Position numbers and translations under genes: made by a program
Notes under the pieces: model-generated
The model's database searches: none
Seen by the model: only the letters and a program-made list of their open reading frames with translations
What the model was told of the DNA's origin: nothing
From: Tsukamurella sp. 8F
GTDB lineage: Bacteria; Actinomycetota; Actinomycetes; Mycobacteriales; Mycobacteriaceae
Reading direction: 5' to 3'
NCBI RefSeq assembly: GCF_029167375.1
Contig: NZ_JARFTP010000010.1
Span: 87,812-151,811 of the forward strand
DNA length: 64,000 nucleotides
Part shown: positions 1 to 64,000 of the stretch, one piece after another
Position numbering within the stretch: the stretch's first letter is position 1
How the letters are laid out: every line of letters starts with the position of its first letter

Positions 1-360
1 GATGTATGTGAGCCCCAGCGTCAGGGCGTCTCCGAGCGTCGGGCTGGTGAGGCAGCCGTACCCCAGCGGACCGAACGACGTGAGACGGTACCGGCGGCCC
101 AGGTCGAGACCGAGGCCGGTGTACTCGGGCTGGAGAGCCCGAAGGTTCCGCAGCACCGTGAGCTCCTGAAGTGCGGTCACCCCGAAGTCCGGATCGTCGA
201 ACCGATCCGCGGACAAGCCGGTATCGGCGAGGACATCGGCGACGGCGAGCCCCTGATCAATCGCGAACTGGGAGACGATCACGACGCCGTTGCCCGATCG
301 GACGAAGTCGTAGCCGCGTGGTGACGTGCCAAGACCTGCACTTGTGCCGGTACGAGCCAT
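1..360 (-). CDS. AraC-family regulator, N-terminal part only (runs off left edge)
   Basis: On the reverse strand an open frame begins with ATG at 360 and stays open for 120 codons to the window edge, so the gene is cut off by the window and not broken. The visible residues (for example TSFGPLGYGCLTSPTLGDAL) match the arabinose-binding-like N-terminal domain found in one branch of AraC regulators, which senses lipids or small acids and normally precedes a C-terminal double helix-turn-helix; that DNA-binding half would lie outside the window. It diverges from the condensation-domain gene and the two exported esterases, so it is the obvious candidate regulator of that group. A later GTG start is possible. 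Family assignment is confident; the ligand is unknown. Confidence 0.85.
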   Translation of the reverse strand, partial: MARTGTSAGLGTSPRGYDFVRSGNGVVIVSQFAIDQGLAVADVLADTGLSADRFDDPDFGVTALQELTVLRNLRALQPEYTGLGLDLGRRYRLTSFGPLGYGCLTSPTLGDALTLGLTYI

Positions 361-390
361 ACGGCACAGTAACGCAGCCCGACCACGTGT

Positions 391-432
391 CCGAAAAGAT
401 CAATTAATTGGCCCCGTTTGTGGCCGAAAAAG
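391..432. promoter_or_regulatory. AT-rich divergent promoter region with CCGAAAAG direct repeats
   Basis: Between the AraC start (360) and the next gene (527) is an AT-rich stretch in otherwise high-GC DNA. It holds CCGAAAAG (391-398) and CCGAAAAAG (424-432), 33 bp apart (about three helical turns), with the 10-bp palindrome CAATTAATTG (401-410) between them. Spaced direct repeats suit an AraC-type protein, but binding is only inferred. Confidence 0.35.
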
Positions 433-526
433 TCCATCGGCGTGGCTACCATCACATCTGCGAACCGAGCCGTGACCACGGCGAAATGCCGAGGGACCGC
501 AGCCCCGAGGGCGGTAGCGCGCAGAG

Positions 527-1840
527 ATGGGACAGGCATCTGTGATCAAGACTCCGTTGAACTCGGTGGACGAAGCGATCCTGGACCTGGACGGCCCGGT
601 CGAGCCGTGGAGTTGTCACCTGGAGATCCGGTGTGCCGGCACTCTCGACCCGCGCCGCGTCGGTGAGTCGGTCGCAGCCGCGGTCCGCCGTCATCCCCTT
701 GCGCACGCGCGGCTGGTCCCGGCCGCGCTCACCGACACCGGCCGGTCATGGGAGATCACAGACGCCATCCCTCCCATCCCTGTGGAAGTCAGTTACTGCC
801 GGACGGATTCCGAGGTCGCCGAGGCGAGGGCACGACTGCAGAGTGTCAGCCCGCGCCTGCAGGAGGCGCCTCCATTCCAGGTCGCTCTGGTGGCGCACCC
901 CGACGGGGACTACCTGATGCTGAACGTCCACCACGCCGTCGGTGACGGGATGACCAGCTACAGACTCATGGTCTCGATCCTGCGCGCGTACGCCGGTCTG
1001 GACGATCCGGTTCCCGCCGTCGATCCTCTGGCCAGCCGTGACCTCGTCGCGCTCGTCGGTTCGAAATCGATCACCGAGCGCCTCCAACGCCTCACCGAGC
1101 TCGCCGGACACATCGGCGTGCACCGCAGCGCCCCGGCACGCGTGGCACCGTCCGGCGCCACGGAGCGACCGGGATACGGCTTCCACCTCATGGCGCTCGA
1201 TGCCGGTGACGTACGGACGCTCGTGGCGCGCCGCACGGGCGGGTCGACGATCAACGACCTCCTCATAGCCGGTCTCGTCGCCGCGATACATCGGTGGAAC
1301 GCCGACCATTGTGCCCAGAACGGCCGCATCGGCATCATGATGCCGGTCAACCTGCGCCCAGCCGCATGGCGGAACGACGTACTCGGCAACGTGGTCTCCT
1401 ACGTCACCGTCTCCGTTCCGCGCGAGAGTCAAGCCGATCTCATGGACGCCGTCGGCATGGTCGTCCCACAGACCGCGCGCTTCAAGGAAGCGAGTTCTGC
1501 GGCCGCGCTCATCGACCTACTCCAGATCAATTCGAAACTGATACCCCGTCCGCTGCGGTCCAAGATCGCCCTGCTGCAGCCGCTCACCGGCGGCACGATC
1601 GTCGCGACCGCGGTTCTGTCGAATCTCGGTCGTCAGAACATGCCTGATCTGCCGGCTCCCGCCGGGCCCATCAAGCAGGCATGGTTCTCGCCTCCGGGCC
1701 ACATGCCGATGGGAACCTCCGTCGGCGTCATCACTGTGGGCGACCAGCTGTTCATCACTCTTCGTTACCGACACACCCAGTTCGACAGTGCGACGGCCGC
1801 GGCGTTCGCAGAGGCGTACCGCGAGATCCTGCTGACTTGA
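527..1840 (+). CDS. Condensation-domain / wax-ester-synthase-like acyltransferase
   Basis: A stand-alone condensation-fold protein of 437 residues. The catalytic signature HHAVGDG (HHxxxDG) is visible around residue 134, in the first domain as expected for the CoA-dependent acyltransferase superfamily (NRPS condensation domains, PapA, WS/DGAT). No carrier or adenylation domain is attached, so it probably transfers an acyl group from CoA or a carrier protein to an alcohol or sugar. An ATG at 527 and an in-frame GTG at 542 are both possible starts; the GTG has a GGACAGG stretch just upstream. It is followed by two exported esterases in the same direction, suggesting a shared lipid or ester pathway, but the substrate cannot be read from sequence. 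Confidence 0.75.
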   Translation: MGQASVIKTPLNSVDEAILDLDGPVEPWSCHLEIRCAGTLDPRRVGESVAAAVRRHPLAHARLVPAALTDTGRSWEITDAIPPIPVEVSYCRTDSEVAEARARLQSVSPRLQEAPPFQVALVAHPDGDYLMLNVHHAVGDGMTSYRLMVSILRAYAGLDDPVPAVDPLASRDLVALVGSKSITERLQRLTELAGHIGVHRSAPARVAPSGATERPGYGFHLMALDAGDVRTLVARRTGGSTINDLLIAGLVAAIHRWNADHCAQNGRIGIMMPVNLRPAAWRNDVLGNVVSYVTVSVPRESQADLMDAVGMVVPQTARFKEASSAAALIDLLQINSKLIPRPLRSKIALLQPLTGGTIVATAVLSNLGRQNMPDLPAPAGPIKQAWFSPPGHMPMGTSVGVITVGDQLFITLRYRHTQFDSATAAAFAEAYREILLT

Positions 1841-1938
1841 CGGCAGGAACATCACGAGCCGTTGTTCCCGGCAACTCGCCGAAGACTCGCTGCCGACCAC
1901 GCCGCCACTCGACCGACCGGTATTCCGAAGGGAACCAC

Positions 1939-3399
1939 ATGTACACCGATCCGCGCTCCACCTCGAGGTCTATCGCGACGTCCGGGCGTATGAGGGGGCG
2001 CGTTCGCGCCCTGCTCGTCCTTGCGATGGTGAGCACCCTCGCGTTCTGTATCGGAGCGGTCGACGCGATCACGGTTCCCGCCACCGCTCGGGCCGAGCCT
2101 GCGCCTCCGCGGGACTCGTTCTACGACGTGCCCGCCGATCTCGCCCATCTCGACCCGGGGGCGATCGTTCGCACGCGCTCGGTGCAGGTCAAGTCACTGG
2201 GGCTGTTCCACATCAACGCCGACGCGTGGCAGATCGCCTACCGGACGTCCGGCCAGCATCGCGAGCCGGATATGGCGGTCACGACGGTCATGGTCCCGCG
2301 CGGCACCAAGCCGACGAAGCTGCTGTCGTTCCAGTCGGCGGCGGACGCGACGCTGCGCGTGTGCAACCCGTCGTACCAACTGACGAAGATGGCCCCCGCC
2401 GGCGTCGATCTGTCGACGCCGGCCGGACCGTTGCTATTCGACATCGCCCCCGACGAAGTGCTGTTCGCGGCGCTGGGACTGCGCGAGGGATGGGCCGTCA
2501 CGATGCCGGATCACGGCGGGATCGAGAACCGTTTCCTCACCCCGCACCAGCCCGGCTACGCCGTCCTGGACGGGATCCGCGCCGTCGAACACTTCCGTCC
2601 CGCGAACGTGACCCGCAGCTCGCCGGTCACGATGTGGGGTTACTCCGACGGCGGAATCGTCAGTAGCTGGGCTGCCGAAGAGCAGCCGACCTACGCCCCC
2701 GAACTGACTCAGATCAAGGGAGCGGCGATGGGTGCCGTCGAGCGTGACCTCCCCGCGTCCCTCAAAGACGTGAACGGGAGCCTCATCGGCGGCTTCATCC
2801 CCATCGGTCTCGGCGCGATCGGTAAGGACTCTGCCCAGTTCGCCCGGGCGATCGACAAGTACCTCACGCCGAACGGCAAGGCGAGGGTCGACGCTACACA
2901 CGACCACTGCCTGATCCAGAACATCATGTCCAACCTCTGGCTCGACTACCGCAACGACTTCTTGACCGCCCCGCTGGACACGGTGCTGGAGGATCCCGTG
3001 GTGCGCAAGGCGATCCGCGAACGCGGCATCACCGGGCGAGCCCCACGGATGCCGCTCTACGTCTACAACGGTGTGACGGACGAGATCTCACCGATCGCCG
3101 GCGAGGACAAGCTCGTCCACAGCTACTGCGCGGGCGGAACATCGGTCGTCTATCGACGTGAGCAGTTCCCGCCGAACCCGGTGCCGCAACTCAATTCGCC
3201 ACACGTCGTCGTCGCGGTCACGGGAGCCGCCGCAGCATTCAACTGGGTCAAGGATCGGATGAACGGTGTTCCCGCACAGGCAGGATGCGATACGAAGACG
3301 GTGCCCGCGACGCTGCTCGATCCGGGCGCGTTGTCCACTCTCGGCGGCGCATTCGGCACCATCCTCTCGATGATCGCCGGAGCTCCGGTGAAGCCGTGA
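1939..3399 (+). CDS. Exported LIP-family triacylglycerol lipase
   Basis: A secretory lipase of the LIP family (alpha/beta hydrolase), predicted to hydrolyse long-chain esters outside the cell. The start at 1939 is chosen because it follows an AAGGGA ribosome site and begins a signal peptide (basic N-terminus, then a hydrophobic run near residues 24-45 ending at an ATARA-type cleavage site). The nucleophile serine is in GYSDGG (Ser about residue 236), followed by the family block QPTYAPEL. Length of 486 residues is a little above the usual 400-450 because of the long leader. The open frame extends further upstream to 1681, overlapping the previous gene, but that part looks non-coding. Likely co-transcribed with the upstream acyltransferase (gap 98 bp). 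Confidence 0.88.
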   Translation: MYTDPRSTSRSIATSGRMRGRVRALLVLAMVSTLAFCIGAVDAITVPATARAEPAPPRDSFYDVPADLAHLDPGAIVRTRSVQVKSLGLFHINADAWQIAYRTSGQHREPDMAVTTVMVPRGTKPTKLLSFQSAADATLRVCNPSYQLTKMAPAGVDLSTPAGPLLFDIAPDEVLFAALGLREGWAVTMPDHGGIENRFLTPHQPGYAVLDGIRAVEHFRPANVTRSSPVTMWGYSDGGIVSSWAAEEQPTYAPELTQIKGAAMGAVERDLPASLKDVNGSLIGGFIPIGLGAIGKDSAQFARAIDKYLTPNGKARVDATHDHCLIQNIMSNLWLDYRNDFLTAPLDTVLEDPVVRKAIRERGITGRAPRMPLYVYNGVTDEISPIAGEDKLVHSYCAGGTSVVYRREQFPPNPVPQLNSPHVVVAVTGAAAAFNWVKDRMNGVPAQAGCDTKTVPATLLDPGALSTLGGAFGTILSMIAGAPVKP

Positions 3400-3528
3400 A
3401 CGCCGTGCATGATCGGCGGCTGCGGAGACAGTGTCCGCCGACGGCGCCCGCGGTCGATTCCGGCGCATTCCACGGCACGGCCGTACGACAACCGACGAAG
3501 TACACAGACCAGCTCGTGAGAGGAATCC

Positions 3529-4749
3529 ATGCGGACCGATGAGAACTGCACGTTCGCGTACGCGATCGTGTGCGCCGTTGCGGCCGTCGTGAACGTCGTG
3601 ATCGCCGCGGTGACGGTACCCGCGCTGGCCCACGCGGCGCCCGGCCCATCCGCCTATTCGTCACCGGTGCCGTCACCGAGCGGCAGCACTGTCAAATGGT
3701 TGTGTCACCCCGGCATCACGGGCGACCCGTGCGATCTCCCGAACGATCGGACCGATCTCGGGACTGGAAAGCGATACCCCGCGACCCGGGTTCCCGAGAC
3801 CGCTCAGAAGGTGGACTGCTTCTACGTCTACCCGACGATCACCGACAACCTCGGCTTCCAAGCGCCGGCGGAGATGACACCGCCCGTCCGGGACGTCACA
3901 CGGATGCAGGCGTCCCCGTTCCAGAACCAATGCCGGATCTACGCGCCTCTGTACCGCGAGCTCACCACCTTCGGGCTGGCCCCGGCCGCGCTGACCGCAC
4001 TCGCCGGCAACCGCGCGATGATGCAGACGGCGTACAACGACGTCAAGCACGCCTGGAAGGAGTTTCAGCGCACGCGCGGAAGCGGTCGCGGCTTCATGCT
4101 GATCGGGCACTCGCAGGGCACGATGATGCTGCGCAAGCTGATCCGCGAGGAGATCGACCCGAACCCCGCCGTGCGCGCCGAGATGGTCGGTGCTCTGCTC
4201 ATGGGAGGCAACGTACTCACGCGTCCCGGATCCACGACCGGCGGCGACTTCCAGCACATCCCGCTATGCACGCGAAGCGCGCAGACCGGATGCGTCGTCG
4301 CCTATTCCACCGAGCTGACCGCACTGCCATCGCTGTTCGGCAACAGCACGCTCGACGCACTCAGTCTGATCATGGGCCTGCCCTTCGGTCCGCAGTATCA
4401 GGTCGCCTGCACGGACCCACGGAGACTGAGCGGCATCTACAACCCGGTGGGAATCACGCTCGTCAGCGCGCCGTACTCGCCGGGCGTGATCAGGGCGCTG
4501 CTGACGATCATGACGCTGCCGGCGCTCGAGTTCCCGACCTCGTCGTCCACATGGACGACGGGCCCCGGCCGGTACACGGTCTCGTGCGTCGATCCAGGCA
4601 CCTTCCATCGCCTACGCGCTACTCCGATCAACGACCGACAACAGTTGGGTGAGGTACCCCTGTTCAACACACATCTCGGCGACATGAACCTCGGCGTCGA
4701 GTATCTGACCACCATCGTCCACGACCAGGTCGCCGCCTACCACGGGTGA
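3529..4749 (+). CDS. Exported DUF3089 (lipase-like) protein
   Basis: A 406-residue predicted exported hydrolase of the DUF3089 family. An N-terminal hydrophobic segment ends in ALAHAAP, a likely signal-peptidase site. The family hallmark VDCFYVYPT occurs near residue 99, and a serine hydrolase box GHSQG has its nucleophile at Ser195. A ribosome site (GAGAGGAA) precedes ATG 3529. Several cysteines in the mature part could form disulfides outside the cytoplasm. It follows the LIP lipase by 129 bp and probably acts on related extracellular or envelope esters; no substrate is established for this family. Confidence 0.85.
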   Translation: MRTDENCTFAYAIVCAVAAVVNVVIAAVTVPALAHAAPGPSAYSSPVPSPSGSTVKWLCHPGITGDPCDLPNDRTDLGTGKRYPATRVPETAQKVDCFYVYPTITDNLGFQAPAEMTPPVRDVTRMQASPFQNQCRIYAPLYRELTTFGLAPAALTALAGNRAMMQTAYNDVKHAWKEFQRTRGSGRGFMLIGHSQGTMMLRKLIREEIDPNPAVRAEMVGALLMGGNVLTRPGSTTGGDFQHIPLCTRSAQTGCVVAYSTELTALPSLFGNSTLDALSLIMGLPFGPQYQVACTDPRRLSGIYNPVGITLVSAPYSPGVIRALLTIMTLPALEFPTSSSTWTTGPGRYTVSCVDPGTFHRLRATPINDRQQLGEVPLFNTHLGDMNLGVEYLTTIVHDQVAAYHG

Positions 4750-4800
4750 GATAGAGGATCGACGCCCAGTCTGCGCGGGCCCGACTGCACGAGGCCTGCT

Positions 4801-4829
4801 TTGACAACGCTCCGGGCGTCCCCTAATCT
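4801..4829 (+). promoter_or_regulatory. Sigma-A type promoter of the epimerase-like gene
   Basis: TTGACA at 4801-4806 and TAATCT at 4824-4829 are separated by exactly 17 bp. This is a near-consensus vegetative promoter, 79 bp before the ATG at 4908, and it makes the downstream gene transcriptionally separate from the lipase group. Confidence 0.75.
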
Positions 4830-4907
4830 CATGTAAGCAGCGCATACTTTGGGCTGCCGGAGGACCGACGTCCACCGAGAACCGCGGCAGGGGAAGGGAC
4901 CACAACG

Positions 4908-5858
4908 ATGCAGACGATCCTCGGAGCGAACGGCCAGATCGCGGTCGAACTGGCCCGAGAGCTCGGCCGGGCCCACACCGACGACCTGAGGCTCGTCAGC
5001 CGCAATCCGCGCAAGGTGAACGAGGCCGACGAGGTCGTGAGTGCCGATCTGCTCGATGCCGGACAGACCGCACGGGCGGTGGCCGGCAGCGAGATCGTGT
5101 ATTTCACGGCGGGACTACCCGCCGACACGGCCCTCTGGGAAGCACGATTCCCCACCATGCTCCGCAACGCGTTGGCAGCCGCGAGGGCCGCGGGTGCGAA
5201 GTTCGCGTACTTCGACAACACCTATATGTATCCGCAGGACGACCATGTGCAGACCGAGGAGACTCCGTTCGCTCCGGTGGGACGCAAAGGCCGTGTGCGA
5301 GCGGATATGGCGACCATGGTGCTCGAGGAGACGGTACGCGGCGACGTGCCCGCCCTCATCGCGCGAGCCCCGGAGTTCTACGGTCCCGGGCGCACTCAGG
5401 GTTTCACCAACTCGCTGATCATCGACCGGATCAAGACCGGCAAGCGGCCACTCGTGCCGGTGCGCGCCGATCGTCGCCGCACCCTCATCTGGACCCCTGA
5501 CGCCAGCCGCGCACTCGCCACTCTCGGGAACACACCTGACGCCTACGGCCAGACCTGGCACCTTCCTGTCGATGACGACCGTCCCACCTACCGGGAGTTC
5601 GCCTCGATGGCGACCGCCGCGTTCGGTGCCGCCGACCGATACACAGTCGTGCCCGAGTGGGCGCTGATAGCGAGCGGGATCTTCGACGCGCAGGCACGCG
5701 AGATCCGGGAGTTGCTCGCACGCTACCGATACGACAACCTGTTCGACGCCTCGAAGTTCGCCGAGCGCTTCCCGGACTTCGAGGTCACCACCTACCGAGC
5801 GGGGCTCGACAGCATCCGTGTCGAGGCCGACGCCGATGCCGCGGCGGCGGAGTCCTAG
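4908..5858 (+). CDS. NAD(P)-dependent epimerase/dehydratase-like (extended SDR)
   Basis: A 316-residue Rossmann-fold protein. The N-terminus ILGANGQIA is the nucleotide-binding glycine-rich turn of atypical or extended SDR enzymes, and the sequence continues with a strand-helix pattern and a RAPEFYGPG segment typical of the NAD-dependent epimerase family. The usual YxxxK catalytic pair is not obvious, so it may be an atypical SDR that acts as a reductase or has a regulatory role. It has its own strong promoter and an AAGGGA ribosome site. Function beyond NAD(P) binding is not determined. Confidence 0.8.
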   Translation: MQTILGANGQIAVELARELGRAHTDDLRLVSRNPRKVNEADEVVSADLLDAGQTARAVAGSEIVYFTAGLPADTALWEARFPTMLRNALAAARAAGAKFAYFDNTYMYPQDDHVQTEETPFAPVGRKGRVRADMATMVLEETVRGDVPALIARAPEFYGPGRTQGFTNSLIIDRIKTGKRPLVPVRADRRRTLIWTPDASRALATLGNTPDAYGQTWHLPVDDDRPTYREFASMATAAFGAADRYTVVPEWALIASGIFDAQAREIRELLARYRYDNLFDASKFAERFPDFEVTTYRAGLDSIRVEADADAAAAES

Positions 5859-5967
5859 CAACGAAGACCGGACGATGCGCCGCCGTAGCCCGGCCCAGTC
5901 GCATCTCCGCCCCCTCGCTCGCCCGTGCGCGTCTCACACGGAGGCCGGATCGCGCATCATGGGAGGC

Positions 5968-6303
5968 ATGCGAGCATTCGGCATCCCGCTGCCTCAACCG
6001 TGGCGTTCGACGGTCGCGTTCGGCGAACCGCACGTCACGCCCGACGGCACGACGATCATCACTGTGTCGCGTGTGCGTGGTCGGCCGGATGCAGACGCCG
6101 CCGGGACCGTCACCACGGCCATCGGTGTGTACACCATTCGTGACGGGGCTGTCGCTTGGACGCCTGCGGTGGATGTGGATCGGATCGCTTCGATCGGCAT
6201 CGCAACGGGATTCGTCGCCGCGTTGCTCGGCACTGCCGCGGTGGTGCGGCGACCACCCTGGCCGGCACTCACCGGAACCATCACGGTCGTGCGGAACCGG
6301 TAG
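5968..6303 (+). CDS. GerW/YtfJ-like small protein with one membrane segment
   Basis: A protein of about 111 residues resembling the GerW (YtfJ) family. It keeps the family pattern of an FGEP opening, a beta stretch with VSRVRG, and GVYTIRDGAVAWTPAVDVDRI near the C-terminus, followed by a hydrophobic segment of about 18 residues. YtfJ is a sporulation protein in Bacillus, but members are widespread in non-sporulating actinobacteria, where the role is unknown. ATG at 5968 and ATG at 5959 are both possible starts. It sits alone between the epimerase gene and the convergent SDR gene. Confidence 0.6.
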   Translation: MRAFGIPLPQPWRSTVAFGEPHVTPDGTTIITVSRVRGRPDADAAGTVTTAIGVYTIRDGAVAWTPAVDVDRIASIGIATGFVAALLGTAAVVRRPPWPALTGTITVVRNR

Positions 6304-6354
6304 GACCCCGGCCCACAAGGCCGAGCGTGATGCCTGATCTCGCCTGGCACAGGC

Positions 6355-7119
6355 TCAGCTGGTGAGCAGGCCGCCTTCGACGGGAAGGACGGTACCTGTG
6401 ATGTAGCTGCCGGCGTCACTCGCGAGGAGTATCAGGGCCGCGGCGAGCTCGTCCGGGTCGCCGATCCGCCCCACCAGGGTCCGGGGCAGGATGACGTTCT
6501 CGATGTAGTCCGGGGCGAACTGGTCGCTCATCTCGGAGGCGAAGAACCCGGGGGCGATGGCGTTGACCCGGATGCCCTTGCGGCCCGTCCACTGTTGGGC
6601 GAGGTCGCGGGTCAACCCGACCACGCCGGCTTTGCTGGAGGCGTATGCGGCCTGCGGTAGCCCTGCTGTCGTCAAGCCGAGGACGCTCGAGATGTTGATG
6701 ATCGAGCTTCCGGGGCGCATCACGTGCGCGCATGCCTGCGCCATCCAGTAGGTTCCGGCGAGGTTGATGTCGACGACCGATCGGAACTGCTCGGGCGTCT
6801 CCTTCAACGCCGGCACGGCGGTTCCGACGCCGGCGTTGTTCACCAGGACGTCGAGCCGTCCGAACTCTGCAATCGCTGCTTGCGCTACAGATGCGCAGGC
6901 ATCGGGATCGGTCACGTCGCACGGCACGGCGTGTGCGCGTCTGCCGGTGGACTCGACGAGTGAGCAGGTGTCGGTCAAGCGGTCGGCTCGGCGGGCCGCG
7001 AGTACGACGTCGGCGCCCGCCTCCGCCAGCGCGGTGGCGAAGCGTACTCCCAGGCCGCTGGAGGCCCCGGTGACGACGGCGACGCGGCCGTCCATGCGGA
7101 ATCGATCGAGGATGCTCAT
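6355..7119 (-). CDS. Short-chain dehydrogenase/reductase
   Basis: A classical SDR of 254 residues: cofactor motif TGASSGLG near the N-terminus, NNAG core, catalytic Ser in ISSVLG and YASSK (YxxxK), and a C-terminal PVEGG. It oxidises or reduces an alcohol or ketone with NAD(P)(H); a 3-hydroxyacyl substrate is plausible because it is the last gene of an operon with an acyl-CoA ligase and a PHA-synthase-like gene. The start at 7119 has an AGGGAAG ribosome site; the frame is open further upstream but the extension overlaps the preceding gene. Gap to the upstream gene is 52 bp. Confidence 0.88.
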   Translation of the reverse strand: MSILDRFRMDGRVAVVTGASSGLGVRFATALAEAGADVVLAARRADRLTDTCSLVESTGRRAHAVPCDVTDPDACASVAQAAIAEFGRLDVLVNNAGVGTAVPALKETPEQFRSVVDINLAGTYWMAQACAHVMRPGSSIINISSVLGLTTAGLPQAAYASSKAGVVGLTRDLAQQWTGRKGIRVNAIAPGFFASEMSDQFAPDYIENVILPRTLVGRIGDPDELAAALILLASDAGSYITGTVLPVEGGLLTS

Positions 7120-7171
7120 TTCTTCCCTTCGTGTCGATGTCGATGCTCGCGTCGGGTGCGAGCCACCGTGG

Positions 7172-8896
7172 TCACGATGCGACCCGCCGGACGTAGGTTC
7201 CGGGTGCGTCGCCGAGTACCGGGTATGCGTCGTCGCCGAGGTGCGCCGGTGCTGTCGTGGTATCCGGTGATACCGAGGTGAGCCAGGCGTTCCAGTGATC
7301 CCACCAGGGTCCCGCGTGCAGTTCGGATCGGCCGAGCCACTCGTCGGCGTCGACGCCGAGGGCGGGCACCGATGTGCGGTACGACGCGCGTTCGGCGCCC
7401 GGCCCCCGAGCGATGGCGGCGGCATGTCCGCCGGTCGCGAGGACGAAATCAGCGGTCTCGCCGATCATCGCCACCGTTCGGTAGCAGTCCCGCCACGGTG
7501 AGATGTGGTCCGTCGATGCGCCGAGGACGTAGGTGGGCACGGAGATGGCCGAGACATCGATGGGCGTGTCCCGGATGCGCGCGCGTCCTGGAACGACGAA
7601 TGGGTTGTCGAGCGCGATCTCCAGCAGATCGGCGCCGAACGCCGCGGCCAGGTCGGTCTGGTCGGCGGCCCAGTAGAGCAGGTCGTGTTTCGGGGCTGCA
7701 CGGCCGAGCAGGTAGCGGTGCACGAACGCGTTCCAGATCCCGTCGACGGGGCGCATCACGGCGAATGAGCGCGCCGTGTCTGCCGCATCGAATCGACCAC
7801 TCCGCCTTGATTTCTCGATCGCCCGCCGCGCGCGCCCTCGATCGAGGCTCGCTGACCCCGCCGGTCCGGCCGAGAAGTCGGTCACGGCGATCGCGATGGA
7901 CAGCGTGGCCATGAGTTGTTGCCGGCCGACCGCCGCCAGATAGGCCGCCGCGATCAGTGTGATCTGCCCGCCTCCGCATAACCCGATCGGGTGGCACGAA
8001 TCGGTGCCTGCGATCCGGCACGCCGTCTCCATCGCCTCGATGAGCGCGGCGATGTAATCGTCGAATCCAACGTCTGCGTGCGAGGCGTCCGGGTTGACCC
8101 AGGAGATGACGAACACCCGCCTGCCGGCCCGCAGCTCCGCCCGGATGAGGGAGCGGTCGGGGGCGAGATCCAGCAGATAGAACTTGTTGACGGGGGAGGC
8201 GATGAACACCGTCGGGACCGCGTCCACCTTCTCCGTCGTCGGCGTGTACTGGAGCAGTTCGTACAAGCGCTCTCGGCGTACCACTGCGCCGGGGGTGGCC
8301 GCGATGGTCTCGCCGATGCGGAATGCCGAGCGATCCACCGCCGCAGGTAGCTTGCTGGGAGTCCGCCAGTCGTCGAGGACGTATCGGCTCCCGCGTAGGA
8401 AGTTGCTGCCCCCGGTGTCCAGGACCTCTTTCCACACCTCAGGGTTGACCAGCGGGTTGTTCGTCGGAGCTGCCGCAGCAAGTAGATTGTCTACGGACTG
8501 TCTCAGCTGTTCCCTTGTGCGCCAGTCGGTGTCGAGGTCGTCGAGGATCGTCATCACCGCGTCGCAGGTGGTCAGGTATCCGGCGGCGAGACGCCGGAAG
8601 AAAGGGTTGCCCTGCCAGGCTCGATCGGTGAACCTGCTGTCGCGGCCCACCCGGTCCGGGGCGCCGCCGACGGTCGCCGTGACCAGACCTCCGGGGAGCC
8701 GGGCGAGGGTGCGCACGACGGGCGCGGGGTGCCGCACGGCCGCGGACGTGGCGCGTCGCATCGCCCCAAGAGGCAGCAGTGCGCCGAGTCCGCCGAACAA
8801 CGCCGAAGCTGCGAACACTTCGATACCGCCCCCGGCGGGTGTGTTCTCGGCCGCGGTCTCCCGGCTCGCCGGGGACACGGGTGTGCCTGTGTTCAT
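7172..8896 (-). CDS. phaC: Poly(3-hydroxyalkanoate) synthase-like (PhaC family)
   Basis: A 574-residue protein of the PhaC family, which polymerises hydroxyacyl-CoA thioesters or, in some members, performs acyl transfer. The lipase-like box is GLCGGGQ, with the catalytic cysteine expected for PHA synthases (GxCxG). The rest of the triad is visible as Asp in STDHISPWRDC and His in TGGHAA. The N-terminal PhaC_N-type region contains NPLVNPEVWKE and a conserved GxNFLRG block. The start ATG (8896) overlaps the stop of the acyl-CoA ligase as ATGA, so the two are translationally coupled. The length fits class I/II synthases; no PhaE or PhaR subunit is nearby. Polymer versus simple acyl transfer cannot be decided from sequence. 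Confidence 0.8.
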   Translation of the reverse strand: MNTGTPVSPASRETAAENTPAGGGIEVFAASALFGGLGALLPLGAMRRATSAAVRHPAPVVRTLARLPGGLVTATVGGAPDRVGRDSRFTDRAWQGNPFFRRLAAGYLTTCDAVMTILDDLDTDWRTREQLRQSVDNLLAAAAPTNNPLVNPEVWKEVLDTGGSNFLRGSRYVLDDWRTPSKLPAAVDRSAFRIGETIAATPGAVVRRERLYELLQYTPTTEKVDAVPTVFIASPVNKFYLLDLAPDRSLIRAELRAGRRVFVISWVNPDASHADVGFDDYIAALIEAMETACRIAGTDSCHPIGLCGGGQITLIAAAYLAAVGRQQLMATLSIAIAVTDFSAGPAGSASLDRGRARRAIEKSRRSGRFDAADTARSFAVMRPVDGIWNAFVHRYLLGRAAPKHDLLYWAADQTDLAAAFGADLLEIALDNPFVVPGRARIRDTPIDVSAISVPTYVLGASTDHISPWRDCYRTVAMIGETADFVLATGGHAAAIARGPGAERASYRTSVPALGVDADEWLGRSELHAGPWWDHWNAWLTSVSPDTTTAPAHLGDDAYPVLGDAPGTYVRRVAS

Positions 8897-10431
8897 CGCA
8901 GCGGTTCCCCCCACTCCACGGAGGCGCGCAGGCGCGCCTTGAGCAATTTCCCGCCGGCGTTGCGCGGCAGCGGGCCGTCCGTGATCACGAGGTACTGCGG
9001 CACTTTGAAATCCGCGAGCATCGCTCGACAGTGCTCGACCACTGCGCCGGTGTCCGGGATCTCCTCGCCTCCGAAGACCACGGCGCCCACCTTCTCGCCC
9101 ATCACGTCGTCCGGCACGGCGAGCACCGCGGCCTCGAGTACGCCGGGCGCAGCGACCAGTGCCGATTCCACTTCGATGCTGGAGATGTTCTCGCCGCCAC
9201 GGATGATGATGTCCTTCGTGCGGTCGACGATGCGAACCCGCCCCGCGTCGTCGACCCGGACGATATCGCCTGTGCGAAGCCAACCTTCGGTGTCGATGGC
9301 CTCTCGGGTGGCCTCCGGACGGTTCCAGTACGCAGAGGTGATGTTCGGGCCGCGCGCGACGAGCTCACCAAGCGTGGGATCTGCGGGGTCGTGCGGGACG
9401 ACGCCGAGGTCGACGGTCGGCACCGCGTAGCCCACCGAATCCGCGTGTTCGACCGCGTCGGTGTGTGGAAGCACGGTCATCAACGAGGCGGTCTCGGTCA
9501 TGCCGTACCCGTTGAAGACCTCCGCCGTGGGGAAGCCCTCCTGTATGGCCTTCACCAGGCTCGGCGCGATGGGCGCGCCACCGTAGCCGACCCACTGCAC
9601 GCTGGAGCGGTCCACGTCCTCGAATCCGGGTGTGCGCAACAGTAGGGCGTACACGGCGGGCACGGTGACGAGGAAGCTGATGCGTTCCTCGACGAGCGCT
9701 GTGAGCAGACCCTCGCGGTCGAGAGCAGGCATGATGACCGCTGCGCCACCGAAGAGATGGACGAACAGCAGCTGCGAATTGCACCCGGTCACGTGGAACA
9801 ACGGGACCGAGATGAGGGTGCGTAGACCTCGCCCGATGTCGAATGGTGTGCCGATGGTGCGGGCCATCGTCATCGCGTTGCTCAGGAAGGCCAGATGCTC
9901 GGTGGGTACCCCCTTGGGGCTCCCGGTGGTACCCGATGTGTAGAACATGCCCGCCGTGTCGGATGCCGTGAGCCCGTCTACGACGAACGGATCGCCGTCG
10001 GGTAGCGGATCGTCGGCGGCGAGGTCGATGCGCGTCCCCGAATCCGCGAGGACGAACTCGACCTCTGGTTGCGCCGAGCGCGTATTCACTGCGACGACGA
10101 CGCCCCCCGCCATGATCGTCCCGTAGAAGGCGAGAACCCAGTTCACGCCGGCGGCATAGCGAATCGCCACGCGGTCCCCCCGTGCGAGTCCGCGCGCCCG
10201 AAGGCCGCCGGCCACTCGCGCGGACCGGTCCCACAACTGGCGGTAGGTGAGTCGCTCACCGCCCAGCTCGACGACGGCTTCCGCCTCGGGATCGACGTCG
10301 ACGCGCGCATGGAGCGCGGCGATCAACGTGTCGGGGAGCCCCTCGTAGCAGGTGCGGCCACGACTGTCGACTCGGGTGTCGTTGCGTGAGAAGGGATTGT
10401 GCTCGCGTCCGACGGGGATGATATCGGTCAT
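8893..10431 (-). CDS. Acyl-CoA ligase (class I adenylate-forming)
   Basis: A 512-residue ANL-superfamily enzyme that activates a carboxylic acid through the acyl-AMP and transfers it to CoA. Motifs in order: YTSGTTGSPKG (AMP loop), YGMTET, WLRTGD, DRTKDIIIRGGENI and the C-terminal NAGGKLLK lysine. It resembles FadD3/FadD13-like and medium-chain ligases; the acid is unknown. The start at 10431 overlaps the stop of the upstream lactonase gene (ATGA), and its own stop overlaps the PhaC-like start, making a tight operon. The longer open frame to 10968 is rejected because it overlaps the lactonase gene. Confidence 0.88.
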   Translation of the reverse strand: MTDIIPVGREHNPFSRNDTRVDSRGRTCYEGLPDTLIAALHARVDVDPEAEAVVELGGERLTYRQLWDRSARVAGGLRARGLARGDRVAIRYAAGVNWVLAFYGTIMAGGVVVAVNTRSAQPEVEFVLADSGTRIDLAADDPLPDGDPFVVDGLTASDTAGMFYTSGTTGSPKGVPTEHLAFLSNAMTMARTIGTPFDIGRGLRTLISVPLFHVTGCNSQLLFVHLFGGAAVIMPALDREGLLTALVEERISFLVTVPAVYALLLRTPGFEDVDRSSVQWVGYGGAPIAPSLVKAIQEGFPTAEVFNGYGMTETASLMTVLPHTDAVEHADSVGYAVPTVDLGVVPHDPADPTLGELVARGPNITSAYWNRPEATREAIDTEGWLRTGDIVRVDDAGRVRIVDRTKDIIIRGGENISSIEVESALVAAPGVLEAAVLAVPDDVMGEKVGAVVFGGEEIPDTGAVVEHCRAMLADFKVPQYLVITDGPLPRNAGGKLLKARLRASVEWGEPLR

Positions 10432-11411
10432 CGGTGTGCTCCTGAGAAGTAGATGCGCGGGTTTTCGACGAGCATCGTGGTGATCTGGTCGTCGGAGACG
10501 CCGCGTTCGCGCAAGGCGGGAAGGACGTCGTCGCTGACATGGGTGAAACGCCACCGGGGTAATGCGGCCTTGCGTAGCGCCTCCGGATAGAAGTCGCTGT
10601 AACAGGACGCGTCGTGCGCGAGGACCATCTTCTCGGCGTAGCCGAGCGCAGCGAGCGTGGCGACCGTGGCGACGCGGTCCTCGAACGGGCAGAAGGCGTC
10701 GATCCCGAACCTGTCCATCCCGAGAATCGCCCCCGCGTCCGCGAGCTTGCGGAGGTAGTCGATGTCCGTGCTGTCCCCACTGTGGGCGATGACGACCTTG
10801 GACAGGTCGACCCCTTCCTCCCCGAGCACCCGCTCGACGATCAACCCGGTCTCGTCGTGCGCGTGTGTATGCACTGTGATCGGCGTTCCGGTCTCGACGT
10901 GCGCTTGTGCCACGGCGCGCATCACCCGCTCGACGTCGGGGGTGAGACCGTGTTCGTCGATCGCACACTTGAGCAGCCCCGCCTTCACGTCGGTGTCGGC
11001 TATGCCTTCCCGGATGTCCTTCACGAAGAGCTCGGTCATCGGGTCGACCGGGGTATCGAATATCCGCCCGGGGCCGGTGAAGTGGAACTGGATCGGCGCA
11101 TCGCTGTACGTGTACACGCCGGTGGCGACCACGATGTTCAGGTCGACCTGCTCGTTGATGCGCTGGATCCGCGGGATGTACCGCCCCAGGCCGATGACCG
11201 TCGGGTCGACGATGGAGGTGATCCCCCGCGCCACCATGTCGGTGAGCTGCTGGACAGCGTCGGCGACGCGTACCTCTTCGTCCCAGGGATCCGGGTACTG
11301 AGGATAGTTCTGCCGGATCTCCGTCCCCAGGGTGAAGACGTGCTCGTGCATGAGCACACGCCCCAATGCGTCGACGTCGATGGGGCCTCGGACCGTCTCA
11401 ACTGTGGGCAT
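10428..11411 (-). CDS. Phosphotriesterase-like lactonase family hydrolase
   Basis: An amidohydrolase-superfamily protein of 327 residues in the phosphotriesterase (PTE/PHP/PLL) family. All binuclear-metal ligands can be recognised: HEH in LMHEHVF, the carboxylated lysine in KAGLLKCA, His in VHTHAH, His in IAHSGDS, and Asp in LAHDAS. The family mostly hydrolyses lactones, with phosphotriesterase as a side activity. ATG 11411 is preferred; a TTG at 11423 would be in frame but sits directly on the GAAGGG ribosome site. It is the first gene of the four-gene operon leading to a CoA ligase, so a ring-opened hydroxy acid is a sensible product. Confidence 0.88.
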   Translation of the reverse strand: MPTVETVRGPIDVDALGRVLMHEHVFTLGTEIRQNYPQYPDPWDEEVRVADAVQQLTDMVARGITSIVDPTVIGLGRYIPRIQRINEQVDLNIVVATGVYTYSDAPIQFHFTGPGRIFDTPVDPMTELFVKDIREGIADTDVKAGLLKCAIDEHGLTPDVERVMRAVAQAHVETGTPITVHTHAHDETGLIVERVLGEEGVDLSKVVIAHSGDSTDIDYLRKLADAGAILGMDRFGIDAFCPFEDRVATVATLAALGYAEKMVLAHDASCYSDFYPEALRKAALPRWRFTHVSDDVLPALRERGVSDDQITTMLVENPRIYFSGAHR

Positions 11412-11581
11412 GTGGTGTGGCAACCCTTCGGTAGGGGATCAACGGATCGGACGAACAGTGATGCGCGTCACGTCTGTAGGAGCATAGACTGCGATATGAA
11501 CATGACGTCAGGATTGGAAAAGTTCGATCCCCGACACAGTCACACGTGCGTGAGGCGACGTGGACGAGATGAGGAGCACCC

Positions 11582-12379
11582 ATGACCCGCGAAACCCACG
11601 CGCCCGTTCGTCCTCCGCACCTGCTGTGCAGCATCACCGACGGTTCGCGCGCACTCGGCGAGCTCAGTTGGTTCGGAGGCTCTGCCGCGTGGCTCGCGAC
11701 CCGGCCACACAGGGGCGACGGCCGTCCGGTGCTCGTGCTTCCCGGATTCATGGCCGGCGACTGGTCGACGGTTCCGCTCCGACGCATGCTCGATCACCAC
11801 GGATATCGCACTCACGGTTGGGGGCTCGGGCGTAACCAGGGACCCACGGCTGACGCGATCGAGGGTCTCGACGCCCTCTTCCGTCGAATCCAGGATCAGT
11901 ACGCTCGGCCGATCAGCCTCATAGGGCAGAGCCTCGGCGGGCTCTTCGCCCGCGAACTCGCGCGCCGCTTTCCCGATAGCGTCGACCGGATCGTCACGCT
12001 CGGGTCGCCGGTCTCGATCACCGATCCCGCCCAGTCCCGCGCCGGTCATTCGTACCGGCGGAGAGAGCACCTGCACGTGCCCGAGTTCGCCTTCGACAGG
12101 TGGACGACCGCGCCGCAGCCTGCGGTGCCGGCGACTTCCATCTTCAGCCGCTTCGACGGGATCGTTCGCTGGCAGGCCTGCTTGTATCCCCGCACCCCGC
12201 TGACCGAGAACATCGAGGTGGCTTCCAGCCACCTCGGGATGGCGGTGCAACCGCCGGCCGTGTACGCGACACTCGACCGACTTGCGGCGCCGCTCGACCC
12301 GTGGCGCGCGTTCGAACCGCCGCGGCTGATACGTGGATACTTCCCCGGAACGGCCGACCCCACCTACTTGGCGGCGTAA
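11582..12379 (+). CDS. Alpha/beta serine hydrolase (esterase/lipase-like)
   Basis: A 265-residue cytoplasmic-looking alpha/beta hydrolase with no signal peptide. The oxyanion region VLPGFMAGD and nucleophile elbow GQSLGG (Ser117) are clear, and a C-terminal SSHLGM supplies the probable catalytic His. GAGGAG precedes the ATG. It diverges from the lactonase operon across a 170-bp region that contains the 8-bp palindrome TGACGTCA (11503-11510), and it is followed by a TetR regulator after 47 bp. The substrate is unknown; phospholipase- or PGAP1-like acyl hydrolases share this arrangement. Confidence 0.8.
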   Translation: MTRETHAPVRPPHLLCSITDGSRALGELSWFGGSAAWLATRPHRGDGRPVLVLPGFMAGDWSTVPLRRMLDHHGYRTHGWGLGRNQGPTADAIEGLDALFRRIQDQYARPISLIGQSLGGLFARELARRFPDSVDRIVTLGSPVSITDPAQSRAGHSYRRREHLHVPEFAFDRWTTAPQPAVPATSIFSRFDGIVRWQACLYPRTPLTENIEVASSHLGMAVQPPAVYATLDRLAAPLDPWRAFEPPRLIRGYFPGTADPTYLAA

Positions 12380-12394
12380 CAGCATGCCGCGCCA

Positions 12395-12417
12395 CTATCG
12401 TGGCTACGACACGATAG
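12395..12417. promoter_or_regulatory. TetR operator (perfect 8-bp inverted repeat)
   Basis: CTATCGTG (12395-12402) and CACGATAG (12410-12417) form a perfect inverted repeat with a 7-bp spacer. It lies 9 bp before the GTG start of the TetR gene and overlaps its AGGAGA ribosome site, an arrangement expected for autoregulation. Confidence 0.65.
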
Positions 12418-12426
12418 GAGACAGCA

Positions 12427-13152
12427 GTGGGAGAGTCGACGGCCGCAACGGTCGGCACCACCCCCGACGGCTCCGGCCAGCACGGCGACGCGGTGCCGTC
12501 GCTCGCCGACGTCACCATGTTGCGCGAACTCCCCGCCACGAAACGCGGCATCCGCACGCGCGACGGGATCATCGCAGCGGCCCGGAAGGTCTTCGAGGAC
12601 AGAGGCTTCATCGATGCCCGTCTGGCCGACATATTCGCTGAGGCCGGTTGCTCGACGGGCACGTTCTACCTCTATTTCGGCTCGAAGGAAGAGGTGCTGC
12701 ACGCGGTCCTCGACACGGTTCGCGACGACATGCTGCATCCTCGGCTGGACGAACACATACCGTCGGCCGATCCGTACGCGGTGATCGAGGCCTCGATCCA
12801 CGCCTACCTGGTGGCCTATCGGCGCAACGCATCGATGATGCGATTACTCGAGCAGGTCAGCACGATCGATGCCGGACTCCGTGCACGCCGGATCGCCCGC
12901 AGCAAGGCCTTCGCGCAACGGAACGCGCGAGGTATCGAGCGACTACAGCAACGTGGTCTCGCCGATCCCGGGCTGGACCCGTATCTGACCGCCTGCGCGC
13001 TGTCGTCGATGGTCAGCCGCCTGGCGTACCACACCTACTGCATGACGGTCGGCACGGAATCCGTCGTATCCGACGACGAGGTCCCGGCCGAGGTGCTCAC
13101 GCAGATCTGCAGTCGGCTCTGGATCAAGTCACTCGACATCCATCGCGGGTGA
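12427..13152 (+). CDS. TetR-family transcriptional regulator
   Basis: A 241-residue TetR regulator. The helix-turn-helix is around residues 40-85, with the typical GRLADIF-like second helix and CSTGTFYLYFGSKEEV recognition region; the C-terminal half is a helical ligand-binding domain. A GTG start at 12427 is preceded by AGGAGA and by a perfect inverted repeat that is probably its own operator. The neighbours are the serine hydrolase upstream and a convergent glycosyltransferase, so it may control the hydrolase or a distant gene. Confidence 0.88.
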   Translation: MGESTAATVGTTPDGSGQHGDAVPSLADVTMLRELPATKRGIRTRDGIIAAARKVFEDRGFIDARLADIFAEAGCSTGTFYLYFGSKEEVLHAVLDTVRDDMLHPRLDEHIPSADPYAVIEASIHAYLVAYRRNASMMRLLEQVSTIDAGLRARRIARSKAFAQRNARGIERLQQRGLADPGLDPYLTACALSSMVSRLAYHTYCMTVGTESVVSDDEVPAEVLTQICSRLWIKSLDIHRG

Positions 13153-13193
13153 TCGAGGGGCTCAGCACCTCGGACGCGCCTCGGAGGCGCCAC

Positions 13194-14426
13194 TCAGCGC
13201 CGGGCGGCGGCTTCGATCACGTCGGCGCCCGTCGATGCGCCACCCGTCGCCAGGTACCCATCGGCGACGGCGCGAGCACCGGCCGTCATCGAGCCGGCGG
13301 CGCGCACGGCTGCCCGCAGCGCCCGCGGACCACGTCGCGGGTGCCGGGCGATCCGTGACGGCAGCCGGATTCCAGCGCGGGCCAGTTCTAGTCGGCGGGC
13401 GACCTCGAGCTGATCCCGGCCGAAGGGCACCGCCACCGTCGGTACACCACGCGCGAGGGCCTTCTGGGTGGCGCCCATACCGCCGTGTGTGACGGCAACC
13501 GACGCACGATCCAGGATCGAGCCGTGTGGGGCGAAGCGCACGACCGTCGCGTCGGGTGGAACGACGAGGTCTGATGGGACCCCCGCCGGCATGGTCGCGA
13601 CGACGTGCAGGCCGGTTCCCGCCATGGCCGCGAGCAGGTGCCGGACGAGTACCTCGTCCCGTTGCGGGTCGGACGACGTGGTGACCAGGACGATCGGGCG
13701 GTCGATCGCGCCCAGCCAAGGCGGCTGTGCTGTTGGCGGATCCCATTCGCACGCACCGAGATACACCAGGTTCGGGACATCGGGATGTGGGTATTCGAAA
13801 GGTTCTGCTGTGGCGACCAGCAGGACGGGCGGCCGACGATAGAAGTCGTCCGGGTCGGTCAGTGCGGGCAGCCCGACGGAGGTACGGGTCGCGTTGATCC
13901 GCGGGCCGGCGATCCGTCGGGCGAGCGCGTCCAGGGCCGCGCCGACGAGTACATCCCGTGCGCGACCGGAGATCCCGCGGGCGGGCGCGAGGCCCGGCCC
14001 GAACGGAGGCAGCCCCGGGGAGCGGATGGGGATCGGTGAGGCGGAGAAGCAGGCCCACGGCAGCCGGCACGCTTCGGCGCCTGCCATCGCTCCCCAGGCG
14101 TTCGCATCGACGACGAGGAGATCGGGCGAGTACGCAGCAACCGCCGCGTCGAGGTCGGGCGCCTCGAACACCGCGCGGCGGGCGAACATCTCCATGCCGT
14201 GAGCGAAGGCCTGCACAGGGTTTGTCGCAGATGCGTCATCGGAGGGCACGGATTCGATTCGCGGATCCAGCGCGGAGGCGTCCAGCCCGAAGGATGCGAG
14301 CGTGTGCACCTCCGAGGCGATGGTGCGGACGTGTACGACGTGCCCGCGGGCGCGTAGCTCGAGAAGTAGCGGCATCATCGGGTACAGATGCCCGCGGCCG
14401 ACCGCCGTGTATGCGAGAACCTTCAT
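13194..14426 (-). CDS. GT1-family (MGT-type) glycosyltransferase
   Basis: A 410-residue GT-B glycosyltransferase of family 1. The N-terminal acceptor domain begins with YTAVGRGHLYPMMPLL, and the C-terminal sugar-nucleotide site is marked by THGGMGATQKALARGVP followed by FGRDQLEVARR. Members glycosylate macrolides, sterols, flavonoids or lipids using UDP- or dTDP-sugars. It stands alone, convergent with the TetR gene (41-bp gap) and divergent from the Trp-rich protein gene. The acceptor is not predictable. Confidence 0.85.
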   Translation of the reverse strand: MKVLAYTAVGRGHLYPMMPLLLELRARGHVVHVRTIASEVHTLASFGLDASALDPRIESVPSDDASATNPVQAFAHGMEMFARRAVFEAPDLDAAVAAYSPDLLVVDANAWGAMAGAEACRLPWACFSASPIPIRSPGLPPFGPGLAPARGISGRARDVLVGAALDALARRIAGPRINATRTSVGLPALTDPDDFYRRPPVLLVATAEPFEYPHPDVPNLVYLGACEWDPPTAQPPWLGAIDRPIVLVTTSSDPQRDEVLVRHLLAAMAGTGLHVVATMPAGVPSDLVVPPDATVVRFAPHGSILDRASVAVTHGGMGATQKALARGVPTVAVPFGRDQLEVARRLELARAGIRLPSRIARHPRRGPRALRAAVRAAGSMTAGARAVADGYLATGGASTGADVIEAAARR

Positions 14427-14547
14427 GCGAACTCACAGAGCGGGTGAGGCGGTGTCGTGAGCACCTGGATCCCTCCAGACGTGCGGTATTCGTAGCGAAC
14501 CTACCCTGGATCTCGTCGACCAGGGGCGTTCCGCCGCGGGCAGCGAT

Positions 14548-14564
14548 CTTCAGGTGCCCTTCAG
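14548..14564 (+). promoter_or_regulatory. CTTCAG-N5-CTTCAG direct repeat (candidate response-regulator site)
   Basis: Two CTTCAG hexamers (14548-14553 and 14559-14564) lie 11 bp apart centre to centre, 22 bp before the Trp-rich gene. OmpR-family regulators bind as head-to-tail dimers to direct repeats with this spacing. The same repeat occurs before the exported-protein gene on the other side of the two-component genes. Confidence 0.6.
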
Positions 14565-14586
14565 ACTCGCCCGAGATGGTCTCAGT

Positions 14587-14910
14587 ATGAAGAAGATCAT
14601 CGCGGTGGCGGTAGCCACCACAGCAATAATGTTGGCACTCTTCGTGTTCGGTGACTCCGTCGCCAACGCGGCACCGCATTACACGCCAGGGTGGTGTTCA
14701 CCCGCGCAGTGGCATCCCGGCTGGGCGAGCCCGCCCGTGTGGCATGCCGGCTGGTGGGGACGGGGGGTCTGGCACCCGGCATGGTGGGACGGCCACAGCT
14801 GGCGTCCGGGTTGGTGGAGCCCGCCCGTGTGGCATGCGGGCTGGTGGAGCCCCGGTCGGTGGCACGCCGGTTGGTGGAGCCCCGGACGGTGCTACCCGGG
14901 CCACTGGTGA
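14587..14910 (+). CDS. Small exported Trp/His/Gly-rich repeat protein
   Basis: A 107-residue protein with a clean signal peptide (MKKIIAVAVATTAIML, hydrophobic to about residue 22, ANA-type cleavage site). The mature part of about 80 residues consists of degenerate repeats of the form W-(H/S)-(P/A)-GWW. It contains about 19 tryptophans, 8 histidines and only 2 cysteines, one near each end of the mature region. I do not recognise a family. The composition suggests binding of a flat ligand, a metal or a membrane/cell-wall surface. A CTTCAG direct repeat lies just upstream, a strong hairpin lies just downstream, and the next gene is a response regulator. The Shine-Dalgarno match is weak. Confidence 0.7.
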   Translation: MKKIIAVAVATTAIMLALFVFGDSVANAAPHYTPGWCSPAQWHPGWASPPVWHAGWWGRGVWHPAWWDGHSWRPGWWSPPVWHAGWWSPGRWHAGWWSPGRCYPGHW

Positions 14911-14922
14911 CCCTTCTCCCGT

Positions 14923-14950
14923 GCCCGGCCGGACTCACCTCCGGCCGGGC
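14923..14950 (+). terminator. Hairpin terminator after the Trp-rich gene
   Basis: GCCCGGCCGGA (14923-14933) pairs perfectly with TCCGGCCGGGC (14940-14950) around a 6-base loop, followed by GCTCTTT. It separates the small exported-protein gene from the response-regulator gene. Confidence 0.75.
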
Positions 14951-15007
14951 GCTCTTTGGCACAATCGCGGGCATGCCCTCGGCCGCCGAGATCGGAGCGC
15001 ACGCCTG

Positions 15008-15700
15008 ATGGCGCGCGCACGCGTTCTCGTGATCGAGGACTCGACCGCGATCCGCAGCGCACTCGAGGCCGCGCTGCACGACGCCGGCTACACCGCCGTC
15101 GGCCGCCCGGACGGTGGTGACCTGTCGGCCGATCTGAATGCCTTCCGTCCCGACGTGGTGCTGCTCGACGTCATGCTGCCGGGCCGCGACGGGTTCACCC
15201 TCCTGCGTGAGATCCGTCAGCACTGCGACGCGGGCGTCCTGATGGTGACGGCGCGCGACGGCTCGACGGATCGGGTGCGCGGCCTCACCGCCGGCGCCGA
15301 CGACTACATCCCCAAGCCCTTCGACCTCCCCGAGGTGATCGCACGCGTGGGCGCGGTCCTGCGCCGCACCGGCCGGATGGGCGCCACGGTCGAGGTGGGG
15401 GATCTCGTCGTCGATCCGGACGCGGGGGTCGCGATCCGCGCCGGCCACACGCTGTCACTGACCGCGACCGAGTTCCGGATGCTGTCCTACTTCGCGCAGT
15501 GCAGGGGCCGGGTCCTGTCGAAGACGCAGGTCCTGACCGCGGTGTGGGGCTACGAGGGGTTCGATCCGAACCTCGTCGAGGTGCACGTGAGCGCCTTGCG
15601 GAAGAAGCTGGAGCAGCACGGCCCCCGTCTCCTGCACACCGAGCGCGGGCTCGGCTACATCCTTCGGGCACCTCCCTCGGGGCGGACGATCACATCGTGA
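15008..15700 (+). CDS. OmpR-family response regulator
   Basis: A 230-residue two-component regulator. The receiver domain (about residues 1-120) has the acidic pocket near the N-terminus (VIEDS), the phospho-acceptor Asp54 in LLDVMLPG and the Lys in DDYIPKPF. The C-terminal winged helix (about 130-225) contains LSLTATEFRML, VSALRKKL and the wing RGLGYIL. The stop overlaps the kinase start as GTGA. The flanking genes at 14587 and 18298 share a CTTCAG direct repeat, making them the likely targets. Confidence 0.9.
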   Translation: MARARVLVIEDSTAIRSALEAALHDAGYTAVGRPDGGDLSADLNAFRPDVVLLDVMLPGRDGFTLLREIRQHCDAGVLMVTARDGSTDRVRGLTAGADDYIPKPFDLPEVIARVGAVLRRTGRMGATVEVGDLVVDPDAGVAIRAGHTLSLTATEFRMLSYFAQCRGRVLSKTQVLTAVWGYEGFDPNLVEVHVSALRKKLEQHGPRLLHTERGLGYILRAPPSGRTITS

Positions 15701-17031
15701 CGGCACTCCCGCGGCTCCTGACGGTCTCGCTCCGGGGCCGCGTCCTGGTGACCACACTCTCGGCGCTCGCACTCGCGCTGGTGATCGTCGTCGTGGTGGT
15801 GGCGGCGCTCTTCGAGTCCGTGGTGCACCGGGAGGTGAGCGAGGAGCTGCGGGCACGGGTCGGCTACGCCGAAACCCTCGCGCGCACGGTGGCGACGCCG
15901 CAGGAATTCGTCCGGCGGGTCGACGTCCGGCTCATCACCGCGCAGGTCACCATGCCCGACGGCGAGGTGATCGGCGAGCACAGGAGGTTGCGCGGCGAGC
16001 GTGAGGTGCAGACGCGCGACTTCGTACTGCACGGCGGCCGGCTCGACGGTGCCCGCGTCACCCTGACGGTCGACAGTCAGCCGCTGCAGGTCGTGAAGTC
16101 GCGGCTGCTCTGGGGCATGGTCGCGACCGCGCTCGCCACGCTGGCGGTGACGGGTCTTCTTCTCGCCGTTGCGGTGCGCCGTGCGCTCGCGCCGCTCGAT
16201 GCGATCACGCGCCTGGCCCGGGACACGGAGGCGGGCAACCGGGGCGGCCGGCTCCTGCCGGATCGCCCGGACACCGAGCTGGGACGGGCCGCGAACGCTT
16301 TCGATGACATGCTGGACTCGATCGAGAGCGCGGAATCCCATGCGCGCGAGGCGAACGACCGGGTCCGCCGGTTCGTCGCAGACGCCGCACACGAGCTGCG
16401 TACCCCGATCACGGGGATGCGCGCGATGGCACAGGCCCTGCTGCAGCGTTCGCAGGATACGGACGCCGCCGAACGCGAGCGGCTCAGCGTGATCCTGGTG
16501 CAGGAGTCGAACCGCGCCGGCCGCATCGTGGGCGACCTCGTCGACCTCGCCCGCATCGACGCGAGCATTCCGCTGGACCTCGACCTCGCCGAGGCCGACC
16601 TGTACGAGCTTGCTTCTGCGCAGGTGGAGCGAAGTCGGTTGGTGCATGCCGGGCTGGTACTCGAGCTGCGGGGCGGGGGCGCCGTGGCAATGGTGGATGC
16701 CGCGCGCGTCAGCCAGATCTTGGCGAACCTCGTCGACAACGCCTGCCAGGCCACGCCGGAGGGCGGACGAGTCGTCGTGACGGTGGGTGCGGCAGGGGAG
16801 ATGGCCGAGGTGCACGTCGTCGATACCGGGACCGGTATCCCCGCCGCGGATCGCGAGCGCGTCTTCGATCGACTGGTGCGCCTGGACGCGAGCCGCCGGA
16901 TCGGCGGAGCGGGATTGGGGCTCGCGATCGCTCGTGGGCTGGCGCGCGCCCACGGCGGGGATCTGACCTGCAACGAGCCTCCTGCCGGTTTCGCGACCGA
17001 CTTCCGGCTGGTCCTACCGATCAGGCGGTGA
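15697..17031 (+). CDS. Sensor histidine kinase
   Basis: A 444-residue membrane kinase paired with the upstream response regulator. It has TM1 at about residues 12-40, a short extracytoplasmic loop of about 90 residues, TM2 near 135-160, a HAMP segment, a HisKA domain with the phospho-acceptor His232 in DAAHELRTP, and a HATPase with N-box LVDNACQAT and G-box GAGLGLAIARGLA. A GTG start at 15697 overlaps the regulator stop; the longer frame upstream overlaps the regulator gene and is rejected. The small sensor loop gives no clue to the signal, though the exported Trp/His-rich neighbour suggests an envelope cue. Confidence 0.9.
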   Translation: MTALPRLLTVSLRGRVLVTTLSALALALVIVVVVVAALFESVVHREVSEELRARVGYAETLARTVATPQEFVRRVDVRLITAQVTMPDGEVIGEHRRLRGEREVQTRDFVLHGGRLDGARVTLTVDSQPLQVVKSRLLWGMVATALATLAVTGLLLAVAVRRALAPLDAITRLARDTEAGNRGGRLLPDRPDTELGRAANAFDDMLDSIESAESHAREANDRVRRFVADAAHELRTPITGMRAMAQALLQRSQDTDAAERERLSVILVQESNRAGRIVGDLVDLARIDASIPLDLDLAEADLYELASAQVERSRLVHAGLVLELRGGGAVAMVDAARVSQILANLVDNACQATPEGGRVVVTVGAAGEMAEVHVVDTGTGIPAADRERVFDRLVRLDASRRIGGAGLGLAIARGLARAHGGDLTCNEPPAGFATDFRLVLPIRR

Positions 17032-17493
17032 AGGCACCGTCGGAAACGGCTCCGTCGGGTTCCGCGGCGGGGGTGGTCCCGTCGGCGCAGGGGAGCGGAG
17101 CGCCCTGCTCAGTCCCCACCCCGCTGCGCAGACGGCGATGGTCTCGGCACAGACCGACACCACGCCGAGCGGCTCGAACCAGTCGCCTACGTCGTCGCCG
17201 AGCTCGGGAAAGGACATCGACCGCGTCGCGATGTAGCCCACGACGGCGAGGGAGCATGTCGTGAGTGCGGCGGCGTACACGGCCCCGGAGTCCACCCACA
17301 GCGCGGTCGCCGCGACGAGCCCGCATGCGGCGGTGAGCACGACGAATGCGATGCCCATGTAGGGCGCCTCGTCCAGGTGCGGCGCTATCACCGGGATGTG
17401 CGCTACGGCGGCCACGGCCGCCGCAGCCGCGAGCACCCAGCGGGCGCGGCTGCGGGTCTCGCTCCAGGCGAACGTCTCGAAGCCGGCAGCCAT
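17014..17493 (-). CDS. Four-helix integral membrane protein, unknown function
   Basis: A 159-residue hydrophobic protein with about four membrane segments and a proline-rich C-terminal tail (TGPPPPRNPTEPF). ATG 17493 begins one base after the stop of the upstream exported-protein gene (TGACATG), so the two are almost certainly co-translated. A longer reading from 17523 is possible. The 3' end overlaps the end of the kinase gene by 18 bp on the opposite strand. No family recognised. Confidence 0.7.
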   Translation of the reverse strand: MAAGFETFAWSETRSRARWVLAAAAAVAAVAHIPVIAPHLDEAPYMGIAFVVLTAACGLVAATALWVDSGAVYAAALTTCSLAVVGYIATRSMSFPELGDDVGDWFEPLGVVSVCAETIAVCAAGWGLSRALRSPAPTGPPPPRNPTEPFPTVPSPPDR

Positions 17494-17494
17494 G

Positions 17495-18298
17495 TCACGG
17501 TGTCCATTCCCGCGCGAACGCATGCGCCAGATCGTTTCCGGGCACGAAGAACACGTGCATCATCAGTGACGCTCCGCCGCTGCGGGAGTGATAGTGCCAC
17601 CGCGTGATCGGGCCGCCTGGGGTGGGTGGTGCCGCCGGGTACGACTCCGCGGCGGTGTACATGACGCCGATCAGCTTCCAGTGCCCGCCGGCCTGATACT
17701 CGTACATCAGGGTCTCGGGTGCGTTCGGGTCGAGTACCTTGCCGTCCTTGCGGAACTCGACATTCGCCACGTGCAGCATCGGCATCATCTTCGGTGTGGC
17801 ACCGGCGTCCACGCGCTTCAGGTGCTTCGCCAGTGCGGGGCGCTTCTTCTCGGCGCGCTTCAGTGCCGAGTCGAGGTCGTAGCCGGCCGCCTTGGCGGCG
17901 GTGACATCCGAATACTTCGCGGTGTCGGCCTCGGACTGCTGCAGCAGGTCCGCCGCCGCTGCGCGCTGCGCATCCGATGCGGCCGCCACGTCGGGCAGGT
18001 TGGGCATCGAGGCGGCGTCATGACCGTACTTGTGCGCCCAGCCCTTATGCGCTGCATCCAATTTCGTCTTGGTGTGTCGCTTCTTGTCCGCGGGCGCGGG
18101 CGAGGACATCTGCGAGGACATCGCCGCATCGGTCTCGTGCGACGACGATGCCAGCGCGATGCCGGCACCGGTAGCCCCGGCGGCACACAGTGTCAGGCCC
18201 GCTGCGGCGCACACGGCGACGATCCGCGTGCGGCGCCCCATGATCCTGCGCGGACGGTTCGGCGGCACAGGCGGTAACGGTTCGGTCGGGTGTGTCAT
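17495..18298 (-). CDS. Conserved exported or membrane-anchored protein, unknown function
   Basis: A 267-residue protein with a short cytoplasmic N-terminus (RRIMGRRTR), a hydrophobic anchor or signal at about residues 25-50, a Ser/Thr/Lys linker and a globular domain. The domain carries TAAKAAGYD, LMYEY, LIGVMY and a C-terminal PITRWHYH followed by SLMMHVFF. This order resembles a hypothetical actinobacterial family with a conserved W-H-x-H and LHVW core, where the histidines could bind metal. The start at 18298 has a GGAGG ribosome site. A CTTCAG direct repeat lies about 64 bp upstream, and the adjacent two-component system is the likely regulator. Confidence 0.7.
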   Translation of the reverse strand: MTHPTEPLPPVPPNRPRRIMGRRTRIVAVCAAAGLTLCAAGATGAGIALASSSHETDAAMSSQMSSPAPADKKRHTKTKLDAAHKGWAHKYGHDAASMPNLPDVAAASDAQRAAAADLLQQSEADTAKYSDVTAAKAAGYDLDSALKRAEKKRPALAKHLKRVDAGATPKMMPMLHVANVEFRKDGKVLDPNAPETLMYEYQAGGHWKLIGVMYTAAESYPAAPPTPGGPITRWHYHSRSGGASLMMHVFFVPGNDLAHAFAREWTP

Positions 18299-18361
18299 CG
18301 CGCCTCCTGGAGCATCGGTGCCACCCGATGCGGTGGCTCTCCCCATGGTCGGAAGCGGGTC

Positions 18362-18378
18362 TGAAGACGACCTGAAGT
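18362..18378 (-). promoter_or_regulatory. CTTCAG-N5-CTTCAG direct repeat (candidate response-regulator site)
   Basis: Read on the reverse strand, CTTCAG-GTCGT-CTTCAG is followed after five more bases by CTTCCG, giving three hexamers at 11-bp spacing upstream of the gene that starts at 18298. It is the same motif and phasing as at 14548-14564. Confidence 0.6.
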
Positions 18379-18467
18379 CGCTCGGTGCTGCGAAAGACGC
18401 TGGTATCGCCCTGGCCGACCCGCCCGCAGCCCGACTGAGGGCGGCGCGATCGGACCGAGCCGAGGCG

Positions 18468-19361
18468 CTAACCGCCTGCGGAACAGGCGGCGAGCTCGCG
18501 AATGAAGCCGGAGATCTCGCCGGGCTGCTCCTCGGCCATGAAGTGGCCGGCATCGATGGTCCGATAGGTCAGGTCCGGCGCCCACGCGCGCCAGAGCGAG
18601 GCGGCGTCGAATCCCAGCCGCGAGCCCCAGTCCTGCGAGACGACACCGACCGGCATATCCAGGGTGTGGCCGGCCTCGCGGTCGGCGCGGTCCATGTCCA
18701 GGTCGATCCCCGCCGTGGCGCGATAATCGGCGACGATCGAGTCGACGGCATCGACTGAGCTCTCGATGTAATGGCGACGCGCCTCGGGCGTGAACGTGCT
18801 GCCGTCCGTGTCCCACACGTCGAGGAACGACGCGAAGAAGTCCTCTGCGACGGCGGCGATCATCCGCTCGGGCAGCCCCCTGGGCTGCGCCATCAGATAC
18901 AGATGCCAGGCGACTCCGGCGTCGACCCCTTTAAGGACGTTCCAGGTGTCGAGGGTCGGCAGGACGTCGAGGATGCCCAGGAACTGCACGCGTCCGGGAT
19001 GGTCGAGGCCCGCACGGACGCCGACGAGGGCTCCGCGGTCGTGTCCCACGACACCGAAACGTCTGTGGCCGAGCGCATCCGCGATGGCTGTGAGGTCTGC
19101 AGCCATCGTGCGCTTGGAATACGTGGTCTCGTCGCGCTCGACGGGCTTGGCGCTCGCACCGTAGCCCCGCAGGTCGGGGACGATCACGGTGTGATCGACC
19201 GCGAGGTCCTGCGCCACCGCCCGCCACATGTAGTGGGTCTGTGGAAAGCCGTGGAGCAGCGCGACGGCCGGTCCGCTGCCCGCGGACGCGACGTTGAGGC
19301 CGACCCCGTCGTGGCCGGGGATGCGCTCGTAGCGGAATCCATCGATGGCGGGCGTGGTCAT
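18468..19361 (-). CDS. Alpha/beta hydrolase, haloacetate dehalogenase/epoxide hydrolase type
   Basis: A 297-residue alpha/beta hydrolase with an aspartate nucleophile. LLHGFPQT is the oxyanion HGFP motif, VGHDRGA carries the Asp nucleophile, and AGHFMAEEQP supplies the catalytic His. An Asp nucleophile is typical of haloalkane or haloacetate dehalogenases and epoxide hydrolases, and DLRGYGASAKP is shared with fluoroacetate dehalogenases. The start at 19361 overlaps the stop of the TetR gene as ATGA, so it is the second gene of a regulator-enzyme operon. The true substrate is unknown. Confidence 0.85.
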   Translation of the reverse strand: MTTPAIDGFRYERIPGHDGVGLNVASAGSGPAVALLHGFPQTHYMWRAVAQDLAVDHTVIVPDLRGYGASAKPVERDETTYSKRTMAADLTAIADALGHRRFGVVGHDRGALVGVRAGLDHPGRVQFLGILDVLPTLDTWNVLKGVDAGVAWHLYLMAQPRGLPERMIAAVAEDFFASFLDVWDTDGSTFTPEARRHYIESSVDAVDSIVADYRATAGIDLDMDRADREAGHTLDMPVGVVSQDWGSRLGFDAASLWRAWAPDLTYRTIDAGHFMAEEQPGEISGFIRELAACSAGG

Positions 19362-20053
19362 GGGTGCCTCTCGTCTAAGGTGGCCGCTGCGGGCGCGGGG
19401 TGGCCGGAGAAGACCCCGGCGGGAAGGGGTGGCGCATCCTGCGCGCTCGCCCGCAATGCTGGGATGAGGATCGAGTCGACCAGGGCCGCAAGGTAATCAG
19501 TGCCCGTGTCCAGGCCGTTGAGACGGCGGATCAGCAATACCGACCCCGCGACCTCCTCGAAGGGGAACGGATCCACATCGCTGGGCAGTTCCCCGCGACG
19601 CACGGCGGCGTCGACCACCGTCGGCGGCAGGCGCGCTCCCGTCGGACCGACCGTTCGCTCGATCTCGTCGCACAGCTCGGGATCCTCTAAGCCGGCTTGG
19701 AGCAGGACCAGTGCCGTCTGTCCGTCGGTCGAACGCATCGTCGCGATCAGGCGCTCGCACAGGGCGAGCAGGTCGCCGCGCAGAGTGCCGGTGTCGATGT
19801 CCGCCAGGCTGTCGCGTCCGGCGGGACCCGCCTTCACGGCCGCCACGACCATCTCCCGCCGGGAACTCCAACGCCGATAGAGGGTGGGCTTGGATGCGCC
19901 GGCACGACGCGCCACCGCCTCGAAAGTGACGCCTTCATAGCCACTCTCGGACAGAAGCTCTGCCACCACCGCGAGGATCTCGGCCTCCCGCGTCGCGTCA
20001 CGGGGGCGCCCCCCGCCCTGCCGTCTCTCAACGGGTCTATCTGAATACGACAC
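19358..20053 (-). CDS. TetR-family transcriptional regulator
   Basis: A 231-residue TetR regulator: GRPRDATREAEIL opens the DNA-binding domain, the recognition helix is in GASKPTLYRRW, and the C-terminus is a helical ligand domain. The GTG at 20053 is the most likely start, which puts the start inside the palindrome ATACGA-N6-TCGTAT and would make the transcript nearly leaderless; a TTG at 20092 is the alternative. It is coupled to the downstream hydrolase by ATGA and diverges from the MFS gene. Confidence 0.82.
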   Translation of the reverse strand: MSYSDRPVERRQGGGRPRDATREAEILAVVAELLSESGYEGVTFEAVARRAGASKPTLYRRWSSRREMVVAAVKAGPAGRDSLADIDTGTLRGDLLALCERLIATMRSTDGQTALVLLQAGLEDPELCDEIERTVGPTGARLPPTVVDAAVRRGELPSDVDPFPFEEVAGSVLLIRRLNGLDTGTDYLAALVDSILIPALRASAQDAPPLPAGVFSGHPAPAAATLDERHP

Positions 20054-20062
20054 GTTTCGTAT
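20045..20062. promoter_or_regulatory. Palindromic operator at the TetR start
   Basis: ATACGA (20045-20050) and TCGTAT (20057-20062) form a 6-bp inverted repeat with a 6-bp spacer; a second TCGTAT overlaps at 20062-20067. It covers the proposed GTG start, as expected for a self-regulating TetR protein. Confidence 0.5.
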
Positions 20063-20119
20063 CGTATCGGATGGCGGCTCGGCGCGTCGCAACGATTAGC
20101 GCGCGAGGGTGAGCCTGTG

Positions 20120-20144
20120 ATGTAATAGGTTCAATGCATTACAT
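20120..20144. promoter_or_regulatory. Inverted repeat ATGTAAT-N11-ATTACAT before the MFS gene
   Basis: Seven-base arms at 20120-20126 and 20138-20144 lie 15 bp before the MFS start. The symmetric site suits a dimeric repressor (TetR or GntR type). The CGNR protein encoded downstream is a possible binder, but this is not known. Confidence 0.45.
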
Positions 20145-20159
20145 ACGAATGAGGTGATT

Positions 20160-21506
20160 ATGCCGACAGAACTGACCCGGCCGGCCGAGGCGGCGCAGCC
20201 CACCGCTGCGCTGCCGGTCCTTCACTGCCGTGGACCGCGGTACAAGTGGGGCGTACTCGGGATCGGCGTCGGCGCCCAGGCGGCCTTCTCGATCGCCTTC
20301 CAGGGCATCCCCACATCGGGTCCGGTGCTGCAGGCGGCATACCACCTGACCACCCACCGACTCGGGATCGTCCTCGCCGCCGTCACCTGTGGTATCGCCA
20401 TCACCGAGGTCGCATGGGGCATCATCACCGACCGGATCGGTGAGCGCCCCGTGTTGATCACCGGCCTCACCGGGACGACGATCATGTTCGTCCTCGCCGC
20501 ATTATTCGTTGCGCCGCATGGGAATTCGGTTCCTAGCTACTGGCTGCTGTCGGCCGTCCTGCTCATCGCCGGCGCCTCCGGCGGATGCATCAACTCGACG
20601 AGCGGCCGAGCGGTGATGGGATGGTTCGGACCGAGCGAACGGGGTTTCGCGATCAGCATCCGCGCGACCGCGGTACCCGTCGGCGGCGCAATCGGAGCAG
20701 CCGTACTACCTCCGCTGGGCATGGCCTTCGGGTTCCGGTGGGTCTTCGTGTTCTTGGCTGCACTGTCGGCGCTCGCGACCGCGGCCGTCGTCGCATTCCT
20801 CGAGGACGCGCCTATCGCGAAATCCGAAGGCGCCGTGACGAACACTGCCGTGGAAAACCCGCTGCGAAGATGGGTGATCTGGCGGATCGCCTTGGTCGCC
20901 TTCCTGCTCGACCTGCCCCAGTTCACGGTCCTGACCTTCGGTGCGATCTTCCTACACCAGGTCGAACACATGTCCATCGGCTCCATCGCGGCCCTACTGG
21001 TCATCGTGCAGGTCCTCGGTGGTGCGTCCCGCGTCATCGGCGGGAAGTGGACCGACCTCCAGGGCGGCCGATACCGTCGCCGCATCGTGCGGATCTACAG
21101 CTGGCTCATCGCAGCGGGATTCGTCCTCCTGTCGGTGTACAGCGTGCTCCCGACGTGGGCGGTCGCCACCCTGCTGGTGGTCTCGGGGGCATTGGCCTGC
21201 GGCTGGCACGGCGTGCACTACGCCGACATCGCGGTCACCGCGGGCGCCGAGCGTTCCGGCACCGCGCTCGGGCTGGAGAACACCATGGTCTTCGGCGGTG
21301 CGTTCATCACTCCGATAGCCGTCTCGGCTCTCCTGCCGATCACGTCCTGGTCGCCGGTGATGTTGCTCGTGGGCGCCATACCGGCATTGGCCGCGGTGTT
21401 CCTGATGCCTCGTGAACCGCGTGTGGCCGCCGTCCCTCGGAGGCGCGTAATGTTGCGGACCGATCATCGGAGTTCCCGCGGGAAGGAGCGCGGATGCGTG
21501 AGATGA
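20160..21506 (+). CDS. MFS transporter
   Basis: A 448-residue major facilitator with about 12 membrane segments in two halves separated by a charged loop. The between-helix motif reads DRIGERPVLITG in the first half and KWTDLQGGRYRRR in the second. It looks most like the anion:cation symporter or oxalate/formate branches, but the substrate cannot be assigned. ATG 20160 has GAGG five bases upstream; a GTG six bases earlier is possible. The next gene, a CGNR zinc-finger protein, overlaps its end by 13 bp, a pairing typical of transporter plus regulator. Confidence 0.85.
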   Translation: MPTELTRPAEAAQPTAALPVLHCRGPRYKWGVLGIGVGAQAAFSIAFQGIPTSGPVLQAAYHLTTHRLGIVLAAVTCGIAITEVAWGIITDRIGERPVLITGLTGTTIMFVLAALFVAPHGNSVPSYWLLSAVLLIAGASGGCINSTSGRAVMGWFGPSERGFAISIRATAVPVGGAIGAAVLPPLGMAFGFRWVFVFLAALSALATAAVVAFLEDAPIAKSEGAVTNTAVENPLRRWVIWRIALVAFLLDLPQFTVLTFGAIFLHQVEHMSIGSIAALLVIVQVLGGASRVIGGKWTDLQGGRYRRRIVRIYSWLIAAGFVLLSVYSVLPTWAVATLLVVSGALACGWHGVHYADIAVTAGAERSGTALGLENTMVFGGAFITPIAVSALLPITSWSPVMLLVGAIPALAAVFLMPREPRVAAVPRRRVMLRTDHRSSRGKERGCVR

Positions 21507-22087
21507 GGCCGCCGGTCAGCCTCGAACTCGTCGGCACGGTCCACGGCAGGTTCTCCGAGCATCCTTCCGATGATCTGACGAACCCGGAGACTGCCGCTGG
21601 GTGGCTACGCAGCAACGGATTCCCCACCGCGAAACCGTTCGGTGAGGAGGACTTAGCCGACCTCCGGGCTCTGCGGCAGGCGATCTTCAGCGTGCTGGCC
21701 GCACAGACGGAGGGCCGCGCGCAGGACCCCGCGGCGGTGTCTGAGCTCAACCGTGCACTGCAGCGCGGTCACATCACCTCGCTGGCCGCGGTGGATCCTC
21801 GGTCCCAGCACCGGCTGACCGTTGTCGAGGTCGGCGCCGACGGTCCCGAGGCGATCGCGCACCGCATAGCCGCCGACGCGCTCGCGCTGATCACGGGGCC
21901 GTTAGCCGAGCGCGTGCGCCAGTGCAGCGCCCACACGTGCGGCAGCTTCTTCCTCGACACTTCGCGAGCCGGCAACCGCAAGTGGTGCTCCTCCACCGCG
22001 TGCGGTAACCGTGCTCGCGTAGCAGCGCACCGGAGTCGCCATCAGGGCGGGGGCCGGAGGGGTGAGCGGCCGACGGATCACCCGTAG
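21494..22087 (+). CDS. CGNR zinc-finger protein (ABATE domain), probable regulator
   Basis: A 197-residue protein: the N-terminal helical ABATE region (about 1-140) is followed by a CGNR zinc finger in which CSAHTCGSFF and KWCSSTACGNRARV supply the four zinc cysteines and the name-giving CGNR. Members are thought to be stress- or ligand-responsive transcription factors. AAGGAG precedes the ATG, and it overlaps the MFS gene, so both are probably on one mRNA. Its end overlaps the convergent SWIM gene by 10 bp. Confidence 0.88.
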   Translation: MREMRPPVSLELVGTVHGRFSEHPSDDLTNPETAAGWLRSNGFPTAKPFGEEDLADLRALRQAIFSVLAAQTEGRAQDPAAVSELNRALQRGHITSLAAVDPRSQHRLTVVEVGADGPEAIAHRIAADALALITGPLAERVRQCSAHTCGSFFLDTSRAGNRKWCSSTACGNRARVAAHRSRHQGGGRRGERPTDHP

Positions 22088-22635
22088 AACGTCGCCACAT
22101 CCAGATCGTCCAGGGGAATCCACTCCCGATCCGCGTCGTCGACCGCGTCGGAGCCGGCCATTCGCAGCTCGAGCGCGAGCCGTGGCCGCTCGTCGATGCG
22201 CATCGACAGCGCGTAGAGCGTGGCCAGGATGTGCACGCACGGCCGTTTGCGGCTGCGACAGTCGCAGGTCGCGGTGTGCTCGTCGAGTGGCACCGCGAAT
22301 GTGATTCCGGCGGAGGCGAAGTCGTCGGCGAGCCCATCCGGTAGGTCGCCTGCGGCCAGGCCCGGATGCGCGGCGAGAGACGCGGCGAGCAACTCCCGGG
22401 CCGTCCGCTGCACCGGCTCGGGCCACGAGGGGAACTCGATTCGCACGTTGGCCGCCGCACCGGATACGGCGACTGTCGCTGTCACCGTGCCGACCTCGGT
22501 GGTCACCGTCGCCCCCTGGTTGCGGGCGACGGTGCGCGCCTTGGGGAGCGACGGGTTCGGAACCGATGCGGAGGTCTTCTCCACCGTCCGGGTCCAGGCG
22601 CGCCCCCACACGGTGGCACCGAATTCCGACATCAT
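22078..22635 (-). CDS. SWIM zinc-finger protein
   Basis: A 185-residue protein with a SWIM-type zinc-binding motif near residue 130 (TCDCRSRKRPCVHILATLY, pattern CxC..CxH). SWIM domains bind DNA or protein, and in actinobacteria a SWIM protein is often encoded beside an SNF2-family ATPase, as here. Its ATG shares one base with the helicase stop codon (TGATG), so the two are translationally coupled and probably act in one complex. Confidence 0.85.
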   Translation of the reverse strand: MMSEFGATVWGRAWTRTVEKTSASVPNPSLPKARTVARNQGATVTTEVGTVTATVAVSGAAANVRIEFPSWPEPVQRTARELLAASLAAHPGLAAGDLPDGLADDFASAGITFAVPLDEHTATCDCRSRKRPCVHILATLYALSMRIDERPRLALELRMAGSDAVDDADREWIPLDDLDVATFYG

Positions 22636-24527
22636 CAGATGGCTCCCAGGTCGAGGTCGAGTACGGCGTGCAGGTCGTCGTCGGACAGTTTCGCGAGGGC
22701 GGCCTCCGCATTGCCGTCGACGACGTCGGCCAGCCCGCGCTTGGTGTCGTGCATCTGCGCGATGCGGTCCTCGATCGTGCCGCCGGTGATCATTGTGTAC
22801 ACGTTGAGTGTTCGCGTCTGGCCGATGCGGTGGGCGCGATCCGTGGCCTGCGCTTCGACGGCCGGATTCCACCACCGGTCGTAGTGCATCACGTGCGCGG
22901 CGCGGGTCAAGTTCAGGCCGAATCCCGCTGCGCGCAGGCTCAACAGCAGCACCGGTGGCGCGTCATCGTCCTCCTGGAACGCCCGGACCATCTGGTCGCG
23001 CCTGTCGCCGGAGAGCCCACCGTGCAGGAACGGCACCGGTGCGATTCCGAGGGTCTCGCCGAGCGTCGTCGACAGCAGCTCGCCCATCGTGCGGTACTGC
23101 GTGAACACGAGGGCGCGATCACCGTCGTCGGCGATCTCGGCCAGCATCTCGGTGGCCCGGTCGAACTTGCCGGACCGGCCCGATCCGGCCGGCCCGTCGC
23201 CCAGGTACTGGGCCGGATGGTTGCAGATCTGCTTGAGCGCGGTGAGGAGCGCGAGCACCTTTCCGCTCCGCCCGATGCCGCCGCCCAGGCCCTCCGTGAA
23301 AGCGCGATCCACGGCCTCCCGGTAGAGTCGGACCTGCTCCTCGGTGAGGGTGCAGACCATCGACGTGTGCTGCTTGGCCGGCAGTTCGGTAGCCACCAGA
23401 TCCTTGGTGCGGCGCAACATGTTCGGCCGTACCAGAGATGAGAGTGCCTCGGCGGCGGGAGCCGAACGCCGCTTCTCGATCGGCGCCGCGAACCGCTGTC
23501 GGAAGCGGCTGCGAGAGCCGAGTAGTCCGGGGTTGGTCACGTGGAACAGCGCCCACAGTTCATCGAGCCGGTTCTCGACAGGCGTGCCCGTCATCGCGAT
23601 CCGCACGGTCGCGGTGAGTTTCGCGGCCGCGCGGCTCACCTGTGCCTCGGGGTTCTTGATCTGTTGAGCCTCGTCCATCACGACCACGTCCCATGCGGTG
23701 GCGGCGAGCTTCTCATCGCTGCGCAGCACCGGATAGCTGGTCACGACGACGGTGCCGGGCTCGAAATCGTCGGGTAGCCGGCGACTCGAGCCGTGGTAGC
23801 GGACGACTGTCGTGCCGGGGGAGAAGCGCGCCAGCTCGCGGCGCCAGTTCCCGATGAGCGACGTCGGGCAGACCACGAGGTGCGGCCGCTCGGTGCGCCG
23901 CATCGCGAGTAGGCAGATCGCCTGCAGCGTCTTGCCGAGCCCCATCTCGTCTGCGAGCACGCCGCCGGCGCCCAGCTCGATGCGAGAGCGAAGCCAGGCC
24001 ACGCCGTGCACCTGGTACGGGCGGAGCTGTGCGTCGACGGCGCCGGTGAGCTCGGCGGTCGTGCTCGCAGCCCGGCGGAACTGCGCGAGAAGCGCGGCCG
24101 GCGCAGCCACGGCCGAACCGTCCTCGTCGGTGACGGCGTGCGCTGCGGTGGGCATCCGCGCGGCGAGCGCCGCGAACTCGTCGTCGCGGTCGGCCGGGCG
24201 GTTCGCGGTCGGCTCCGCGGCGGGGTCGACGAGGCACGCCGCCTCCTGCCAGGTCTTGATCGAGCGTCCCACACGCGAGCGTCGGTCGAGCGCTGTGAGC
24301 GCTGCGACCGCCTCGTCGACATCGACGAGGCGCACCTCCCTTTCGGCGGCGACGATGCGGGCGCCGTCGGGGACGGCCAGCATGCAGGTTCCGGGTCTGC
24401 CCGGCGGGAGGTCGTGCGCCGCGACGGCGCGGTCCAGTCGGTCGGGTCCCCACCAGGCGAATGCGTTCTCCGCGGGGACGAAAGTGGCCTGCAGGGTGAC
24501 TCGTGTCCGTCCGGACAGGGCGACCAT
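22635..24527 (-). CDS. SNF2-family DEAD/DEAH helicase
   Basis: A 630-residue Swi2/Snf2 ATPase. Motif I is DEMGLGKT, motif II is DEAQ, motif III is AMTGTPVEN; the helicase C lobe has LVFTQY, LSLRAAGFGLNLT and DRAHRIGQ. It remodels nucleoprotein or translocates on double-stranded DNA; mycobacterial HelZ is the nearest well-known relative but is much longer (about 1000 residues). Most of the usual N-terminal extension is missing here, leaving about 165 residues before the core. A TAG stop lies two codons before the ATG, so no longer start in frame is available. Operon with the SWIM gene. Confidence 0.9.
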   Translation of the reverse strand: MVALSGRTRVTLQATFVPAENAFAWWGPDRLDRAVAAHDLPPGRPGTCMLAVPDGARIVAAEREVRLVDVDEAVAALTALDRRSRVGRSIKTWQEAACLVDPAAEPTANRPADRDDEFAALAARMPTAAHAVTDEDGSAVAAPAALLAQFRRAASTTAELTGAVDAQLRPYQVHGVAWLRSRIELGAGGVLADEMGLGKTLQAICLLAMRRTERPHLVVCPTSLIGNWRRELARFSPGTTVVRYHGSSRRLPDDFEPGTVVVTSYPVLRSDEKLAATAWDVVVMDEAQQIKNPEAQVSRAAAKLTATVRIAMTGTPVENRLDELWALFHVTNPGLLGSRSRFRQRFAAPIEKRRSAPAAEALSSLVRPNMLRRTKDLVATELPAKQHTSMVCTLTEEQVRLYREAVDRAFTEGLGGGIGRSGKVLALLTALKQICNHPAQYLGDGPAGSGRSGKFDRATEMLAEIADDGDRALVFTQYRTMGELLSTTLGETLGIAPVPFLHGGLSGDRRDQMVRAFQEDDDAPPVLLLSLRAAGFGLNLTRAAHVMHYDRWWNPAVEAQATDRAHRIGQTRTLNVYTMITGGTIEDRIAQMHDTKRGLADVVDGNAEAALAKLSDDDLHAVLDLDLGAI

Positions 24528-24703
24528 CTCCTAGCACGTGCTCGGGTGATGCGCAATAGGCGATTCGCGCGGCGCAAGGCTACGCCGATCGGTCGGAACG
24601 TGCATATGCGGTGACGCGCTGTCACACCCGTCCCGACCGGGCCGGTGGAGGCTCGCGCGTTTCGTACTCTGTACGCGGTGTTGGTCACACCTGCCGCAAT
24701 CGG

Positions 24704-24730
24704 TGATAGATAGGCCCTACACTCCTATCA
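24704..24730. promoter_or_regulatory. Inverted repeat upstream of the TetR-DUF445 operon
   Basis: TGATAG at 24704 and CTATCA ending at 24730, together with inner arms GATAGG (24709-24714) and CCTATC (24724-24729), form an imperfect palindrome about 55 bp before the TetR start. It is a likely autoregulatory operator. Confidence 0.4.
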
Positions 24731-24785
24731 GCCCGGGTGCCTGCCTGCGGCGACGGACCTATGTACCTGTGACAGGAGGTGCGCG

Positions 24786-25424
24786 ATGCACATCGTGGTG
24801 AGTCGCGAGGACTACTTCGCGGCGGCGCGCACCGTGCTCGCCGAAGACGGTGTCTCCGGCTTGAAGATCGGCACACTGTGCAAGGCGCTGAACGTCACGA
24901 GCGGCTCCTTCTACGGGTACTTCGGCAGTCTTCAGGGGTTCATCGACGAGTTCCTCGCCGATTGGGAGGCCGAGCAGGTCGCCCGTATCCGGCGCCAGGG
25001 CACCGTCGACGGGGATATCCGCGCCCAGATGCAGAGCCTGAAGGCGCTGGCCGAGGGGCTGCCCCACGAGGCGGAGGCGGCCCTTCGCGGCTGGGCCCAC
25101 ATAAACAAGGCGGTCGAGGCCGTCCAGGAGCGGCTCGATGCGCGCCGGAAGACGATGCTCGTCGAGCATTTCACGCCCCTCGTCGGGCCCGAGCGAGCAC
25201 ATGCACTCGCCGTCGCGGGTATGGCGATGCTGATCGGGGTGCAGCAGTGGCGACGCCCGGCGGTTCAGGGCGATTTCGACATGCTCTTCGCGGAGTTCGA
25301 GCGCCTATTGGAGGCCGAAGAGGCCAGACGGGGTCGCGTACGCGATCTCGAATGTAATAAAGACTATGTTACAGATGTGCGTGGCGGCGCCGGGACGGAC
25401 GACGTGACGGAGGACCGGCGATGA
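24786..25424 (+). CDS. TetR-family transcriptional regulator
   Basis: A 212-residue TetR regulator with helix-turn-helix residues LNVTSGSFYGYFGSL and a helical C-terminal domain. ATG 24786 follows a strong ribosome site (GGAGGTG). Its stop overlaps the start of the DUF445 gene (ATGA), so it heads a three-gene operon. The last 25 codons are unusually AT-rich and contain an inverted repeat (25353-25373), suggesting that an internal operator or promoter sits inside the gene's 3' end. Confidence 0.85.
   Translation: MHIVVSREDYFAAARTVLAEDGVSGLKIGTLCKALNVTSGSFYGYFGSLQGFIDEFLADWEAEQVARIRRQGTVDGDIRAQMQSLKALAEGLPHEAEAALRGWAHINKAVEAVQERLDARRKTMLVEHFTPLVGPERAHALAVAGMAMLIGVQQWRRPAVQGDFDMLFAEFERLLEAEEARRGRVRDLECNKDYVTDVRGGAGTDDVTEDRR
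25353..25373. promoter_or_regulatory. AT-rich inverted repeat inside the TetR 3' end
   Basis: TGTAA (25353-25357) and TTACA (25369-25373) flank an AT-rich 11-base spacer about 50 bp before the DUF445 start. The base composition differs clearly from the surrounding coding sequence. Arms are short, so support is modest. Confidence 0.35.
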
Positions 25425-26695
25425 ACGCGCACCTGATCGAGCAACTCATCACGATCCCGCTGTTCACCGGGATCATCGGGTACATCACCAACTGGACAGG
25501 CATCCTCATGCTGTTCGAGCCCAAGCGGTTCTACGGCGTCAAGGTGCCGGGTGTCCGGGTCCTGTATCCGCTGCTGCCGCGCAGGGTTCAGGTGATCCCC
25601 GCGATCCGCGCCGACGGCCGCGTGGGCTGGCAGGGCATCGTCCCGTCCCGTGCCGAGAAGATGGCGAGTATCGCGGTCGACAAGTCGCTCTCGAAGGTCG
25701 GCAGCATCGCCGACTTCTACCGCATCCTCGACCCCGAGTACGTATCGGAGCATCTCACGCGCTCGGCGCTGCCCGAGGTCCCCAGCATCGTCGAAGGCAT
25801 CATGCAGCGGGAGAATCCCCGCCTGTGGTATTCGCTTCCCGACGAGTTGAAGGCGGTCGTCTACAAGCGGGTCGCGGCGAGTCTGCCAGACGACATCCGG
25901 CGCATCACCGCGACGATCGGCGAGAACATCGACGATTACGTCGACGCGAAGCTGATGGTGATCCGGCACCTGTCCGCGAACCCGAAGATCCTCAAGCAGA
26001 TCTTCTACAACATCGGCCGCAAGGAGCTGAGGTTCATGCAGAACTTCGGTTTCTACTTCGGCTTCCCGATGGGCTTCGTGCTGGTAGCGCTGCTGCACTA
26101 CTTCCCGCACTGGTGGCTGCTGCCGCTGGGCGGCATCGTGATCGGCTACGTCGTGAACTATGTCGGCATCACGATGATCTTCGAGCCGCTGCACGCCAAG
26201 CGTTGGGTGCCGTGGCGGCAGGGTCTGTTCCTCAAACGCCGCGAGGAGATCGCGCAGCAGTACGCCGAGGTGATGGCCGATCAGGTGGTGACCATCGAGA
26301 ACATCTGCGACGAGTTGCTGCACGGCCCCAGGTCGGACCGGACGCGCGCCACGGTGGAGCATGTCCTGCGGGAGTCCGTCGATACCGCGGCCGGGTGGGC
26401 GCGGCGCGTGGTGAAGCTGTCGGTGGGCTCCGAGGCGTACGCCCGAGTCCCGCAGCTCGCCGGTATCGAGGCCCTCAAGGTCGCCGAGCAGACGGTGGCC
26501 GAACCCGCCTTCGTGGAGCAGCAGCGGAGCAAGGTGCGGGCGTTCGTCTCAGCGCGGATGACCATTCTGCGGCCGGAGGATCTCAGCGAGCTCCTGCGGT
26601 CCGCCATCAAACAGGACGAGTGGCTTCTGTTCCTGCACGGCGCGGTGCTCGGCTCCGCGGCGGGGTTCCTCCATCTGGCGATCTTCGGGGTGTAG
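25421..26695 (+). CDS. DUF445 family membrane protein
   Basis: A 424-residue protein of the DUF445 family. The hallmark GYITNWTGILMLFEP near the N-terminus is repeated in altered form as GYVVNYVGITMIFEP in the middle, each in a hydrophobic helix, showing an internal duplication; a further hydrophobic helix ends the protein. It is predicted to be an inner-membrane protein of unknown role. It is coupled to the TetR gene by ATGA and followed after 3 bp by an Abi-alpha-like gene, so the three proteins probably serve one membrane- or stress-related function. Confidence 0.85.
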   Translation: MNAHLIEQLITIPLFTGIIGYITNWTGILMLFEPKRFYGVKVPGVRVLYPLLPRRVQVIPAIRADGRVGWQGIVPSRAEKMASIAVDKSLSKVGSIADFYRILDPEYVSEHLTRSALPEVPSIVEGIMQRENPRLWYSLPDELKAVVYKRVAASLPDDIRRITATIGENIDDYVDAKLMVIRHLSANPKILKQIFYNIGRKELRFMQNFGFYFGFPMGFVLVALLHYFPHWWLLPLGGIVIGYVVNYVGITMIFEPLHAKRWVPWRQGLFLKRREEIAQQYAEVMADQVVTIENICDELLHGPRSDRTRATVEHVLRESVDTAAGWARRVVKLSVGSEAYARVPQLAGIEALKVAEQTVAEPAFVEQQRSKVRAFVSARMTILRPEDLSELLRSAIKQDEWLLFLHGAVLGSAAGFLHLAIFGV

Positions 26696-26698
26696 ACA

Positions 26699-27526
26699 AT
26701 GACAGACGGTGTAGTGGTTTTCAACGGAGTGGTGATGACGGAGGACGGGGTCCCGATAGAGGACGACGGCCGTGCGCTCGAGCGTCGCGGGCCGCAGATG
26801 CCGGCGTTGCCCGAGTCGACCCCGCTCGTCGGGGGCGTGTTCGGGCGTCTGAACAAGGCGTCATCGGCGGCATTCGAACTCGGCAAGGAGGTCACCGGTT
26901 CCGCCGGCCGCCTCACGAGGCAGTTCGTCACCGAGGCCGAGCATCTGGTGGATGTCGCCCTCCCTGCGGGGACGCCCCGCATCGTCGTACACGCCGAGGT
27001 CGTCGAGGACGAGCCGGCCACGCAGCAGACCCCCATCGAGCCGCCGCCGCCCACCGCAGAGGAGTTGCGGCGGGCGGGCGACAGACTGCTGGCACGGTCG
27101 GCCGAATCGCGCCAGGGCGTGGCGACGCATCCGGCGTTCCAATACATCCTCGAACAGCTCGCGCCCGACGAGGCCCGCATCCTGCGGCTGCTGGCGAGCG
27201 GACCGCAGCCCGCGGTCGACGTACGCACCAACCGCCCGTTCGGCGTGGGCTCTGAGGCGGTGGCGTTCGGGCTCTCGATGATTCCCGAGGTCGCGGGGTG
27301 CCGGAACCCTGAGCGGATCACCGCGTATCTCGGCAACCTGCACCGGCTGGGGTTGATCTGGTTCTCGAAGGAGCCGGTCGAATTGCACCGCTACGAGCTC
27401 GTCCAGGTCCAGCCTGCCGTCGCCGAGGCGATCAGCAAGGCCGGCCGCTACGCCAAGGTGATCCGGCGGCGCATCGAGGTCACGGCGTTCGGTGCCGAGT
27501 TCTTCGACTGCTGCTTCACCACATAG
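26699..27526 (+). CDS. Abi-alpha (DUF4393)-like protein
   Basis: A 275-residue protein. After a disordered, acidic N-terminus, a helical region (ATHPAFQYILEQLAPDEARI) leads into LASGPQPAVDV, a GCRNPERITAYLGNLHRLGLI block and a C-terminal VTAFGAEFFDCC. This order matches the Abi-alpha/DUF4393 family, first named from a lactococcal phage abortive-infection factor, though most members have no tested role. It is the third gene of the TetR-DUF445 operon (3-bp gap). A defence role here is inference only; a membrane housekeeping role with DUF445 is equally possible. Confidence 0.7.
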   Translation: MTDGVVVFNGVVMTEDGVPIEDDGRALERRGPQMPALPESTPLVGGVFGRLNKASSAAFELGKEVTGSAGRLTRQFVTEAEHLVDVALPAGTPRIVVHAEVVEDEPATQQTPIEPPPPTAEELRRAGDRLLARSAESRQGVATHPAFQYILEQLAPDEARILRLLASGPQPAVDVRTNRPFGVGSEAVAFGLSMIPEVAGCRNPERITAYLGNLHRLGLIWFSKEPVELHRYELVQVQPAVAEAISKAGRYAKVIRRRIEVTAFGAEFFDCCFTT

Positions 27527-27562
27527 CTTCCGCGCCGGGGAGTGCCTTTGTTCGCGGGACCG

Positions 27563-28477
27563 TCAGACCCGCGCGGCGCCCCGCGGGACGGGGAAGCCGC
27601 TCGGGTACGGGGCGGCCACATCGTGTGCTTCGAACGCGCCCAGGATCCGTCGGCGCAGCTCCCGTTCGACTGCCCACTGGGAGTTGGCGCGTACGGCCAC
27701 CGTCAGGCGCAGGGTCACGGTATCGGCGGTGACCGAGGAGACCCCGAGCATCTGCGGGGGTGAGAGCATCTCCGATTGCAGTTCGGCATCGTCCGATGCG
27801 GCCTGCGCCGTCTCGTGCGCGACCCGGCACGCGAGGTCGACGTCGGTGGCATGGGCGACCGGCAACTCCACCACCGCGACGGCGTGTTCCTGGCTGAAGT
27901 TCGCGACGCGCTGGATCTCACCGTTCCGTACGTACCAGAGCGTGCCGTGCATGTCGCGCAACGTCGTGATCCGCAGGCCGACGGTCTCGATGGTGCCCGT
28001 AGCCTCCCCGAGATCGACTATGTCGCCTACTCCGTACTGGTCCTCGAACAACATGAACAGTCCGGTGATGAAATCCCGCACCAGGTTCTGAGCGCCGAAT
28101 CCGATCGCGATACCGACGACGCCGGCCGATGCGACGAGCGGTGCGACGTTGACGCCGAGAATCGCGAGCGACTGCAGTACGACCCAGATCAACACCAGGA
28201 AGGACACCGCTGACTTCAGCACCGAGGCGATGGTCTCGGCGCGCTGGGCCCGACGGGCGCGCGCTCGCGGGTCCCGCGGCGGCTTCTTCTCGACCGGTCT
28301 GCGCCGCCACCGCAGGCGCGGTGGCCGCCCCGTCCCCGAGGCACTGCGCGCGAGGCGATCGATGAACCGGTGCAACACGAAACGCAGTACCAACGCGAGC
28401 GCCACGTAGACCGCGATGCCGACCGGCTTGTCGATCAGCCAGTTCCGGCTGTTCTCGGACAACTCCTCTGCCAACAC
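27563..28477 (-). CDS. Small-conductance mechanosensitive channel (MscS family)
   Basis: A 304-residue MscS-type channel. There are about three membrane helices (near residues 18-32, 90-110 and 115-135). The pore-lining TM3 has AGVVGIAIGFGAQNLVRDFITG, followed by the beta domain with FEDQYGVGDIVDLG and TLRDMHGTLWYVRNGEI. It releases solutes on osmotic down-shock. GTG 28477 is taken as the start since it places the first helix correctly; the open frame continues upstream into the neighbouring gene. Convergent with the Abi-alpha gene. Confidence 0.88.
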   Translation of the reverse strand: MLAEELSENSRNWLIDKPVGIAVYVALALVLRFVLHRFIDRLARSASGTGRPPRLRWRRRPVEKKPPRDPRARARRAQRAETIASVLKSAVSFLVLIWVVLQSLAILGVNVAPLVASAGVVGIAIGFGAQNLVRDFITGLFMLFEDQYGVGDIVDLGEATGTIETVGLRITTLRDMHGTLWYVRNGEIQRVANFSQEHAVAVVELPVAHATDVDLACRVAHETAQAASDDAELQSEMLSPPQMLGVSSVTADTVTLRLTVAVRANSQWAVERELRRRILGAFEAHDVAAPYPSGFPVPRGAARV

Positions 28478-28518
28478 GGCCCCGAGGCTACAGATTCGCG
28501 CCGATCTCGCCAGTGTGC

Positions 28519-29433
28519 TCAAGCGAGGGTGATATTCCCCTCCCGCGAGGGCACGGTGCCGAGCTCGGTCATCGCTTCGGCGTCCAGTACGACGTCGCCC
28601 ACTGCGAGGTTCGCCTCCAGGTGCTCCACGGCCGCCGTGCCCGGGATGAGCAGAGCGTGTGGCGCGTGCGCGAGCAGCCACGCCTGACCGATCTGCGCGG
28701 GTGTCCGGTCCAGCCGCTGTGCCACCCGTACGACTGCGGGCTCGTCGACGACCTTGGGCAGGCCGGGCCACGCGCCCCCAAGCGGATAGAAGGGCACCCA
28801 CGCGATGCCCTCCTGACCGCAGAGTTGCAGCAGGGCTTCGTCGCCGCGGGAGACCAGGCTGTACGCGTTCTGCACGCACACGATGCCCGCGGGGAGCGCG
28901 CGCTGCACGGCCTCGAGGGACACCGCGCTGAGCCCGATCGCCCCGATCAGCCCTTCGTCTCGGAGCGAGACCATCTCTGCGAGCTGGTCATCCAGATCGA
29001 CGACCTGATCCCCCGCCGCTCGCAGCCCGGGGCCGACGTCGGCGCGGCGCAGGTTCACTACGGGAAGCTGCTCGCGGCCGAGCGAACGGAGGTTCGCCTC
29101 GACGGAGGCCCGCAGCTGCTCGGGACGCTGAGCCAGCCGCAGAGGTATCGGCCCACCGTCGGGATCCCGCTCGGCGCCGACCTTGGTGACGACCACTACG
29201 TCGTCGTCTGCCGTGAGTGTGGTGCCCAGGATCCCGTTGACGAAGCCGCTGCCGTAGAAGTGCGCTGTGTCGATGTGATCGACACCGAGCTCGACAGCGC
29301 GCCGGACGACGGCGCGCGCAGCGTCGGGATCCTCTGCGAGGCGCGCGAGTTGCATGGCGCCGTAGCCGATCCGGGAGACGGTCTGGGCACCGAGCCTCCC
29401 GACGCCGCCGGGCCGTGTGACCTGTGGATTCAT
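28519..29433 (-). CDS. Aldo/keto reductase
   Basis: A 304-residue NADPH-dependent aldo/keto reductase barrel. GVDHIDTAHFYG holds the catalytic Asp and Tyr and VVVTKVG the Lys. At the usual catalytic His position the sequence reads VVNLRRAD, so His is replaced by Arg. The C-terminal cofactor region includes LIPGTAAVEHLEANL. ATG 29433 follows AGGAGG. Two nearly identical palindromes (29461-29474, 29497-29510) lie directly upstream, so it is probably regulated separately from the degradative operon behind it. Confidence 0.88.
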   Translation of the reverse strand: MNPQVTRPGGVGRLGAQTVSRIGYGAMQLARLAEDPDAARAVVRRAVELGVDHIDTAHFYGSGFVNGILGTTLTADDDVVVVTKVGAERDPDGGPIPLRLAQRPEQLRASVEANLRSLGREQLPVVNLRRADVGPGLRAAGDQVVDLDDQLAEMVSLRDEGLIGAIGLSAVSLEAVQRALPAGIVCVQNAYSLVSRGDEALLQLCGQEGIAWVPFYPLGGAWPGLPKVVDEPAVVRVAQRLDRTPAQIGQAWLLAHAPHALLIPGTAAVEHLEANLAVGDVVLDAEAMTELGTVPSREGNITLA

Positions 29434-29458
29434 GGTCGCCTCCTGATTGACAGCGGTA

Positions 29459-29510
29459 ACCGGAGGACCCTCCGGTAGCGCCAGCATAGCACTAATCGGA
29501 GTGTCCTCCG
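29459..29510. promoter_or_regulatory. Paired CGGAGGAC(C/A)CTCCG operators
   Basis: Site 1 is CGGAGGACCCTCCG (29461-29474, arms extendable to ACCGGAGG/CCTCCGGT). Site 2 at 29497-29510, read on the reverse strand, is CGGAGGACACTCCG and differs at a single base. The two are 36 bp apart centre to centre and bracket the expected promoter of the aldo/keto reductase gene; site 2 lies in the last codons of the preceding gene. They look like tandem sites for one dimeric repressor (TetR type). Confidence 0.6.
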
Positions 29511-30079
29511 TTTCTCTGTGGAAGGGTTCGGGCCCCGCCGATAACAAGGTTGCCCAGGTGCGTGAACTCGGCGGCGACCTGTTCCCCGGGGGACACCGGA
29601 ACGGCGTCGGTCATGCCGCCGGTGAATACCATCGTGCCCGGCGCGAGTCCGCCGAGGGCGTCGGCGGCGAACGCGAGCGCCTGTCCGGGGTGGCCGTGGA
29701 CGGCGGCGCCGGTCGCCGAGTCCACCACCACCCCGTTCACCGAGAGCACACACGCCTCGAGCGAGAGGTCCACTTCGTACGGTCGGCGCTCGACCCCGCC
29801 TATGACGACCCGCGTCGCCGCGGCGTCGCCGGATGCATCCAGTAGCTCGAGTCCGGCGTGCACGGATCGCACCGCGGCCATCGCCTCCGTAGCGGTGACA
29901 CCCGGGCCCGCCGGCCGCTCGCCGACGACGAGCACGATGTGTGGCGCGATGCGGATTCCGTCCGTCGCTACGGGTGTGCCTGCCGCGAGCAGCATCTGCC
30001 TCGTGACCCGCGTGACGAGGGGCTCCGTGCCCGGCGGCCCCAGTCTGACCCCGATGTTCCGCCCGGCTGTGTCGATCAC
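29492..30079 (-). CDS. Shortened hydratase/decarboxylase-like protein (FAH-type, probably altered)
   Basis: A 195-residue protein related to the C-terminal two thirds of 2-keto-4-pentenoate hydratase and 4-oxalocrotonate decarboxylase, which usually have about 260 residues. The N-terminal 60-70 residues are absent. Where the family has the metal-binding EPEIA (two Glu), this protein reads [10 protein letters not shown], so both ligands are gone, although the later LELLD segment keeps one Glu. A GTG start at 30079 overlaps the aldolase stop (GTGA), arguing that it is still translated. It may be a non-catalytic partner, a changed enzyme or a decaying gene. Confidence 0.6.
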
Positions 30080-31104
30080 ACGGACACCGGCTTCCGCTCC
30101 GCGGCGAGTTCGATGGCCACGTCGATGATCATGTCCTCCTGGCCGCCGACGTACCCGGCCTGTCCGACGCGCGTGAGTATCTCGTGGGCGGGCACCCCGT
30201 ACCGCTGCGCTGCGCGCTCGGCGTGGAACAGAAACGAGTTGTACACGCCGTACCGGCCCTGGATTATCGAATTCCTGTCTGCGATAGGAAGTCTTGGTAT
30301 GAACGGCCGGGCGGTCTCCTCGGCCACCGCGAGCACCGCATCCGAGTCGATGCCGGTCCGCACGCCGAGGCGGTCGAGGACGACGGTGAGGATCTCCGTC
30401 GGGGTGTTGCCCGCGCCGGCACCGAGCGCGCACAGCGTCCCGTCGATCTGTCTGGCCCCCGCCCGCATGCCCGCGATCGAATTCGCAGGGCCCATCGACA
30501 GATTCTGGTGCGCGTGCACGCCGACCTGGGCGTCGTCACCCAATTCCGCGACCAGTGCGGCGACGCGATCGGCCACGCCATCGGGCAGCAGGGCACCGGC
30601 GGAGTCGACGACGTATACACAGTTGCAGCCCGCGTCGGCCATGATGCGCGCCTGTTTCGCCAGGTGCTCGGGCGTGGTGCGGTGCGAGAGCATGAGGAAG
30701 CCGACGGTGTCCATACCGAGATCCCGTGCGGCGCCGAAGTGCTGGATCGATACGTCGGCCTCGGTGCAGTGCGTCGCGACGCGGGCGACGGACGCACCGG
30801 CGCCGTGGGCGCGCTCGAGATCGGCGACGGTGCCGAGGCCCGGTAGCAGCAGCACGGCTATCCGTGCCTGCTTCGCCACATCTGCTGCGGCGCTGATCAA
30901 CTCGATCTCGTCGGTACGGCTGAAACCGTAGTTGAACGTCGAGCCGGACAGGCCGTCTCCGTGCGTGACCTCGATGACGGGCACGCCCGCTGTGTCGAGC
31001 CCCCGGACGACGTCGCGCACCTGATCGACGGTGAACTGGTGCGCGACGGCGTGACTGCCGTCGCGCAGGGTGGTGTCCGTGATGCGGACTGCGATGTCAC
31101 TCAT
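30076..31104 (-). CDS. 4-hydroxy-2-oxovalerate aldolase
   Basis: A 342-residue class II pyruvate aldolase (DmpG/BphI/HsaF family). It cleaves 4-hydroxy-2-oxoacids to pyruvate and an aldehyde, which is channelled to the partner dehydrogenase. Motifs: [12 protein letters not shown] (metal and pyruvate site), [11 protein letters not shown] (metal His pair) and the C-terminal communication domain with [19 protein letters not shown] 31104 lies 14 bp after the dehydrogenase stop. It is the third gene of the meta-cleavage tail operon; whether the upstream pathway is aromatic or steroid cannot be told. Confidence 0.93.
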
Positions 31105-31118
31105 GATTGTTCGGCCCT

Positions 31119-32018
31119 TCACGATGCGATGGTGGCGGTTCGGGCGCGGGCCAGGAGCTCGGCCGAGCGTGTGGCGGCGGCGGTCATGATGTCGAGGTTG
31201 CCGGCCCACTCCGGGAGGTGGTCGCCGTTGCCGCGCACCTCCAGGAACACGGCCACGCGCGCGTTCCCGCGCCAGGTGGACAGGGGATCGTCGAACTGCG
31301 GGTCCGCGCGCAGGGTGTAGCCCGGAACGTACCGCTGCACCTCGGTGACGATATCGTGGATCGACTCGCTGATCTCGTCGCGGTCCGCGTCGGGTGATAT
31401 CGCGCAGAATACCGTGTCGCGCATGATCATCGGTGGATCCACAGGGTTGAGGACGATGATGGCCTTGCCCCGCCGTGCGCCCCCGACGGACTCGATGCCC
31501 TCGCTCGTGGTCACGGTGAACTCGTCGATGTTCGCGCGCGTACCGGGCCCCGCCGAGCGCGACGATATCGACGCGACGATCTCGGCGTAGGGAACCTCGG
31601 TCACGCGGGAGACGGCGTGCACGATCGGGATCGTCGCCTGCCCGCCGCACGTGATCATGTTGACGTTCGGTGCCTGCACGGTGGCGCCGAGATCGACTGC
31701 GGGGCAGAGAAAGGGGCCGACAGCGGCGGGGGTGAGGTCGATGGCGGTGATCCCGGCCTCAGCGTAGCGCGGTGCGTTCGCTGTGTGAGCCTTCGCCGAC
31801 GTGGCCTCGAATACGAAGTCCGGCAGGTCGTCTCGGGCGAGCAACCAGTCGACCCCGCCTGCGCTGGCTTCGACGCCCAGCTCGCGGGCGCGGGCCAGAC
31901 CGGCGGACTCCGGGTCGACGCCGACCATGCACGTCACGTCGAACTCGGCGCTGCGTTGTAGCTTGATGAGCAGGTCGGTCCCGATGTTCCCGGGGCCGAC
32001 GATGGCGGTGGTCACCAT
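31119..32018 (-). CDS. Acetaldehyde dehydrogenase (acylating)
   Basis: A 299-residue CoA-acylating aldehyde dehydrogenase (DmpF/BphJ/HsaG family), which oxidises the aldolase product to acetyl-CoA or propionyl-CoA with NAD. The Rossmann motif is GPGNIGTDL, and the catalytic Cys is in [12 protein letters not shown]. It forms a channelling complex with the aldolase encoded next. It follows the hydratase gene by 21 bp. Confidence 0.93.
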
Positions 32019-32039
32019 AGCGGTCCTTCTCTCGTAGTG

Positions 32040-32861
32040 CTATCCCGCGAATGTCGCGGTGACAGATCCGATTCCGGCGAATGTGGCGGTGGCTGTCGAG
32101 CCCCGTCGCACGGGCACCGCGGCGGTGACCGAACCCGGCAGGATCACGGATCCGGCTTCCAGCGTGATGCCGAGCGGCCCGACGGTGTTCGCCAGCCACG
32201 CGAGAGCGTTCACCGGTGAGCCCAGTGCCGCGCCACCCGCGCCTGTGCCTACGATCGCGCCGTCCACATGCAGGTTGCATCCCAGTGTGCGCAGTGACAG
32301 GCCCCGCGCGGTGAGCTGTTCGAGCGAGACCGGTGTCGATCCGAGAACGACGCCACCCGACGAGGCGTTGTCGGCGATAGTGTCGGCCAGGGTGATCCTC
32401 CAGTTCTCGATCCGCGAATCGATGATCTCGAGGGAGGGGAGCACGTAGTCGATGGCCGAGATCGCGTCCGGCACCGTGACGCATGGGCCCTCGAGCGAAC
32501 GCCCGAGCACGAAAGCGATCTCGGGCTCGACGCGCGGGCTGATGTACCGGTCGGCGGGCACAGGTGTGTTCTCCATATGGAACATGTCGTCCATGAGGTG
32601 CCCGTAATCCGGTTGGGTGACACCCATCTGCCGCTGCATCACCGCGGAGGTCAGGCCGACCTTGTGGCCACGTACCGTCCGGCCTGCGTCGGTCCACGCG
32701 CGAACCTGCGCGAGCTGCACGGCGTACGCCTCCTGGGGCGTCATCTCCGGGTGGCGTAGAACCAGCGGCGCTATCGGCCTACGGTCGCGGTAGGCGGCGA
32801 GGAGGTCCGCCGCCAGGCCCGCGGTGTCTATGCCGCTCGGCGTCGTGGGTGTTCGTGTCAC
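32040..32861 (-). CDS. 2-keto-4-pentenoate hydratase
   Basis: A 273-residue hydratase of the DmpE/MhpD/HsaE family that adds water to 2-hydroxypenta-2,4-dienoate to give 4-hydroxy-2-oxovalerate, the aldolase substrate. The family segments GHKVGLTS, VEPEIAFVLG (metal Glu pair) and SLEIIDSRI (third Glu) are intact. A GTG start at 32861 lies inside a perfect palindrome (32859-32873). It is the first gene of the operon and diverges from an IclR regulator. Confidence 0.92.
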   Translation of the reverse strand: MTRTPTTPSGIDTAGLAADLLAAYRDRRPIAPLVLRHPEMTPQEAYAVQLAQVRAWTDAGRTVRGHKVGLTSAVMQRQMGVTQPDYGHLMDDMFHMENTPVPADRYISPRVEPEIAFVLGRSLEGPCVTVPDAISAIDYVLPSLEIIDSRIENWRITLADTIADNASSGGVVLGSTPVSLEQLTARGLSLRTLGCNLHVDGAIVGTGAGGAALGSPVNALAWLANTVGPLGITLEAGSVILPGSVTAAVPVRRGSTATATFAGIGSVTATFAG

Positions 32862-32873
32862 GCTTGAAGCGTG
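32859..32873. promoter_or_regulatory. IclR-type operator, perfect palindrome
   Basis: CACGCTT-G-AAGCGTG is a perfect 7-bp inverted repeat with one central base, located at the hydratase start between the divergent operon and the IclR gene. Size and symmetry suit an IclR dimer. Confidence 0.65.
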
Positions 32874-32899
32874 CGCGCGCCGCCTGTGATACTCAACGC

Positions 32900-33694
32900 A
32901 TGCGTCCCGGTGAGCGGAACACCTTCGCGCCAGACTCGGCAACCGTGCGGGCGGAGCCGACGTCCGTCGTGCGTCGCGTCTCGGAGATCCTCGGGGCGTT
33001 CGGCCACGAGGATCGCGCGCTCGGCGTCAACGAGATCGCCCGCCGCACAGGTATTCCGAAGGCGACGGTGTCGCGCCTCGTAGCCGAACTCGTCGACGAA
33101 GGCATGCTGGAGCGCCACGGTGCGCAGATCGTCTTGGGGCTGCGGCTGTTCGAGCTCGGCGAGCGAGCGTCCCGGCGGCGCTCGATGCGCGAGGTCGCGC
33201 TGCCCTTCCTCGCGGATCTGCGGGCGGCCACGGGACAGACCGTGCACCTGGCCGTCCTCGACGGGTCCGAGGTCGTGTACGTCGAGATCCTGCGTGGCCG
33301 AGGAGGGCCCACGCTTCCATCGGGGGTGGGGTTGCGGCTGCCCGCACACGCGACCGGGGTCGGCAAGGCTCTGTTAGCCGCGGCGCCGCCCGACGTTCTG
33401 CAGCGCATCCTCGAGCGCGGCCTCGCCCCCGTCGGGCCCCGCACCATCACCGCACCGGGCGCCCTGCTGGCGCATCTGCGCCGCATCGCAGCGAGTGGCA
33501 TGTCCTACGAGCACGAGGAATCGGCGGCCGGAGTCGCATGCGTCGCCAGTGCCATCGTTCCCGACGGCGGTCCGGCGGTCGGCGCCGTCTCCGCGACGGG
33601 GTGGATCGGCAAGGTCGATATCCGCCGCGTCGGGCCGGCCGTCCGCACCACCGCCCTGACCATCGCCCGTGAGCTCGCGGCGGCCGAGCCCTGA
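32900..33694 (+). CDS. IclR-family transcriptional regulator
   Basis: A 264-residue IclR regulator: winged helix at about residues 20-75 (VNEIARRTGIPKATVSRLVAE), then an effector-binding domain with LPAHATGVGKALLAA and ASGMSYEHEESAAGVACVA. It diverges from the meta-cleavage tail operon with only 38 bp between starts and probably controls it in response to a pathway acid. ATG 32900 is chosen; the frame is open 17 codons further upstream, but that would run through the operator region. Confidence 0.9.
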   Translation: MRPGERNTFAPDSATVRAEPTSVVRRVSEILGAFGHEDRALGVNEIARRTGIPKATVSRLVAELVDEGMLERHGAQIVLGLRLFELGERASRRRSMREVALPFLADLRAATGQTVHLAVLDGSEVVYVEILRGRGGPTLPSGVGLRLPAHATGVGKALLAAAPPDVLQRILERGLAPVGPRTITAPGALLAHLRRIAASGMSYEHEESAAGVACVASAIVPDGGPAVGAVSATGWIGKVDIRRVGPAVRTTALTIARELAAAEP

Positions 33695-33754
33695 GCCCGG
33701 TCCGCTAGGCGGTTTGCCCGTATTGTGCGACACGGTTGCACAGGTCTACCTCAT

Positions 33755-33773
33755 TGTGGTTAGGCTCCCCTCA
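33755..33773 (+). promoter_or_regulatory. IdeR-like iron box on the lipase promoter
   Basis: TGTGGTTAGGCTCCCCTCA matches the IdeR consensus (TTAGGTTAGGCTAACCTAA) at 13 of 19 positions. The -10-like TAGGCT (33761-33766) lies inside it, 6 bases before the ATG, so transcription would start at or next to the start codon. A TTGCAC at 33735-33740 is a possible -35 with a long 20-base spacer. Confidence 0.4.
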
Positions 33774-34522
33774 TGAAGACCCTTCCCAAGTTGGCGTCCG
33801 CCGTCGCCTGTGTAGCTGCCGCAGGCTCGCTCGCCATCGCTCCCGTCCAGGCAGCACCCGCCACCGGTCCGGTCAAGGACGTCGTGATCGTGCCCGGCCA
33901 GACCTTCGGCTCGCTGCCCTACACACCGCTCAAGGATTCGCTCGAGCAGAGCGGTTACCGGGTGACGGTGCTGAGCACCGAGGGCACCAACCTGCCGGCG
34001 GACGCGCGGGTCATCGCGGGGACCGTCGACGGGATCCGCAAGGCTCACCCGAAGGACGGGATCGCGCTCGTCGGGCACAGCGTCGGCGGTCTGTCGGCCC
34101 GCTACTACCTCAAGGAGCTCGGCGGCGCGAGCAAGGTGAAGACCTACGTTGCCATCGGTACGCCGCAGTACGGCAACCCGGCCGGCTGCACGCAGTCCGG
34201 GACCGCGCACGACGTCTGCCCCACGACGCCCTTCATGAAGGCCCTGAACGGGGGCGTCAACGCGGTCGGGTCGACGCAGTACTACTCGATCCGCTCTTCG
34301 AAGGAGTGGGTCGACGGCCGCCTGACCGGTCGCCAGTGCCGCATGGCGCCGATCTCGTCGATCACCAGCAAGGGCGACATAGACCACATCATCGAGCCGC
34401 TCGACCCGCGCGTCGCCGCGCAGGTCAAGGCTGCACTCGCCGGCAACTGCCAGGGCCAGACCGTCACCGCTCCGGTCGGCTCCATCAACGTGAATCAGAC
34501 CCTGTACCCGGGCGGGCGATAG
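33773..34522 (+). CDS. Exported lipase (class 2-like alpha/beta hydrolase)
   Basis: A 249-residue secreted lipase: signal peptide at about residues 1-27 (cleavage near VQAAPA), mature start VKDVVIVPGQ, nucleophile Ser103 in GHSVGG, probable acid and base in SKGDIDHIIEP, and paired cysteines suiting an extracellular enzyme. No ribosome site precedes ATG 33773; the -10-like element is 6 bases upstream, so the mRNA is probably leaderless. An IdeR-like sequence overlaps the promoter and the gene sits next to the siderophore cluster, which makes iron control possible. Convergent with mbtA. Confidence 0.85.
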   Translation: MKTLPKLASAVACVAAAGSLAIAPVQAAPATGPVKDVVIVPGQTFGSLPYTPLKDSLEQSGYRVTVLSTEGTNLPADARVIAGTVDGIRKAHPKDGIALVGHSVGGLSARYYLKELGGASKVKTYVAIGTPQYGNPAGCTQSGTAHDVCPTTPFMKALNGGVNAVGSTQYYSIRSSKEWVDGRLTGRQCRMAPISSITSKGDIDHIIEPLDPRVAAQVKAALAGNCQGQTVTAPVGSINVNQTLYPGGR

Positions 34523-34544
34523 CCGCCGACCCGGGCGCGGCGGC
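34522..34544. terminator. Bidirectional hairpin between lipase and mbtA
   Basis: GCCGCCG (34522-34528) pairs with CGGCGGC (34538-34544) around a 9-base loop in the 24-bp gap between two convergent genes. No U-run is evident. Confidence 0.4.
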
Positions 34545-34546
34545 CG

Positions 34547-36157
34547 TCATTCCAGCAGTCCCGCCTTCACCGCCTTCCGGTCGACCTTGCCGACGGCGGT
34601 GTACGGGAGCGAGGAGACCGATTCGAGCCGGTCGGGAAGCTTGAACCGTGCGAGCCCGCGGCCTAGGAGAAAGGTCCGCAGCTCGGGCAACGACGGTGCC
34701 GTGCCCGAGGTCACGACGACTGCGCACGTCCGCTCGCCGAGCGCATCGTCGGGCAGCCCGATCACGGCGGCCTCGCGGACGGCGGGATGGAACAGCAGTT
34801 CCTCCTCGATGTCGTCGGGCGCGATGTTCTCGCCTCCCCGCACGATCGTCTCTTTGAGCCGCGACACGTACTCGATGTAGCCGTCGGCGCGCACGCGGAC
34901 CCGGTCACCGGACCGGTAGAAGCCATCGGGCGAGAAGCCGCGCCTGTTGATGGCCTCGGCGCGGTAGTAGCCGCGAATCGTGTACGGCCCGCGGGTCAGT
35001 AGCTCGCCGGGCTCGCCGGCGGCGACGGCAGCACCGTCCTCGTCGACGACCCGTAGTTCGTCGAATGCACTGATGGGGCGGCCCTGCGTGCGAGCCAGGA
35101 TCTCGTCGTCGTCGCCGATGCGCGTGGCATTGATCAGGCCTTCCGCCATGCCGAAGACCTGTTGCAGCGCACCTGGAAACGCGACCGAAGCCGCCCGTGC
35201 ATCGGATTCCGTGAGGAGCGCGCCGCCGACCTGGAGCAGCCGCAGCGACGACACGTCGGCGGGCTCCCAGGTCCGCGCGGCGGTCCACAGCTGCGCGAGC
35301 GCCGGCACCAGGGCCGTGACGGTGACGCCGTGCTTCTCGATGAGTCCGAAAGTGTTGTCCGGACTAGGGTTCTCGGTGAACACGACGTGCCCGCCCACGC
35401 CCAGGACGCCGAGGACGCCTGGACAGCACAGGGGGAAGTTGTGCGCCGCGGGCAGTGCCGTCAGGTACACATCGCCCGGTGCCAGCAGTGTCGCCTCGAT
35501 GGAGCACTGCGCGTTGTACCAGTAGTCGTTGTGCGTGCGCGGGATCAGCTTGGGAGCGCCGGTGGTACCGCCCGAGATCAACAGCAGCGCCGGCTCGTCC
35601 GGGTCGACAGTGGCGGGCGTATGGTCGGAGGCCGAAGGGAGCGGGCTGTGCGGGCCGGGGTCCCCGTGGACGAAGACGTGGCGCACGCCCCGTACGCGCG
35701 ACTGCAGCTCGGCGGCCAGCTCGCGGTAGTCGACGCCGGGCCTAGTGTCCTCGCATACGTATCCGGCAGCGCCGGACGCCTCGGCCAAGTGCGCGATCTC
35801 CGCGATGCGGTGCGCGGGCAGCGACATGACCGGCACTACGGCGGCGCGCAGTAGACCCAGCAGGGTCACAGCGAACTCGACGGTGTTCTGCAGTTGCAGC
35901 ACCACGCGCTCGCCGGGCGCGAGCCACTCGGCGAAGCCGGCGCCGCGCTCCGCGGCCGCAGCGTAGAGCTCCGCGTATGTCAGCGTCCCGGCGGGATCGG
36001 TGACGGCGGGTGAATCGGGCCGGGCGAGGCCGGCAGCCTGGACGGACTCCCACAGCGGTCGGTCCGCGAACAAGCCCGCATCCGCGTAGCGTTCGCGCAT
36101 ATCGTGTCGATACCCAACGAAACCTTCTGCTAGGTAATTGTTTTCAGGGTCCGTCAT
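34547..36157 (-). CDS. mbtA: Salicyl-AMP ligase (MbtA-like)
   Basis: A 536-residue aryl-acid adenylating enzyme of the EntE/DhbE/MbtA type. It activates salicylate and loads it on the aryl carrier domain of the MbtB-like synthetase. Visible motifs: ISGGTTGAPKLIPRTH (AMP loop), HNFPLCCPGVLG (aryl-acid pocket), QVFGMAEGL, FYRSGD, KETIVRGGENI and a C-terminal Lys in GKVDRK. Where DHB-specific enzymes carry Ser in HNYPLSSPG, this one has Cys, as in salicylate-specific MbtA and YbtE. AGGAG precedes ATG 36157. It diverges from mbtI over an IdeR-like box, so it is probably iron-repressed. Confidence 0.92.
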   Translation of the reverse strand: MTDPENNYLAEGFVGYRHDMRERYADAGLFADRPLWESVQAAGLARPDSPAVTDPAGTLTYAELYAAAAERGAGFAEWLAPGERVVLQLQNTVEFAVTLLGLLRAAVVPVMSLPAHRIAEIAHLAEASGAAGYVCEDTRPGVDYRELAAELQSRVRGVRHVFVHGDPGPHSPLPSASDHTPATVDPDEPALLLISGGTTGAPKLIPRTHNDYWYNAQCSIEATLLAPGDVYLTALPAAHNFPLCCPGVLGVLGVGGHVVFTENPSPDNTFGLIEKHGVTVTALVPALAQLWTAARTWEPADVSSLRLLQVGGALLTESDARAASVAFPGALQQVFGMAEGLINATRIGDDDEILARTQGRPISAFDELRVVDEDGAAVAAGEPGELLTRGPYTIRGYYRAEAINRRGFSPDGFYRSGDRVRVRADGYIEYVSRLKETIVRGGENIAPDDIEEELLFHPAVREAAVIGLPDDALGERTCAVVVTSGTAPSLPELRTFLLGRGLARFKLPDRLESVSSLPYTAVGKVDRKAVKAGLLE

Positions 36158-36212
36158 GTGACGCTCCTAACGATGGTCCGGCGCCACCCGGAACTTGCCC
36201 GGGAGCCGCCGC

Positions 36213-36231
36213 TTACCATAGCCTCACCTCA
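36213..36231. promoter_or_regulatory. IdeR-like iron box between mbtA and mbtI
   Basis: Read on the reverse strand, TGAGGTGAGGCTATGGTAA matches the IdeR consensus at 14 of 19 positions. It lies in the 95-bp divergent promoter region and would repress both mbtA and the mbtI operon when iron is sufficient. Confidence 0.65.
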
Positions 36232-36252
36232 GTTGATCCCCGGAGGTAACTC

Positions 36253-37575
36253 GTGTCCGTGACCCTTGACCAAACGTCCGCGCTGCGGCCGGTCGCTGTC
36301 GGCCCGCTGGATGCCGCACGCATCTGTGCTGCGTGGGCGCAGTCCGGTCTGGCGGACGACTACGTGGCCTACGAGCGGCCGTCGGGCTTCGTGTTCGCGG
36401 GTGGGGTCCGTGCACGAATCATCCTGTCCGCCACAGAGATCACGATGGATATCGCAGGTGACCGAACGCGTACGCAGTACGGCGGGACGCCCGCACAGGC
36501 GCTCCAGACGGCGTTGGGCACCATCGAGGGCACGTGGACCGCGTACGGCTGGGTGGGCTTCGAGTTCACGTCGCACCTCCGGCGGGAGGACCGGTCCGAC
36601 GGCGTGCTGGGTGAGCTCGTCGTGCCGGAGTTCGAGGCGGTGATCGCACCCGATGGCACGATCACGGCCACCGGGATCGAACCCGAGATCCTTCTCACAC
36701 ATGCCCGCGGCGCCCTGGCGGCGCCGGTGCGCGACACGATCGCCCTCGACGTCGGTGACGACCCCGACGACTACCGCGGGCGCGTCGCGAAGGCCGTCGC
36801 CGAGATCACTCGCGGCGACTACCTCAAGGTGATCCTGTCTCGGCGCGTACCGGTGCCCTTTCCTGTGGACCTGCCGGCGTCCTATGCGGCAGGCCGGAGG
36901 GCGAACACGCCGGCGCGTTCGTTCCTGTTCCGTCTGAGCGGGTTCGAAGCAGCGGGTTTCAGCCCCGAGATCGTCGGCCAGGTGGATGCGCAGCGCAGCG
37001 TGACCACTGAGCCGCTCGCCGGTACGCGCGCGCTGCACATGGACGGTGCCGACGCCCGGGCGCTCCGAGAGGAGCTGCAGTCCGATCCCAAGGAGATCGT
37101 GGAACACGCTGTGTCCGTGCGTCTCTCGTGCGAGGAGGTGCGTGCTGTCGCCAAGCCGGGTACCACCGTCGTCACGGAGTTCATGGCGGTGCGCGAGCGC
37201 GGCAGCGTCCAGCACCTCGCGTCGACCGTGCGGGGCGAACTCCTGGACGGGGTCGGAGCCTGGCGCGCGCTGGACGTGCTGTTCCCCGCGGTCACAGCGT
37301 CGGGCATTCCCAAGGAGCCCGCGGTGCGCGCCATCACGCGGCTCGAGCCCGTGGCGCGGGGCCTGTACTCGGGCGCCGTCGTCGTCGCCGGTTCGGACGG
37401 CACGCTCGACGCGGCGCTCGTGCTGCGCGCGGCGTACGCACACGACGGGAAGGCGTGGTTGCAGGCGGGCGCCGGCATCGTCGGCCAGTCCGACCCGGAT
37501 CGCGAATTCGAGGAGACCCGGGAGAAGCTCAGCTCGGTGGCGCCGCATCTCGTGCGCAAGGAGGCCGACTCGTGA
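36253..37575 (+). CDS. mbtI: Salicylate synthase (MbtI-like)
   Basis: A 440-residue chorismate-utilising enzyme that converts chorismate through isochorismate to salicylate and pyruvate. The general base lysine is in KVILSR (about Lys192), followed by TEPLAGTRA, DPKEIVEHA, a hydrophobic GLYSG motif and the magnesium site in GQSDPDREFEETREKL. Length and motifs fit the MbtI/Irp9 type of single-enzyme salicylate synthases. GTG 36253 is preceded by GGAGGT. Its stop overlaps the ABC ATPase start (GTGA), so export and synthesis genes are on one mRNA. Confidence 0.95.
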   Translation: MSVTLDQTSALRPVAVGPLDAARICAAWAQSGLADDYVAYERPSGFVFAGGVRARIILSATEITMDIAGDRTRTQYGGTPAQALQTALGTIEGTWTAYGWVGFEFTSHLRREDRSDGVLGELVVPEFEAVIAPDGTITATGIEPEILLTHARGALAAPVRDTIALDVGDDPDDYRGRVAKAVAEITRGDYLKVILSRRVPVPFPVDLPASYAAGRRANTPARSFLFRLSGFEAAGFSPEIVGQVDAQRSVTTEPLAGTRALHMDGADARALREELQSDPKEIVEHAVSVRLSCEEVRAVAKPGTTVVTEFMAVRERGSVQHLASTVRGELLDGVGAWRALDVLFPAVTASGIPKEPAVRAITRLEPVARGLYSGAVVVAGSDGTLDAALVLRAAYAHDGKAWLQAGAGIVGQSDPDREFEETREKLSSVAPHLVRKEADS

Positions 37576-38510
37576 TCGAGGTCGATGGTCTGGTCAAGAC
37601 GTTCGGCGGTGTCAGGGCGCTCGACGGGGTCTCGCTGTCGGTGCCCGGCGGCACGGTGCTCGGGCTGCTCGGGCCCAACGGTAGCGGCAAGACGACCACG
37701 GTGTCCGTCCTCTCGACCCTCGTGCGCCCGGATGCCGGTCACGCCACGATCGGCGGGCACGATGTGGTCGACGAGGCCGAGCGTGTGCGCGAGCTGGTGT
37801 CTCTCACCGGGCAGTACGCGTCGCTCGACCAAGCCCTGACGGTGCGCGAGAACCTGACGATGTTCGGCCGCCTGACGGGCCTGAGGCGGCGTGACACCGC
37901 CGCGCAGGTCGATCATCTCGCGGACACGTACGATCTCGGCGAGTTCCTGGATCGCCGGGTCGGTGCCCTGTCCGGCGGCATGCGCCGCCGCGTCGACATC
38001 GCGTGCGCGCTGGTCACACGTCCGCAGGTGCTGTTCCTCGACGAGCCCACCACGGGGCTGGACCCGCGGAGCCGCCAGGCGGTGTGGGCCGCGGTCCGCG
38101 GCCTGCGAGCCGAGGGCATCACCGTCCTGCTCACTACGCAGTACCTCGAGGAGGCGGACCAGCTGGCCGACCGCATCGTCATGCTGGGCTCGGGTCGCGT
38201 CCTCGCCGAGGGCACGCCGGGCGAGCTCAAGGCGCGCACGGGCGCGGCCGTGTGCGAGGTGACGCTCGCGGCACCGTCGGACTCCGAACGGGTGGTGGCC
38301 GCGCTCGCCGCGTGCGATCTCCAAGCCAGTGTGGACGGGGCCGCCGGGGCCCATCCGGTCGTGCGGGTGCCTGCAGCCGACGGTGCCGACACCCTGCGAC
38401 GGGTGCTCGACGTGCTCGCGGGAGTGGAGTTCATAGACGCGGGTCTGCGGCAGCCGAGCCTCGACGAGGTGTTCCTCTCACTGACCGACACGACGCGGGC
38501 CGACGCGTGA
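37572..38510 (+). CDS. ABC transporter ATPase, DrrA-like (siderophore export)
   Basis: A 312-residue ABC ATPase. Walker A is GPNGSGKTT, the signature LSGGMRRRVD, Walker B LFLDEPTTGLDP, and a long C-terminal domain after residue about 220 is typical of DrrA-type (daunorubicin-resistance) exporters. GTG 37572 overlaps the mbtI stop and its own stop overlaps the permease start. Placed inside the siderophore operon, it most likely powers export of the finished siderophore or its precursor. Confidence 0.9.
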   Translation: MIEVDGLVKTFGGVRALDGVSLSVPGGTVLGLLGPNGSGKTTTVSVLSTLVRPDAGHATIGGHDVVDEAERVRELVSLTGQYASLDQALTVRENLTMFGRLTGLRRRDTAAQVDHLADTYDLGEFLDRRVGALSGGMRRRVDIACALVTRPQVLFLDEPTTGLDPRSRQAVWAAVRGLRAEGITVLLTTQYLEEADQLADRIVMLGSGRVLAEGTPGELKARTGAAVCEVTLAAPSDSERVVAALAACDLQASVDGAAGAHPVVRVPAADGADTLRRVLDVLAGVEFIDAGLRQPSLDEVFLSLTDTTRADA

Positions 38511-39301
38511 CGGCTCCCGCTGCGCAGAAGCCGGCCACCCGCCGCACCGTCCCGCTTCCCGCGGCCGTCGGCGCACTGAGCCTGCGAGGCATCCGTGCCA
38601 GCGCCCGCGATGGCGATCTGGTCCTGGCGATCGGCTCTCCGATCCTGTTCTTCCTGTGCTTCTACACGCCGCTGCACCGCGCCTTCGATGCTGCCGGCGG
38701 CCGGTATGCGCAGTACCTTGCGCCCGTCATCGTGCTGCAGTGCGGACTGTTCACGGCAATCGTCGCCGCGCAGGTCGCGGGGACGGACGCGCGGAGCGCC
38801 GCGCGCGACCGCTTCCTCACGCTGCCCATCCCGCGCGTCGCGCCCGCCGCCGCGCGCATGGTGACGGCCGCGTTCCGCGTGAGCGTCGCCGCGGCGGTCG
38901 CGGTCGGTATCGCATCGGTCTTCGGCTTCCGGTTTCACGGGAAACCGCTGCACATCGCGGCCTTCTTCGCGGCGGTGATCGCCGTGACGGTGGCGCTCTC
39001 GATGTTGTGCGATGCGCTCGGCTCGTCGGCGACGAACCCCGAGAACGTCGCCCAGGGCCTCATGATTCCACAGCTCCTCCTGGTGATGCTCTCAACGGGA
39101 CTGGTTCCAGCCCAGGGCTTTCCGGGATGGGTGCAGCCGTTCGTGCGGAATCAGCCGATCTCGGTGCTTGCCGACGCCATGCGCGGTTGGGCTGACGGCG
39201 AGCCGACCCGCGTGGGGCCTGCCGCAGCGTGGATCGCGGGGCTCTTGGCGGTGGGCGTCGCCGTGATCGTCGTCGCCGGCCGCAAGGAGGCCACGCGGTG
39301 A
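38507..39301 (+). CDS. ABC-2 type permease 1 (DrrB-like)
   Basis: A 264-residue ABC-2 membrane protein with about six hydrophobic helices and the ABC-2 block QGLMIPQLLLVMLSTGLVP followed by QPFVRNQPISVLADAMRGW. It pairs with the preceding ATPase and the next permease as a heteromeric exporter. The GTG start overlaps the ATPase stop by 4 bases; longer upstream reading frames overlap the ATPase gene. Confidence 0.88.
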   Translation: MTAPAAQKPATRRTVPLPAAVGALSLRGIRASARDGDLVLAIGSPILFFLCFYTPLHRAFDAAGGRYAQYLAPVIVLQCGLFTAIVAAQVAGTDARSAARDRFLTLPIPRVAPAAARMVTAAFRVSVAAAVAVGIASVFGFRFHGKPLHIAAFFAAVIAVTVALSMLCDALGSSATNPENVAQGLMIPQLLLVMLSTGLVPAQGFPGWVQPFVRNQPISVLADAMRGWADGEPTRVGPAAAWIAGLLAVGVAVIVVAGRKEATR

Positions 39302-40119
39302 CCGCCGCGGGTGCGCCGCAGCGGACGGCGGCAGCGGGACCGAGACGCGCCGCCGTCGGGCTCGGTACGCAGACCCTGGTGCTGGCCGGATCTCTGGCGC
39401 GGTCGTGGGCGCGACAGCCGGGTATCGCGATCCAGGCGGTCGTGTTCCCCGCGTTCCTGCTGCTGATGTTCCAGACCGTGCTCGGCCGTACCGTCGACGC
39501 CATGGGCGGCGGCGAGAGTGTGTATCGCAACGCGGGTCTCATCGCCCTCATCGGCGTCATGTACGGCAGTCTGGCGACGGGCATCGGCTTGATCACCGAG
39601 CGCGAGTCGGGCCTCCTTGCCCGGCAGTGGACTCTTCCCGTGCCGCGCGCGGGCTTCCTCGCCGGGCGCCTGCTGGCCGAGTTGGCGCGTGCGTTGGTGA
39701 GTACCGCGGTGCTGTTCGGGCTTGCGGTGTGTCTCGGCTTCCGCTTCTCTCAGGGGTTCGCCGCGGGTATCGGTGCGTTCGTAGTGCCGGTCGCGTTCGC
39801 CGCCGCGTGCGCGCTCGGCATCATCGCGATGGCGACGGTGACATCCGAGAAGCAGATAGTGCAGGTGTTCGGCGCCCTGTTCCTGCTCGCCATGTTCTTC
39901 AACACCGGCTTCGTGCCGCTCGACCAGTACCCCGGTTGGCTGCAGCCGGTGGTGCGGTGGCAGCCGATGAGCCCGGCCATCGATCTCATGCGGGGCCTTA
40001 CCGAGGGTGGGGCCGTCGCCGTGCCGCTCGCGGCCTCCGCGGCGTGGATCGTGGTGATCGCTTTGCTGGGCGGGATCGTCGCCGCTCGCGGCTTCCGCCA
40101 CGCGGCCACCGCCCGCTGA
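39298..40119 (+). CDS. ABC-2 type permease 2 (DrrB/C-like)
   Basis: A 273-residue ABC-2 membrane protein, clearly related to the preceding permease (shared QPxVRxQPxS-x-AxDLMRGL-like block, here QPVVRWQPMSPAIDLMRGL). About six membrane helices. GTG 39298 overlaps the upstream stop. The two unequal permeases and one ATPase form a DrrABC-like set, unlike the MmpL4/MmpL5 export route known for mycobacterial mycobactin. Confidence 0.88.
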   Translation: MTAAGAPQRTAAAGPRRAAVGLGTQTLVLAGSLARSWARQPGIAIQAVVFPAFLLLMFQTVLGRTVDAMGGGESVYRNAGLIALIGVMYGSLATGIGLITERESGLLARQWTLPVPRAGFLAGRLLAELARALVSTAVLFGLAVCLGFRFSQGFAAGIGAFVVPVAFAAACALGIIAMATVTSEKQIVQVFGALFLLAMFFNTGFVPLDQYPGWLQPVVRWQPMSPAIDLMRGLTEGGAVAVPLAASAAWIVVIALLGGIVAARGFRHAATAR

Positions 40120-40136
40120 ACCCAAGGAGTATCAAC

Positions 40137-43100
40137 GTGTCCGATCACCTCGACGAGGTCCGTGCCGAGGTCGCCGCGCTGCTGGCGACGGAGGCCGGCG
40201 CCATCGATCCCGAGGCCGACCTGATCGAGCTGGGCCTCGACTCGATCCGCATGATGGCCGTCGCGGGTGGGTGGCGCAGCCGTGGTGCGACAGTGAACTT
40301 CGCGCAGCTCGCGGAGACCCCGACCGTGGCCGCGTGGGCGCGCCTGCTGGCGGAATCAGACCAGGGCGCCGCCGCTCCTGCACCTGAGCCCGAGCCCATG
40401 GCCGGGGACGCGCTCGAGGCTGCCGACACGGACGATTCGTTCCCGCTCGCGCCCATGGCGCACGCGTACTGGACAGGTCGGCAGACGGACGATCTCGGCA
40501 ACGTCGCAGCGCATCTCTACGTCGAGTTCGACGGCCCCGACATCGACCCCGAACGTCTGCGGGCCGCGCTGCTCGGCCTGCTCGAGATCCACCCCATGCT
40601 GCGCGCGCAGGTGCTCGCCGAGGGGCGACAGCGCATCGGCGAGGCACGCGACCTGCTCGCGGTCACGGATCTACGCGCCGCGCCGGCCGGCGATCGCGCC
40701 CGCGAGCTGGCCACGTTGCGCGACAGTAAGACCCACCAGCTGCTCGACGTGCATGCCGGACGCGTCCTCGACGTCGCGCTCACCCGGTTGCCCGACGGCA
40801 GCCGGCTGCACGTCGACATCGACATGATCGCCGCGGACGCCCTGAGCTACCGGGTGTTCATGCGTGACCTCGCCCGGTTGTACCTGGGGGAGGAGGTCTC
40901 GGCGCCAGCGGTCACGTACCGCCGGTACCTCGACCTGCTACCGGATCGGACCGCCGAGCGTGCGGTCGACGCCGCCTGGTGGCGCGAACGCCTGGACGAC
41001 CTGCCCGGGGCGCCGGACCTGCCGCTGTCCGCCGCCGGTCGCACCGGCACCGCGACACGTGTGGTGCGGCTGCACCACCACGTCGATGCGCAGGCCGCGG
41101 CGGCTATCGCGGAACACGCGCGTGCGCAGGGTGTCACAGCCGCGATGGCGTTGGCCGCGGTATTCGCGTCGACGGTCGGCGCGTGGAGCGCCACCGAATC
41201 GTTCCTCCTGAATCTTCCGATGTTTCATCGGGAGCCCGTGCATCCCGAGATCGACCGGGTGGTGGGGGACTTCACGTCGTCTGTGCTGCTGGATGTGCAG
41301 GCGTCCGCCGAGTCGCTCGCCGAACGAGCGCGAGACCTACAGAACCGGCTGCACCGCAATGCCTCCCACTCGGCCCTCGGTGGGCTCGACGTGCTGCGCA
41401 TGCTGGGTCGTGCGCGCGGCGAACAGGTACTGGCGCCGGTCGTCTATACCAGCGCACTGGGCTTGGGGGAGCTCTTCGAGCCTGTGGTCACCGAAGCCTT
41501 CGGCGGCGCGGTGTCCATTGTGTCGCAGGGGCCGCAGGTCCTCCTCGACGCGCAGGTCACCGAGTTCGACGGCGGCCTCCTGCTGAACTGGGACATCCGC
41601 GCCGACGCGTTCGAAGCCGGTGTCGCGCAGGCGATGTTCGACCACTACCGTGCGGGCGTCGATGCGTTGGTCGCGGGCACCTGGACCGAACCGGGCGTCG
41701 CCGACGTGCCGGCGGCTCAGCTCGTCCGGCGGGCGGAGGCGAACGACACCGGGGCCGACAACCCACCCCGCACGTTGCACGGCGCGTTCTTCGTTCGCGC
41801 GCAGGCGGATCCGGATGCGGTTGCGGTCACGGGCAGCGGCGGCACCCTGACGTACGGCGAGCTCGCCCGCCAGGCGCTGGCCGTTGCGGCCTGTCTGCGG
41901 GCCGAGGGCGTCAAGCCTGCGGATGCGGTCGCCATTCGGCTGCCGAAGGGGCCGGACCAGGTCGTCGCGGCGCTGGGCGTGCTCGCGGCCGGCGGCGTCT
42001 ACGTGCCGGTCGGGTACGACCAGCCGGAGGCCAGGCGCGGGGCGGTCATCGCGGGTTCCGGTGCACGGGTTGAGATCTCGGACGACGGTGTCGGCATCGC
42101 ACTCGCCGACGCCCGGGGATCCGAGGCGCTCGTAGGGCCCGTCGATGTGCAACCAGGCGCCCTCGCCTACATCCTGTACACGTCCGGCTCGACGGGTACA
42201 CCCAAGGGCGTCGAGGTGAGCCACGACGCGGCCGCGAATACGATCGACGATCTGGTCGACCGTTTCGCGATGGGACCCGGTGCCAGGACGTTCGGCATCT
42301 CGGCGCTCGAGTTCGACCTGTCCGTGTTCGACGTGTTCGCACCGCTCGCAGTGGGCGGTGCGGTCGTCACGGTGACGGAGGCCGAGAAGGGCGACCCGGC
42401 GGCATGGCTGCGGCTCGTGCGTGAGCACGGCGTCACTGTCGTGAACTGCGTGCCGTCCATCCTCGACCTACTCCTCGTGGAGGCGGAGCGATCCGGCGTA
42501 CGGCTGGACTCGCTGAGGACGGTGCTGCTCGGCGGCGACCGCGTGGGAGCCGATCTGCCCCTGCGGCTGGCCGCCCGCGCCGACGGTGCCCGCTTCGCGG
42601 GGCTGGGCGGCGCGACGGAGGCGGCCATCCACTCCACAGTGCGTGAGGTGCCGGCGGCCGATGCAGCGACGTTCGCCACCACGTGGGACTCGGTCCCGTA
42701 CGGAACCCCGCTGCACAATGTGTTGTGTCGAGTGACGGATTCCGCAGGTAGGGACCGCCCGGATTGGGTGCCCGGCGAGCTCTGGATCGGCGGTCGCTCG
42801 GTCGCCGACGGCTACCGGGGCGAGCCTGAGCGCACGGCTCGGCAGTTCGTGACCGCGCCCGCGGCGCCGGGCGGCCGCGATGTGCGGTGGTACCGCACGG
42901 GTGACCGCGCCCGCTACCTTCCAGACGGTTCGCTCGACTTCCTCGGGCGAGCCGACGACCAGGTGAAGGTGCGCGGCTACCGGGTCGAGCTGGGTGAGGT
43001 CGAGGCGGCGCTCCGGGGCTGCCCGGGCGTGACCGGAGCGCTTGCCACCGTCGTCACCGACGGCCGCCTGCCTGCGATCGCGGCTGCCGTCTGCGGCACC

Positions 43101-43598
43101 GCTTCGCCCGATACCGTGCTCGAAGCCGCAGCCGCGCGGCTCCCGGCGTACATGGTGCCGGCCCGGGTCGCGGTGCTGGCCGAGTTCCCGCTCACGGGCA
43201 ACGGCAAGATCGACCGCAAGGCGCTCAGGGTGATGCTCGCCGAAGGCGCAGCCGTCGACTCGTACGCCGAACCGCAGTCCGACCTCGAGCGGGCGCTGGC
43301 CTCGCTGGTCGCGGCGGTTCTCGCCGATCCGGACTCGGGCCCCATCCGTGTCGGCCGAGCCGACGACTTCTTCGGCGCCGGTGGCGATTCCATCCAGGCG
43401 ACCGCGCTCGTGGCCCGGCTTCGCGCGTGGCTGGACGCACCCTCGGCGACGGTGGCCGACGTCTTCGCGGGGCGCACGGTCGCAGGGATCGCGGAGCGGC
43501 TGCGTGCATCGGACGACGCGGCACGGCTCGAAGCCGTGGCGCAGATCTATCTGGAGGTGACGGCGATGGACGAGGCGGATGTGGAGGCGGCGCGATGA
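40137..43598 (+). CDS. mbtB: NRPS: ArCP-Cy-A-PCP (MbtB-like)
   Basis: A 1153-residue synthetase that starts the siderophore. Domains: aryl carrier (1-75, phosphopantetheine Ser36 in LGLDSIRM); cyclisation domain (about 100-520, signature D229 MIAA D234 AL S237); adenylation (about 540-1020, YILYTSGSTGTPKG near 678, substrate region FDLSVFDVFAP, end NGKIDRK); peptidyl carrier (GGDSIQ, Ser near 1085). It joins salicylate to a cyclisable residue (Ser or Thr expected) to form a hydroxyphenyl-oxazoline. Unlike M. tuberculosis MbtB it lacks a C-terminal thioesterase. GTG 40137 follows AAGGAG. Its stop overlaps mbtG (ATGA). Confidence 0.92.
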   Translation: MSDHLDEVRAEVAALLATEAGAIDPEADLIELGLDSIRMMAVAGGWRSRGATVNFAQLAETPTVAAWARLLAESDQGAAAPAPEPEPMAGDALEAADTDDSFPLAPMAHAYWTGRQTDDLGNVAAHLYVEFDGPDIDPERLRAALLGLLEIHPMLRAQVLAEGRQRIGEARDLLAVTDLRAAPAGDRARELATLRDSKTHQLLDVHAGRVLDVALTRLPDGSRLHVDIDMIAADALSYRVFMRDLARLYLGEEVSAPAVTYRRYLDLLPDRTAERAVDAAWWRERLDDLPGAPDLPLSAAGRTGTATRVVRLHHHVDAQAAAAIAEHARAQGVTAAMALAAVFASTVGAWSATESFLLNLPMFHREPVHPEIDRVVGDFTSSVLLDVQASAESLAERARDLQNRLHRNASHSALGGLDVLRMLGRARGEQVLAPVVYTSALGLGELFEPVVTEAFGGAVSIVSQGPQVLLDAQVTEFDGGLLLNWDIRADAFEAGVAQAMFDHYRAGVDALVAGTWTEPGVADVPAAQLVRRAEANDTGADNPPRTLHGAFFVRAQADPDAVAVTGSGGTLTYGELARQALAVAACLRAEGVKPADAVAIRLPKGPDQVVAALGVLAAGGVYVPVGYDQPEARRGAVIAGSGARVEISDDGVGIALADARGSEALVGPVDVQPGALAYILYTSGSTGTPKGVEVSHDAAANTIDDLVDRFAMGPGARTFGISALEFDLSVFDVFAPLAVGGAVVTVTEAEKGDPAAWLRLVREHGVTVVNCVPSILDLLLVEAERSGVRLDSLRTVLLGGDRVGADLPLRLAARADGARFAGLGGATEAAIHSTVREVPAADAATFATTWDSVPYGTPLHNVLCRVTDSAGRDRPDWVPGELWIGGRSVADGYRGEPERTARQFVTAPAAPGGRDVRWYRTGDRARYLPDGSLDFLGRADDQVKVRGYRVELGEVEAALRGCPGVTGALATVVTDGRLPAIAAAVCGTASPDTVLEAAAARLPAYMVPARVAVLAEFPLTGNGKIDRKALRVMLAEGAAVDSYAEPQSDLERALASLVAAVLADPDSGPIRVGRADDFFGAGGDSIQATALVARLRAWLDAPSATVADVFAGRTVAGIAERLRASDDAARLEAVAQIYLEVTAMDEADVEAAR

Positions 43599-44869
43599 CA
43601 TCGCTCGTGGTCGTGGGCGCCGGTCCCAAGGCGGTCGCGGTGGCGGCCAAGGCGGCGGCTCTCCGCGCCGAGGGTCTGCCCGCGCCGGACGTCACCGTCG
43701 TAGAACCACGCGGCGTCGCGGCGAACTGGCGCAGCGTCGGTGGCTGGACCGACGGTCTGCACCGGTTGGGGACGAGCCCGCACAAGGACATCGGCTACCC
43801 GTACCGCACGCGCATCGCGCGCGGCGCCGATGCCGCGGTCGACAGGCGGCTGCTCGCGTTGAGCTGGACCGGATTCCTCACGGCCCAGGGGACTTACGCT
43901 GACTGGGTGGACCGCGGCTGCCCCAGCCCGCCGCATGATCAGTGGGCCTCGTACCTGGCGTGGGCCGCCGCCGAGTCCGGTATGACGGTGACGCCTGGCG
44001 TCGTCGAAGGTCTGACGGCTGCCGACTCGGGCTGGCAGGTCTCGGTGGGCGGGGCCGCGCCGCAGGTCCTTTCGGCCGAGGCGGTCCTGGTGACCGGGCC
44101 CGGCCGCAGCGATCAGGCGATGTCCGACGATCCGTCGGTGCTCTCGGTGTCCCGCTTCTGGGAGCTCGCCGCCGCGCGCGGAGTGCCTTCGAACGCGCGG
44201 GTGGCGGTGATCGGAGGCGGCGAGACCGCGGCGTCGGCACTCGACGAGCTGGTGCGGCACGATGTCTTCGCGGTTTCCGTGATCTCGCCGGCGCCCACGA
44301 TCTTCACCCGCGGGGAGAGCTACTTCGAGAACGCCCTCTACAGCGACCCGACGAGGTGGGCGATGCTGTCGCAGGAGGAGCGGCGGGACGTCATCCGGCG
44401 CACCGACCGAGGAGTCTTCTCGACGCGCGTGCAGGAATCACTGTTGGCGGAGAGCAGGATCCACCACATCCGCGGCCGCGTGACTCGCATAGTGCGCGGC
44501 GATGCGGGACTCGAGCTGACCCTGACCGGCGGGCGCTATCCGCAGACGCCGACAGCCTACGACCTGGTGGTGGACGCACGCGGCGGGGACGCATTGTGGT
44601 TCCTCGACCTGCTGGACTCCGGGGCCGCGGACCGGCTCGAGCTCGCGATCGGCGGACCGGCGTCCGTGGGGCGGATCGAGGACTCGATCCGCTACGACCT
44701 GTCCGTCGGCGGCCTCGAGCCGAAACTGTTCCTGCCCAACCTCGCCGGTATGGCGCAGGGCCCCGGGTTCGCGAACCTCTCGTGTCTCGGCGAGCTGTCG
44801 GACCGCATACTCTCGGGTCCGGTTCGCGGCGCCGTCGGGTCCGCCCGTCTGGGCCGCGCCTGGGCCTGA
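43595..44869 (+). CDS. mbtG: L-lysine N6-monooxygenase (MbtG-like)
   Basis: A 424-residue flavin-dependent N-hydroxylase that makes the hydroxamate from the lysine side-chain amine. The FAD site is VVVGAGPKAVAVAAKA at the N-terminus (a Lys-containing variant as in MbtG), the NADPH site is VIGGGETAASAL, and the C-terminal LPNLAGMAQGPGFANLS matches the family ending. ATG 43595 overlaps the mbtB stop. It is the last gene of the mbtI operon; the next gene (mbtK) points toward it. Confidence 0.92.
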   Translation: MTSLVVVGAGPKAVAVAAKAAALRAEGLPAPDVTVVEPRGVAANWRSVGGWTDGLHRLGTSPHKDIGYPYRTRIARGADAAVDRRLLALSWTGFLTAQGTYADWVDRGCPSPPHDQWASYLAWAAAESGMTVTPGVVEGLTAADSGWQVSVGGAAPQVLSAEAVLVTGPGRSDQAMSDDPSVLSVSRFWELAAARGVPSNARVAVIGGGETAASALDELVRHDVFAVSVISPAPTIFTRGESYFENALYSDPTRWAMLSQEERRDVIRRTDRGVFSTRVQESLLAESRIHHIRGRVTRIVRGDAGLELTLTGGRYPQTPTAYDLVVDARGGDALWFLDLLDSGAADRLELAIGGPASVGRIEDSIRYDLSVGGLEPKLFLPNLAGMAQGPGFANLSCLGELSDRILSGPVRGAVGSARLGRAWA

Positions 44870-44901
44870 CGCTCCGCGACGGCCAGGCTGGAGGCGCGGG
44901 C

Positions 44902-45513
44902 TCAGGGGCGCTCCACTATGTACAGCGCGATGCGGCGTCCGGGGCGGACGTCGACGTCGCCCCGATGCGTGTATCCGTGCTTCCGGAGCGCCGCGTGCAT
45001 CCGGGCGTTGCGGACGTCGGGGTCGGCGATCACGCGGTGCACAGCGGGATCGGCCTCGAGCAGCGCCGCGGTCAGGGCGCCGAGGAAACCGGACGCCCGC
45101 CCGCGGCCCACGAATGCGAGATCACCGGTCGCGATGTGGATCCCGAGATCCGCCGGTTCGGCCTCGTAGACACACGCTACTTCGTCCTGCGCGGCCCTGT
45201 AGACCTCGGCATAGCCGACCTCCACTCCGTCGATGGAGAAGATCAGCGGCCGTGAGTACCCGCTGTCGAGACGGGCCTGCGAGTCTGCGCGCCACTTCTC
45301 CACCGGCCAGGGCTGCTCCCACGTCTCCGAGAGGTGCGGCTGCGCCATCCAGGTGGAGATCCTCTCGGGGTCGCCGGACGCGGGATCCACCAGTCGTACA
45401 CCGTATGGTGAGGCCAACGACGGAATGATCGGCGCAGGAACGGATTTGACGTCTAGCGAAAGATCCGTGAGCAGCCGCGGAAGGGGATGTGACGGGTGCG
45501 ACGATGAGGGCAA
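44902..45513 (-). CDS. mbtK: Lysine N-acyltransferase (MbtK-like)
   Basis: A 203-residue GNAT-fold acyltransferase of the MbtK/IucB type, which acylates the N6 of (hydroxy)lysine and gives the siderophore its acyl tail. Conserved features include WMAQPHLSETWEQPW, YAEVYRA, DLGIHIATGD and DPDVRNARMHAALRKHGY. The only early start in frame is TTG at 45513, with GGAG eight bases upstream; a shorter form is possible. It is transcribed against the rest and diverges from mbtT across two IdeR-like sequences, so iron control is likely. Confidence 0.88.
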   Translation of the reverse strand: MPSSSHPSHPLPRLLTDLSLDVKSVPAPIIPSLASPYGVRLVDPASGDPERISTWMAQPHLSETWEQPWPVEKWRADSQARLDSGYSRPLIFSIDGVEVGYAEVYRAAQDEVACVYEAEPADLGIHIATGDLAFVGRGRASGFLGALTAALLEADPAVHRVIADPDVRNARMHAALRKHGYTHRGDVDVRPGRRIALYIVERP

Positions 45514-45530
45514 CGACAGACTCCAGCATG

Positions 45531-45574
45531 CTAGGGTAGGAAGGCCTTGCTGAGGCGAGGTTAGCCTAACTGTT
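45531..45574. promoter_or_regulatory. IdeR-like iron boxes between mbtK and mbtT
   Basis: The stronger site (45556-45574) contains AGGTTAGCCTAAC, with a perfect GTTAG-C-CTAAC core (45560-45570) and 12 of 19 matches to the IdeR consensus. A weaker one (45531-45549, CTAGGGTAGG at its left end, 11 of 19) lies just beside it, like the tandem boxes known in mycobacterial mbt promoters. Confidence 0.6.
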
Positions 45575-45590
45575 TCAAGGAGTCACACTC

Positions 45591-46346
45591 GTGCCTGCCA
45601 CTCGCGGCTGGGTCCGCAGATTCCACACCGGCCCCGACGGCGCAGACGTCCCGGCGTTCGTGGTGTTCCCCCACGCGGGAAGCGGAGCCTCGGCCTATCG
45701 CGCCCTGTCCGAACGCCTGTCGAAGGTGGCCGACGTGCTCGTGCTGCAGTACCCCGGGCGCCAGGACCGGATGGCGGAGCCCGCACTCGGGACGATACCC
45801 GAGATCGCGTCCGGTGCGGCCCCGGATGTCGCGACCGAGTTGCGCGGCCGCAAGCCGATCCTGTTCGGGCACAGCATGGGTGCCATCGCCGCCTTCGAGA
45901 CGGCGCGGCTCTTCGAGGCGGCTGGGATCCCTGTGCGGCGCCTCGCCGTATCGGCCGCGGTACCACCCAGCATGGTGGCCGACCTGCCGCCGCACCCGAA
46001 GACTGACGAGGAGTTGCTGGCGCACATGGCGCAGTTGGGCGGTACCGAGGCGTCCGTCGGTGCCGACGACACGATCATGCGCATGGCGCTTCCGGCCATG
46101 CGGGCGGACTTCGGCGCCTTCGACGCGTACTCGTGCGAGCCCGGGGTCACGGTCGCGGCGCCCGTGACAGTGCTCGGCGGGCGCGACGATCCCGCTGTCC
46201 CGGTCGGCCGACTGCACGGGTGGGCCGGTCACACGACTGCGGAAGCGGATGTCACGGTCTTTCCCGGCGGTCACTTCTACTACAACGACCAGTTGGATCG
46301 CTTCGCGTCGGTCCTCACGGCAGACCTGGCGGAGGCCACGGCGTGA
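45591..46346 (+). CDS. mbtT: Type II thioesterase (MbtT-like)
   Basis: A 251-residue TEII-type thioesterase. FPHAGSGASAYR opens the fold, the nucleophile Ser95 is in GHSMGA, and the His is in FPGGHFYYN. It removes stalled or wrong acyl groups from the carrier domains; because mbtB lacks an attached thioesterase, it may also help release product. GTG 45591 follows AAGGAG. Its stop overlaps the mbtC start (GTGA). Confidence 0.9.
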   Translation: MPATRGWVRRFHTGPDGADVPAFVVFPHAGSGASAYRALSERLSKVADVLVLQYPGRQDRMAEPALGTIPEIASGAAPDVATELRGRKPILFGHSMGAIAAFETARLFEAAGIPVRRLAVSAAVPPSMVADLPPHPKTDEELLAHMAQLGGTEASVGADDTIMRMALPAMRADFGAFDAYSCEPGVTVAAPVTVLGGRDDPAVPVGRLHGWAGHTTAEADVTVFPGGHFYYNDQLDRFASVLTADLAEATA

Positions 46347-47641
46347 GGTCGGACGCCGTCGTCGTCACCGGCATCGGCGTCGAGGCCCCGGCCGGCGTCG
46401 AGACCCCACAGCAGTTCTGGGACGCACTCGAATCCGGCGAGGAGCTGCTCGGTCCCATGCCCCGGGATCGCGGCTGGGACCTCGAGGACCTCTTCGCGCT
46501 GCACGCCATACCGGGCTACCAGCGGGTGCCGGACCGGGGCGGATTCCTCGTCGGTGCGGCGGAGTTCGATCACCGGTTCTTCGGCGTGAGCCCTCGCGAG
46601 GCGGTCGCGCTCGACCCGCAGCAGCGGGTCGTGACGCGCGTCGCCCACCGGGCTCTGGAACACGCCGGCATCGCCCCGGCCTCGCTCGCCGGCAGCCGAA
46701 CCGGCTGCTACCTGGGCGCGTCCGCGATGGAGTACGGGCCGCGGGCCGCGGAGGCCAACGAGTTCTCCGGGCACCGCGTTGCGGGCGGAGCGCTGGGCGC
46801 CGTCGCGGGACGCGTTGCTCACACGCTGGGCCTGTACGGACCCGCGTTCACCGTCGATGCGGCATGCGCGTCTTCGCTCACTGCCCTGCACGTCGCGGCC
46901 CAGGGCCTCCGCGCGGGGGACTGCGACCTCGCACTCGTCGGCGGCGTGTGCGTGATGGGATCGGCCGCGGCCTTCTACGAGTTCTCCAAGAACAACGCAC
47001 TGGCCGTCGACGGCCGCTTGCGCGCGTACGGCGCGGAGGCGTCGGGCACCGTCTGGGGCGAGGGCGCCGGGGTGTTCGTCGTGGAGACGGCGGAGCACGC
47101 CGCGCGGCACGGACGCAATCCGCTCGCCGAGGTCGTCGCAACCCGCGTCGCACACAACGGCGGTGGCGGCCCCATCGTGGTGCCGAGCGCCGAGGCGCAG
47201 GAACGCCTGATCGCGGAGACGGTATCCGCATCGGGCATCGACCCGGACGACATCGCGGTCGTCGAGGGCCACGGCACCGGTACCCCGCTGGGCGACCCGG
47301 CCGAGCTCGCGGCGCTCGCGACGACCTACGGCCGTGGCGCGCACACCTGCTGGCTCGGTTCGGTTAAGAGCAACACCGGGCACACGCAGGCCGCCTCCGG
47401 GGCGCTCGGGCTGGCCAAGACGATCCTCGGTGCACGAGTGGGCATCGTCGCGCCCACACTGCATGCCGAGGCGCCCACCGAGCGATTCGATTGGGGGGCA
47501 GGAAATCTGCGACTCGCAGCCGAGCCACGACCCTTCCGGGAAGTGGCCGGATCGCGGTTCGCGGCGGTGTCGTCGTTCGGGGTGGCCGGCACCAACGCGC
47601 ACGCGCTCGTCGCGATGCCCAGTATGGCAGGACCATCATGA
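46343..47641 (+). CDS. mbtC: Stand-alone ketosynthase (MbtC-like)
   Basis: A 432-residue beta-ketoacyl synthase with the full triad: Cys175 in DAACASSL, His in EGHGTGTPLGDP and His in KSNTGHTQAASG. It provides the missing KS of the split PKS module completed by MbtD and extends the chain by two carbons. GTG 46343 overlaps mbtT and its stop overlaps mbtD, giving coupled, stoichiometric translation. Confidence 0.93.
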   Translation: MRSDAVVVTGIGVEAPAGVETPQQFWDALESGEELLGPMPRDRGWDLEDLFALHAIPGYQRVPDRGGFLVGAAEFDHRFFGVSPREAVALDPQQRVVTRVAHRALEHAGIAPASLAGSRTGCYLGASAMEYGPRAAEANEFSGHRVAGGALGAVAGRVAHTLGLYGPAFTVDAACASSLTALHVAAQGLRAGDCDLALVGGVCVMGSAAAFYEFSKNNALAVDGRLRAYGAEASGTVWGEGAGVFVVETAEHAARHGRNPLAEVVATRVAHNGGGGPIVVPSAEAQERLIAETVSASGIDPDDIAVVEGHGTGTPLGDPAELAALATTYGRGAHTCWLGSVKSNTGHTQAASGALGLAKTILGARVGIVAPTLHAEAPTERFDWGAGNLRLAAEPRPFREVAGSRFAAVSSFGVAGTNAHALVAMPSMAGPS

Positions 47642-50600
47642 ATGCACCCGTATTCGCCGACGGTACAATCGGATTCGCCCTTTCGGCCGATAGCCGGGAG
47701 CTGCTAGCACGGACGGCGGCCGAGGTCGCGGGGTACGTCGAGTCCCACCCCGACGTGCCCATCGAAGACGTCGCATATGCGCTCTCCACGCTGCGTGCAT
47801 CCCGGCGGCAGCGCGCCCTGATTCGCGCGTCCGACCGCTCCGGCCTCCTCGGCGGCCTGAGGGACGTGAGTGGGAACGGTTCCGGGGCCGAGGGGTACAC
47901 GGTCCACGCCGGTACCCCGACAGCGGGTCGGCCCGCATTCGTCTACCCGGGTCAGGGCAGCCAGCGGCCCGGTATGGGTCGGCTCTACTACGAGCTCTCT
48001 CCCGTGTACCGGCGCTCGGTGGACGAGACGCACGAGGCGTCGCTGGCGCTGTTCGGTACATCGCCCCGCGACTACGTGCTGGGAGAGTATCCGGTCGCCG
48101 AGGACGCCCCTGTCGACGTCGTCCAGCCGGGCATCTTCATGCAGATGTTGGGCATGGTGGCGATGTGGAACGCGGCGGGTGTGCGCGCGGATGTCCACGT
48201 GGGCCACAGTCAGGGCGAGATCGCGGCGGCCGTTGCGGCCGGGGTGATCTCGCTGCGCGACGGTCTGAGTGTCGTGACGTGCCGAGCCAGGACCGTGCTC
48301 GAACTCGCTCCCGGCGGCTATTCGATGGCCGTACTGGGGATCGACCGTGAGACGACGGCTGCGATCTTGGCCCGCCGCAACGGTTTCGTGGAGCACTCGG
48401 TCGTGAACTCGGCCCACATCCAGTGCGTGAGCGGCGAGCGGGACGAGATAGACACCATCGTCGCCGGGCTCGGCGAGCAGGGCGTGTTCGCGCGGGCCAT
48501 CCGTGTGGCCTATCCGGCGCACACGTCGATCGTCGCCCAGTTCACGGCGGGCCGCGACGCGCACGTCGGCGATCTGGAATCGGGGGTCTTCGCGGATTCC
48601 GGCCAGCTGTGCATCGGCGGCACTCTCGGCGGCCCGATCACGCCCGAGTACGCGCCCGTCGACTACTGGTTCTGGAATCTGCGCAATCCGGTGCGCTTCG
48701 ACCTCGCCACGGCTGCGGCGCTCGAGGCGGGTGCAGACAGCCTCATCGAGGTGTCCGAGCACCCGACGTTGCAGCTTGCCCTCATGGAGAACATCGCCGA
48801 CGCGCAGAGCGACGCCCGCGTGTACGGGACGTCCCGGCGCGACGCCGAGGATCTCACCGTGTTCTCGGACTCAGTGGCACAGGTCCTGTTGCGCAGCAAA
48901 GGTTTCGACCTCGCGTCACTCGCCGGCGACAGGGGCGTGATCCCGGAGGACTTCCCGCCGGCGCCGATGGCACGGACCGCATCGTGGGCGCCCGCCGTGC
49001 GGCCCTCGCGGCGCGTCGCACCGCACCCGCGGCCACGCCGGCTCACCGCCGCCTGGGTCGATCCGGGTGTCACGTCGGCCGCGCGTCCGCGTCCGCTCGC
49101 GGTGCTGGACCCGAGCGGTGCGGTCCCGGATTTCGCGGTTGCCGTCGTCGCCGCCGCCGAGCGGTACGGCGCCACCGCGCGCCGCGCAGCGGTCGCCGAA
49201 ACCGGGGAGACCGCCTTGCTGGTCCTGCCCGCAGCGGTCGACCCGGTGGCAGCGGCCGATGCGCTCCTCGCCGACCGTAGTTGGTGGGCGAGCGATGAGA
49301 GCCCGGCGGCGGAGGTGTGGCTGGTGACCCGCGGCGCCGTGGATACGGGCGACGACTCGGTGCCGGAGCCGGCCCAGGCGGCCGCCGCCGCGGGACTGCG
49401 AGCGCTCGCAGCAGACCTGCCGGGACTTCGCGTGCGGCACTGCGACGTCGGTGCGCAGCTGTCCGACGCCGACGCCGCGTGGGACGCCGTCACCGGGCTG
49501 CACGTGGCCGCGGAGCCGCGGGTCGCGGTGCGGGCCGGGACGCCTCTCGTATGCAGGCTGGTATCTGCGGGTCCCGATCCGGCCGAGGCTGCGTCACTCG
49601 ATCACGTGATCATCACGGGGGGAACCGGATTCATCGGCACCCGCGTATGCCGCGACCTCGCCGCACGCGGCGCCCGGCGGATCACACTGCTGTCCCGCTC
49701 GGGCGACACCGCCGACGTGCGTCGCACACTCGCGCCCGCGCGCCGGACATCGGACACGGAGATCGTGGTCCGCGCGTGCGACGTCACGGACCCCTCCGCG
49801 GTCGCCGAAGCCCTGGCCGGGGCACCCGACGCGACGCTGGTGGTGCACGCGGCCGTCGGGTACGCGGACACCCCGACGACGGAGATCGAGCCCGGTGCGT
49901 TCGCCCGTGCCTCCGCCGCGAAGGTCGGCGGGCTCGAGACCCTGCTGAAAGCGGCGTCGCTGGCAGACGACGCGCGCATCGTGGCGTGCTCCTCCCTTGC
50001 TGCGACGGTGCCGGGACGTGGTCAGGCGCTGTACGCCGCGGCGAACGCCCTGCTCGACGCCGAGATCGCCGCGCTGCGCGCCGCGGGGCGTGCCGCTGCG
50101 GCCGTTCAATGGGGGTTGTGGGAGACCGCCGGGCCCCTGGACGAGGAGGGCTTCGCGCGCGTCGCCGGGACCGGCGTGGTGCCCATGGCCGCCCCGGACG
50201 CGCTCGCCGCGATCGATCTAACCTCGTGCGCTGACGCGGTGGTTCTCGCCGCCGACCTGCCGCGGCTGCGCGTGGCGGCCGAAGTGCTCGGCGTCGCACC
50301 CCTGCTGGAGGGTCTCGGCGATGACGGTCCTGTGCCCGACGCCGGGTCCGCGGCTGCGGCATGCGAGCCGGACCCCGACGTCGCCCTGAGCGCCGACCCC
50401 GCGCCGTCTCCCGACCCGGCGTCCCCAGCCTCGGCTTCCTCGGCGGCCGACCCGGGCGAGACGTTGCGGGCCCGGCTCGCGCATGTGCTGGGCATGGGGC
50501 CGGAGGAACTGGACGCCGACGTCCCGCTGGTCGCGCTCGGCCTCGACTCCCTGCAAGCGCTCGAGCTCCGTACCGCGGTGCGCACCGAACTGGGCCGTGA

Positions 50601-50676
50601 CCTCCCACTGGAAGCGGTCCTCGGCGGGGCGACCCTCGCCGACATGACCGCTGCGCTCGCAGAGCAGACCTCCTGA
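47638..50676 (+). CDS. mbtD: PKS: AT-KR-ACP (MbtD-like)
   Basis: A 1012-residue polyketide synthase half-module. Acyltransferase domain at about residues 95-430 (FVYPGQGSQRPGMG; nucleophile Ser191 in GHSQGE), ketoreductase at about 655-860 (GGTGFIGTRV cofactor turn; Ser, Tyr and Asn in CSSLAATV and ALYAAANALL), Ala/Pro/Ser linker, and acyl carrier with Ser971 in LGLDSLQAL. It has no KS, which is encoded by mbtC. The product is a hydroxyacyl unit, as in the hydroxybutyrate part of mycobactins. The AT specificity motif reads YPAH, neither the malonyl HAFH nor the methylmalonyl YASH form. Length is close to M. tuberculosis MbtD. Confidence 0.92.
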   Translation: MNAPVFADGTIGFALSADSRELLARTAAEVAGYVESHPDVPIEDVAYALSTLRASRRQRALIRASDRSGLLGGLRDVSGNGSGAEGYTVHAGTPTAGRPAFVYPGQGSQRPGMGRLYYELSPVYRRSVDETHEASLALFGTSPRDYVLGEYPVAEDAPVDVVQPGIFMQMLGMVAMWNAAGVRADVHVGHSQGEIAAAVAAGVISLRDGLSVVTCRARTVLELAPGGYSMAVLGIDRETTAAILARRNGFVEHSVVNSAHIQCVSGERDEIDTIVAGLGEQGVFARAIRVAYPAHTSIVAQFTAGRDAHVGDLESGVFADSGQLCIGGTLGGPITPEYAPVDYWFWNLRNPVRFDLATAAALEAGADSLIEVSEHPTLQLALMENIADAQSDARVYGTSRRDAEDLTVFSDSVAQVLLRSKGFDLASLAGDRGVIPEDFPPAPMARTASWAPAVRPSRRVAPHPRPRRLTAAWVDPGVTSAARPRPLAVLDPSGAVPDFAVAVVAAAERYGATARRAAVAETGETALLVLPAAVDPVAAADALLADRSWWASDESPAAEVWLVTRGAVDTGDDSVPEPAQAAAAAGLRALAADLPGLRVRHCDVGAQLSDADAAWDAVTGLHVAAEPRVAVRAGTPLVCRLVSAGPDPAEAASLDHVIITGGTGFIGTRVCRDLAARGARRITLLSRSGDTADVRRTLAPARRTSDTEIVVRACDVTDPSAVAEALAGAPDATLVVHAAVGYADTPTTEIEPGAFARASAAKVGGLETLLKAASLADDARIVACSSLAATVPGRGQALYAAANALLDAEIAALRAAGRAAAAVQWGLWETAGPLDEEGFARVAGTGVVPMAAPDALAAIDLTSCADAVVLAADLPRLRVAAEVLGVAPLLEGLGDDGPVPDAGSAAAACEPDPDVALSADPAPSPDPASPASASSAADPGETLRARLAHVLGMGPEELDADVPLVALGLDSLQALELRTAVRTELGRDLPLEAVLGGATLADMTAALAEQTS

Positions 50677-50687
50677 CGAAGGACACC

Positions 50688-53600
50688 ATGACCGCGAATC
50701 TCACAGCAGCACACCGCGAGCTCCTCGAGCGCCGACTCCGCGAGCAGGGGCTCAAGGCTGCTGCGGACACGGGCCGGGTAGAGCGTCTCGCCGGAGGCTC
50801 GCCCCTGTCCCCCGCACAGCGTCGGCTCTGGTTCGTGGCGCAGCGCGACCCCGCCGGAACGGTGCTGACGATATCCGTCGCCTACCGGCTCGACGGTGCC
50901 CTGGATCCCGGGCGGCTGCGCTCCGCATTCGATGCCGTCGTGGCGCGCCACGAGGTCTTGCGGACCACCTACCACGTCGGTCCGGACGGTGAGCCGGTGC
51001 AGCGCATCGGATCCGGCGGCGTGGAATGGGAGCAGACGTCTGCTCTCGGCTTGGGGGAGGGTGAGCGTCACCGGCGCGTGAGCGTGCTCGCCCGCCGCGC
51101 CGCGGCGCGGCCCTTCGACCTCGAGCGCGACGCGATGCTGCGAGTACACCTCGTGGACGTCTCCGATGCGCGAGCAGACGGCACCGACGGTTCCCGGCAC
51201 GTGCTCCTGCTGACGCTGCATCACATCTGCTTCGACGACCTGTCGTGGCCTCTACTGTTCGAGGATCTGAGCGCCGCGTACTCCGGTACGTCGCTACCGG
51301 ATCTCTCACCGCAATACCTCGACGCCACCGCCCCGGTAGCCACATCCGCGCTGGCCGACGACGTCCGGCACTGGGTCGATCGACTCACCCCGGTGCCCAC
51401 GCCGGTAGCGCTGCCGGGTGACCTCGGGGCTGGTGAGATCGACAGCCGGGCGATACGTTCCGGACTTCCGGACGGTCTCGACGGGCGCGTCGAGACCGTC
51501 GCGCGTGAGCTCGGTGTGACCCCCTTCTCGGTGTACCTCGCGGGCTTCGCAAGCCTGGTGCGCCGATACTTCGGGACCGACGACTTCACCGTCTCGGTTC
51601 CGGTCACGGACCGACCGGCGGGGGCGGAAGGCCTGATCGGGTACTTCGGGAACACGTTGGTGCGCCGCGTCACCGTCGACCTCGACGAGCCCTTCGCGGA
51701 CCTCGTCCGGCGCATACAGGGTGACGGCGCAGAGGATCTCGCGCACGCCGGCGCCGGGATCGATGCGGTCGTGGCTGAGCTCGACGTGGCGCGCGGTGGT
51801 GAGGACGCGTTCACCCGACTCGTACAGCTCAGTTTCTCCACACGGTCGCATACCGGCGGTCCGACCCTGGGCGACGTCGTCGCAACGCCACTCGAACTCA
51901 CGGCACCGCTCGCGCAGGTGCCGTTCGAGGCGACGCTGGTGAGCACGCCGTCCGGTGCCGACCTCGAGACCAGGTACCACCACGGGCGTATCGACCCCCG
52001 CGTCGCGGAGGGTTTCGGACGCTCCTTCCCAGTCCTGCTCGAATCGGCGCTCGGGGCACCGACGACAACGTTGCGCCTGCTGCCCGTGCGGGACTCGGCG
52101 ATGCCGCGAGCGCAAGTGTGGGGACCCGGCACACCCGATGTTCCGACCACGCTCTCGGGCCTGCTCGACCGCGCCATCGCCGAGCACCCGCACTCGATCG
52201 CCGTCATCTCCGAGAGAGACGGCAGCACGGTCGAACTCACGTACTCGGAGCTCGGGGAGCGAGCGCGCCGCCTGGCGCGGTATCTGGCGGCGAAGGGCAT
52301 CGGGCCGGGTGACATCGTCGCCCTCCAGCAGCGTGGGTCGGAGGGCTTCCTGGTGTCTGCGGTCGCGGTCCTCGCGGCGGGCGCGGCATACCTGCCCGTC
52401 GACCCGGCGTACCCCGCGCAGCGCATCGAATACCTACATGCCGACGCGAAACCGGCTCTGACACTGGACGACGAAGCGCTGGCCGCCGCCGAGCTGGACG
52501 CGGAGGGGCTCGACGCCTGTCCGCTCACGGATACGGATCGGACGGCGCCGCTACTGCCCGGGACGCTGGCCTACGTGATCTACACGTCCGGCTCGACCGG
52601 CGATCCCAAGGGTGTCGCGGTGGAGCACGGCGCGATCGCAGACCACCTGGCGGGTCACGTCCTGCAGGAGAGCCTCACGCCGGACGACCGGCTGCTGCTG
52701 ACGTCGTCGGTGAGTTTCGACGCGTCGGTGTTCGAGATCTTCACGACCCTCACGCTCGGTGCGACTCTTGTGATCCCAACCGACGCCAAGGATTTCGGCG
52801 CGGTATCCGACCTCGTGCAGCGGCACCGGGTGACCGTCGTGCACATGGTCCCGTCCGCGCTCTCGACGCACCTGCTGTTGCCGGGGATCGAGAAGTGGCG
52901 CTCCGTGCGATGGGTTCCCGTCGGCGGAGAGGCGCTGCCGGGGGACGCCGCAGATCGCTTCGCCGCGGTGCGTGGCGCGGTCCTCACCAACAACTACGGT
53001 CCGACCGAGGCGGTGGTCGCGGCGTCGCGCTACGTCGTGGACCGGCCGCAGGGACACCGCACTGTTCCCATAGGCGGGCCCACGCCCGGGGTCGCGCTGT
53101 ATCTCCTCGATGAGGCGCTTGCGCCCGTTCCCGACGGTGCGGCGGGCGAGATCTACATCGGCGGAGACCAGCTCGCGCGCGGATACCTGCGTGACCCGGC
53201 CCGCACCGCCGGGCGCTTCATCGCCGATCCGTTCCGCTCCGGTGCCCGGATGTACCGCACCGGTGACCGCGCACGGCGGGATTCGGAGGGCCAGCTCGAA
53301 TTCCTCGGCCGCACCGACGAACAGGTGAAGATCCACGGCTTCCGGATCGAGCCGGGTGAGATCCGCAACGCGCTACTCGGCCACTCGGACGTCGCCGACG
53401 CCGCGGTGATCGCCCGCACCGACGATGCGAGCGGGCCGTACCTGGCCGCATACCTGGTCGGCGCGCCGGATGTCGCCCGCGTGCGTGCGTATCTCGCGGA
53501 GCGGCTCCCCGCGCACATGGTGCCGGCAGCGTTCGTAGTGATCGACCGGATTCCGCTGGGCCCCAACGGCAAGATAGCGCCTGCGGCCCTGCCGCGACCT

Positions 53601-55655
53601 GATCGGTCCGTCGCGGCAGATGAGCGGGGACGGGCCCCCGCAACGCGTGCCGAACGGGCCGTCGCCGCGCTGTTCGCGGAGTTGCTCGGAATAGACGATG
53701 TGACTGCCGAGGACTCGTTCTTCGAGCGCGGTGGGCACTCGCTGCTCGCCACGCGGCTGGTTGCGCTGCTGCGGCGGGATTCCGGAGTTGCGCTGCCCGT
53801 GCGCGCCGTGTTCGACGCGCCCACGGTGGAGTCACTGGCGGCTCTCGTGGAGCGGGCCGCGGACGGTGGCGATACGGACTCGGCGCTGCCGCCGGTGCGC
53901 CCGGCACAGACGCGGCCCGACACGATCCCGCTCACGGCGTCGCAGCGCTCGGTCTGGTTCGCGCACGTCATGTCCGGCGCCGCCGCGGCCACGACGGGTG
54001 AGACCGTCGCGGCCGGCACCATCGAGGTGGCGATCGCCCTGGAAGGCGAGGTGGATGCGGACGAACTCGAGGCAGCGCTCGGCGACGTCGTCGCCCGGCA
54101 CGAGTCGCTGCGCACCGTGCTGGAGCAGGGCGAAGGCGCCGACGGCGTGCCCGTCGCGCGCGTGCTGGGCGACCGCATGGTGGAGCTGGAGCGGGTGACC
54201 GCCGCCGATGTCACCGCGATGCGCGCCGAGCTGGCTCGCCGCCCGTTCGAGCTCCTCGGTGGGAACCTGTTGCGCGCCGCGCTGATCGCTCCGGTGCAGG
54301 GCGAGCCGGTGCTGCAGCTCCTGGTGCATCACGTCGTGGTCGACCACGCGTCCTTCGCGGTGATCCTGGACGATCTGTACGCCGCGTATCGCGCCCGGGT
54401 CGGCGGGCTGGAAACGAACGACCCGGCGCCGCCACAGTTCCCCGACTATGCGCTGTGGCAGGCCGATGTCTTCGGCAGCGCCACCGGGCGGCGCGAGGTC
54501 GAGCATTGGGTGTCGGCGCTGAGCGGCCTCCCGGCCGAGATACCCGCCGGTCACGACCATGCCCGCCGGCTGACCCATGCGTTCGCGCCCGGTCACCGGG
54601 CGCACTTCACCGTATCCGCAAAGACGCGGAATCTGCTGCACGCGTGGGGAGATCGGAACGGTGCCACCGAGTTCATGATCGGGCAGGCGGCGCTGGCGGT
54701 GCTGCTCCACCGGCATGGCGGGGGCACCGATATCGCCGTGGGGACGCCGGCCGCGGGCCGCATCGACGCGGCGACCGAGTCGATGGTCGGCCTGCTCGCC
54801 AACATGGTCGCTCTGCGTACGAGAGTGTCGCCGGACTCGACTCTCGACGACGTGCTCGCGGCCGCGCGGTCCGCGGCGCTCGACGCGTTCAGCCACCAGG
54901 CTGCGCCGTTCGAGCTCGTGGTGGACGCCCTCGGCCCGCCGCGTCTGCCCGGCCGTAACCCGGTCTTCCAGACCATGCTGCACGTGCGCGATGACGCCGC
55001 AGCGCTTGCGCCGGTACCGGTCTCCGATCGGCTGACGGCCCGAGGCCTGCCGAGCGACTTCGACGTGGCGCTCGTCGACCTTTCGGTGAGCCTGTTCGCC
55101 GCGTCCGACGGTGGGTGGGACGGCATGGTCATCGCGAGTCCCACGGTGTACCAGGCGGATACGGCCGACCGGCTTGCCGCGGGGATGCTCGCCGTGCTCG
55201 AGGCGATGGCCTCGGGTGAGACGGCGACCGTCGGGGGACTGGACCTGCCGGATCTCGGATCCCCCCATGCGGCGGAGGCCGCCGAGGCCGCGCGCGTGGT
55301 CGCCGAGGGCAGCGCCGAGACGGCCGCGCGGCTGATCGCGCTGCTCGAGGAGTTGCTGGGACTCGACGGGATCGAGTCCGGGGACGGCTTCTTCGCGGTC
55401 GGCGGTGACAGTGTCACGTCGCTGCAGTGGGCCGCTCGCGCGGCCGCGGAGGGACTGCCGCTCACCCCGCAGATGGTCTTCGAGTGCGCGACCATCGGCG
55501 AACTCGCGGCCGCCGTCGACGCTGCCGCGGCGGGTGACGAAGTCGACCACCCGCCTGTAGCGGAGCCGGCCCAGCCATCGGCGCCGATGAGTGCCTCCGG
55601 CCTCGGCGCCGACCAGCTCGCGGCGCTCCGCGCTGCCTGGAAGGGTGACGCGTGA
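50688..55655 (+). CDS. mbtE: NRPS: C-A-PCP-C-PCP (MbtE-like)
   Basis: A 1655-residue synthetase. Condensation 1 (about 35-450, HHICFDD at 178-184), adenylation (about 480-970, YVIYTSGSTGDPKG near 628), carrier (Ser1018 in GGHSLLA), condensation 2 (about 1085-1510, HHVVVDH at 1214) and a second carrier (Ser1575 in GGDSVTS). The A domain is expected to take lysine or hydroxylysine, by analogy with MbtE. The second C and PCP lack their own A domain and may handle the polyketide unit. ATG 50688 follows GAAGGA, 11 bp after mbtD; the stop overlaps mbtF. Confidence 0.92.
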   Translation: MTANLTAAHRELLERRLREQGLKAAADTGRVERLAGGSPLSPAQRRLWFVAQRDPAGTVLTISVAYRLDGALDPGRLRSAFDAVVARHEVLRTTYHVGPDGEPVQRIGSGGVEWEQTSALGLGEGERHRRVSVLARRAAARPFDLERDAMLRVHLVDVSDARADGTDGSRHVLLLTLHHICFDDLSWPLLFEDLSAAYSGTSLPDLSPQYLDATAPVATSALADDVRHWVDRLTPVPTPVALPGDLGAGEIDSRAIRSGLPDGLDGRVETVARELGVTPFSVYLAGFASLVRRYFGTDDFTVSVPVTDRPAGAEGLIGYFGNTLVRRVTVDLDEPFADLVRRIQGDGAEDLAHAGAGIDAVVAELDVARGGEDAFTRLVQLSFSTRSHTGGPTLGDVVATPLELTAPLAQVPFEATLVSTPSGADLETRYHHGRIDPRVAEGFGRSFPVLLESALGAPTTTLRLLPVRDSAMPRAQVWGPGTPDVPTTLSGLLDRAIAEHPHSIAVISERDGSTVELTYSELGERARRLARYLAAKGIGPGDIVALQQRGSEGFLVSAVAVLAAGAAYLPVDPAYPAQRIEYLHADAKPALTLDDEALAAAELDAEGLDACPLTDTDRTAPLLPGTLAYVIYTSGSTGDPKGVAVEHGAIADHLAGHVLQESLTPDDRLLLTSSVSFDASVFEIFTTLTLGATLVIPTDAKDFGAVSDLVQRHRVTVVHMVPSALSTHLLLPGIEKWRSVRWVPVGGEALPGDAADRFAAVRGAVLTNNYGPTEAVVAASRYVVDRPQGHRTVPIGGPTPGVALYLLDEALAPVPDGAAGEIYIGGDQLARGYLRDPARTAGRFIADPFRSGARMYRTGDRARRDSEGQLEFLGRTDEQVKIHGFRIEPGEIRNALLGHSDVADAAVIARTDDASGPYLAAYLVGAPDVARVRAYLAERLPAHMVPAAFVVIDRIPLGPNGKIAPAALPRPDRSVAADERGRAPATRAERAVAALFAELLGIDDVTAEDSFFERGGHSLLATRLVALLRRDSGVALPVRAVFDAPTVESLAALVERAADGGDTDSALPPVRPAQTRPDTIPLTASQRSVWFAHVMSGAAAATTGETVAAGTIEVAIALEGEVDADELEAALGDVVARHESLRTVLEQGEGADGVPVARVLGDRMVELERVTAADVTAMRAELARRPFELLGGNLLRAALIAPVQGEPVLQLLVHHVVVDHASFAVILDDLYAAYRARVGGLETNDPAPPQFPDYALWQADVFGSATGRREVEHWVSALSGLPAEIPAGHDHARRLTHAFAPGHRAHFTVSAKTRNLLHAWGDRNGATEFMIGQAALAVLLHRHGGGTDIAVGTPAAGRIDAATESMVGLLANMVALRTRVSPDSTLDDVLAAARSAALDAFSHQAAPFELVVDALGPPRLPGRNPVFQTMLHVRDDAAALAPVPVSDRLTARGLPSDFDVALVDLSVSLFAASDGGWDGMVIASPTVYQADTADRLAAGMLAVLEAMASGETATVGGLDLPDLGSPHAAEAAEAARVVAEGSAETAARLIALLEELLGLDGIESGDGFFAVGGDSVTSLQWAARAAAEGLPLTPQMVFECATIGELAAAVDAAAAGDEVDHPPVAEPAQPSAPMSASGLGADQLAALRAAWKGDA

Positions 55656-58600
55656 GCGATATTCCGGACATCGAGGACGTCATCGCCCTCACTCCGTTGC
55701 AGGCCGGGATGCACGCGCTGGCAACGCTGTCCGACGGCGTCGACGTGTACACTATGCAGTTCGTGGTGCAGGTGACCGGGGCGCTCGACACCGAGCGGCT
55801 ACGGTCTGCGGCGGAGGCGCTACTCGCGCGCCACGCGAACCTGCGGGCATCGGTGTGGGACACCGATGTTCCGCAACCCGTCCAGATCGTGCCGACTCAC
55901 GCCGAGCTGCCTTGGGCCGAATTCGACTGCACCGAAGCCGATTTCGACGCGTATGCGAAGCGCGACTCACGCGAGCCCTTCGATCTCCGCCGCGGTCCGC
56001 TGCTGCGCATCGCAGTGGCGCGCTTGGGCTCGCACGAGTGGCGCTTCCTGTTCACCGCGCACCACATCGTCATGGACGGCTGGGCGATGGCGGTGTTCTT
56101 CCGCGAGCTCATCGCCCTGTACGAGGCCGATGACGTGTCCGTGCTGCCCCCCGTTCGGCCGTTCCGCGACTACGTAGCGTGGCTCGCAGGTCAGGACACC
56201 TCGGCTGCGCTCGACCGGTGGCACGAGTACCTGGACGGTGCCGAGACCACTACTCTCGCCGACGCGCCCGTTCGCCCTGGTGAGGTCCCGGGCAGCGAGA
56301 CGGTGAGGCTGACGGAGCACGAGACCGCCGAGTTGCTCGCCTGGGGGCGCGCCCGCGGGCTCACACCCAGCACGCTCGCCCAGTTCGCCTGGGCAGCAGT
56401 CCTGTCCAGGCTGACCGGGTCGGACGATGTCGCCTTCGGAACGACAGTCGCCGGCCGGCCGCAGGCCCTCGACGGAGTCGAGACCATGGTGGGCCTGTTC
56501 CTCAACGCGGTCCCCGCGCGCGTCTGCGTAGACGACGGCGAACCCGTTGCTGCGGCGCTGAAACGGACGCAGGCCGAGGCCGCGCGAATGCGAGAGATCG
56601 GCTACGTACCGCTGCAGGACGTCACGCGTGGATTCCGGGGCGGTCTGTTCGACACTCTGTTCGTCTTCGAGAACGCCCCCATCGGCGACGCCACGGCGAC
56701 GGTCACCACAGCCGAAGGCACGAGCTTCCGCCCTCTCGCCATGGAGTCCCTCGCCCACTATCCGCTGTCTGTCGTCGCGCTCATCGACCAGGGCCGGCTC
56801 ACCATCGTGGCGGAGGCGACCGAGACTCTCGCCCAAAGGCATCCCCCCCGAGCGCTCGGCGAGCGGATCCTCGCGGTCCTGCGCGCCATGCCGACCGCCG
56901 AGACCGTCGGAGATCTGCCGGTCGCGACGCCCGATGACGCCCTACCGCAGGCGGATCGGCTGCCCGTGCCCCGCAGCCTCCCCGAGTTGTTCGCGGTCAA
57001 TGCCGCCCGCACCCCGCACCTTCCCGCGCTGTCGACGAATACGGACTCGTGGACCTACGGCGAACTCGCTGCGGAAGCCGGTGCGCTGCAAGAGCTCCTG
57101 ATCGAGCATGGGGTCGCACCCGGCCAGGTGATCGGCATATCGCTCCCGCGCGATCACCGCATCGTCGCTGCGGTCCTCGCGGTGCTCGGTCTGGGCGCCG
57201 CATACGTGCCGCTGGCACCCGATCTGCCGAGCACCCGCGTCGCGTCGATGGTCGACAGCTCGGGGGCCGTGGTGATCCTGACCGAGCCGCACCGCACGGC
57301 GGAGCTGGAACCGCACGCACGGACGATCGCGTACGAGCCAGCAGACGGCGGATACCGGGCCCGCGAAGTACATCCGGACGACGCCGCATACGTCGTCTTC
57401 ACGTCCGGGTCGACGGGCGAACCCAAGGGTGTGGTCGGCACCCACGGCGCGCTCGCGGCGTACTTCGCAGATCACGTCGAGCGCATGTACCGCCCAGCGC
57501 AGGCGCGGCTCGGCCGTCCGCTATGCGTTGCGCACGGCTGGTCCTTCGGGTTCGATGCATCGTGGCAGCCGCTGCTCGCGCTCTTCGCGGGTCACAGTAT
57601 GCGCCTGCTGGACGATGATGAGACCCGCGATGCCGCAGCGCTGATCACGGCCCTGCGGACATCGCGTGTGGACATGATCGACACGTCTCCGTCGATGTTC
57701 GCGCAGCTCGTCGCCGCCGGTCTCGTCGATACGGGCGAAGAGGATGAGAAGGGAGGGCATCACCTCGCCGTGCTCGCGCTCGGCGGCGAGGCGATCCCGG
57801 CACATCTGTGGGATCGGCTCGCGGCATTGCCGGACACCATCGTGCACAACTGCTACGGACCGACCGAAGCGACCGTCGAGGCCGTGGTCGCGCGCGTCGC
57901 CGACACCGCAGAGCCCCGCATAGGACGCCCGACGGCCGGGACCGCCGCGTACGTGCTCGACGCCCGGCTCCGTCCGGTACCGCGCGGCGGCGCCGGTGAG
58001 TTGTATCTTGCCGGGCCCCAGGTGGCCCGCGGTTACGTCGGCCGCCCGGACCTGACGGCGGGCCGCTTCGTCGCGGACCCGCACCGTCCCGGCGGACGCA
58101 TGTACCGCACGGGCGACGTGGTTCGAGTCGACCCCGGTGGCAACATCGCCTATCTGGGCCGCAGTGACGACCAGGTGAAGATCCGCGGGTACCGGATCGA
58201 GTTGGGCGACATCGAGTCCGCGATCGCCCGCGTCCCGGGTGTCACCGCGGCTGCGGTCACCGTCGTGCGCGGGGCGCACCCGCAGCTGGTGGGCTTCGCC
58301 ACGGGGCCGGGGCTGGACCCGGCGCGGGTGCGCGGCCACGTCGCCACCGGTATCCCCGCGTACATGGTGCCCACCCGTATCGAGGTGCTCGCTGCACTCC
58401 CGTTGACGTCCAACGGAAAGGTCGATGGCGGCCGTCTCGCTCTGCTCGCGCAGCAGGCGCTCGCGGCGGCCGCCTCGAAGGGCGCCACGCCGACCACGGA
58501 CACCGAGCGCGCGGTAGCCGCCGTGTGCGCCGAATTGTGGCCGGGCGCAGGGGAGGACGTGCGCGCGGACTTCTTCGACCTGGGCATGGACAGCATCGTC

Positions 58601-59770
58601 GCCATCGCGGCCGTGGGCGCTCTGCGGCGCGCCGGTCTCGACGTCACGCCGCGAATGGTCCTGGCACATCCGACCATCGAGACCCTTGCGGCTGCGATCG
58701 ATGCGGGCGTGACGGCCAGGGGTGAGGGCAGCGACGCCGTCGACATGTCCGGGTTGCCCTCGGTCGCAAGGACTCTCGCGGCCGGCGGGTACGAACGGTA
58801 CGGGCAGGCCGGCGTGGTACGACTGCCGCACGGGATCACGCGACGGGAGATCACCGACGCGCTGGACGCAGTGCTCGAAGCGCATCCGGCGTTGCGGGCC
58901 ACCGTCGAGGATGGGCGCCTGCTGGCGCGGCCTGACGCGACCGTACGCGCGGACGATCTGCTCACGGAGGCAGACGACTTCGATCCGGCGGCCCTCGTCG
59001 TCGGCGCGCGACGCATGGTGGCCGCGATATGGCTGAGGAGACCGGAGCCGTATCTCGTGCTGGCGGTGCACCACCTCGCCGCGGACGCCGTGTCGTGGCA
59101 GGTTCTGCTCACCGACCTGGCGGATGCGGCCGAGGGGCGCACGCCGCTGCCCGAGGTGACGTCGGCCGCGGCCTACGCCGATTTCGCAGGTACTCCACCG
59201 TTGCCGGCGCACCCGAGCCTGAGCCATGCCGACACCGCAGCCACGCTGCGGACCATCCGTGTGGCACTGACGCCGGACGAGACGTCGCGCCTGGTGCAGG
59301 GTGACGTCGAGGCCCGGCTTCGCGATGCCCTCGGGACGGCCACCGGTATTGCGCGCGAGGAGATCGCAAGTGCCTGGCACGGCCGCGATGACAAGCGACA
59401 CGGCACCGATACGTCCCGCACCGTCGGGTGGTTCACGGACTACCGGACGCCGTCCGGTGCACCGGCCGCGGCCGTGGTGAACTACCTCGGCCGCCGGGAC
59501 CTGGCTCCCTCGGATGGGCCCTGGCGGCCGGTACTGCGCGGTCCGCTCGTCGATGCGCTGCCGGCGCATCCCGAGCCGGATCTACCTGTCGCGTTCCCGC
59601 TCGAGGTGATCGCGACGGTCCTCACCTCGCCGGACGGCCCTGCGTTCACCGCGGAATGGCGTTACGTCGAGCGGCTCATCGACACCGGCACGGCCGAGCG
59701 GCAGGCAGCCGAATTCGCCGCCGCCCTCGTCGCTACCGACTCGGCCCCGGCCGACCGGACTCCCCGCTGA
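55652..59770 (+). CDS. mbtF: NRPS: C-A-PCP-E (MbtF-like)
   Basis: A 1372-residue terminal synthetase. Condensation (1-430, HHIVMDG at 137), adenylation (about 440-930, YVVFTSGSTGEPKG near 580), carrier (Ser981 in LGMDSIVA) and a C-terminal epimerisation-type domain (from about 1030) with HHLAADAVSW at 1140, RTVGWFT and NYLGR. That last domain is short (about 340 residues), and at the usual EGHGR catalytic Glu it reads SAWHGR, so it may not epimerise. It is expected to add the second lysine, which ends as the cyclic hydroxamate in mycobactins. There is no thioesterase domain. GTG 55652 overlaps mbtE. Confidence 0.92.
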   Translation: MSDIPDIEDVIALTPLQAGMHALATLSDGVDVYTMQFVVQVTGALDTERLRSAAEALLARHANLRASVWDTDVPQPVQIVPTHAELPWAEFDCTEADFDAYAKRDSREPFDLRRGPLLRIAVARLGSHEWRFLFTAHHIVMDGWAMAVFFRELIALYEADDVSVLPPVRPFRDYVAWLAGQDTSAALDRWHEYLDGAETTTLADAPVRPGEVPGSETVRLTEHETAELLAWGRARGLTPSTLAQFAWAAVLSRLTGSDDVAFGTTVAGRPQALDGVETMVGLFLNAVPARVCVDDGEPVAAALKRTQAEAARMREIGYVPLQDVTRGFRGGLFDTLFVFENAPIGDATATVTTAEGTSFRPLAMESLAHYPLSVVALIDQGRLTIVAEATETLAQRHPPRALGERILAVLRAMPTAETVGDLPVATPDDALPQADRLPVPRSLPELFAVNAARTPHLPALSTNTDSWTYGELAAEAGALQELLIEHGVAPGQVIGISLPRDHRIVAAVLAVLGLGAAYVPLAPDLPSTRVASMVDSSGAVVILTEPHRTAELEPHARTIAYEPADGGYRAREVHPDDAAYVVFTSGSTGEPKGVVGTHGALAAYFADHVERMYRPAQARLGRPLCVAHGWSFGFDASWQPLLALFAGHSMRLLDDDETRDAAALITALRTSRVDMIDTSPSMFAQLVAAGLVDTGEEDEKGGHHLAVLALGGEAIPAHLWDRLAALPDTIVHNCYGPTEATVEAVVARVADTAEPRIGRPTAGTAAYVLDARLRPVPRGGAGELYLAGPQVARGYVGRPDLTAGRFVADPHRPGGRMYRTGDVVRVDPGGNIAYLGRSDDQVKIRGYRIELGDIESAIARVPGVTAAAVTVVRGAHPQLVGFATGPGLDPARVRGHVATGIPAYMVPTRIEVLAALPLTSNGKVDGGRLALLAQQALAAAASKGATPTTDTERAVAAVCAELWPGAGEDVRADFFDLGMDSIVAIAAVGALRRAGLDVTPRMVLAHPTIETLAAAIDAGVTARGEGSDAVDMSGLPSVARTLAAGGYERYGQAGVVRLPHGITRREITDALDAVLEAHPALRATVEDGRLLARPDATVRADDLLTEADDFDPAALVVGARRMVAAIWLRRPEPYLVLAVHHLAADAVSWQVLLTDLADAAEGRTPLPEVTSAAAYADFAGTPPLPAHPSLSHADTAATLRTIRVALTPDETSRLVQGDVEARLRDALGTATGIAREEIASAWHGRDDKRHGTDTSRTVGWFTDYRTPSGAPAAAVVNYLGRRDLAPSDGPWRPVLRGPLVDALPAHPEPDLPVAFPLEVIATVLTSPDGPAFTAEWRYVERLIDTGTAERQAAEFAAALVATDSAPADRTPR

Positions 59771-59803
59771 CCAGGCCCCGCCGATCGGGGCGGGTAGAAA
59801 CGA

Positions 59804-59837
59804 AAGGAGGCGCACCCCGCACGGGGTGCGCCTCCTT
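59804..59837. terminator. Strong hairpin at the end of the mbt cluster
   Basis: A perfect 16-bp inverted repeat (59804-59819 with 59822-59837, arms AAGGAGGCGCACCCCG) with a 2-base nominal loop lies 34 bp after the mbtF stop. The A-rich left and T-containing right ends suit termination in both directions. A smaller hairpin CCCCG-N5-CGGGG precedes it. Confidence 0.85.
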
Positions 59838-60025
59838 CACATCGTGTCCGGCCGGCGGCCGATCAGTACCAGACCCACACCCAGACCCACCGGCGCCAGC
59901 GCCAGTCCCACCTGCGGACCAGGCGGCGACGGGGGCGGGGACGAGGGTGCGGGCGAGGTCCCGGACGGGGTCCGGGGCGGGGTCCATGGTGCGGCATCTT
60001 CGTTCTCCTCCACTTGGTTCGGCAC
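59837..60025 (-). CDS. Possible small tail-anchored protein
   Basis: A 62-residue reverse-strand frame from GTG 60025, ending at the right foot of the mbtF hairpin. It reads as an acidic and proline-rich N-terminal half followed by one hydrophobic helix (GLALAPVGLGVGLVLIG) and a short basic tail, the layout of a C-terminally anchored membrane miniprotein. The ribosome site is weak and no family is recognised. The rest of the 465-bp gap between mbtF and the next gene holds this frame, the terminator and an operator-like repeat. Confidence 0.35.
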   Translation of the reverse strand: MPNQVEENEDAAPWTPPRTPSGTSPAPSSPPPSPPGPQVGLALAPVGLGVGLVLIGRRPDTM

Positions 60026-60164
60026 CGTGACTCGATGTCCGATGGCTGATTGTCGCCGCGGTCCCGCGGACTGTTACACGGATCGCGAAGATTTCTCCGG
60101 GGAGCGCGATATACGCCGCAAACATCCGGATCGGTCGCGGTTCGAGTGTGGTCTCGACCTCGTT

Positions 60165-60191
60165 TGGGACACGATCACAGAATTTGTCCCA
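60165..60191. promoter_or_regulatory. Inverted repeat TGGGACA-N13-TGTCCCA
   Basis: Perfect 7-bp arms at 60165-60171 and 60185-60191 with an AT-rich spacer lie about 45 bp before the LIP lipase start, where a repressor would block the promoter. Confidence 0.45.
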
Positions 60192-60235
60192 TGGACGGTG
60201 TATGGTCGCTCCGACGCCGACCGAGGAGGCCTCAA

Positions 60236-61552
60236 ATGACAGCCCTGAACTTCGGGGCCGCAACCGCGGCCACCGGGCAGCTCGCCGAGCAGTGGCCGGC
60301 GCCCGCCGTACCGGAGCCCGTCGGTAGCGATCCGTTCTTCGATGCGCCCGCCGGTTTCGAGGAGAGCGCGGAGGGGACGCTGCTGCGGTATCGAGACATC
60401 ACCATCGGCTTCCTGGGCCGGATCAAGCAGCGCGTGCGTGCGACCCAGCTGCTGTACCGCAGCACCAATCTGCGCGGCGAGCCGGAGGTGACCGCGACGA
60501 CGGTCGTCACCCGCGCGAAGGGGGCCGCGCCCGGTGCGCCGCTCGTCTCCTATCAGTGCGCGATCGACTCGCTTGCACCCGATACGTTCCCCTCCTACGT
60601 CCTCCAGCACGGTGCGCAGGCGCGCGGAACGTCCTTCCCGCAGATCGAGTGGGTCTTCATCGCGGCGGCCGTCGCGCGGGGATGGGCGGTGTCGATCCCC
60701 GATCACGGCGGCCAGCCGGGCCGGTGGGGCATCCCGCGCGAGCCGGGCTACATGGTTCTCGACGGCCTGCGGGCGTGCCTACAGTACGAGCCCCTCGGGC
60801 TGGCATCCGACACGCGCGTCGGCGTGTGGGGCTATTCGGGAGGCGGGCTCGCGACCGCGTGGGCCGCCGAGATGCAGCCGACCTACGCCCCCGAGATCAA
60901 CCTCGTCGCCGGAGCGATGGGCGCGCCGGTGTCCGACCCGGGCAGCACGTTCGTCTACCTGAACGAGACACTCTTCACCGGCCTACCGACGCTCGTCATC
61001 GCCGCCCTTGCGCGGGAGTACCCGTCGCTGCAGAAGGTGCTCGCAGACCACGTGGACGAGAAGGGCCGCAAGGTCTTCTACGAGGACGCGCCCCGCTGGA
61101 CCCCCGAGCAGGCGATCCGCAGGATGGCACACAAGGACCTCGCCTACTACGCGGACCGGCCGTTCCCCGAGATGGCGCAGCTGCCCGCTCTCCTCGAGCT
61201 GTTCGACGACATCCGGCCGGGTCAGCAGGTCCCGTCGGTGCCGATGCTCGTCGTGCAGTCGACTCGGGATCAGATCGTGCCCGTCGCCGATGCGACCGCC
61301 CACGTCGGGCGCTACGCGACGGGCGGTACGCACGTCACGTATGTGACCGACGACTGGAGCGACCACTTCAGCCTGCACTTCCTGTCGGCGCCGATGCTTT
61401 TCGGGTGGCTTGCAGACCGGCTCGACGGCCGCCCTGTCACGCCCGCCGGACACCGCCCACGCAAGACGATCATGGCGTCCGGCGCGCAGCTCGCGCGGAC
61501 GGCCCGGTTGTTCGGCGTCGCGGCGCGTGTCTGCCTCGGCCGGGGGCTATAA
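60236..61552 (+). CDS. LIP-family secretory-lipase-like protein without signal peptide
   Basis: A 438-residue LIP-family lipase related to the one at 1939. Nucleophile Ser201 is in GYSGGG, followed by MQPTYAPEIN; the acid is in QSTRDQIVP and the His in DWSDHFSLHF. ATG 60236 has a GAGGAGG ribosome site 7 bases upstream. The N-terminus (MTALNFGAATAATGQ) has no basic residues or hydrophobic core, so no ordinary signal peptide is seen; the protein may stay in the cytoplasm or use another export route. A palindrome lies in its promoter region. Confidence 0.85.
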   Translation: MTALNFGAATAATGQLAEQWPAPAVPEPVGSDPFFDAPAGFEESAEGTLLRYRDITIGFLGRIKQRVRATQLLYRSTNLRGEPEVTATTVVTRAKGAAPGAPLVSYQCAIDSLAPDTFPSYVLQHGAQARGTSFPQIEWVFIAAAVARGWAVSIPDHGGQPGRWGIPREPGYMVLDGLRACLQYEPLGLASDTRVGVWGYSGGGLATAWAAEMQPTYAPEINLVAGAMGAPVSDPGSTFVYLNETLFTGLPTLVIAALAREYPSLQKVLADHVDEKGRKVFYEDAPRWTPEQAIRRMAHKDLAYYADRPFPEMAQLPALLELFDDIRPGQQVPSVPMLVVQSTRDQIVPVADATAHVGRYATGGTHVTYVTDDWSDHFSLHFLSAPMLFGWLADRLDGRPVTPAGHRPRKTIMASGAQLARTARLFGVAARVCLGRGL

Positions 61553-61656
61553 GAGACGTCACACGGCGCGCCCGCGGGGGTCGGAATCGGTAACGTCTGC
61601 CTCCAGCGGCACGATTCTGTCGGCCGTGGACACATGTCGAGAAGGGGCGCGCGGTC

Positions 61657-62703
61657 TTGGTGCGGTTGCTGCGGACTGAGGCCCTGCAGTCACGTCCGCG
61701 GGTCACCGTCGTGATCCCCAACTACAACTACGAGCGATACGTCGGGCGCGCGATCGCGAGCGCGCTGGACCAGCCGGGTGTGGACGTCGACGTGCTTGTG
61801 GCGGACAACGGCTCGACGGACGGCAGCGTCGAGTACATCCGCGCGCTGGCCGCGGACGATCCGCGTATCCGCCTGACGACGCGGCCGGCGAACATTCCTT
61901 ATATCGAGAACTTCAACGGCGGGATCGCTGCCGCTACAGGCGATTACACCGTTGTGCTGTGCTCGGACGACCTGCTCGCACCAGGTTCACTGGCGCGTGC
62001 GACGGCGTTCCTCGAGGCACGGCCCGACGTTGCCTTTGTATACGGCCACTGCCCCACGTTCGACGATGCGCCGCCGGCGCCGCGCATCGACCCGTCGGGC
62101 TGGACCCTGTGGGGCGGCACCGAGTGGATCACATTGCTCTACATGTCCGGTCGCAACTTCATCCGCCACCCCGAGGTGGTGATGCGCACATCCGTCCTGC
62201 GAGACGCCGGTGCCTATGACGAATCCCGGCCCGAGGCGTCGGACATGATCCTATGGATCCGGGCTGCGGAGCTGGGGGGAGTGGGCCGTGTGAACGGTGC
62301 CGACCAGGGCTACTTCCGGATCCACGGTGGGAACCAGCACCTGCACCTCGACGACGGGCTGCTGTCCGATCTCACCAATCGCCGGGACGTGTTCGACCTG
62401 TGTGCGGGGCGAAGCATGTGGCATCGGCACCTGGCGAAGCGCGCGCGGAGCGCGCTCGCGGGGCACGCCGTGCGGTTCGCCACTGTGATCCTCGATCGTG
62501 CCGGGCCCAGCGCGCACGCAGAAGCCCAGCGGCTGGCGGACTGGGCGCTTGCGACGAGCCCGGGAATCAGACATAGGCCCGGATATCGGGCGCTGTCGGC
62601 AGCGTTGGCAGGCAGCGATGCGTGCGCTCTCGTAGCCTTCCGGTGGGCCCGTAACACGCGGAGCGCGTTGGCCGTTCGTCTTAAGAAGCATGTGGGCGTA
62701 TAG
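61657..62703 (+). CDS. GT2-family glycosyltransferase
   Basis: A 348-residue GT-A glycosyltransferase. VTVVIPNYNYERYVGRAI opens the nucleotide-sugar domain, with ADNGSTDGS and the metal-binding CSDDLL (DxD-like), then an acceptor region to about residue 250 and a helical C-terminus. There is no membrane segment. It probably builds a polysaccharide or glycolipid. GTG 61657 follows AAGGGG at a somewhat long distance. The next gene starts 10 bp after its stop, so the two form an operon. Confidence 0.88.
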   Translation: MVRLLRTEALQSRPRVTVVIPNYNYERYVGRAIASALDQPGVDVDVLVADNGSTDGSVEYIRALAADDPRIRLTTRPANIPYIENFNGGIAAATGDYTVVLCSDDLLAPGSLARATAFLEARPDVAFVYGHCPTFDDAPPAPRIDPSGWTLWGGTEWITLLYMSGRNFIRHPEVVMRTSVLRDAGAYDESRPEASDMILWIRAAELGGVGRVNGADQGYFRIHGGNQHLHLDDGLLSDLTNRRDVFDLCAGRSMWHRHLAKRARSALAGHAVRFATVILDRAGPSAHAEAQRLADWALATSPGIRHRPGYRALSAALAGSDACALVAFRWARNTRSALAVRLKKHVGV

Positions 62704-62713
62704 GAGGGCAGGA

Positions 62714-63886
62714 ATGCGCAGTTGGGGCTGGGGTATGCGGGTCTCGGCGTCGGTCGCCGCCGTGGCCGCCTCGGTACTGGCGACCGGCTGTGCCGCGGCC
62801 GATCCTGCGCCTGGGAACCCGGTGTGCGGCTTCTGGTACGCGATCGGGCAGACCCCGACGACGGAGCAGATCGATTCGGTCGCCAAGTCCGTGTCCATCG
62901 TGGTGCTCAACGCATGGGACACCGACGCCCGCGCGCGGCTCAAGGCCGACAACCCCGCCGCGACCGCGCTCGTCTACAAGGACATGTCGAGTACTCGTAA
63001 CTACGCCGGAGCCGTCACAGCGGGCAAGGACGATGCCAAGCTGCCGAGCGGCGTCGGGTATGTCGCTGCGCCTCAGTCGTGGTTCGCGACCGGCGCCGAC
63101 GGCGCCCGGATCCAGTGGAAGCAGTACCCGGGGCACTGGCAGATGGCGGTGTGGAGCCCCGGATATCGCACGGCGTGGGTGAACGCCGTGAGCGGCGAGG
63201 TCGCGGCCGACGGGTGGGACGGCGTCCTCGCCGACAACGATCTGTCGACGCTCTCCGTGTACTCCCCGGAGCTGCTGCGCGGCACACGGACCCATGCCGC
63301 GACCGATGCCAGGCTCACGTCCGGCCTGACTTCTCTCGTGAACGCTGCCGGTACCGAGCTGCAGTCCAAGGGCAAGCTGTTCGTCCCGAACATCGCGTCC
63401 GCACGGCTGGGGGATCCGCGGTGGAACAGTCACTCCCGGTTCGGCGGGGCGATGGCTGAGTTCTTCACCAGCGCAGAGGGCAAGACCGCGCAACTGGGGG
63501 ACTTCACCTCAGCCGCGGTGGCACCGGGCAACGGCGAGTACCGCTTGTTGATCACCCAGGCGGACAACGACGCCGAGCGCGAGACGGGCTACGCCACGGC
63601 CGCACTCGTCTCGACACCGAAAACCTGCTGGACCAGCGCTCAGAACGGCGACTACAAAGCCGTCCCCGACACGAAGTACACGAGTCTGCCGCTGGGCGCG
63701 GCCACGGGGCAGGCGTCCGCCGCCGCCGACGGTGTCTGGCAGCGCACCTTCAGCGGTGGCCGCGTCGTGGTCAACCCGACCGGCAAGCCGGCCGCAGTCG
63801 CGGTGGGACCGGGTGAGCACAGGCCGGACGGCTCGGCGCCGCCGATGACGTTGCCGGCCCGCACGGGCTGGGTACTGCTCGGCTGA
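62714..63886 (+). CDS. Lipoprotein with putative glycoside-hydrolase (GHL15-like) domain
   Basis: A 390-residue exported protein. The N-terminus is a lipoprotein signal with lipobox LATGC (Cys at about residue 24). The body resembles the hypothetical glycosyl hydrolase group GHL15/TIM-barrel type: FWYAIGQTP, VVLNAWDTDARARLKADNP, VYKDMSS, WVNAVSGEVAADGWDGVLADNDL and RLLITQADND. In this fold the Asp pair in VLADND is the likely catalytic or substrate site. AGGAGGG precedes ATG 62714. Coupled to the upstream GT2 gene, it may trim or process the same surface glycan. The family fit is from pattern only. Confidence 0.65.
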   Translation: MRSWGWGMRVSASVAAVAASVLATGCAAADPAPGNPVCGFWYAIGQTPTTEQIDSVAKSVSIVVLNAWDTDARARLKADNPAATALVYKDMSSTRNYAGAVTAGKDDAKLPSGVGYVAAPQSWFATGADGARIQWKQYPGHWQMAVWSPGYRTAWVNAVSGEVAADGWDGVLADNDLSTLSVYSPELLRGTRTHAATDARLTSGLTSLVNAAGTELQSKGKLFVPNIASARLGDPRWNSHSRFGGAMAEFFTSAEGKTAQLGDFTSAAVAPGNGEYRLLITQADNDAERETGYATAALVSTPKTCWTSAQNGDYKAVPDTKYTSLPLGAATGQASAAADGVWQRTFSGGRVVVNPTGKPAAVAVGPGEHRPDGSAPPMTLPARTGWVLLG

Positions 63887-63937
63887 ACCGGATCGACCGG
63901 CCTCGGCACGGTGGGAACGGCGAGCTGACCTGCCGAT

Positions 63938-63966
63938 TTGCGTTCTGTGGTGGTGGTGCGTAACTT
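63938..63966 (+). promoter_or_regulatory. Possible promoter for a gene beyond the right edge
   Basis: TTGCGT (63938-63943) and TAACTT (63961-63966) are 17 bp apart in the last 114 bp, which contain no gene. The fit to a vegetative promoter is moderate. Confidence 0.3.
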
Positions 63967-64000
63967 ATTGCGGGTCAGTGAGACGAGGTGCTGTCCCTGT

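Follow-up and report, generated by a model that had tools for sequence, protein, structure and literature searches.

A candidate CTTCAG-N5-CTTCAG operator of a two-component system in Tsukamurella sp. 8F and its conservation beside orthologous regulators in Mycobacterium

Introduction

Two-component systems of actinobacteria provide the closest described counterparts for the locus analyzed here, which lies in a 64-kb stretch of the Tsukamurella sp. 8F genome (the window; all coordinates are positions in it). The nearest solved relative of its response regulator is PhoP of Mycobacterium tuberculosis (170.4 bits), which, according to excerpts of the published study, binds the 11-bp-phased direct repeat TCACAGC-N4-TCACAGC as a tandem dimer (PMC4832192). 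In Corynebacterium glutamicum, the site of the copper system CopRS is TGAAGATTT-n2-TGAAGATTT, and the CopR regulator binds better when phosphorylated (excerpts of PMC3140484). The third counterpart is MtrAB, the best NCBIfam model by E-value for both the regulator and the kinase. No description of the sensing system or of the regulator family was found in the open-access literature.

The repeat in the window, CTTCAG-N5-CTTCAG, shares with the PhoP site the 11-bp phasing of a direct repeat, tandem-dimer binding being that of PhoP as given in the excerpts (PMC4832192), but the half-sites differ. In the alignment, N212 and E215 are retained among the six base-contacting residues of PhoP, whereas V213, S216, Y217, and Y220 are replaced by L, V, H, and A in the window regulator; membership in the PhoP group was rejected given that neither the TCACAGC-N4-TCACAGC site nor the full set of contacting residues was found. 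The scale also differs: according to the abstract of PMC3413638, about 2% of the genome is under PhoP/PhoR control, compared with two sites found in the genome of the window. The CopRS core, TGAAG-N6-TGAAG, is the reverse complement of the core in the window, a weak indication of kinship, and, judging from the excerpts, CopRS has an apparently single-locus regulon, as in the window (PMC3140484); the outer bases of the half-sites differ, the comparison being based on the printed site and on family models. The heavy-metal models TIGR01387 and TIGR01386 scored far below their cut-offs (161.1 of 279.2 and 159.1 of 292.55 bits, respectively), and a scan of eight proteins encoded around the locus detected no copper export or oxidase genes, so assignment to the CopRS or heavy-metal group was rejected. 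MtrAB was rejected on the same kind of evidence, the MtrA and MtrB equivalog models reaching 182.8 of 300 and 168 of 450 bits, far below the cut-offs.

Results

Organization of the locus

The gene content is that given in the preliminary description. On the forward strand, a 107-aa Trp/His-rich repeat protein (14587..14910), predicted to be exported, has a signal-like N terminus as judged by eye, no Pfam or NCBIfam family, and one relative found. It is followed by a 230-aa OmpR-type response regulator (15008..15700) and a 444-aa sensor histidine kinase with the HAMP-HisKA-HATPase_c architecture (15697..17031); the adjacent encoding of a receiver plus Trans_reg_C regulator and a HisKA plus HATPase_c kinase is the OmpR/PhoB-type make-up. 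The reverse strand encodes a 267-aa predicted exported protein (17495..18298) with a single, N-terminal hydrophobic segment, which belongs to an uncharacterized actinobacterial family with no fold match in PDB, and a 169-aa membrane protein (17014..17523) with a weak, below cut-off match to DUF6069, located downstream of the exported gene in all five aligned loci. In the gap that separates the regulator gene from the Trp-rich gene, there is a strong 13-bp hairpin on the forward strand (14921..14952; −33.2 kcal/mol, z −4.8) that was not called a terminator in the terminator scan; attenuation would be a guess at its role.

A repeat pair unique to the locus and the elements downstream of it

Each of the two flanking units is preceded by an exact match to CTTCAG-N5-CTTCAG: operator 1, CTTCAGGTGCCCTTCAG (14548..14564, forward strand), upstream of the Trp-rich gene, and operator 2, CTTCAGGTCGTCTTCAG (18361..18377, reverse strand), upstream of the 267-aa gene. 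Both repeats had been reported as identical, the second being placed one base off, at 18362-18378. The period of the direct repeat is 11 bp, so about one helical turn separates the half-sites. The degenerate third copy that had also been proposed, CTTCCG, is indeed present 11 bp further on at operator 2; however, the matching columns of the 71 exact sites of relatives do not read CTTCAG, and hence this copy is probably due to chance and was rejected as a third CTTCAG element.

Across the whole assembly (4,680,862 bases), the exact pair occurs twice, both times at this locus, compared with 0.13 pairs expected from the hexamer density in the window and a single exact match for the reversed-pattern control. 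Thus, the repeat, which could have turned out to occur at chance frequency, is confined in its exact form to two sites in 4.68 Mb. A search of the assembly for the composite CTTCAG-N5-CTTCAG-N10-NANNNT with at most one mismatch retrieved the same two places, both with 0 mismatches, and none for the control.

The NANNNT part of this composite is a −10-like element that follows each pair in the window after 10 nt. The predicted elements are GATGGT (14575..14580, forward strand; 6 nt ahead of the start codon) downstream of operator 1 and GACCAT (18345..18350, reverse strand) downstream of operator 2; in both, the first T of the −10-like form seen most often is missing. Among 178 sites at the regulator loci, NANNNT is found at +10 in 127 and TANNNT in 85, whereas at other offsets from −2 to +22 the counts are at most 9 and 0, respectively; the element is missing at +10 in the remaining 51 sites. 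Merging sites with similar flanks leaves 127 distinct sites, of which 79 have NANNNT at +10; other offsets give at most 12.

Conservation beside orthologous regulators

Of 297 Mycobacterium genomes, 108 were found to encode an ortholog of the regulator, with 114 places in total (profile A5, E ≤ 1e-75; weakest match 8e-90); the best other regulator scored 2.5e-59 (profile A2, five genomes). The pair, exact or with one mismatch, was present at 104 of the 113 regulator loci examined (105 of 114 when the window is included; exact at 53 of the 114), counts that are not independent because the loci are related by descent. Conservation beside orthologous regulators, on which the preliminary description had staked its claim, is accordingly observed. 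The spacing is fixed as well: in 100 regulator loci (875,342 bp), 71 exact pairs are separated by N5, compared with 4 at all other spacings from 0 to 40, and 167 one-mismatch pairs have this spacing, compared with 0–10 at each other spacing from 0 to 20. At loci of other OmpR-type regulators (12 of 22 places, in five genomes), there were no exact pairs and one with one mismatch.

Nine of the 114 loci (L074, L146, L151, L154, L175, L197, L200, L220, and L222) lack any site within one mismatch; at L146 and L175, a site with two mismatches is followed by NANNNT at +10, and contig ends truncate L074, L151, L154, and L197. The reversed control gave 7 exact pairs in 30 chosen genomes, compared with 20 for the repeat itself; of these 20, 7 are at the regulator's own loci and 1 more precedes the exported gene of genome G789, so that exact pairs occur also away from the regulator. 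In the recognition helix, DxNLV, the N and L do not vary among the 25 most frequent strings, which cover 101 of 114 sequences. Outside the genus, the regulators that came next in similarity in the first search (L041 and L042; 48% identity) had neither the exported protein nor the repeat. TcrA (Rv0602c) and TrcR (Rv1033c) are candidate orthologs of this regulator in M. tuberculosis; neither name occurred in the printed part of the 120 entries listed.

Apparent exchange of the controlled genes

Which genes follow the operator depends on the lineage. In the window, these are the genes for the 267-aa exported protein and the Trp/His-repeat protein; in relatives, they mostly encode membrane, exported, or PPE proteins and include proline-rich membrane proteins, PPE, DUF1800, aquaporin, and the regulator itself. 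The occurrence of the same module before different genes suggests that the regulator and the operator were kept while the controlled gene was exchanged. The exported family is also found with neither the regulator nor the repeat beside it (L039 and L047). The composition of the kinase loop differs by target: of 54 loci with a proline-rich target, 51 have a loop with a proline fraction of at least 0.15, whereas the fraction does not exceed 0.10 at any of the 17 loci whose targets are PPE, DUF1800, aquaporin, or the 267-aa protein. The proposal of a self-contained sensing system acting on two exported proteins along with a membrane protein is supported by the position of both repeats at likely promoters of the putative targets and nowhere else in the genome, and by the conservation of the repeat beside orthologous regulators. 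Its scope is amended: a whole family of regulators is marked by the repeat, and the controlled genes change between lineages.

Discussion

We consider it highly probable that the two-component system switches on its two flanking units through the repeat pair. Upon a signal that is likely envelope-related, the phosphorylated regulator would bind CTTCAG-N5-CTTCAG as a head-to-tail dimer and would activate a promoter whose −10-like element starts 10 bp downstream. The first unit would produce the Trp/His-rich exported protein, and its transcription may continue into the regulator and kinase genes; the second unit would produce the 267-aa exported protein and its membrane partner. The system may be autoregulated and phosphorylation-dependent, and transcription may be leaderless.

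An unlikely variant of this scheme is that the regulator binds the repeat but represses both units, the signal relieving repression. OmpR-type regulators can act as repressors, and the box, which stops 10 nt short of the −10-like element, is near enough to block RNA polymerase. However, the box does not cover the −10 element or the start but is located where a −35 element would be, which is the geometry of PhoB-type activation, with the box upstream of the −10 element in place of the −35. A scan for consensus −35/−10 pairs, which found none, also points away from repression, albeit weakly, because shuffled sequences yield only 0.3 on average. Less likely still is that the repeat is read by some other protein (an unlinked regulator or a sigma factor) and that its adjacency to the two-component system reflects co-inheritance. 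Linkage is not binding, and the exported family, like the membrane protein, is also encoded at places where the regulator is not a neighbor; against this, the regulator is the constant neighbor of the repeat while the genes behind it change in mycobacteria, the 12 loci of other OmpR-type regulators contain no exact pair, and a period of 11 bp fits tandem binding by an OmpR-type dimer. Chance sharing of a hexamer pair by two GC-rich promoters, which the unremarkable two-mismatch count in the window alone would favor (4 found against a mean of 1.69, a number reached in 4 of 100 shuffles), is hardly conceivable and was rejected because the pair is unique in the genome and conserved with fixed spacing at the regulator loci (105 of 114).

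These observations are best accommodated by a PhoP-like activator whose operator-promoter module is fixed while its envelope targets are exchanged. A further, tentative possibility, which we regard as less likely than its negation, is a plug-in envelope sensor: the module would be fixed across the mycobacteria and the genus of the window, with the surface protein swapped and sensing jointly with the outer loop of the kinase; in the window, the partners would be the Trp/His-repeat protein and the 267-aa exported family.

For a regulator family represented in 108 of the 297 Mycobacterium genomes searched, the operator and the geometry of the promoter can now be predicted precisely, from which a list of predicted targets follows, namely, PPE, proline-rich membrane, and small exported proteins. 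The two-site regulon in the genome of the window makes the idea easy to test, and an uncharacterized family of bacterial sensors acquires a testable candidate DNA target. The family looks like a natural case in which one DNA-binding specificity is kept while the controlled genes are exchanged.

Two predicted operators in one locus

In the window, an exact CTTCAG-N5-CTTCAG pair (operator 1, 14548-14564) precedes the gene for a 107-aa Trp/His-rich exported protein (14587-14910), followed by the OmpR-type regulator (15008-15700) and kinase (15697-17031) genes; on the strand opposite to the latter two, a second exact pair (operator 2, 18361-18377) precedes the gene for a 267-aa exported protein (17495-18298), with that for a 169-aa membrane protein (17014-17523) behind it. 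"Exported" is a call from N-terminal hydrophobic segments. A gene for an MGT-like macrolide-family glycosyltransferase adjoins the locus (13194-14426, minus strand; 101.1 of 260 bits, under the NCBIfam cut-off). The preliminary description proposed a self-contained two-component system controlling these two exported proteins and the membrane protein through the shared repeat. A search of the full assembly (4,680,862 bases; completeness 99.96) finds the exact pair at these two places only, against 0.13 pairs expected from the hexamer density of the window and one match of the reversed-pattern control. A -10-like hexamer, NANNNT, lies 10 nt past each pair (GATGGT at operator 1, GACCAT at operator 2), and the composite of pair and hexamer, with at most one mismatch, was found in the assembly at the same two places only (control, 0). 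When two mismatches were allowed, in a search confined to the window, the pair count was not striking.

A chosen set of 30 genomes contains 20 exact matches, spread over 13 of them (reversed control, 7 matches). Seven of the 20 lie at loci of the regulator (two each in the window, G926 and G786, one in G1025), one precedes the exported gene of G789, and 12 are elsewhere; nine of these 12 were inspected, some lying inside frames. In congeneric genomes (locus L084 and others), CTTCAGCGGTACTTCAG was found again in G003, G005 and G006, and CTTCAGCAGTACTTCAG in G004; all four genomes are without the regulator. The G006 copy of CTTCAGCGGTACTTCAG, in the one congener inspected, has no NANNNT at +10.

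Conservation beside orthologous regulators

A profile of six regulators (A5), at E<=1e-75, matched 114 places in 108 of 297 Mycobacterium genomes. We examined 113 loci (5 already in hand, 100, and 8 holding the last 9 places) plus the window, in stretches extending about 4.5 kb to each side, shorter at contig ends. The 100 loci (875,342 bp) contain 71 exact pairs at N5, 2 at N11, one each at N16 and N39, and none at the remaining spacings in the range 0-40. Allowing one mismatch gives 167 pairs at N5 and between 0 and 10 for every other spacing in the range 0-20. An exact site is present in 45 of these loci and one with at most one mismatch in 94. Including the window, 105 of the 114 loci carry a site when one mismatch is tolerated, 53 of them an exact one; those carrying none are L074, L146, L151, L154, L175, L197, L200, L220 and L222. 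A control set around other OmpR-type regulators (12 of 22 listed places, totalling 116,103 bp in three of the same genomes) yielded no exact pair and one with a single mismatch. By this comparison, which the preliminary description had proposed as a check, the pattern is a conserved predicted operator of an uncharacterised two-component family. All 12 congeneric genomes are without an orthologue-level match to the regulator of the window (best E 3.2e-54 versus 6.7e-151 for itself), so that this regulator is sporadic in its genus, having been either gained here or lost by the other members.

Promoter geometry and predicted mode of action

Across 178 sites in 106 loci, NANNNT begins 10 nt past the second box in 127 and TANNNT in 85, compared with at most 9 (TANNNT, 0) at other offsets from -2 to +22; offset -3 yields 80 NANNNT, but its A belongs to the box itself. 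After 190 sites were clustered by flanks at 60% identity, boxes excluded, 79 of the resulting 127 have NANNNT at +10 (next highest offset, 12). Divergent site pairs within 120 bp are mostly spaced 37-39 bp, start to start (35 of 42). Many target frames, including that of the regulator itself behind GACAAT, begin 6-8 nt past the -10-like element, which suggests leaderless transcription as well as autoregulation. In the window, 6 nt separate GATGGT from the Trp-rich start codon. At 14960-15008, a short frame of 11 codons begins 7 nt past a CACAAT and ends in a stop codon that overlaps the regulator start codon by one base, a possible leaderless upstream ORF. Downstream of the Trp-rich gene, a hairpin of -33.2 kcal/mol (z -4.8), which the terminator scan did not call, could, as a guess, restrict read-through into the regulator gene.

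Among solved regulators, M. tuberculosis PhoP is the closest (170.4 bits); its tandem dimer is described as reading TCACAGC-N4-TCACAGC (PMC4832192), with the same 11-bp period as the operator. Of the six base-contacting residues named in that paper, the alignment shows two kept and four changed in the regulator of the window, which fits an altered half-site. In the recognition helix of the family, N and L of DxNLV are invariant in the 25 commonest strings (101 of 114 sequences). A tandem regulator dimer would sit upstream of the -10 element, at the position of a -35, making activation the likely outcome.

The C. glutamicum regulator CopR binds TGAAGATTT-n2-TGAAGATTT, a site that seems to be the sole one in that genome (PMC3140484); its core, TGAAG-N6-TGAAG, is the reverse complement of the operator core. 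Heavy-metal models score far under the cut-off for the system of the window, and no copper genes were found among eight proteins scanned around the locus, so the kinship with CopRS serves as a clue to the signal rather than as a class assignment.

Targets and the kinase loop

We grouped the frames downstream of promoter-like sites by similarity and kept clusters with at least three sites. The main cluster (60 sites) comprises single-pass proteins with a proline-rich tail, and further clusters of this type hold 5 and 4 sites; the others include the regulator itself (18), PPE proteins (11), aquaporins (4), DUF1800 proteins (3), the 267-aa family (3) and small exported proteins of two kinds (3 each). 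Several more clusters are out-of-frame readings of this GC-rich DNA. Pfam recognised PPE, MIP, DUF1800 and DUF1501 in one cluster representative each and no family in five others. Small exported proteins behind the operator at L204, L206 and L198 carry aromatic/His-rich C-terminal tails, which loosely resemble the Trp/His repeats of the window protein.

The kinase was located by script at 87 of the 114 loci, its outer loop delimited by a fixed rule. Loop proline content separates two groups: its median is 0.20 at the 54 loci with proline-rich targets, three of which lie at 0.08-0.11, and it is at most 0.10 at all 17 loci with other labelled targets. On the regulator tree, this pattern can be accounted for by just 2 switches of target and 5 of loop, so the association of loop composition with target type is suggestive only. 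Thirteen stretches (L121, L123, L128, L129, L133, L137, L139, L145, L147, L154, L179, L187 and L197) stop within the kinase gene, 205-711 nt past the regulator stop codon; difficulty in assembling the proline-rich loop may be the cause.

The 267-aa exported family

Of 8000 candidates scored, 373 are homologues of this family at E<=0.001, yet per genome it is infrequent. Outside the genome of the window, 397 genomes of the order yielded a single strong match (G112) plus 19 that are weak and partial, and 396 genomes of the phylum yielded two at E<=1e-15; the family is present in 4 of 297 Mycobacterium genomes. In two Mycobacterium loci (L011, L012), the regulator, kinase, exported and membrane genes form one row, with an exact repeat upstream of the exported gene. 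At L048, in a third genome (G789) that has its regulator on a different contig, the exported gene is preceded by an exact copy that reads on the opposite strand, and the copy in the co-directional register is degenerate. L039 and L047 have the exported/membrane gene pair without an adjacent regulator; the repeat was not found at L039 with at most one mismatch, nor, with at most two, at L047 or in L014 (shorter, same place as L039). A distant relative within a longer frame (L040:7477-9489, G487) is oriented divergently from genes for another OmpR-type regulator and a kinase, so this exported family may have become linked to sensing systems on more than one occasion.

Overall, the proposed model holds in its main points and is now testable.
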